This document shows, in pieces, positions 1-27,368 of a DNA stretch of 27,368 nt (position 1 is the first letter of the stretch; the number at the start of each line of letters is the position of its first letter). The notes under the pieces were generated by a model. The model did no database searches, was not told the DNA's origin, and saw only the letters and a program-made list of their open reading frames with translations. A program made the translations under genes and the position numbers. The stretch is from J061 sp003695725 [NCBI: Candidatus Schekmanbacteria bacterium] (lineage in GTDB: Bacteria; Schekmanbacteria; GWA2-38-11), in assembly GCA_003695725.1 (NCBI GenBank), contig RFHX01000180.1, positions 1 through 27,368 on the forward strand, in the 5' to 3' direction.

Positions 1-2
1 CC

Positions 3-746
3 GCCAAGGTGAATATATTCGATATGTTGAGACTTGCAGGTATCAAAACTGATATAAAAATAAAGAATCCGTCAAAAACAGTAAGGTGCGAACTGAATTT
101 TCAAGGGCTGAAAAATGATGCTGATATCCCTGAAAGAGACAGACAGCGTATAAAAAAGGTTGAAAACCTTTCTTCAAATGGCACAAAAAATGTAATAATA
201 GAAATCAGGAAAGAATCTCTCGATAATTTCAAAGCATTGCCGCTTCCAATTACATTTTACAAGAATTATCAAAAAGCAACTCAATTCATACAAAGCGACA
301 GCAGAGAAATAAAAAATATTGCCAAAGAGATTTCTAAATTATCGGGAAATGATTCCTTGCTTTTTGTGAAAGAAACCTTAAAATGGTTTTCTAAGAATAT
401 AAAAGAATCAATGGTTGAAAACTTCAGCGCGCTCGATACTTTAAAAAAGGGTGAGGGAGAATGCCAGTCGCATTCTTATCTATTTTCAGCTATAATGCGC
501 GCAGGGAATATCCCCTGCAGGATTGTTTCCGGATTGGTATATCCTGATGGATATAATGCCTTTATGTATCATTCATGGTGTGAAGTTTATTTGGGCAAAT
601 GGGTCTCTGTTGACCCTTCACTGAAGCAGTTTCCTGCAGATTCGACACATCTTGTTCTTGCAGAAGGTGATATTTTTTCACAGGCAAAGATAGCAAATTT
701 TATGAGGAATTCAGGTATCAAAGTGTTGAAGATACAGTATGATTAG
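3..746 (+). CDS. Transglutaminase-like cysteine protease-fold protein, 5' partial
   Basis: This is the C-terminal part of a transglutaminase-superfamily protein. The reading frame stays open to the left edge, so a start at the GTG at position 9 cannot be confirmed. Family members of this type usually carry a longer N-terminal region with a signal sequence, so the true start probably lies outside the window. Numbering from that GTG, the catalytic triad is visible as Cys152 in GECQSHS, His188 in YHSWCEVY and Asp202 in VDPS. The segment before the core (LPLPITFYKN, then FIQSDSREI) and the ending VLKIQYD match my memory of bacterial transglutaminase-like proteins with an N-terminal beta domain. 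The substrate is unknown; related proteins are peptidases or amide-processing enzymes of the envelope. The last 8 bases overlap the start of rel, which suggests coupled translation. Confidence 0.82.
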   Translation, partial: AKVNIFDMLRLAGIKTDIKIKNPSKTVRCELNFQGLKNDADIPERDRQRIKKVENLSSNGTKNVIIEIRKESLDNFKALPLPITFYKNYQKATQFIQSDSREIKNIAKEISKLSGNDSLLFVKETLKWFSKNIKESMVENFSALDTLKKGEGECQSHSYLFSAIMRAGNIPCRIVSGLVYPDGYNAFMYHSWCEVYLGKWVSVDPSLKQFPADSTHLVLAEGDIFSQAKIANFMRNSGIKVLKIQYD

Positions 747-2928
747 ATGTGAAGAAATTATAGATAAAGTTTTAACATATTTGCCTAATGCAAATCAGGG
801 CATAATAAGAAAGGCATATGTTTTTTCAGCACGGGCGCATAAAGACCAACTACGCGCCTCAGGTGAGCCATATCTCTCTCACTCACTTGAAGTAGCATCG
901 ATTCTTGCAGATATGAAAATGGATGTTGATACGATTGCCGCAGGAATACTTCACGATACTATAGAGGATACACCTGTGACTTTGCAGGATATTGAAACGA
1001 TGTTCAATCCAACTATTGCTCTTTTGGTAGATGGAGTTACTAAAATCGGAAAGATTAAATACAAATCCATCGAGGAGAAACAGAGTGAAAATTTCAGAAA
1101 AATGCTGATGGCGATGGCAAAAGATATAAGGGTGATTTTGATTAAACTTGCAGACCGCCTCCATAATATGCGGACTTTGGAATATTTGAATGAAGAGAAA
1201 AGAAAATTTATTGCGCAGGAAACCCTTGATATATATGCGCCAATAGCCCATCGTCTCGGTATGGGAGAAATCAAATGGGAGCTTGAAGATGAGTCTTTGA
1301 GGTATCTTCAGCCAGATGTTTACTATACAATTGCAAAAAAGGTAAGGAATAAAAGAAGAGAGCGCTTAAAATACATCGAAGAGGTGAGAAATCTTATTCA
1401 ACAGCACCTTATTGAGACTGGCCTTGATGTCATTGTTGAAGGCAGACCTAAACATTTCTACAGCATTTATCAAAAGATGATGAGAAGAAGGATAAGCTTC
1501 GATGAGGTTTATGATCTGCTGGCATTCAGGATTATTACAGATACTATAAAAGATTGTTATGCCTCTCTTGGGGCAATACATTCCCTATGGACGCCTGTGC
1601 CCGGAAGATTTAAGGATTATATAGCTATGCCAAAACCCAATATGTACCAATCTCTGCATACCACTGTTATAGGTCCAAAAGGCAATAGAATAGAGATTCA
1701 GATAAGGACCAAAAAAATGCATGAGGTGGCAGAAAGAGGTATTGCTGCCCACTGGTTGTATAAAGAGGGTACGGAAATAACAGCAATTCATCCTGATGAA
1801 TTCAAGTGGATAAAACAGATATTGAGCTGGCAGGAGGAGATGAAAGACCCCAAAGAGTATATGAAGAATTTAAAGGTAGACCTCACTGCCACAGAAGTCT
1901 ATGTATTTACTCCAAAAGGTGAAGTCAAATCTTTTCCTCGTGGTGCAACAGTCGTAGATTTTGCTTATGCAATTCACACACATATAGGCCATAAATGTTC
2001 AGGTGCTCGTGTGAATGGAAAAATGGTCCCGTTGAAATATCAGCTCAAGAGCGGAGATGTCGTGGAAATCATTACTTCGGAAAACCATAAACCGAGCCGG
2101 GATTGGTTGAATTTTGTAATAACTTCACGTGCTCAAAACAAGATAAAATTGTTCCTTCGTGAAGAGGAATCTGGAAAGAGCTACAATCTTGGGAAAACAT
2201 TGATAGAAAAGGCGCTTAAAAAGAACAATATAAATTTATCGAAAGTTATTGAAGATGAGGCGTTCAAAAATGCCTGCAGTAGTCTTGGTTATCCGACACT
2301 GGAATCTCTTTTCATTGCTGTGGGCTTTGGCAAATTGTCGGCAGAGACCTTTATAAAAAAGTATTTGCCAGAGAGCAAAAATGAGGTACAAAAAGCCAAA
2401 GGTTTAGAGAAAATAAAAGAAAAATTCAGACAGGTTGTAAGAAGAAATGAGTCGACAGGAATACGCATCAAGGATATAGACAATATATTGATACGCTTTG
2501 CTAAATGCTGTTCTCCTGTGCCGGGCGATGAGATCAAGGGATTTATAACAAGAGGACGCGGTGTAACTATACATAAGGCAGATTGTGCTTTACTCAACAA
2601 AATCGATATAAATCCTGAAAGGAGAATAGATGTAGAATGGGATTCAAAAGCCAAAACGGAAAGGCCTGTAAAAATTTCAGTTACATCTGAAAACAAAAAG
2701 GGTATGCTTGCATCGATTTCTTCGATTATTGCCTCTAATGATATTGATATTGTTTCTGCAAATGCGGCTGCCAATGATGATGGAACAGGAGATATGACTT
2801 TTATAATACAAGTAAAAAATGTTGATCAATTGAATAAAGCGATAACTCAAATCAATAATTTAAAAGGTGTCATTAAAATTGAAAGGGTTGGACTGTCGGA
2901 GAAAAAGGTTAATGTGGGGGGAGGTTAA
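739..2928 (+). CDS. rel: Bifunctional (p)ppGpp synthetase/hydrolase, Rel/SpoT family
   Basis: Makes pppGpp/ppGpp from ATP and GTP/GDP and hydrolyses it, setting the stringent response. The full-length 729 residues show the expected order. The HD hydrolase domain carries the HDTIED motif (His72, Asp73, Glu76, Asp77), so the hydrolase looks active. The synthetase domain has [12 protein letters not shown] (from Arg290) and YQSLHTTV; the RxKD form is typical of bifunctional enzymes rather than RelA-only synthetases. A TGS domain lies at about 386-446, a conserved-cysteine segment at [11 protein letters not shown] (Cys590, Cys591, then Cys616), and a C-terminal ACT domain at about 642-716. The ATG overlaps the end of the preceding gene by 8 bases. 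The stop overlaps the ridA start as TAATG. With no second long Rel in view, this is likely the main alarmone enzyme. Confidence 0.97.
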
Positions 2929-3314
2929 TGGCAAAAATAAAACCTATTGAATGCCCTGATGCACCTGCGGCGATAGGTCCTTATTCACAGGCAGTTAGCG
3001 CAGGAAACTTTTTGTTTATTTCAGGACAGATTCCTATTGACCCTCAGACGGGCACTGTTGTTTCGGGCGGTATTGAGGCGCAAACAGAACAGGTATTGAA
3101 GAACCTCAAAAATATTTTGATCTTTTCAGGCTTGGATTTCAATGATGTTGTTAAAACAACTGTTTATTTGAAATCTATAGGTGACTTTCAAAAATTTAAT
3201 GAAATTTATGCAAAATCATTTCAGAATGACCCACCAGCAAGAGCTTGTGTTGAAGTTTCTGCTCTGCCCAAAGGCGTCCTAATTGAAATCGATGCGATTG
3301 CTATTGAAAAGTGA
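2928..3314 (+). CDS. ridA: RidA family enamine/imine deaminase
   Basis: Small cytosolic trimeric enzyme that hydrolyses reactive 2-aminoacrylate and related imines formed by PLP enzymes. The 128-residue length is standard. The signature region is intact: IGPYSQAV near residue 16, ISGQIPID near 31, the substrate-carboxylate Arg105 in PPARACVEV and Glu120 in VLIEIDAIA. The start ATG shares its A with the rel stop codon, and a GGGGGGAGG ribosome site lies just upstream inside rel, so translation is probably coupled. Position between rel and nnr places two metabolite-damage repair enzymes side by side. Confidence 0.95.
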
Positions 3315-3327
3315 GGTATAAAGAACT

Positions 3328-4890
3328 ATGAGTTTTCCCATTGCCACCGGCTCTCAGATGAGAGAAGTAGATAGAATAACTATAGAAGAAAGAGGCATTC
3401 CGGGTCTTGTATTGATGGAAAATGCAGGAACAGGCGTGGCAAATGCCATAAAGAGAAGATATTCATCTTTAAAGGATAAAAACATTACAGTTGTTAGCGG
3501 AAAGGGGAATAATGGAGGTGACGGATATGTTGTTGCACGATTGTTGCTCGATGAGTGTAACGAGATGAATGTGTTTGTCTTGGCTGAAGAATCTGCTCTT
3601 AAAGGTGATGCCTTGGAGAATTATAAAAGGATAAAGGAGGCAGGAGCGCAAATATATCATCTAAAAAGCACTTCCGAATTTGATGAAGAAGTAATGTCCA
3701 TACTTAAAAGGACAGATATCATTGTTGATGCCATACTGGGGACAGGAATCACAGGAGAGGTCAAAGGATTTTATGGTGAAGTGATAAACCTCATAAATGA
3801 CTTGAGAAAGGATGTTGTCTCTGTCGATATATCTTCAGGGTTGTCTTCAGATACAGGAAAAATCAGCGGACCTGCCATTTTTTCTAATCTAACTGTTACA
3901 CTGGGAATGGCCAAAATAGCACATTTTGTATATCCTGCCGCCAAATATGCAGGCGACCTTGAAATTGTGGATATTGGAATTCCTGATGATGTAATTGAAA
4001 ATATGAAGTTTGATGTTGAAGTCATAGAAAAGGAAGATGTTAGAAAAATACTTCCACAACGAGAAAAGGATGCACATAAAGGAAATTTTGGACACACTGT
4101 TATCATAGGCGGCTCTGTTGGGAAAAGCGGCGCTGTCATTATGGCTGCCGAAGCCGCTATGCGTTCAGGTGCAGGGTTGGTTACTGCTGTAGTGCCAAAG
4201 GGAATAAACACCGTTATCGAAGCCAATCTGATTGAAGCGATGTCTTTTCCTGTTGAAGAAAATAAGAATGGAGCAATTTCTAAAGAAGCTGTGGATTCAA
4301 TATTGGACTTTTGCAGGGATAAGGATGTTGTAGCAGCAGGACCCGGTATGGGCGCTGATAAAGACGGTGAAGTGATTATTGAGGCCCTTTTGAAAAATCT
4401 TGATATGCCTCTTGTTTTAGATGCTGATGCCATAAATATTCTGTCAAAGAATAAAGAAATACTGCGGGAAAGAAAAGGGGAAGTAATATTGACGCCTCAT
4501 CCGGGTGAGATGGGACGACTTATGGGAATTAAATCATCAGATGTTCAGAAAGAGCGCCTTGAAGTGTGTATTGAAGCAGCAAAGGATTTTGATTGTATAG
4601 TCGTCCTGAAAGGGAAAAATTCAATTATTTCAAATCGGGGAAAAAAGACCTTTATCAACACGACTGGAAATCCGGGAATGGCAACCGGGGGAAGCGGCGA
4701 TGTTTTGACTGGAATCATTGCAGGGCTGTTGTCTCAAGGTGTGCCGTCCGAGTATTCTGCAAGTTGTGGTGTATTCATTCATGGCTTGGCAGGTGATATT
4801 GCGGCAGAAGATATTGGGGAGGTATCTCTTTGTGCCGGCGATGTGATCGATTACCTTCCCGAAGCTTTTCTAAGATGCCTTACCTGTTGA
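3328..4890 (+). CDS. nnr: Bifunctional NAD(P)HX epimerase/ADP-dependent dehydratase
   Basis: Repairs hydrated NADH/NADPH: the N-terminal YjeF half epimerises R- to S-NAD(P)HX and the C-terminal ribokinase-like half dehydrates the S form using ADP. All 520 residues of the usual two-domain fusion are present. The epimerase half shows GKGNNGGDG (58-66), DAILGTG and VDISSGLSSDTG. The dehydratase half starts near HKGNFG (250) and shows GAGLVT, AAGPGMG, LDADA, LTPHPGE and GNPGMATGGSGD with the catalytic Asp458. GAGG at the ridA stop serves as ribosome site, 13 bases after ridA ends. A tsaE gene often sits near nnr in bacteria but none is present here. Confidence 0.96.
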   Translation: MSFPIATGSQMREVDRITIEERGIPGLVLMENAGTGVANAIKRRYSSLKDKNITVVSGKGNNGGDGYVVARLLLDECNEMNVFVLAEESALKGDALENYKRIKEAGAQIYHLKSTSEFDEEVMSILKRTDIIVDAILGTGITGEVKGFYGEVINLINDLRKDVVSVDISSGLSSDTGKISGPAIFSNLTVTLGMAKIAHFVYPAAKYAGDLEIVDIGIPDDVIENMKFDVEVIEKEDVRKILPQREKDAHKGNFGHTVIIGGSVGKSGAVIMAAEAAMRSGAGLVTAVVPKGINTVIEANLIEAMSFPVEENKNGAISKEAVDSILDFCRDKDVVAAGPGMGADKDGEVIIEALLKNLDMPLVLDADAINILSKNKEILRERKGEVILTPHPGEMGRLMGIKSSDVQKERLEVCIEAAKDFDCIVVLKGKNSIISNRGKKTFINTTGNPGMATGGSGDVLTGIIAGLLSQGVPSEYSASCGVFIHGLAGDIAAEDIGEVSLCAGDVIDYLPEAFLRCLTC

Positions 4891-4953
4891 TTTTAAATGT
4901 CAGAGGCGATTTGATCTTGCTTATTTGGAGAAATAATCAAGAATTCCAGAAAT

Positions 4954-4980
4954 GAAGAGAATCTCTTCTTAATTGTTTTC
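4954..4980 (+). terminator. Possible weak terminator after nnr
   Basis: GAAGAG (4954-4959), a three-base AAT loop and CTCTTC (4963-4968) form a perfect 6-bp stem, followed by TTAATTGTTTTC. The stem is short with only half G/C pairs and the tail is interrupted, so termination may be partial. It is the best hairpin in the 138 bases between nnr and rnr, where I see no confident promoter and no small gene. Confidence 0.35.
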
Positions 4981-5028
4981 TTTGTGTGATTGGTTGGTTA
5001 TGATAATTTTTATATAGGCGGTGAAAAG

Positions 5029-7233
5029 ATGTCTGTAAATAATGAAAAAATAAAGTATGAGATTGAGAAACTTTTTACTTCCAAAAGGCAGAGATACCAT
5101 TCCCTTTCATTTTCAGAGCTTTCAGGGCTTATAGATGCTGAAATAGAACGAAAGTCTTTAAAGAAGATATGTCGGAATCTCGAGGAAGAGGGAATAATTA
5201 TCATTGACAATGATAGAATATTAAATCCTTCTCATTACAATATCGTAGCAGGGACAATAAAAATCGTGAGGACAGGAGAAGGACGTGTTTATCCGGAGAA
5301 GGAACCAAGAAAAGCTATCTTTGTTGATTTCGATAAGACTGGCGACGCCTTGGATGGAGATTTCGTATATGTCCGAGTTGCAAAAATAGGGCGAAGGGGA
5401 AGGCCTTATGGAGAAGTTGTCAAGGTATTGAGAAGAAAGCAAAAGAGGATAATTGGGGAAATAAAAAAAGTTGGTAGAAAATTGATAGCTGTCCCAATAT
5501 CAAGGAGCAATTTGCCTGACATAATCATTGACGGAAAGGAGGCTAAACCGCTTAAACAAGGGGATATAGTTATTGTTGAACCATCTGCAAAGAAAAAGGA
5601 CCTTTGGCATATCAATGGCAGACTAATAGATGTGATAGGCGATAAGAATTCTTCAGCAATAGGTACTAAAATCGTAATCGAAAAAAATGGTTTTGCTGAT
5701 GAATTCTCTTCAAATGTTTTGAAGGAAGCTAAAAGTCTTAGTTCTGATATAAGAAAAGAGATAGAAAGGAGAGTAGATTTTAGGAATCTCAAGACTGTGA
5801 CAGTAGATGGTGAAAAAGCAAGGGATTTCGATGATGCCGTATCAATTGAAAAAATCGAGAAAAACCTCTTTCGTCTCTATGTCCATATAGCTGATGTTTC
5901 CTATTATGTGAAAGAAAATAGTCTGATAGACAAGGAAGCATGGAAGCGGGCGACAAGTGTTTATTTTCCTGACTACTGGATTCCTATGCTGCCGATGAAA
6001 CTATCCAGCGATTTGTGCAGCTTAAATCAGGGAAAAGACAGATTAACAGTAAGTGTTGTAATGGACATAGATAAGAAGGGTGAGATTATTGATTATAGAA
6101 TAGTGGAATCTGTAATAAGAAGTGATGAAAGGATGACCTACACCAATTTTCAAAAGGTTTTAGATGGAAGTGATGAACAAATTATTCAGCGTTACAGCAA
6201 TTATGCAGAAGATTTCAAATTAATGGAAGAGCTTTGTCATATTCTCAAAGAAAAGAGAAGACGGCGCGGTAGTCTTGATTTTGACCTGCCTGAACCGGAA
6301 TTTATTCTTGATGCAACAGGCGATATTATTGACATCGTTAAATCTGAGAGATTGACATCACACAGAATCATTGAAGAATTTATGATTGCAGCCAATGAAA
6401 CCGTAGCGGAATATTTGTTTAAACATTCAGAGCCGTCGATTTATAGAGTTCATGAATTGCCTGATAAAGACAGTATAGATGAGTTCAATGAATTTATAAA
6501 AGGGCTCGACTTCGATTTGAAACCTATTGGAAAGATTGCACCTAAAAATTTTCAGAAGATGCTTGATTCAGTGCAGGGACTTGAGATTGAGCATCTTGTA
6601 TCTACAGTACTTTTGAGGACAATGAAACATGCACTTTATACAACGAAAACTGAGGGGCATTTTGGTCTTGCTTCAAAGCATTATACTCACTTTACTTCAC
6701 CCATAAGAAGATATCCTGACCTTGTAGTACATAGAATTTTGAAAAGAATGCTCAACAGAAAGAAAAAGGAGATTTATTCAAACAACTATTTGAAGCAACT
6801 GGAAAAAACTGCAGCCCATTCATCCGAGATGGAGAGAAAAGCGGAGGATGCAGAAAGAGAAGTGTTGAACAGAAAGAAATTGGAATTTCTCAAAGCGCAT
6901 ACAGGAGAAGTTTTTGATGGGATTATTTCCGGTGTAGCTGAATTCGGATTTTTTGTCGAAATAGAGGGGTATTATGTTGACGGATTGGTGAGAATGAAAT
7001 CGTTAAAGGGAGATTATTTTATTTTTGAAGCAGATAAGCATCGCATACGGGGTAGGAGGAGCGGAATTACATTTCGGATAGGAGATAGGGTGAGAGTTTT
7101 GGTGATAGATGTTTATCCCGAGAGAGGGGAAATGGATTTAGAACTTTTATATGATAGATTTGATGAATTTATTTCGCTCAATAAAAAAAGAAGGAAAAAG
7201 AGAAGCAGGCGTATTTCCAAAAGGAGAAATTGA
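5029..7233 (+). CDS. rnr: Ribonuclease R (RNB-family 3'-5' exoribonuclease)
   Basis: Processive hydrolytic exoribonuclease that degrades structured RNA and works in RNA quality control. I place the start at the ATG at 5029, giving 734 residues, because GGCGGTGAAAAG sits directly before it. An in-frame start at 4990 would add 13 residues without a ribosome site. Domains in order are an N-terminal winged-helix-like region, cold-shock OB domains, the RNB catalytic domain with ARDFDDAV (metal aspartates near 266-269) and HFTSPIRRYPDL, an S1 domain (GEVFDGIISGVAEFGFFVEIEG) and a lysine/arginine-rich tail (KKRRKKRSRR). The basic tail and helical N-terminus favour RNase R over RNase II. The stop overlaps the next start as TGATG. 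Confidence 0.95.
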   Translation: MSVNNEKIKYEIEKLFTSKRQRYHSLSFSELSGLIDAEIERKSLKKICRNLEEEGIIIIDNDRILNPSHYNIVAGTIKIVRTGEGRVYPEKEPRKAIFVDFDKTGDALDGDFVYVRVAKIGRRGRPYGEVVKVLRRKQKRIIGEIKKVGRKLIAVPISRSNLPDIIIDGKEAKPLKQGDIVIVEPSAKKKDLWHINGRLIDVIGDKNSSAIGTKIVIEKNGFADEFSSNVLKEAKSLSSDIRKEIERRVDFRNLKTVTVDGEKARDFDDAVSIEKIEKNLFRLYVHIADVSYYVKENSLIDKEAWKRATSVYFPDYWIPMLPMKLSSDLCSLNQGKDRLTVSVVMDIDKKGEIIDYRIVESVIRSDERMTYTNFQKVLDGSDEQIIQRYSNYAEDFKLMEELCHILKEKRRRRGSLDFDLPEPEFILDATGDIIDIVKSERLTSHRIIEEFMIAANETVAEYLFKHSEPSIYRVHELPDKDSIDEFNEFIKGLDFDLKPIGKIAPKNFQKMLDSVQGLEIEHLVSTVLLRTMKHALYTTKTEGHFGLASKHYTHFTSPIRRYPDLVVHRILKRMLNRKKKEIYSNNYLKQLEKTAAHSSEMERKAEDAEREVLNRKKLEFLKAHTGEVFDGIISGVAEFGFFVEIEGYYVDGLVRMKSLKGDYFIFEADKHRIRGRRSGITFRIGDRVRVLVIDVYPERGEMDLELLYDRFDEFISLNKKRRKKRSRRISKRRN

Positions 7234-7874
7234 TGGCTATATTTGTCAGAAATATTCTAATTGACCTTGATGAGGTTAGCCCGGGATTGATGCGTGTAAG
7301 CGCATCGATGAAGGATGTAGTCCATGACATTAGACTAACTCTTTTTGCAACATTTCCAGAATATGAGATAAAAGATGTCGATTTGCAGATGAATGAAACA
7401 CCTGAAAAAAATTGTCCTCTTTTCAAAGAGTTGATTGGCAGAATAAGAGGACTTAAAATAGGAAGAGGTTTCAACTCTCAGATAAGAAAATTATTCAGAG
7501 GCGCAGAAGGATGTCCAACTGTTACGGGGCTTTTGACTGTTGCAGCACCTTTGGTAATAAATATTTCATGGTTTATTGAAAAAAGAAAGCTCGGATTGTC
7601 GGATAGCGAATATCTCGATTTAAAAAGGAAGATGATGAAGGATAAATGTATTGCTTTCAGCAGTATGAATAGTGAAATTGATGAAGAAGTTACAAATGGT
7701 GAAAGGGCAATTTATAGAGATTGTAATAAATGTCCCTCTGCTGATATTGGCAATGAGGCGATAAGAAAAGTAATTTTGAAGCTTGAAACCATTGCAGAAA
7801 AATATAAAATACCACAGCAATCGATTGATGATATAAAGGATGATATCAAAGATCTGTTGGAAAGGGAAAAGTGA
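7233..7874 (+). CDS. DUF2889-like protein of unknown function
   Basis: A 213-residue protein that I recognise only as resembling the DUF2889 family. The central stretch reads NCPLFKELIG, then LKIGRGF, then RGAEGCPTVTGLL. In DUF2889 this is a Cys-Pro motif, a LxIGpGF motif and a GCTHLxELL motif. The histidine of that last motif is replaced here (GCPTVTGLL). Further cysteines occur in DKCIAF and DCNKCPS, so a metal site is conceivable but not shown. No signal peptide or membrane segment is evident. The C-terminal 40 residues look helical and acidic/basic. The ATG at 7233 overlaps the rnr stop and has AGGAG six bases upstream. Sandwiched between rnr and dprA in one apparent transcript. Function unknown. 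Confidence 0.7.
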   Translation: MAIFVRNILIDLDEVSPGLMRVSASMKDVVHDIRLTLFATFPEYEIKDVDLQMNETPEKNCPLFKELIGRIRGLKIGRGFNSQIRKLFRGAEGCPTVTGLLTVAAPLVINISWFIEKRKLGLSDSEYLDLKRKMMKDKCIAFSSMNSEIDEEVTNGERAIYRDCNKCPSADIGNEAIRKVILKLETIAEKYKIPQQSIDDIKDDIKDLLEREK

Positions 7875-7883
7875 TATTCGAGA

Positions 7884-9008
7884 ATGAATATTGAAGAAAA
7901 AAAGGATTGGATTGCCCTTAATCTGCTTTCTTATAAAAAGCCTGATATATTTATAAAACTGCATCAGCACTATGGAAGCGGCACTGAAATTTTGAAAGCA
8001 GGCAGAAGTGGATTTCAAGATATCGAGTGGCTTGATAATAAGAAAAAATCATCAACAATATCAATACTATATGGCGAGATAGTTGATAAAGAACTTGAAG
8101 TTATTGAAAAACAGAGAGTTCAGATAATTACAGTTGAAGATGAAGATTATCCAGAGCTTTTAAGGGAGATTTCAGCTCCCCCTCCTGTGCTTTATTGTCG
8201 TGGGAATCTAAAAAAAGAATTCACTGGAATTGCAGTAGTAGGCACGAGGAATCCAACTGAATATGGAAAAATGATGGCTGAAAAACTTTCATCTCAGTTG
8301 GCAATAAACGGCATAGCAGTAGTTAGTGGTATGGCAAGAGGGATAGATACAATAGCTCATAAAAGCGCACTTGGAAGTAATGGTTATACGATAGCAGTAC
8401 TTGGAAGTGGTATAGATATGGTATATCCACCTGAAAACGGCAAGTTATATAATGAGATCTGTGAAAAAGGAGCTGTTATATCTGAATTTCCAATGGGTTC
8501 GTCACCTCACAAAAAGAATTTTCCGAGACGCAACAGAATCGTTAGCGGTATGAGTAGAGCAATATTGGTTATCGAGGCAGGAGAGAGAAGCGGGACGCTT
8601 ATAACAGCGCGGTTTGCCATTGAGCAAAACAGGGATGTATTTGCTGTGCCGGGCAGGGTTACATCTTCAAGAAGCAAGGGCACAAATGGGTTGATAAAAA
8701 AAGGCGCCATATTGACAGAATCCTTTGACGACATCGCAGAGCATTTAGGCGTTGAATTCAAAAGAGAATTTTCAGAGAATTCTACTCGCTCTGATGATAA
8801 AGATAGTAAGAAACCTATTGCCTTTTCTGAAGATTCTGTAGAAGCGGCTGTTCTTTCCTTTCTCGATGATTCTCCTAAACATATCGACCTTATATCGAGG
8901 GAATGTGGAATGGGAATACCGCAAATATCATCTATACTTATGAAACTTGAAATATATGGCGCTGTAAGGCAGGTATCAGGTAAAATGTTTGTAAGAAATT
9001 ACCTGTAA
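7884..9008 (+). CDS. dprA: DNA processing protein DprA
   Basis: Binds incoming single-stranded DNA and loads RecA during natural transformation; it is also retained in many non-competent bacteria. The 374 residues comprise an N-terminal helical SAM/HhH-like region (about 1-60), the extended Rossmann-fold core and a C-terminal winged helix (about 320-374). Core signatures are AVVGTRNPTEYG (117 on), VSGMARGIDTIAH, AVLGSGIDMVYPPEN, FPRRNRIVSGMS and EAGERSGTLITA. The start ATG lies 9 bases after the preceding stop with only a weak ribosome site, consistent with translation coupled to the gene before. Confidence 0.95.
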   Translation: MNIEEKKDWIALNLLSYKKPDIFIKLHQHYGSGTEILKAGRSGFQDIEWLDNKKKSSTISILYGEIVDKELEVIEKQRVQIITVEDEDYPELLREISAPPPVLYCRGNLKKEFTGIAVVGTRNPTEYGKMMAEKLSSQLAINGIAVVSGMARGIDTIAHKSALGSNGYTIAVLGSGIDMVYPPENGKLYNEICEKGAVISEFPMGSSPHKKNFPRRNRIVSGMSRAILVIEAGERSGTLITARFAIEQNRDVFAVPGRVTSSRSKGTNGLIKKGAILTESFDDIAEHLGVEFKREFSENSTRSDDKDSKKPIAFSEDSVEAAVLSFLDDSPKHIDLISRECGMGIPQISSILMKLEIYGAVRQVSGKMFVRNYL

Positions 9009-9059
9009 GAGGAATGTCTCTGAGCTTTTAGAGAAAGATTTAAATCCAAGAAAACCTTT

Positions 9060-9098
9060 TTGAAAAAAATATCAATCTTTATATAAAAATGCTACAAT
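9060..9098 (+). promoter_or_regulatory. Candidate sigma-70-type promoter for the kinase/lpxC operon
   Basis: The 136 bases between dprA and the kinase gene contain TTGAAA (9060-9065), 16 bases, then TATAAA (9082-9087). Slightly downstream is TGC-TACAAT (9090-9098), which fits an extended -10 element. Either could start transcription about 40-60 bases before the kinase ATG. The region is very A/T rich, so such matches arise easily. A small hairpin after dprA (TCTCT...AGAGA, 9017-9034) lacks a U-tract and is not a convincing terminator. Confidence 0.4.
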
Positions 9099-9144
9099 AA
9101 CATTGTTCTATTAACGAGATGATATTTTAGAAAAAATCGGAAAA

Positions 9145-11382
9145 ATGAAAACAAAAAAAGTGGAATCTCCAAGGGAAGCGGCACTGAAGAGGCGCAGGAA
9201 TGTAATAGTAGTAGCTGCGCTCATATTACTGTTTATAATTCTCCTTGTAATCGAGGTTACAACTCAGGACATTTCAGCATCTTCGCCTGTGGGCAATTAT
9301 GTTATATTCTATTCCTTTTACAACATCATCTTTATGCTGCTACTGATTTTGGTCTATCTGATTGTCCGGAATATTGTTAAACTTTATTTTGAAAGAGAGC
9401 GCTTAGAGCCCGGAGCAAAATTTAGAACAAAACTGATAGTTTCTTTTTTCCTTTTGACGAGTATTCCTTCTGTTGTCCTCTTCTTCTATGCCCGCTTTTT
9501 GATTTCACAGACTATGGAATATTGGTTCAGTGTCCCAATTGAGCAGTCCCTTCAAGGTGCCATACGCGTATCAGAGCAGTATTATGACGACATAAAGGGG
9601 AGGGCGGAAAATTTCTCATCGATTATCGGAAAGTCTATTCTTCGCAGAAACCTTCTTGCAGAAAAAAATAAGAAATATCTGAGAAATTACATAAAGAGCA
9701 AGGTTAATGAGTATGATATGGATGTCATATATGTTTATAATTCATCAGGAAAAAAAGTGATGGAAGCCTATTCAAAAGATGTGGATGAAGACAGAGTGAT
9801 CAAGCCTGATGATGACTTGATAAAGAAGATTCTTTCCAAAGAGAAGCTTTCAACCGTCATTCCTGCTGATGAGGGTGAATTGATATATGGATTGGTTTCC
9901 CTTGAAAATAGAAGAAAAAAGAAGATTGGTGTTGTGGCTGTGGGATATTATTTGCCTAGAAGTTTGACGGAAGATATAAAATCTGCAGCTATGGCATTTG
10001 AAGATTATCGACAAAAGGAGATTCTTAAAAAACCAATTGCAAACACCTATGTCGGTATGTTTGCGATAGTAACTATTTTAGTCATTTTTGCGGCGATGTG
10101 GTTTGGATTACAGCTTGCAAAGGAGATAACGATTCCTATCAAACAGCTTGCTGAAGGGACGAGAGAGGTGTCTAACGGCAATCTTGATTTTCACATTGAT
10201 ATAAAGGTAAGCGATAAGAGTGAAGATGAAATTGGAATATTAGTAGATTCTTTCAACAAGATGACAAATGATATAAAGATGAAAGAATTGGCACTTCAGG
10301 AGAAGAATTTAAGCCTCCAAAAGACAAATCGTGAGCTTGACAGGCGGAGAAGCTATATTGAAACAGTCCTTGAAAACATAGGCACAGGAGTCATTTCTCT
10401 CGATATATGGGGAAGAATAACGACTATAAATTCTGCTGCAGAAGAAATGCTGCACATAAAAGCAAGTGATTTTACAGGCAAACTCTTCAAGGACGCCTTT
10501 TCAACTTCAAAATTGGACCCTCTGAAGAAATTATTTCTTGAACTTGAGGAATCAGGAAATAGAAGCATAGAAGATGAAGTTAATCTAAATATAAAGGGCG
10601 AAGTTTTTACCTTTATGATAAATGTAAGCAAACTTTTCGATAGCGAGAATAATGAAATAGGCGTTGTAATGGTACTTGAAAATATGACCGAGCTTATCCG
10701 TGCTCAAAGAGTTGCTGCATGGCGCGAAGTAGCGAGAAGGATTGCCCATGAAATTAAAAACCCTTTGACTCCAATAAAACTATCTGCACAGCGGCTGAAA
10801 AAGAAATATTTTCAGGAAGGAAATGGAGATAAAGAGGTTTTTGTTTCCTGTGTTGATACGATTATTCAGGAAGTTGATGATTTGAAAAAAATGGTCAATG
10901 AATTTTCAAATTTTGCGCGAATGCCTTCCTTCAATCCTGTTGATGTAAACATCAAGGAACTTGCTGAAGAAACAATTTCTCTTTACAAAACAAGTATGAA
11001 AAATGTTAAAATAAACATAAATAATGGAAAAGATATCCCATTATTGAAACTTGACCCTGAGCAGATAAAAAGGGTATTTATCAATTTAATAGACAATGCT
11101 ATTGAATCGATGGACGGAAATGGTGAAATCAATATATCATTTGAGTATATGGCAGATTTACAGACAGTAAAAATTGAAGTATCAGACAATGGAAGAGGAA
11201 TACCTCCAAATGTTAAGGAGAAGCTCTTTTTGCCTTATTTTTCCACAAAAAAGAGCGGTACAGGGCTTGGATTAGCCATTGTCAATTCCATAATATCAGA
11301 ACATCGCGGTTATATTAGAGTGAAAGATAATATACCTCGAGGGACAACTTTTGTAATAGAATTACCTGTTAGAGGAGTTTAA
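9145..11382 (+). CDS. ntrY: NtrY-like membrane sensor histidine kinase
   Basis: Full-length 745-residue sensor kinase. Four hydrophobic segments lie near 19-38, 52-76, 97-119 and 301-322. An extracytoplasmic sensor region of about 180 residues sits between the third and fourth, the classic NtrY layout. Then follow a HAMP domain (about 322-380), a coiled-coil linker, a PAS domain (about 402-512), the HisKA helix with phospho-acceptor His535 in ARRIAHEIKNPLTPIKLS, and HATPase_c with the N box (INLIDNAIESM), DNGRGIP and GTGLGLA. The HEIKNPLTPI form is typical of NtrY/NtrB-type kinases. Ten bases separate it from the regulator-LpxC fusion, its obvious partner. The signal sensed is unknown; NtrY proteins elsewhere have been linked to nitrogen, redox or envelope signals. 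Confidence 0.92.
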   Translation: MKTKKVESPREAALKRRRNVIVVAALILLFIILLVIEVTTQDISASSPVGNYVIFYSFYNIIFMLLLILVYLIVRNIVKLYFERERLEPGAKFRTKLIVSFFLLTSIPSVVLFFYARFLISQTMEYWFSVPIEQSLQGAIRVSEQYYDDIKGRAENFSSIIGKSILRRNLLAEKNKKYLRNYIKSKVNEYDMDVIYVYNSSGKKVMEAYSKDVDEDRVIKPDDDLIKKILSKEKLSTVIPADEGELIYGLVSLENRRKKKIGVVAVGYYLPRSLTEDIKSAAMAFEDYRQKEILKKPIANTYVGMFAIVTILVIFAAMWFGLQLAKEITIPIKQLAEGTREVSNGNLDFHIDIKVSDKSEDEIGILVDSFNKMTNDIKMKELALQEKNLSLQKTNRELDRRRSYIETVLENIGTGVISLDIWGRITTINSAAEEMLHIKASDFTGKLFKDAFSTSKLDPLKKLFLELEESGNRSIEDEVNLNIKGEVFTFMINVSKLFDSENNEIGVVMVLENMTELIRAQRVAAWREVARRIAHEIKNPLTPIKLSAQRLKKKYFQEGNGDKEVFVSCVDTIIQEVDDLKKMVNEFSNFARMPSFNPVDVNIKELAEETISLYKTSMKNVKININNGKDIPLLKLDPEQIKRVFINLIDNAIESMDGNGEINISFEYMADLQTVKIEVSDNGRGIPPNVKEKLFLPYFSTKKSGTGLGLAIVNSIISEHRGYIRVKDNIPRGTTFVIELPVRGV

Positions 11383-11392
11383 AGAGTAAAAA

Positions 11393-13585
11393 ATGCCTAA
11401 AGGACATATATTAGTAGTAGATGATGAAAAAAATATTGGGACTTCCCTTGAAGGGATACTCACTGATGAGGGGTATACCGTATCAAAAGCCCTTGATGGG
11501 CCACAAGCTCTTGAAATGATAAAAGAATTGCCTCCGGATGTGGTCCTTCTCGATATTTGGATGCCCGGTATGGACGGAATAGAAGTGCTAAAAAATATCA
11601 AAGAATTCGAACGGGATCTTGAAGTAATAATTATGTCAGGACACGGGACAATCGAAACGGCTGTGCGGGCATTAAAGCTTGGAGCTTCTGATTTTATAGA
11701 GAAACCCCTTTCTATGGATGTTTTACTTTCAGCAGTCAATCGCGCATTTGAGAGAAGAATATTGAACAAGGAAAAAATTGAACTCAAAAGGGAGCTTGTC
11801 AAAAGATATAAACTTGTCGGTAAAAGTGAGCAGATTGAAAGAGTGCGGCAACTTATAAATGAAGTATCTAACGGCTCTTTCCCTGTGTTGGTGTATGGTG
11901 AAAGAGGCACCGGCAAGGAGTTGGTAGCAAGGATCATACACGATAACGGAGCAAAGAGGGAAAAGCCCTTCGTAAAAATAAATTGTGCCGCTATGAATGA
12001 AGAAATTTTGGAGCAGGAGATATTTGGTATAAACAGAGAAAATGGCAATTCTACCCCCAAAAGGGGAAAACTCGAGCTCGCTGCAGATGGCACAGTATTT
12101 TTTGATGGTATCGATAAACTTTCCAAGAATGTACAAAAGAAGCTTTTGGACCTCATTAAAACCCGAAAGTTTGCGCGTATCAATGGGAAAAAAGTCTTTT
12201 CAATGAAATTTAGAATATTAGCCGCATCCGAAAAAGATATTTCTAAGGCGGTCCAAGAAGATGAATTCCTGCCTGAATTGCAGAAGGAATTTACAACTTC
12301 CATTTATCTGCCTCCTTTACGGGAGAGGACAGAAGATATACCTGACCTTGTCAATTGCTTCATAGAAGACATAAGTGAAGATTATGGCAGAGGATTGAGA
12401 GAGATTGATGATGAAGCAATGGCAGAGTTAATGCTTTATAAATGGCCCAATAATGTCAAGGAATTGAAAAATATCTTGGAGAGATTGGCAATTTCAGTGC
12501 CAACAGGGAAAATAACTGATTCTGATGTGCGTAAAATATTGAGAGGCGGAAGCGATGTGAAATCCTTTGATTATGATGGATATTCTTATAAAGAGGCAAA
12601 GAAGAAATGGGAGAAGGAATATGTGACCAACATTTTGAAGAAAAACAGCTGGGACTTGAAGAAAGCCGCCAAAGAAATGGGAATCAGTAAAAAGACCCTT
12701 GATAAGAAAGTCAAGGCTTTTGGATTGATGAGAAAAAAGAAAAAAACGGCATCACAGGTTGTTTATCAGAAAACCTTGAAAACGAGTGTCGTCCTTTGCG
12801 GTCAAGGGCTTCATTCAGGTTTGAAAACAGGATTGATTTTAGTCCCACAGCCGCCTGATACGGGTATCATCTTCGCGAATGTTTCTACCGGTGAAACCGT
12901 AGAGGCAAATATAGACAATGTAGAATCGACAGAACATGCAACTTCTCTGAAAAAGGGGAAGTCGAATGTTAAAACTATCGAACATATAATGGCAGTGCTT
13001 AATATTTACGGCATCAATAATTTACTTATTAAAATTACAGATGAAGTGCCAATTATGGATGGGTCAGCTGTTGATTTTTGTGAGCTCATTGAGGATGGGG
13101 GAATAATTGAGCAGGAAGGTACCTGCGAGGCGATTGTCATCGACCGTGAAATTGTGTATGGAAAAGTAGGGAAGGGCAGTAAGTATATCAAGATAGAACC
13201 ATATGATGGTTTTGCCGTAAAGTATATTATGGATTATCCTCCCCCTATTGGGAAGCAGGTTGCTGAATTTGTCAGCAATGGCGCTGAAACTTTCAAGAAA
13301 GAGATAGCGCCTGCACGAACATTTGGTTTTTTAAAAGATGTTGAGTACCTTGAGAAGAAAGGATTGATAAGCGGAGGCAGGTTAAACAATGTGGTTCTTC
13401 TCGACAATGAAAAGGTGATAAATACTGAATTGAGATTTAAAGATGAATTTGCAAGGCACAAGATATTGGACATCATAGGTGACTTCTATCTCTTGGGCAG
13501 GCCTATAAGGGGAAAAATCACAGCCAATCTTACCGGCCATTCCGAAAATATTGCTCTTCTGAGAAAAATAAAATCCCTCTACTAA
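11393..13585 (+). CDS. lpxC: NtrX-type response regulator fused to LpxC deacetylase
   Basis: One unbroken 730-codon gene holds two complete proteins. Residues 1-120 form a receiver domain with Asp10/Asp11, phospho-acceptor Asp54 and Lys104. Residues 140-385 are an NtrC-family AAA+ domain that keeps the P-loop (GERGTGKE, 169-176). It lacks the GAFTGA loop, has Gly239 in place of the Walker B Glu, and lacks the arginine finger. Residues 400-445 are a Fis-type HTH (KKAAKEMGISKKTLDKKV). From about 458 to the end is UDP-3-O-acyl-GlcNAc deacetylase, committing UDP-GlcNAc to lipid A. It keeps GLHSG (His474), TIEH (Glu530, His531), IMDGSA, RTFGF, RHKILD (His689, Asp693) and GHSEN (His716). These match the zinc ligands and catalytic residues of LpxC. 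An internal ATG at 12728 could also yield free LpxC. The start follows the kinase stop by 10 bases. Confidence 0.93.
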   Translation: MPKGHILVVDDEKNIGTSLEGILTDEGYTVSKALDGPQALEMIKELPPDVVLLDIWMPGMDGIEVLKNIKEFERDLEVIIMSGHGTIETAVRALKLGASDFIEKPLSMDVLLSAVNRAFERRILNKEKIELKRELVKRYKLVGKSEQIERVRQLINEVSNGSFPVLVYGERGTGKELVARIIHDNGAKREKPFVKINCAAMNEEILEQEIFGINRENGNSTPKRGKLELAADGTVFFDGIDKLSKNVQKKLLDLIKTRKFARINGKKVFSMKFRILAASEKDISKAVQEDEFLPELQKEFTTSIYLPPLRERTEDIPDLVNCFIEDISEDYGRGLREIDDEAMAELMLYKWPNNVKELKNILERLAISVPTGKITDSDVRKILRGGSDVKSFDYDGYSYKEAKKKWEKEYVTNILKKNSWDLKKAAKEMGISKKTLDKKVKAFGLMRKKKKTASQVVYQKTLKTSVVLCGQGLHSGLKTGLILVPQPPDTGIIFANVSTGETVEANIDNVESTEHATSLKKGKSNVKTIEHIMAVLNIYGINNLLIKITDEVPIMDGSAVDFCELIEDGGIIEQEGTCEAIVIDREIVYGKVGKGSKYIKIEPYDGFAVKYIMDYPPPIGKQVAEFVSNGAETFKKEIAPARTFGFLKDVEYLEKKGLISGGRLNNVVLLDNEKVINTELRFKDEFARHKILDIIGDFYLLGRPIRGKITANLTGHSENIALLRKIKSLY

Positions 13586-13795
13586 TTTTTGCTCTTCTTT
13601 TTTTGAGATTTAATGGAACTAACATAATATGACAAAAAAAATTTCTTTTATTGATTCTTTCTGGTAATTATATGAAATCAATACTTGCGAAATTTTTGTC
13701 TTTGATATAGCCAGAGAATGATGACTGATTATCAGAAAATTCTGGAAATCAATTAGACGACGCGCAGTCTTTAACTCTTACTTTTGAGGCAGAAA
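13586..13795. other. 210-base intergenic region before purM
   Basis: This is the longest gene-free stretch. It is A/T rich with no open frame of note. It contains small inverted repeats: CAGAA-AA-TTCTG (13733-13744), nested in a longer CCAGA...TCTGG arm pair (13711-13745), and AGAC...GTCT (13755-13770) just ahead of the purM ribosome site. No clear terminator follows the lpxC fusion, only a T-rich run without a hairpin. I could not settle on a promoter, nor do I recognise a purine riboswitch. Confidence 0.4.
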
Positions 13796-14833
13796 ATGAG
13801 CAAAAAGAGAATTGACTATAAGTCATCTGGTGTTGACATCTCATCGGGGAATCTATTCATTGAAAAGATAAAACCCCTTGCCCGCTCAACTTTTACAGAA
13901 GGTGTAGTTTCTGATCTTGGTGGTTTTGGGGGGTTTTTTCGTATTCCGCAGGGGCTAAAAAAACCCTGTCTTGTTTCTGCTACTGATGGAGTCGGCACTA
14001 AATTGAAAATTGCTTTTGAAGCTGGAAAGCATTCGACAGTGGGAATCGACCTTGTGGCGATGTGCGCAAACGACATCATCGTTTGCGGTGCAACACCGCT
14101 GTTCTTTCTTGATTATTTTGCCACAGGGAAACTCTCTCTTGATGAAGGAATCGAAGTGGTAAAAGGGATTGCAGAAGGATGCAGACAAGCAGAGATGGCG
14201 TTAATTGGCGGCGAAACTGCTGAAATGCCGGGTTTTTACAAGGAAGGAGAATACGATTTGGCTGGCTTTGCCGTAGGTATCGTAGATGAAGCCAATATTC
14301 TCCCTTCAGGCAATATCAAGGAAAATGATGTGATAATAGGGCTTGCCTCGTCGGGATTACACAGCAACGGATTTTCACTTGTAAGAAAGCTTTTCTTTGA
14401 TGAATTGGGTTTATCGGTAAAGGATGAATTTCCAACAGAAAAGGGAAAGACAGTGGGAGATGTCCTTTTAGAACCTACAAAAATTTATGTCAAAACAGTG
14501 AAGCCCCTTTTGAATGCCTATCCTGTTAAAGCGATTGCTCATATAACAGGTGGAGGATTGATAGAGAATATTCCAAGAATATTGCAAAAAAATCTGTCAG
14601 CCGAAATCAATTCCGATTCTTGGGAACTGCCCAATATTTTTCGTTTCATTATGGCGCAGGATATGATTGAAAGAGAAGAACTATACCGTACTTTCAATAT
14701 GGGTATAGGGCTGGTTCTTATCGTCGATGAAAAGGAAAGCGACAACATCTTGACTCACTGCATTTCGTCCGGGCAAAAAGGCTGGAAGATAGGACGCATA
14801 GTGAGAGGGAACCATAAAGTCATAATCAATTAG
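13796..14833 (+). CDS. purM: Phosphoribosylformylglycinamidine cyclo-ligase (AIR synthase)
   Basis: Fifth step of purine synthesis: closes FGAM to AIR using ATP. I use the ATG at 13796 (345 residues) because GAGG lies six bases before it; an upstream TTG at 13784 overlaps that site. Signatures include YKSSGVDISSG, GGFGGFF, SATDGVGTKLKIA (64-69 being DGVGTK), VAMCANDI, GGETAEMPGFY (138-148), SSGLHSNGFSL, LLEPTKIY and HITGGGLIENIPR. The length matches the family. About 55 bases separate it from purN with no terminator, so the two are probably co-transcribed. Confidence 0.96.
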   Translation: MSKKRIDYKSSGVDISSGNLFIEKIKPLARSTFTEGVVSDLGGFGGFFRIPQGLKKPCLVSATDGVGTKLKIAFEAGKHSTVGIDLVAMCANDIIVCGATPLFFLDYFATGKLSLDEGIEVVKGIAEGCRQAEMALIGGETAEMPGFYKEGEYDLAGFAVGIVDEANILPSGNIKENDVIIGLASSGLHSNGFSLVRKLFFDELGLSVKDEFPTEKGKTVGDVLLEPTKIYVKTVKPLLNAYPVKAIAHITGGGLIENIPRILQKNLSAEINSDSWELPNIFRFIMAQDMIEREELYRTFNMGIGLVLIVDEKESDNILTHCISSGQKGWKIGRIVRGNHKVIIN

Positions 14834-14888
14834 TGAAAATATTTTAATTCTTTTAAAACTTTTTCAATTTGATGTGGGAGAGATAAAA

Positions 14889-15506
14889 GTGAAGATGCCA
14901 AAAAAAATCGGAGTTCTCGTTTCGGGAAGGGGAAGCAATCTTCAGGCGTTGATTGACGCAATAAAAGAGAAAAAAATCAATGGTGAAATCGCAATAGTAA
15001 TAAGCAATAAAGCTGATGCTTTTGCATTGAAAAGAGCAGAAAATAACGGAATCAAGACTGCTGTCGTCGATCATAGAAAATATTCTACACGAGAAGATTT
15101 TGAAAAGGACATTATCGAACATCTTGAAAGAGAAAAGGTAGAGCTTGTTTGCCTTGCAGGGTTTATGCGTGTTTTAACTCCCTATTTTGTCTCGAGGTAT
15201 AGAAACCGCATTATAAATATTCATCCTGCGCTTCTTCCTTCTTTCCCTGGTGTAAATGCGCAAAAGCAGGCTATAGATTATGGTGTCAAGATAAGTGGAT
15301 GCACAGTGCATTTTGTTGATGAAGGGACTGATACAGGACCAATTATTTTGCAAAAAGCAGTTGTGGTGAATGATAATGATGATGAGCACTCTCTTGCTGA
15401 AAGAATTTTGAAAGAGGAGCACAAGGCATATGCAGAAGCAGTTTCTCTTTTCTGTGATGACAAGTTGGAGATCGAAGGAAGAAAAGTTATAATCAAAAAA
15501 GAATAG
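14889..15506 (+). CDS. purN: Phosphoribosylglycinamide formyltransferase
   Basis: Third step of purine synthesis: transfers a formyl group from 10-formyl-THF to GAR. Motifs are LVSGRGSNLQAL near the N-terminus, GFMRVLTPYFV, and the catalytic set Asn110 and His112 in NIHPALLPSFPG with Asp148 in DEGTDTGPI. The start is uncertain: the GTG at 14889 has GGGAGAG eight bases upstream and is preferred, the ATG at 14895 is an alternative, and a GTG at 14874 overlaps the ribosome site. It follows purM closely, so both purine genes likely form one unit with the isomerase gene behind them. Confidence 0.95.
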   Translation: MKMPKKIGVLVSGRGSNLQALIDAIKEKKINGEIAIVISNKADAFALKRAENNGIKTAVVDHRKYSTREDFEKDIIEHLEREKVELVCLAGFMRVLTPYFVSRYRNRIINIHPALLPSFPGVNAQKQAIDYGVKISGCTVHFVDEGTDTGPIILQKAVVVNDNDDEHSLAERILKEEHKAYAEAVSLFCDDKLEIEGRKVIIKKE

Positions 15507-15518
15507 AAGGCATTCCCT

Positions 15519-16391
15519 ATGCAAAAAGTTGAATCTCTTTTTCTGATTTATATTTTTGTCTTTTTTTCTTTTTTCACTTTATTTGTCTCAAATGGTGAAA
15601 GCGGTGAGGTTCCTTCCAATGTCATTGCAGATGTGGGTGGAAGAAAAATTACTATTGATGAGATTGACAGCATAATAAAACTTTTACCAGAAGATTTACA
15701 GGTCCGTTATCTAAATAAAAAGTTAAAAAGAGATTTTATAAGAGACTATATTGAAACAGAGCTCCTATATCTTGAAGGTAAAGAGAAGGGAATTGAAAAA
15801 GACAGAGAGTTTTTGCTGCGCAAGAAAAGCATAGAAAGAGCGCTCATTAGGGATATTTATATTAAGAAATATGTGGCGAAAAACCTGTCTGTCTCTGAAA
15901 ATGATGTCGTTGATTACTATAACAAGCATAAAAGTGATTTCAAACACAGTGACTATGCTTTTGCGTCACATATTCTTTTACGATCACAGGAAGAGGCAGA
16001 AAAGGTCAGGAAACTTTTAGATGAAGGGAAAATTTCATTCAAAGATGCAGTAAAGAGGTATTCTATAGATAAAAAAACGATTCAAAAAGATGGAAAGCTT
16101 GGTTTAATCCATGAGAATGAGCCGTTAAAGGGATACAGAGATTCTTTGGAACTTGTCAAGAATATCTTTTCTATGAAACCGAATGAAATAGGAGGCCCCT
16201 TTAAAAGCGGTGAAGGATATCATATAGTCTTTTTAAAAGAGATAAAAAAAGGCAGACCAAAAAGCCTCGATGAAGTGAGAGGAGAAATAGAGATGATTCT
16301 TGATAAAGAGGAGACAGTCAAAAAGATTGAAAATGAAATAGCCCGATTAAAAAAGAAGTATAAAGTGAAGATTTATAAAGAAAATTTTTAG
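15519..16391 (+). CDS. Secreted SurA/PpiC-like parvulin peptidyl-prolyl isomerase
   Basis: A 290-residue protein with a signal peptide or N-terminal anchor: a hydrophobic run of about 20 residues rich in Phe (residues 7-23), followed by SNGESGE. A SurA-type helical chaperone region covers about 32-150, starting at VIADVGGRKITIDEID. A single rotamase domain covers about 150-242, with ASHILLRSQEEA, FKDAVKRYSID, GKLGLI, IGGPFKSGEGYHIVFL. It probably helps fold proteins in the periplasm or at the outer face of the membrane. GAAGG at the end of purN is a plausible ribosome site. There is no lipobox cysteine. One rotamase domain and modest length make it closer to PpiC/PrsA-like foldases than to two-domain SurA. 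Confidence 0.88.
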   Translation: MQKVESLFLIYIFVFFSFFTLFVSNGESGEVPSNVIADVGGRKITIDEIDSIIKLLPEDLQVRYLNKKLKRDFIRDYIETELLYLEGKEKGIEKDREFLLRKKSIERALIRDIYIKKYVAKNLSVSENDVVDYYNKHKSDFKHSDYAFASHILLRSQEEAEKVRKLLDEGKISFKDAVKRYSIDKKTIQKDGKLGLIHENEPLKGYRDSLELVKNIFSMKPNEIGGPFKSGEGYHIVFLKEIKKGRPKSLDEVRGEIEMILDKEETVKKIENEIARLKKKYKVKIYKENF

Positions 16392-16441
16392 AAAAGTGTT
16401 TATGAGATGCATTCGTAAATTTACTTGAAATTGAAAAAGTG

Positions 16442-17482
16442 ATGATGGATGCAAATGACCTTCCTTATCTTCAAGCTGCACATGGAAAGAGGCCTTCACG
16501 GATCCCTATTGTTATTGAAATACAGAGTGTAACTTCTCCATCAAATAAAAAACTTCGTGAGAGATATTCATTTTCAGAGATAATGGAAAGCCCTGAATTG
16601 AGTTCGCAATGTACTGTTAATCCTGTCATAGAAGTAGGATACGATGCCGCAATTCATGTATCGGACCTTCTTGTGCCCTTCCGTAGTATGGGATTTGATA
16701 TTATGTTATCCGAAGATGGAGGACCGCGCGTATCTAATCCTGTGAGAAACGCAGAAGACATTGAGAAAATGCCAATACCTGATCCTGCTGAAGCAATGAA
16801 GGTATGGCTTGAAGCAATGAGATTATCAAAAAAAGAACTTACAGGTAAGGCGCCCCTCATTGGTTGGATAGGAGGGCTGATGAGCACAAGCGCTTTCTTA
16901 ATCGAGGGAAAGGCGCCAACGGGGATGAAGGCTTATTACAATTTCAAGAAAATGATGCATTCAATGCCTGAATTTTTTCATTCCCTAATGGAAAAACTGA
17001 CAGAATTTTATCTCTCTTCCATTTCAGCCCAGGTTGAAGCAGGCGCCGATGTTATGATGTTGCTTGATTTAGGCGCTCCTGCTGTATTGTCTCCAGAGGA
17101 TTATAAATCCTTCTGTTTCCCCTATGTAAAGAAACTTTCCGAGAGAGTAAAAGCAGAAGGAGTCCCTTTGCTCTTTGCCTGTGACGGATGGAGTTTCCTT
17201 TATTCGCCTATTGAAGAATTGAATCCTGATATCTTAGCTGTAAGCTGGACGGTTGATATTGGAGATGTAATAAGCAGATTTGAATACAAGCAGGTTGTAC
17301 AGGGAAATTTAGAGCCTTACTGCCTTTTTGCTGATGAGAAGGAGATTGAGAAGAGAGTAAGAGAGATAGTTGAAAAAGGACTTCGTGCTCCTGCTCATAT
17401 ATTTAGTCTTGGCGGATGGATTGTAAGAGATACGCCCTATGAAAAAGTGCATTTTTTAGTTGATCTTGTCCATAGCCTGTAA
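16442..17482 (+). CDS. Uroporphyrinogen decarboxylase-like protein with altered active site
   Basis: Clearly in the UroD/MtaA superfamily and closest in layout to HemE along its length. Examples are SPELSSQCTVNPV, the VSDLLVP motif with the substrate-binding Asp near 75, NPVRNAEDIEKM, IEGKAPTG, VQGNLEP and LVDLVHSL at the end. Several residues that define HemE are missing. The MRQAGR loop that supplies two arginines reads IEIQSVTS. The tyrosine of the GAPWTLATY region is Phe near 152. The histidine of the LGHG motif is Gly near 325 (SLGGW). The HxC zinc motif of methyltransferases is also absent (FACDG). It therefore may not decarboxylate uroporphyrinogen; a different substrate or cofactor role is possible. 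The start could be GTG 16439, ATG 16442 or ATG 16445; no strong ribosome site decides. It converges on recD2, with 9 bases between the stops. Confidence 0.82.
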   Translation: MMDANDLPYLQAAHGKRPSRIPIVIEIQSVTSPSNKKLRERYSFSEIMESPELSSQCTVNPVIEVGYDAAIHVSDLLVPFRSMGFDIMLSEDGGPRVSNPVRNAEDIEKMPIPDPAEAMKVWLEAMRLSKKELTGKAPLIGWIGGLMSTSAFLIEGKAPTGMKAYYNFKKMMHSMPEFFHSLMEKLTEFYLSSISAQVEAGADVMMLLDLGAPAVLSPEDYKSFCFPYVKKLSERVKAEGVPLLFACDGWSFLYSPIEELNPDILAVSWTVDIGDVISRFEYKQVVQGNLEPYCLFADEKEIEKRVREIVEKGLRAPAHIFSLGGWIVRDTPYEKVHFLVDLVHSL

Positions 17483-17491
17483 TTTTATATT

Positions 17492-19657
17492 TTATTCAGT
17501 CTTTAAAATCCGTTCTTTCAGTAGGGTATATCTTTCCTGAACCCTATTGTTTTTTATTGCCATCCAGATAGCTTTTCTTGTCCCTGTTAGAACAACGAGT
17601 TTTTTACCTCTTGTTATTGCAGTGTATAGGAGATTTCTTTGCAGCAGATAGTAGTGTTGTGTCAAAATTGGGATAATGACAGCGTTATATTCAGAGCCTT
17701 GCGATTTATGTATTGATATTGCGTAGGATAATGTGAGCTCATCTAATTCTCCAAAATCATATTCTACATACCGGTCGTCGAAATTGACTACAAGATTTTG
17801 TTCTTCAAAGTCTATTGCTTCGATGATTCCGATGTCGCCATTGAATACTTCCTTTTCATAATTGTTTTTAATCTGCATAACCTTGTCCTTCTGCCTGAAT
17901 ATTTTGTTGCCTCGCACTAATTCTTTTTTTTGAGGATTTAAAATGTTCTGAAGAACACTATTGATATTCATTGCCCCGACCGTTCCTTTGTGCATTGGCG
18001 TCAAGACTTGAATATCTGTGAAAGGATTATATCCGAATTTCTGAGGTATTTTTTTGCAATAAAGTTCCTTTATAATATTCAAGACTTTATCTTGATCTTC
18101 TTCTTCGAAAAAGTAGAAATCGCCTTTTTCCTCACGCTTTATTTTTGGGATTTTTGGAAAATCTCCTCTGTTTATTCTGTGGGCATTTATGACGATATTG
18201 CTGTTAGCTTCCTGTCTGAATATTTTTTCAAGTTTTACACAGGCGATTACGTTTGATTCGATAAGATCTCGCAAAAGATTGCCCGGGCCAACAGAAGGAA
18301 GCTGATTGACATCTCCTACCATTAAAAGGCTGCAGTCCGGAGGTAGCGCTTCAAGAAAATTCGCAAAAAGTGGAATATCAATCATTGAAGATTCATCGAG
18401 GATTATTATATCTGCTTTCAATGGCGAATCTGAATTCTTCAAGAAACATCCCATACTTGGATTATATTCGAGGAGGCGATGAATCGTCTTGGCTTCCATT
18501 CCTGTAACTTCGGACAATCTTTTTGCCGCTCGTCCGGTAGGAGCAGCCAGCAATACTTTTAAAGCATTCTTTCTGCAGATGGTAGTAACAAACTTTAGAA
18601 TCGTAGTTTTTCCTGTACCAGGACCACCTGTGATTATTGACAGATTGTTTGAAAAAACAAGCTTTATGGCTTCCTTCTGTTCTTTTGCGAGTTTTATTTT
18701 TTCAGAATATTCTAAATTTTCTATTTCGCTCTCAAGGTTGCAGATTGAGTGGAGACTCTTTGTATTGATCCTTTCTTTTAAAATAGCAGAGATCTTTACC
18801 TCTGCATCATATAGCGAATTTAAATAAATCAATGGTTGTCTGCCGTCTGAAAATGATTCTTTTATCAATGTTCCTCTTTCCAAAAGTGATGAGAGTGCTT
18901 CTTCTACTAATTCAGGTTTGTTTATTTCAAGAAGTTTAGAACATTCTTCAATCAGGCCCTCCTGCGGATAACAGGTATGTCCGTCTTCAAGTAAATTTTC
19001 AAGTTGATAAATTATGGCGGCTTTTATTCGTTCAGGAGATTCCGGATCGAATCCACTTGAGATGGCGATTTTATCAGCTGTTTTGAATCCAATGCCTGCA
19101 ATATCATATGCCATCTGATAGGGATTATTTTTTAACACAGCGATACAGCTATTGCCATATCGCTTATATATTTTAGATGCATATGCTGGGCTTATCCCAT
19201 ATGATTGAAGGAATATCATTACATCTCTAACCTTCTTTTGCTCCTGCCATGCCTTGATTATTACTTCGAATTTTTTATCTCCTATACCTTCTACCTCTTT
19301 TAATTCTTCAGGGGAGTTGTCGAGAATGGAAATTACATTTTCACCGAATCGTTTGATTAGTCTTTCAGCAAGCACAGGGCCTATACCTTTTATGATTCCT
19401 GACTCGAGGTATTTTTGAATTCCTCTTTTTGTTTTTGGGAAAACCCATTTGTAGGAAGTTACTTTAAACTGTGAACCAAATTTTTTATGTGTAGTCCATT
19501 CCCCTTCGATTCTAATGGCTTCACCCGGATTTATGCCTGTCATATTGCCGACAGCTGTGATACCTCGATTGTCTTCAATTAGGAGTTTAATCACTGTATA
19601 GCCATTATCATCGTTGCTGTATACTATTCTGTCTACTATGCCTTGAATTACTGCCAT
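17492..19657 (-). CDS. recD2: RecD2-type 5'-3' DNA helicase
   Basis: SF1B helicase of the RecBC-independent RecD2/YrrC class, acting in DNA repair and replication-stress tolerance. The 721 residues hold the long N-terminal OB and helix-hairpin-helix region that separates RecD2 from RecD (IIKGIGPVLAERL near 88, VEGIGDKKF near 122). Next come the motor motifs Q (Gln327), Walker A GGPGTGKT (344-351), AAPTGRAAKRL (motif Ia), Walker B IILDESSMID (Asp421, Glu422), GDVNQLPSVGPG and the late motif YAISIHKSQGSEY. The start ATG has AGGAG close upstream. No recB or recC is visible nearby. It is transcribed leftward, downstream of the kinase operon but with its own likely promoter. Confidence 0.95.
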   Translation of the reverse strand: MAVIQGIVDRIVYSNDDNGYTVIKLLIEDNRGITAVGNMTGINPGEAIRIEGEWTTHKKFGSQFKVTSYKWVFPKTKRGIQKYLESGIIKGIGPVLAERLIKRFGENVISILDNSPEELKEVEGIGDKKFEVIIKAWQEQKKVRDVMIFLQSYGISPAYASKIYKRYGNSCIAVLKNNPYQMAYDIAGIGFKTADKIAISSGFDPESPERIKAAIIYQLENLLEDGHTCYPQEGLIEECSKLLEINKPELVEEALSSLLERGTLIKESFSDGRQPLIYLNSLYDAEVKISAILKERINTKSLHSICNLESEIENLEYSEKIKLAKEQKEAIKLVFSNNLSIITGGPGTGKTTILKFVTTICRKNALKVLLAAPTGRAAKRLSEVTGMEAKTIHRLLEYNPSMGCFLKNSDSPLKADIIILDESSMIDIPLFANFLEALPPDCSLLMVGDVNQLPSVGPGNLLRDLIESNVIACVKLEKIFRQEANSNIVINAHRINRGDFPKIPKIKREEKGDFYFFEEEDQDKVLNIIKELYCKKIPQKFGYNPFTDIQVLTPMHKGTVGAMNINSVLQNILNPQKKELVRGNKIFRQKDKVMQIKNNYEKEVFNGDIGIIEAIDFEEQNLVVNFDDRYVEYDFGELDELTLSYAISIHKSQGSEYNAVIIPILTQHYYLLQRNLLYTAITRGKKLVVLTGTRKAIWMAIKNNRVQERYTLLKERILKTE

Positions 19658-19678
19658 TATCTTTCTCCTGTAATGATA

Positions 19679-19708
19679 ACTTTATTTTATAAGGCCTCCA
19701 TCTGTCAA
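19679..19708 (-). promoter_or_regulatory. Candidate promoter for recD2
   Basis: On the minus strand, a consensus -35 TTGACA lies at 19708-19703. TAAAGT at 19684-19679 stands 18 bases downstream as a possible -10. The exact -35 and its location in the 132 bases between the kinase gene and recD2 support it; the -10 match is only four of six. No strong terminator hairpin for the kinase operon is seen here. Confidence 0.38.
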
Positions 19709-19789
19709 CAGCTTGTATAAAGAGCTAATTTTTTTCCCTTTTCGATAGAGACAGATGAAATTTAGGAGTGGAAGATAATCAACTCATAT

Positions 19790-21199
19790 TTAAAGGGGTA
19801 GGGTAAAGGTTATTGTTGTCCCTTCGTTGAGTTTGCTCTCTGCTCTGATATCTCCTTTATGAAAAGCAATTATTCTTTTACAGATTGCAAGTCCAAGCCC
19901 GCTTCCACCCGAATCTCTTGCTCTTGATTTGTCAACCCGATAGAATCGGTTGAATATTTTGGGAAGTTCCTCCTCTGGTATTCCCTTACCGTTGTCTTTG
20001 ACAGAAATTTCGATTTTCCCGTCTACTATATGGCCTGTTATAACTATTTTTCCGCCTTCTTCAGTATGTTGAAGAGCATTTGAAATGAGATTTGAAATTA
20101 CCTGTTTGATTTTTGCTTTGTCCGCTCTAATTTTTTGATTGTTGAGTCTATCAACAAATTCCATTTCAATATTCTTTCTTTTTATGCTTGCTTCGAATTG
20201 GTTGTAAAGCTCATTCATCAGTGTGGAAAATTCGATATCTTCGAGATTGAGCTTTTCAAAGCCAAGGTCTATTTTAGATAGATTAAAGAGATCTTCAATC
20301 AGAGAGTTCATACATCGTATTTCTTCGATGATGTCATTTAGATAATCTCTCCTCTTTTCTTCACTAAGATTTTTGTCAATAATGATTTCTGCATCTGTTT
20401 GAATTCGTGCAAGGGGAGTGCGAAGCTCGTGTGAAATGTCGGCAAGCAGATTTTTCCTGTTTTCATGAAGCTGGCGAATCCTTTCAGACATTTGATTGAA
20501 ATTTGCTGCAAGCCTTCCGATTTCATCGCCGGATTTTACATCAACGGAGTAACCGAATTTTCCACTTGCCAATTTTTGGGACGCATCTATGAGTTTATTT
20601 ATTGGATTTGTTATGTTGCGGGATATTGGAAATGCCGAGAGGGCAATTATGAGAATGCATAGAAAGAGCATTATCCAAAGAAAAGCCCTTCTTTCCTTCG
20701 GATAGAAAATTTTGTGTTTGCTTTGAAGTAAATAGATATTGTTGTCCCTGTCTCTTATCAATGTGTTGAAAAGCATTTCACCATTTCCTGTGCGCAGGTA
20801 TTTTCTCGTTGCGCCTTCTTTCTCTGTGTCCTTGACTATTTCATCCAATTCTTTGTTTGAGAAAATATTTATATTCTCATTGTCGTAATAAGCTGAAAAA
20901 AGTGTCTTTCTGTCTTTCAATCTCAATAATCTGATGTCAGATTCTGTTTTGTTGGAGAAGTCTTCTATCATATTTTTGATTTCTTCGTTATTTTCTACGG
21001 CAGATAGATTTTTCATTTTTTCTTCCACAATGCGCCCCATAAATTTTATTTCTCGTGTAATCTCTCTGCTGTAGATTGAGGGTTCGTCAATTACATTTCG
21101 TATCAATGCGGTAAAAGCGAATATGATGATGGATATGGCAATTATGAATCCAAAAATTGTCAGGACGATCTTGCTATAAATGCTTTTTATTTTAAACAT
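19790..21199 (-). CDS. HAMP-domain sensor histidine kinase
   Basis: A membrane sensor kinase of the EnvZ/BaeS/CpxA style, 469 residues from the ATG at 21199. A TTG at 21223 would add 8 residues but is less likely. One membrane helix covers about 11-33. An extracytoplasmic loop of about 140 residues follows, then a second helix at about 172-191. The HAMP domain comes next, then HisKA with His257 in ADISHELRTPLARI. HATPase_c has the N box (ISNLISNALQHTE), DNGKGIPEE and GSGLGLAICKR. It overlaps the regulator gene by 8 bases. The sensed signal is unknown. The loop shows no cysteine or histidine cluster that would suggest a metal or heme ligand. Confidence 0.93.
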   Translation of the reverse strand: MFKIKSIYSKIVLTIFGFIIAISIIIFAFTALIRNVIDEPSIYSREITREIKFMGRIVEEKMKNLSAVENNEEIKNMIEDFSNKTESDIRLLRLKDRKTLFSAYYDNENINIFSNKELDEIVKDTEKEGATRKYLRTGNGEMLFNTLIRDRDNNIYLLQSKHKIFYPKERRAFLWIMLFLCILIIALSAFPISRNITNPINKLIDASQKLASGKFGYSVDVKSGDEIGRLAANFNQMSERIRQLHENRKNLLADISHELRTPLARIQTDAEIIIDKNLSEEKRRDYLNDIIEEIRCMNSLIEDLFNLSKIDLGFEKLNLEDIEFSTLMNELYNQFEASIKRKNIEMEFVDRLNNQKIRADKAKIKQVISNLISNALQHTEEGGKIVITGHIVDGKIEISVKDNGKGIPEEELPKIFNRFYRVDKSRARDSGGSGLGLAICKRIIAFHKGDIRAESKLNEGTTITFTLPL

Positions 21200-21890
21200 C
21201 GTCAGGATCGAATTTATATCCAACGCCCCAAACGGTTTTTATATATTTTGGATGCTTTGGGTCGTCTTCTATTTTCTGCCTGAGGTGGCTTATATGCGAA
21301 TCGATTGAACGGTCATAGGGAGAATTATCTTTCCCTTTTTCGAAATCAATCAAGGAATTGCGCGTAAATACTTTCCCCGGATTTTTCATAAAAAGACTAA
21401 GCAGATTGTATTCTGTTACTGTGAGTTGAATTTTCTTTTTTCCTTTGGTGATTTCCCTTTTAGGAATATTTACTGAAAATGTGGGATATTTGACGACTTC
21501 TGAATGAAAACTGATTTCATTCATCTCCTTAGAACGCCTTATTGCCGCCTTTATTCGTGCAAGGAGTTCTCTCATACTGAATGGCTTAGTAATGTAGTCA
21601 TCAGCACCTAATTCAAGCCCAACTACTACATCTGTTTCTTCTCCTTTTGCCGTAATCATTATTATTGGCACCATACTCTTTTTTCGTATTTCGCGGCAAA
21701 CCTCAAGCCCATCCAATTCAGGAAGCATTATATCGAGGAGGATTAGGTCCGGCGGATTTTCATTGAAAAATTCGATTCCTTTTTGGCCATCAGAGGCATG
21801 GGTTATGGAGTATTCATCAGCAGGAAGATATTCTTTGAGGTTTCGTACTATTTTAACATCATCTTCTATTATGAGGATATGATTTTTCAT
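21192..21890 (-). CDS. OmpR/PhoB-family response regulator
   Basis: DNA-binding partner of the kinase that follows it. The 232 residues comprise a receiver domain with Asp10/Asp11, phospho-acceptor Asp53 in LLDIMLPELDG and Lys102 in YITKPFSM. A winged-helix output domain follows (KIQLTVTEYNLL, RSIDSHISHLRQKIEDDP, KTVWGVGYKF). All phosphorylation residues are present. Its start overlaps the radical SAM stop as ATGA, and its end overlaps the kinase start, so the three genes are one transcript. Its regulon cannot be read from this window; autoregulation of the operon is a reasonable guess. Confidence 0.95.
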   Translation of the reverse strand: MKNHILIIEDDVKIVRNLKEYLPADEYSITHASDGQKGIEFFNENPPDLILLDIMLPELDGLEVCREIRKKSMVPIIMITAKGEETDVVVGLELGADDYITKPFSMRELLARIKAAIRRSKEMNEISFHSEVVKYPTFSVNIPKREITKGKKKIQLTVTEYNLLSLFMKNPGKVFTRNSLIDFEKGKDNSPYDRSIDSHISHLRQKIEDDPKHPKYIKTVWGVGYKFDPDDV

Positions 21891-22969
21891 TTTTTTATTT
21901 CAAATTCTTTGATGGCTGAACAGGCAGCACATTTTACACATCCTGCTTTAACTTCAGTTGATGATAGACCATATTCATCTAAAATTTTAGAAACTTCAAC
22001 ATAAATTTTTTCCTGATATTGAGGAGTGGGAGTGCCAAGATGGTATGTTTCTGTACCTCTTATAGGATGATGAGGGACGATAAAGGGATAGACTCCCATT
22101 TGTGCAAGCCATCTACTTCCTTCTATTACAGATTCTGCCGTTTCCCCAAGCCCTATAATGATAAAGGATGTAACTTGATTCTTGCCGAATATTGCCACAG
22201 CGCATTTGAGCATTTCTCCAATTTCTTTTAAACTGTGGCAGGATTTTCCGGGAATGTATCTATTTCTTATCTCTTCATCGAAGCTTTCAATATGAATTCC
22301 CAGAGTATCTACGCCTGCATCTTTCAATATCTCAAAGGGCTTTTTGTATTCTCCAAATGGATAAACCTGAAGATGAATCGGGATGGAAGACTTTTCTCTA
22401 ATTTTTTCAACACAACGAGCAAGAAAGGTTGTAAGATGCGAAAAATTTTGAGATGTGCCTGATGTGAGTGTGAGATGCTCGATACCGTCCTCTTTTTCAG
22501 CTTTTCTTACTACTTCGGCTAAATCTTCAGGCTTTTTTTCAGCAATAGTAGCGCCATTTTTCAGAGAGAGTTCAATGGCGCAAAATTTACATTTATTACC
22601 TTTCCTCCATAATTCACATCGTTGGACAATCGTTGTTGCAAGGCAGTCTTTTCCATGTAAAAGGGCAATTTTTTTATAAGAGATATCATCGCCAGTTTTT
22701 TCTTTATAAAATTTTGGGACTGGAGGAAACTTTATTTCGCATATGGCTCTGCCATCTTGCATAAGGGAGAATTTCCCGTTTTGTTTAATAATTTTATATG
22801 GGCTTTCTTTACCTGTGTTTTCTGAATATGGCGCATTGATTTGTGTGTCGTTTATTAGAAAAGTTACGCTTCCCGCAGGGCCTGCGCCGCTTGCACGGCC
22901 GACCGAAATACCATCGTCAAGTGCAATACCATAAGACTGAAGGTTTACCTTTAGCTTTTTTATATCCAT
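21887..22969 (-). CDS. Radical SAM protein, MSMEG_0568 (NitD-like) family
   Basis: A 360-residue radical SAM enzyme. The cluster-binding cysteines have unusual spacing, C-x8-C-x2-C (Cys118, Cys127, Cys130), rather than Cx3Cx2C. Around them LHGKDCLATTIVQRC, CKFCAIELSL and KKPEDLAEVV match what I recall of the MSMEG_0568 family, as do HIESFDEEIRNRYIPGK, NQVTSFIIIGLGE, GVYPFIVPHHPIRG and the ending AGCVKCAACS. In other bacteria that family belongs to the Nit1C cluster with a nitrilase, an acyltransferase and an AIR-synthase-like protein, tied to cyanide assimilation. None of those partners is in this window. The C-terminal Cys344, Cys347, Cys350 may hold a second cluster. Substrate unknown. It is first gene of an operon with a two-component pair, joined by an ATGA overlap. 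Confidence 0.82.
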   Translation of the reverse strand: MDIKKLKVNLQSYGIALDDGISVGRASGAGPAGSVTFLINDTQINAPYSENTGKESPYKIIKQNGKFSLMQDGRAICEIKFPPVPKFYKEKTGDDISYKKIALLHGKDCLATTIVQRCELWRKGNKCKFCAIELSLKNGATIAEKKPEDLAEVVRKAEKEDGIEHLTLTSGTSQNFSHLTTFLARCVEKIREKSSIPIHLQVYPFGEYKKPFEILKDAGVDTLGIHIESFDEEIRNRYIPGKSCHSLKEIGEMLKCAVAIFGKNQVTSFIIIGLGETAESVIEGSRWLAQMGVYPFIVPHHPIRGTETYHLGTPTPQYQEKIYVEVSKILDEYGLSSTEVKAGCVKCAACSAIKEFEIKK

Positions 22970-23013
22970 TATGAATCTTTCAAGTGCTTTGATGCTGTTG
23001 CTATTCTTTGTTT

Positions 23014-23042
23014 TTTAATCTGAAAATATTACAAAATGTCAA
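23014..23042 (-). promoter_or_regulatory. Candidate promoter for the radical SAM/two-component operon
   Basis: On the minus strand a consensus -35 TTGACA lies at 23042-23037. ATTAAA at 23019-23014 is a weak -10 with a 17-base spacer. Immediately upstream of the -35 is a run of A then T (23048-23061) that could act as an UP element. The same A/T palindrome lies about 30 bases past the stop of the LVIVD gene and might also weaken read-through. The intergenic region is 121 bases and holds no gene. Confidence 0.42.
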
Positions 23043-23090
23043 GAAGGAAAAAATTTTTTTTGATTTTGAGGAACGAATGAGAAGGGAGTT

Positions 23091-25556
23091 TTAGAAATGC
23101 TTCCGAACTTTTATTTTTTGCCATTTGGTTTTTCCATAAGGAGTTATTATCCGAAATTTAACTTTTTTCTTTTTTGCTTTGTTCACTTTTATTATAATAG
23201 CATCGTTACCCCATTTTTCTATGGAAAGAACTCCGCCTTTAACGAGCATTTCAGCTGAATATTTATTTGGCCCAAAGTTTTCGCCTTCAACTGTAAAAGA
23301 CTCCTTTTTATTTACTTTTTTTGGAAAAACACTGTTTATTACCGGCTTATTAACTTCATATGTGAAGTTTTCGCTTGTTGTTTGCAAACCATCAGAGTTT
23401 TCTACTATGAACTGTATGGGCCCTTCTTTAAATCCCCAAGGAAGTGAAAAGGTAATTTCATCATTCTGCCAGCTTTCGATAGAACAATCAAATTCAAGAT
23501 TGCCGTCAGTTGCTTTAACTTTTACCTTTTCATCTCCAAAGTAATTTCCACTAAGTGTAACCTTATCGCCGAAAAAACCTGTATCAGGGCTTATAGATGT
23601 TATTGATGGATAATGGGAAAGTTCGGGAAGTTCTGTTCCTTCGATTATTTTTAATCCTCCTTCCCCTCCTGCCAAATACAGCATTGTATTATCTATAAAG
23701 ATGTCGTTGATTCCATGAGGGTATTTGTTTGGAGGAACAGTTCTAAGTTTAAAAGCTCCTTTATATTGAGGATTTGTATAATCTGAAATATCAAATACGA
23801 AAAGCTCGTCATAATATCCGCCCACATACATTTGATTGCCAGAAAGAGCTATTCTGTTTGCACCAAAATTCGTTTTTGTGAAGGAATGAAGCAGTGTTGG
23901 AGATGAAGGATTGGAAACATCTACAGTATATAAATATCTTCCACTGGCGACATACAAAATATCGTTCAATTGCTTGACGGAAAGAGCATATATTGCATTT
24001 TCAACAGTAAATTCTCCAATTAATCGAGGAGATTGGATATTGCTTACATCGATTATTTTAACGCCAGAGTATCCTTGAGAAAGATAGGCAGTTGTGCCCG
24101 AAAGATAAATCCCTTTGGCTTCGTTAACATTGATGGAATCAGGCTTGTATGAGCCAACAAGTGAAGGCGATGTGGGAGTGCTTACATCGATTATCTGTAA
24201 CCCCTCCTTAGGGCTTGCAAGATAAAGGTAAGAGCCGGAAAGATATAAATCGACAACATTGTCAATGTTATCGTAAGAGCCAAGAAAGGTTGGATTTGCT
24301 GTATCGCTTACATCGAGAATTATTACACCTTTATTTGCGGTAGCCAAATATGCGGTGCCATTATCGACAACAACCTTTTGGCAATTTATCGGCTTCCCAT
24401 CTTCAGCACTACTGTAAGAGCTTTCCCATTTTGGCAAATCTGTATTTGAAATATCGATGATAACAAGCCCTTCATAATAATCTGCTAAAAATGCTTTATC
24501 ATTGACGATGTAAACGCCCTTGACTCCGCTCACTGTTTTATATCTGCCAAGAAGCTCTGTTTCAAAGTTGTCATTTACATTTATGATATGTAATCCATTC
24601 CTTTTATCGGCGATATAGACCTTTGTTCCTTCTACATCAAATGCACTGATAACTGAATTGGGACCTGTACCATAGGATGAAGACTGGATGACAGGATTGA
24701 GTGGGTCATTTTTTATATCAAAGAACTTTAAAATTCCTGTTCTGCCTGATGTTAAAAAAAGTTTCGAATCCGTTGCTAAGATATTTCCATCTTTATTGGC
24801 ATAGGATTTTGCACTTTTAGTGATTTTTGGAAGAAGAGGATTTGAAAAATCAATGACATTAAATCCAGCGAATTTATTCCCTTCTTTTTTGGTCCCATCT
24901 ATCACATATGCAGTTGAGCCTTTTGAGGTTATTTTTTGAGCATAACCATTGGGGATGTAATAAATGCTTTTTAGATGCGGATTTGCAGGGTCAGACACAT
25001 CGATTAATTTTACAGCTCCTGACGTTCCGGAAACTGTAAATACATTGTTGTCGGAGATAGAGAGGTCGATGTCAAATGAGCCAACAAAAACTTTGCCGAG
25101 GAGTTGTGGAGAAGATGGCGTTGAAACATCAACTATCTTAAAACCTCCTCCATAATCTGCTATATAAGCCAAATTGTTTGAAACTGATATTTCACGCACA
25201 CTGTTTCCAGTGGAAAAAGAGCCTACTTTATGTGGTGAATAGGGGTTTGAATAGTCTATTATGTCAAATCCTTCATCTTGAGCAACATAAGCAATTTCAT
25301 TTGAAATACAAAAAGTGTCTAAATCAGTTCCATTGTAAAAAGAAAGAAGTACTGGGTCTGCAGGGGAAGAAGCATCGAGAGCAATTATTCCATTTTCTGT
25401 CGTAATATAAATGCGGCTATTTTCTACTTTGACATTATTGTAGCTTCCACCAAAGGTTGATAGCAGATGCATTATCTCGCTTTCAGCTCTTTTATTGACT
25501 GAAAGCAGAAGTAATAAGGAAAGAAGAATTATAAACAGATTTTTAATCCTAACCAT
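23091..25556 (-). CDS. Secreted LVIVD-repeat beta-propeller protein with two TIG-like domains
   Basis: An 821-residue exported protein. A signal peptide covers about residues 1-26 (a leucine-rich core, then RAESE). About 13-14 repeats of roughly 42 residues follow, each ending in an LVIVD-type core such as GFKIVDVSTPSSP, GVIILDVSDTANP or GLQIIDVSTPTSP and starting with an AY-A/V strand. Fourteen repeats would suit two seven-bladed propellers. The last 173 residues form two TIG/IPT-like domains (about 649-735 and 737-821), each with a W-x-N-D turn (SWQNDEITF, KWGNDAIII). There is no lipobox and no sorting motif that I recognise. LVIVD repeats occur in surface and choice-of-anchor proteins, so adhesion or binding is plausible but unproven. 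AAGG sits unusually close to the ATG. It lies 5 bases after its paralogue, so the two are probably co-transcribed. Confidence 0.85.
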   Translation of the reverse strand: MVRIKNLFIILLSLLLLLSVNKRAESEIMHLLSTFGGSYNNVKVENSRIYITTENGIIALDASSPADPVLLSFYNGTDLDTFCISNEIAYVAQDEGFDIIDYSNPYSPHKVGSFSTGNSVREISVSNNLAYIADYGGGFKIVDVSTPSSPQLLGKVFVGSFDIDLSISDNNVFTVSGTSGAVKLIDVSDPANPHLKSIYYIPNGYAQKITSKGSTAYVIDGTKKEGNKFAGFNVIDFSNPLLPKITKSAKSYANKDGNILATDSKLFLTSGRTGILKFFDIKNDPLNPVIQSSSYGTGPNSVISAFDVEGTKVYIADKRNGLHIINVNDNFETELLGRYKTVSGVKGVYIVNDKAFLADYYEGLVIIDISNTDLPKWESSYSSAEDGKPINCQKVVVDNGTAYLATANKGVIILDVSDTANPTFLGSYDNIDNVVDLYLSGSYLYLASPKEGLQIIDVSTPTSPSLVGSYKPDSINVNEAKGIYLSGTTAYLSQGYSGVKIIDVSNIQSPRLIGEFTVENAIYALSVKQLNDILYVASGRYLYTVDVSNPSSPTLLHSFTKTNFGANRIALSGNQMYVGGYYDELFVFDISDYTNPQYKGAFKLRTVPPNKYPHGINDIFIDNTMLYLAGGEGGLKIIEGTELPELSHYPSITSISPDTGFFGDKVTLSGNYFGDEKVKVKATDGNLEFDCSIESWQNDEITFSLPWGFKEGPIQFIVENSDGLQTTSENFTYEVNKPVINSVFPKKVNKKESFTVEGENFGPNKYSAEMLVKGGVLSIEKWGNDAIIIKVNKAKKKKVKFRIITPYGKTKWQKIKVRKHF

Positions 25557-25561
25557 ACCTT

Positions 25562-27368
25562 TTATTCATACATTGAAGAAATCATAGATATATTCAATTT
25601 TACTTGCCTGCTTTTTCCGTATCGTGTTTCTATCCATAATTCTGGATTATTGCTTGTTATTTGTTCGACTTTGAATCTAACTTCATTGTTTTTCCAGGAA
25701 GTCAGAACTGCCGAGAAGCCTTTGGCAATCAGCTTTTCAGTCTCGCTTTCTTCAGGACCAAAGTTTTTCCCCTTGATTATTATTTCATTTCCAACAGATA
25801 TATTTTTTGATGATAATTTATTGATGACAGGATTTTTGCCTTTGAAATAAATTTTTGTTTTTTTCTTTGAAGTTTTATCTGATGAGATAATGAGAATATC
25901 GGCTTTTCCTATTCTTGCTCCCCACGGGATTGCAACTGTTATTTTGTTTTCCGTCCATTCTTTGACTCTACACTTGATTTTATTGCCCTTTGATATGATA
26001 AAGACTTTTCCCTTTCCTTTTCCAAAACCCGTCCCTTCAAGAGAAAGTCTATCCTTATAGAATACCTTTCTTTTGCTGATTTTCCATATTCCAGATTGTT
26101 TGGGTGTTGACCATATTTCAAGTCCCGACCAACCTTGTGACACATAAAGAGTTTTCCCATCAGCGAATAAAGTTCCACCAGTTGGAATTTTTGCTATGAG
26201 TTTTGGTTCTGATGGATTTTCAATGTCGAATACGGCGACTCCATAATCAATTTTTCCACCCATCTCATCTGCATCAAAATATGCCAAATTTCCGGATACT
26301 GATAGATCGTATCCCGATTCTCCAATTCCTGTCTTACCGATTATGTCTATTAACGATGGATTCTCTGCATCGGCAATGGAAAAACTACCATATATGGTAG
26401 AATAATAAAGCGTTGTTTTGTTCGCTGAAAATCCGCTTTCCTTACCGGCATAATAGGCGCCAACAATGGATGGAGAAGAAGGAGTAGTTGCGTCAATAAT
26501 GATGATACCCTCTTTAGAATTGGCAACATAAACCCTGCCATTGTAACTGTATATTCCAATTGGAGATGATCCACTATAAACCTGAGCTGACAATGTCGGA
26601 GAGATAGGATCAGTAACATCTATTATATCAAGGATACCTCCTGCATTTGCAACGAATGCAGTATTTTCCCATTCAGAAACATAAAGAGCATTTTCAGTTT
26701 TTATTGAACCTATGAGTGATGGGGAAGTGGGATCAGAAACATCAGCGATGAGTAAGCCATTTTTACCATCTGCAATGTATGCTTTACCGTTCGAAGCAAA
26801 TATGTCATTGCAATATCCTTTCGTTTCTAAAGCGCCTAAAAAAGTTGGCTTGCTGATATCAGAGGTGTCGATTATAACCATTCCGCCTTCGCCTGTTGAA
26901 ATATATCCTTTATTATCTTTGACCGATATTCTTATTACCGTTCCGGCTGTAAGATATGATCCTTCCAATGATGGGGATGAAGGATTGCTTACATCGATGA
27001 TGAACAGTCCGCGTGAATTATTAGTTGCAAAGAGTTTTGAGTTTTGAAGAAATAGACTGCCAATATTCAATTCCAAGTCCAATTTTCCAAGAAGTGTTGG
27101 GCTCGATGGATTTGACACATCGAGAATTTGAAGACCTGACTTTTCAGTGCTCAAATAAGCCACCTTATCTTGAACTAAAACATCTCCAATTGAGTCAGAG
27201 CCATATTTTGCCAAAAGAGCTGGTGATGAAGGATGACTGACATCTGCAATATAAAGCCCATCATAGGAGGCAATGTATGCTGTTTTTCCTGAAATGTAAA
27301 TATGGCGCGCCCAATTCGTTGAAAACGAGATATTGCCCACATTAGCAGGTGAAGAGGGATTGCTGATA
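25562..27368 (-). CDS. LVIVD-repeat protein with two TIG-like domains, 5' partial
   Basis: A paralogue of its neighbour, cut by the right window edge. The frame stays open to the edge: residues before the GTG at 27340 read ISNPSSPAN, the end of another repeat, so that GTG is internal. About ten repeats are seen, such as GLQILDVSNPSSP, GLFIIDVSNPSSP, GLLIADVSDPTSP and GIIIIDATTPSSP. The last clear propeller strand is GLEIWSTP. Two TIG/IPT-like domains then make up about the last 175 residues, with EWTENKITVAIPWG and SWKNNEVRF corresponding to the neighbour's turns. The repeats are more uniform here than in the neighbour. A signal peptide presumably lies outside the window. The binding partner is unknown. 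Confidence 0.85.
   Translation of the reverse strand, partial: ISNPSSPANVGNISFSTNWARHIYISGKTAYIASYDGLYIADVSHPSSPALLAKYGSDSIGDVLVQDKVAYLSTEKSGLQILDVSNPSSPTLLGKLDLELNIGSLFLQNSKLFATNNSRGLFIIDVSNPSSPSLEGSYLTAGTVIRISVKDNKGYISTGEGGMVIIDTSDISKPTFLGALETKGYCNDIFASNGKAYIADGKNGLLIADVSDPTSPSLIGSIKTENALYVSEWENTAFVANAGGILDIIDVTDPISPTLSAQVYSGSSPIGIYSYNGRVYVANSKEGIIIIDATTPSSPSIVGAYYAGKESGFSANKTTLYYSTIYGSFSIADAENPSLIDIIGKTGIGESGYDLSVSGNLAYFDADEMGGKIDYGVAVFDIENPSEPKLIAKIPTGGTLFADGKTLYVSQGWSGLEIWSTPKQSGIWKISKRKVFYKDRLSLEGTGFGKGKGKVFIISKGNKIKCRVKEWTENKITVAIPWGARIGKADILIISSDKTSKKKTKIYFKGKNPVINKLSSKNISVGNEIIIKGKNFGPEESETEKLIAKGFSAVLTSWKNNEVRFKVEQITSNNPELWIETRYGKSRQVKLNISMISSMYE

What the first reader, a model, noticed from the sequence alone, without database searches (positions are those of the whole stretch)
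11393..13585. NtrX-type response regulator and LpxC in a single polypeptide beside an NtrY kinase
Seen: one open frame runs through a receiver, an AAA+ domain and a Fis-type HTH, then after a short lysine-rich linker straight into a complete LpxC with all recognisable zinc and catalytic residues (His474, His531, His689, Asp693, His716). The cognate kinase lies 10 bases upstream. Known: LpxC is the committed, tightly controlled step of lipid A synthesis, normally a separate protein; in E. coli it is controlled by FtsH proteolysis through a C-terminal tail. This protein ends about 14 residues after His716 and has no such tail, although Aquifex-type LpxC is similarly short. Inference: phosphorylation of the receiver may set LpxC activity, assembly or stability directly, or the enzyme may tune the regulator according to lipid A precursor supply. 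I know of no characterised example.
Basis: partly seen in the sequence, partly recalled or inferred. Interest (0 to 1): 0.9.

Follow-up and report, generated by a model that had tools for sequence, protein, structure and literature searches.

The report
Lipid A enzyme fused to signalling receiver
In a group of mostly uncultured bacteria the only copy found of LpxC, the enzyme that commits cells to making the outer-membrane lipid A, is built into a two-component response regulator, and since some relatives have lost the DNA-binding half while keeping the phosphate-receiving half, the sensor kinase probably controls this enzyme directly.

Summary
Observation confirmed. Window 11393-13585 is one frame: receiver, AAA+, Fis-type HTH, complete LpxC, 10 bases behind ntrY, and the genome's only LpxC. 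25 of 386 bacterial genomes carry such a fusion; all 31 fusion genomes studied have one LpxC. The 31 fused LpxC domains form one lineage against 74 separate ones (100/99). Its regulator part erodes in steps: receiver-AAA+-HTH-LpxC (12), receiver-AAA+-LpxC (6), receiver-LpxC (13). The phosphoacceptor Asp and zinc/catalytic residues persist in 31 of 31; the sigma-54-contacting GAFTGA loop is gone in 18 of 18 AAA+ domains. The receivers side with NtrX; no separate NtrX was found at control level in 26 fusion genomes; in seven receiver-LpxC genomes NtrY has no regulator beside it. Best reading: NtrYX, which lowers lpxC transcription in alphaproteobacteria (PMC7240162, PMC12444477), became here a direct, phosphorylation-dependent controller of the LpxC protein. 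Activity, sign and mechanism are inferred. The searches listed showed no description in print. A new output enzyme for response regulators.

The parts
9145..11382 (+). NtrY-type membrane sensor histidine kinase (4 hydrophobic segments, HAMP, PAS, HisKA, HATPase_c)
   Evidence: H-box HEIKNP, GTGLGL and simple hydropathy
11393..13585 (+). NtrX-type response regulator fused to LpxC, 730 aa, only LpxC match of the genome
11408..11737 (+). receiver domain (residues 6-115); phosphoacceptor Asp54 at 11552-11554
11813..12550 (+). degenerate AAA+ domain with lid (residues 141-386): Walker A intact, Walker B Glu replaced by Gly239
12005..12064 (+). stretch where the GAFTGA loop is expected (residues 205-224); motif absent
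12611..12721 (+). Fis-type HTH (residues 407-443), 26.9 bits against cut-off 22
12731..12766 (+). lysine-rich linker (residues 447-458); residues 447-453 pLDDT under 50
12767..13573 (+). LpxC deacetylase domain (residues 459-727)

Best explanation
The protein is an enzyme-output response regulator. NtrY, a membrane kinase with a predicted periplasmic part, phosphorylates Asp54 of the receiver (inferred from adjacency and conserved motifs), and the phosphorylation state of the receiver sets how much LpxC works in the cell at the level of the protein, most likely by changing how the receiver pairs with itself or docks on LpxC across a flexible linker (inferred). The AAA+ and HTH parts are remnants of NtrX: they lack parts needed to activate sigma-54 RNA polymerase, may still bind ATP and, in this genome, perhaps DNA, and are absent in other members of the lineage. 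The sign is unknown; I would bet that signalling lowers LpxC output, since NtrYX lowers lpxC transcription in Rhodobacter sphaeroides and Caulobacter (PMC7240162, PMC12444477). Shown: the fusion, its conservation, sole-copy status, the single LpxC lineage, the decay of the regulator parts. Inferred: phosphotransfer, effect on LpxC, sign.
For: One LpxC match in each of 31 fusion genomes. Fused LpxCs are one side of a single branch, 100/99, in 100% of 200 bootstrap trees (the bootstrap had not fully settled). No unfused member of the group was seen: profile scores fall from 390 bits or more (25 fusion genomes) to 262 (next) over 386 genomes. Asp54 31/31, Ser/Thr82 31/31, Lys104 30/31; E530, H531, H689, K690, D693, H716 31/31. 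GAFTGA or close forms 0 of 18 fused AAA+ against 64 of 67 separate NtrX; Walker B Glu 3 of 18 against 66 of 67; at receiver identity 0.5-0.6 the AAA+ identity is 0.28 (92 pairs) against 0.61 (434 pairs). 13 of 31 have no AAA+ or HTH (Pfam run on 5 of the 13). Fused and NtrX receivers are separated from 16 NtrC-family paralogs, 100/99. NtrX profile: 740 bits in an independent control genome and 780-812 in three whose NtrX was in the profile, against at most 566 for any non-fusion protein listed in 26 fusion genomes. NtrY without a neighbouring regulator in 7 receiver-LpxC genomes, each with H-box and GTGLGL. lpxC-ntrY-ntrX neighbourhood in 35 of 71 separate-NtrX loci.
Against: No biochemical data. 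In the receiver tree the fused receivers do not form one group (5 changes on the best tree, one group in 0% of bootstraps; starred branches force only 1; 125 columns, long branches), so the single origin rests on LpxC. The receiver-LpxC linker is variable and predicted disordered (residues 127-162 pLDDT under 50), which does not suggest rigid allosteric coupling; pTM 0.77 for receiver-LpxC but 0.55 for the window protein leaves domain placement open. In one family two of three rows have changed receiver residues (G097 Lys104 to Arg, G371 DSD in the acidic pocket), all three have H474 to Gln, and G097 shows no NtrY_N match; G011's NtrY_N match is below the cut-off. The window protein still has an HTH over Pfam's cut-off and Walker A, so it may do more than control LpxC. 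17 of 71 loci have ntrY but no lpxC upstream.
Confidence: 0.6

Rival explanations
1. The receiver controls LpxC abundance or place rather than catalysis: phosphorylation exposes or hides a protease signal, or ties LpxC to NtrY at the membrane.
For: LpxC is controlled by FtsH proteolysis in E. coli, and Lon is implicated in some alphaproteobacteria (PMC12444477, passages seen); the window protein lacks the longer C-terminal tail, so another handle would be needed; flexible linker.
Against: No degron or membrane anchor was looked for or identified; nothing tested here bears on turnover.
Confidence: 0.22
2. Trigger enzyme: LpxC senses its substrate and tunes NtrX as a transcription factor.
For: The window protein, L112 and L162 keep an HTH_8 match over the curated cut-off and Walker A is intact in 18 of 18 AAA-bearing fusions.
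Against: GAFTGA absent in 18 of 18; HTH_8 over the cut-off in only 3 of 18 AAA-bearing fusions against 6 of 6 separate NtrX scanned; HTH and AAA+ absent in 13 of 31 while the receiver stays.
Confidence: 0.1
3. Both at once in the full-length forms: a residual, probably sigma-54-independent DNA-binding regulator plus direct LpxC control.
For: HTH predicted well folded in the window protein; NtrX may act as a repressor and NtrYX lowers lpxC transcript in R. sphaeroides, though no NtrX site was found upstream of lpxC there (PMC7240162, passages).
Against: HTH identity in fusions is 0.27 (45 pairs) where separate NtrX have 0.54 at the same receiver identity, as expected of relaxed constraint.
Confidence: 0.2
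4. Neutral tether: a fixed fusion that keeps stoichiometry but carries no signal to LpxC.
For: A single LpxC lineage can persist by inheritance.
Against: All five receiver residues checked are canonical in 28 of 31 rows (exceptions L129, L163, L171) while AAA+ and HTH decayed in the same chain, so the receiver is under selection as a receiver; no member without it was seen in the 386 genomes.
Confidence: 0.08

Closest known systems
NtrYX two-component system of alphaproteobacteria (R. sphaeroides, C. crescentus)
   Same: NtrY-type kinase and a receiver that sides with NtrX; linked to envelope and lpxC: 8.8-fold more lpxC transcript in an ntrYX mutant (PMC7240162, passages).
   Different: There NtrX is a separate transcription factor and lpxC a separate gene; no NtrX site upstream of lpxC was found. 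Here LpxC is the output domain. Alphaproteobacterial NtrX itself was not in my trees.
LpxC (UDP-3-O-acyl-GlcNAc deacetylase), Aquifex/Pseudomonas structures
   Same: Pfam LpxC over the whole domain, zinc and catalytic residues; the model of the relative L078 matches Aquifex LpxC at TM 0.94 normalised to the target.
   Different: Fused to an N-terminal receiver; own branch with nine residues typical of the fused group such as Lys547 where others mostly have Glu/Asp.
LpxC/FabZ fusions of Bacteroidetes, Chlorobi, Verrucomicrobia (PMC3087551, passages)
   Same: LpxC built into a larger polypeptide.
   Different: Partner is another lipid enzyme at the C terminus, not a signalling receiver; the LpxC-FabA-like proteins checked (L116, L123) lie outside the fused group.
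Response regulators with enzyme outputs (CheB, diguanylate cyclases; recalled)
   Same: Receiver fused to an enzyme rather than to a DNA-binding domain.
   Different: Output is a committed biosynthetic enzyme of the outer membrane; derived from an NtrC-type regulator with loss of its middle and HTH.
E. coli YejM-LapB-FtsH control of LpxC; P. aeruginosa MurA-LpxC (PMC12444477, passages)
   Same: Post-translational control of the same enzyme.
   Different: Uses proteolysis or partner binding, not aspartyl phosphorylation.
DVU2934 response regulator targeting lpxC in Desulfovibrio vulgaris (PMC3333781, passages)
   Same: Two-component control aimed at lpxC; in S. fumaroxidans lpxC lies directly upstream of the regulator operon.
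   Different: Transcriptional, separate proteins.

Membership tests
NtrC-family sigma-54 activator | GAFTGA loop | tested here: not met
   0 of 18 AAA-bearing fusions, 64 of 67 separate NtrX, close forms allowed
NtrC-family sigma-54 activator | Walker A and Walker B (DE) | tested here: not met
   Walker A 18/18; Walker B Glu in 3 of 18, Gly in the window
NtrC-family sigma-54 activator | C-terminal Fis HTH | tested here: met
   HTH_8 26.9 bits, cut-off 22, in the window protein; over the cut-off in 3 of 18 AAA-bearing fusions
NtrX lineage | receiver groups with NtrX, not with NtrC paralogs | tested here: met
   31 fused + 24 NtrX on one side, 16 paralogs on the other, 100/99; order inside unresolved and fused rows not one group there (125 columns)
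NtrX lineage | NtrY partner | tested here: met
   adjacent in the window; NtrY_N match in 18 of 20 fusion genomes, 17 over the cut-off
LpxC | complete domain with zinc ligands and catalytic Glu/His | tested here: met
LpxC | sole lpxC in a genome with the lipid A pathway | tested here: met
   one LpxC match; LpxB present in G000 and in 29 of 32 handles, two of which are one genome; other pathway genes not searched
LpxC | deacetylase activity | not testable with these tools
   needs enzyme assay
FtsH/LapB-degraded LpxC | C-terminal degron tail | tested here: not met
   14 residues after H716; match ends at 726 of 730
Enzyme-output response regulator | intact phosphorylation site | tested here: met
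   D10, D11, D54, S82, K104 in the window
Enzyme-output response regulator | output activity depends on phosphorylation | not testable with these tools
   needs purified proteins

The most novel reading that the evidence does not exclude
Lipid A synthesis in this lineage is governed by a two-component system acting straight on the committed enzyme: NtrY senses the envelope and switches LpxC up or down by aspartyl phosphorylation, another solution to LPS balance beside FtsH-LapB-YejM proteolysis and MurA binding, reached by turning a transcription factor step by step into an enzyme's regulatory domain.
Probability: 0.5. Interest if true: 0.93.

Novelty: new variant of a known kind. Interest (0 to 1): 0.85.

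Why it matters
LpxC is an essential antibiotic target whose control is a central question of outer-membrane biology. A lineage in which it stays joined to a receiver gives a direct way to ask how signals set LPS synthesis, suggests that the NtrYX-lpxC link is old (lpxC-ntrY-ntrX neighbourhood in 35 of 71 loci), and supplies a natural series in which a DNA-binding regulator loses its DNA-related parts while its receiver is kept for an enzyme. The receiver-LpxC forms (frames of 427-484 aa) are small enough for structure and kinetics.

Tried and rejected
Assembly artefact or chimera: rejected, 31 distinct fusions. Second lpxC elsewhere: none found. Long LpxC frames as fusions by length alone: rejected; the 720-aa frame of G071 and the 443-aa frame of L123 are LpxC-FabA-like, not receivers. 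The first 386-genome survey with PF03331 did not serve, as only the top 150 rows were listed and fusions score lower; replaced by a receiver-LpxC profile, in which at most four candidates per genome were scored. No RpoN as the reason for AAA+ decay: rejected, sigma-54 found in 18 of 20 fusion genomes. NtrY inside an LPS-export cluster: I guessed this from gene lengths; Pfam showed a sigma-70 factor, a zinc-ribbon protein, an RNase H-like protein and SmpB around NtrY in L151, and DUF4390 genes in L152 and L157. G085's 566-bit regulator as a hidden NtrX: has GSFTGA and no NtrY beside it; left undecided. Interdomain docking from AlphaFold: no inter-domain error or coordinates were returned, so not used beyond linker disorder. 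Order of AAA+ loss: unresolved at the base (needs 4 changes for receiver-LpxC; starred branches force only 1).

Weak points of controls: three of the four control genomes hold NtrX that went into the profile; only G087 (740 bits) is independent, and a divergent NtrX could hide among the 460-566-bit hits. The list is cut at 150 rows. The N-box pattern missed 6 of the 7 lone NtrY proteins and 10 of 20 in all, and G-box patterns missed L118 and L164, so only H-box (20 of 20) and GTGLGL-type box (18 of 20) are claimed. In L155 the contig ends 0.8 kb behind ntrY, so a regulator there is not fully excluded.

Rows dropped: duplicates L001, L114 (=L032), L120 (=L034), L160 (=L033) before counting 31 fusions; L050 and LpxC frames under 230 aa; L028/L116 are one locus counted twice among the 74 separate rows; 24 of 67 NtrX used by my choice, and 2 of 18 paralogs (L176, L187) dropped because my gene caller picked another frame. 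The gene caller also missed the fusions in L166 and L170, found by direct translation. Further fusion-type hits are not in the trees and were not read; of 71 loci 35 have the neighbourhood, 17 have ntrY without lpxC, 9 are too short, 10 without ntrY found; L092 and L105 are in the last class although one search shows lpxC and ntrY there.

Full report
What is there. Window 11393-13585 (+) is a single 730-codon frame. Pfam places a receiver at residues 6-115, a sigma-54-type AAA+ domain at 141-296 with its lid at 310-386, a Fis-type HTH at 407-443 and a complete LpxC at 459-727. ntrY (9145-11382) ends 10 bases upstream; purM- and purN-like genes follow downstream (named from Pfam AIRS and formyltransferase matches). 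The genome (97.8% complete) has exactly one LpxC match, this one, and has LpxB, so the fusion is the enzyme the cell depends on if it makes lipid A. The nearest named relative is Candidatus Schekmanbacteria GWA2_38_11, 57% identical in the best segment, matched over residues 1-729.

How widespread. A scan with PF03331 of 98 genomes showed long LpxC frames in other families. A profile built from eight receiver-LpxC proteins (A1) separates fusions cleanly: 25 of 386 genomes score 390-679 bits, and the best unfused LpxC scores 262. All 25 were read and carry a receiver. Six further fusions come from named records (L035, L055, L078, L086, L106, L107), making 31. Named cases are Schekmanbacteria, Nitrospinae, Tectomicrobia, a Nitrospirae bin, a Syntrophaceae bin and 'Deltaproteobacteria' or uncultured bins. 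In the phylum of G065 19 of 24 genomes score 355 bits or more and one more has a partial match (three of them read in detail); in the phylum of G085 3 of 199; in that of G075 2 of 3. So the fusion is near-fixed in some phyla and rare in others. Each of the 31 fusion genomes has exactly one LpxC match, the fusion.

One LpxC lineage, eroding regulator. In a maximum-likelihood tree of 105 LpxC domains (31 fused, 74 separate) the fused ones are one side of one branch, support 100/99, in all 200 bootstrap trees, with a stem of 0.67 changes per column; the bootstrap had not fully settled. By domain matches and alignment 12 have receiver-AAA+-HTH-LpxC, 6 have receiver-AAA+-LpxC and 13 have receiver-LpxC. 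On the tree the HTH-less forms lie in several places (starred branches force at least 3 changes); receiver-LpxC forms need 4 changes on the best tree though only 1 is forced. In the 18 AAA-bearing fusions GAFTGA is absent in all, Walker A is kept in all, and the Walker B Glu is kept in 3; in 67 separate NtrX GAFTGA or a close form is found in 64 and the Glu in 66. HTH_8 passes Pfam's cut-off in 3 of 18 AAA-bearing fusions (window, L112, L162) and in 6 of 6 separate NtrX scanned. At equal receiver identity (0.5-0.6) AAA+ identity is 0.28 in fusions (92 pairs) and 0.61 in NtrX (434 pairs); HTH 0.27 (45 pairs) and 0.54; LpxC in the same fusions 0.56. So the middle of the protein is losing constraint while both ends keep it.

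Both ends intact. Asp54 is present in 31 of 31, Ser or Thr at 82 in 31, Lys104 in 30, the acidic pair in 30 each; E530, H531, H689, K690, D693 and H716 in 31 of 31; H474 in 28. The receiver exceptions are L129 (Arg at 104), L171 (Ser at 11) and L163 (Glu at 10); the three H474 exceptions are L129, L167 and L171, one family. Nine LpxC positions are typical of the fused group and rare in others, among them Lys547 where separate LpxC mostly have Glu or Asp.

Where it comes from and who signals. Fused receivers and NtrX receivers lie on one side of a branch and 16 NtrC-family paralogs on the other (100/99). Within that side the fused receivers are not one group (5 changes on the best tree, one group in none of the bootstraps; starred branches force only 1), with 125 columns and several long branches, so this tree neither supports nor excludes a single receiver origin. 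A profile of 11 NtrX gives 740 bits in an independent control genome (G087) and 780-812 in three genomes whose NtrX was in the profile, and at most 566 for any non-fusion protein in 26 fusion genomes; I therefore see no separate NtrX there, with the caveat that a divergent one would score lower. NtrY is found in 18 of 20 fusion genomes by PF19312, 17 of them over the cut-off, and upstream of the fusion in G034, one of the two misses, by phmmer; G097 has none seen. In seven receiver-LpxC genomes NtrY lies elsewhere with no regulator found next to it (in one, L155, the contig ends 0.8 kb behind it), with H-box and GTGLGL present. Among 71 loci with separate NtrX, found by their likeness to the window protein and not by lpxC, 35 or more have lpxC just upstream of ntrY, 17 have ntrY without lpxC, and the rest are short or unclear. 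An lpxC-ntrY-ntrX neighbourhood is therefore a plausible source of the fusion, although the order differs and a rearrangement is needed.

Structure. AlphaFold2 gives the L078 receiver-LpxC protein mean pLDDT 83.8 and pTM 0.77 with a disordered linker (127-162); its LpxC part matches Aquifex LpxC at TM 0.94 normalised to the target, and none of the 50 PDB rows listed (of 1825 matches) covers both domains. By sequence none of the 60 PDB rows listed (of 75) spans receiver and LpxC for the window protein. The window protein reaches pLDDT 88.3, pTM 0.55, with weak spots at 386-391 and 447-453. Domain placement is not settled.

Mechanism. What is shown: a sole LpxC with complete catalytic residues has stayed joined to an NtrX-type receiver throughout a broad lineage, and the receiver's phosphorylation site has been kept while the DNA-related parts decayed. 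What follows by inference: NtrY phosphorylates Asp54 and this changes LpxC output at the protein level. Known biology fits: NtrYX loss raises lpxC transcript 8.8-fold in R. sphaeroides, and NtrYX inhibits lpxC transcription in Caulobacter (PMC7240162 and PMC12444477, passages seen). The 2025 review describes LpxC control by FtsH-LapB-YejM, MurA binding and NtrYX/ChvGI transcription; the words 'fusion' and 'response regulator' do not occur in its main text. The most likely physical step is phosphorylation-driven receiver pairing or docking; control of stability or place is the main rival.

Literature. Searches combining LpxC with response regulator, receiver domain, NtrY/NtrX, fusion wording and output domains listed no paper on a receiver-LpxC protein; for only 20 of 54, 20 of 269 and 8 of 24 papers were listed. 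The one known LpxC fusion seen is LpxC/FabZ (PMC3087551, passages). The main text of the 2005 signal-protein census (PMC1183210, word search) does not contain LpxC. Only open-licence papers are held, and architecture databases were not available, so an unheld or database-only listing is possible.

Noticed in passing
L036, L039, L043-L047 and others: lpxC-ntrY-ntrX gene neighbourhood in at least 35 of 71 loci with separate NtrX (Desulfuromonadales, Desulfobacterales, Rokubacteria, Methylomirabilota).
   Followed up: partly
L129, L167, L171 (genomes G097, G242, G371): A receiver-LpxC subgroup with His474 replaced by Gln in all three, changed receiver residues in two, mutS upstream in L129, and no NtrY_N match in G097; may have lost or changed its kinase.
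   Followed up: partly
L116:5125-7284: 720-aa LpxC-FabA-like protein with about 287 N-terminal residues that match no Pfam family.
   Followed up: no
G108:C5, G182:C46, G203:C89: Other LpxC frames of 626, 675 and 757 aa that are not among the 25 receiver-type hits; partners not examined.
   Followed up: no
L152:4641-5351, L157:7585-8274: DUF4390 gene beside or near ntrY in genomes with different fusion types; function unknown.
   Followed up: no
window 23091-27340: Two adjacent large minus-strand genes with repeated LVIVD-like motifs (by eye, no family search run), perhaps surface beta-propeller proteins.
   Followed up: no
window 16439-17482: URO-D family protein next to a PpiC-type prolyl isomerase gene.
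   Followed up: no
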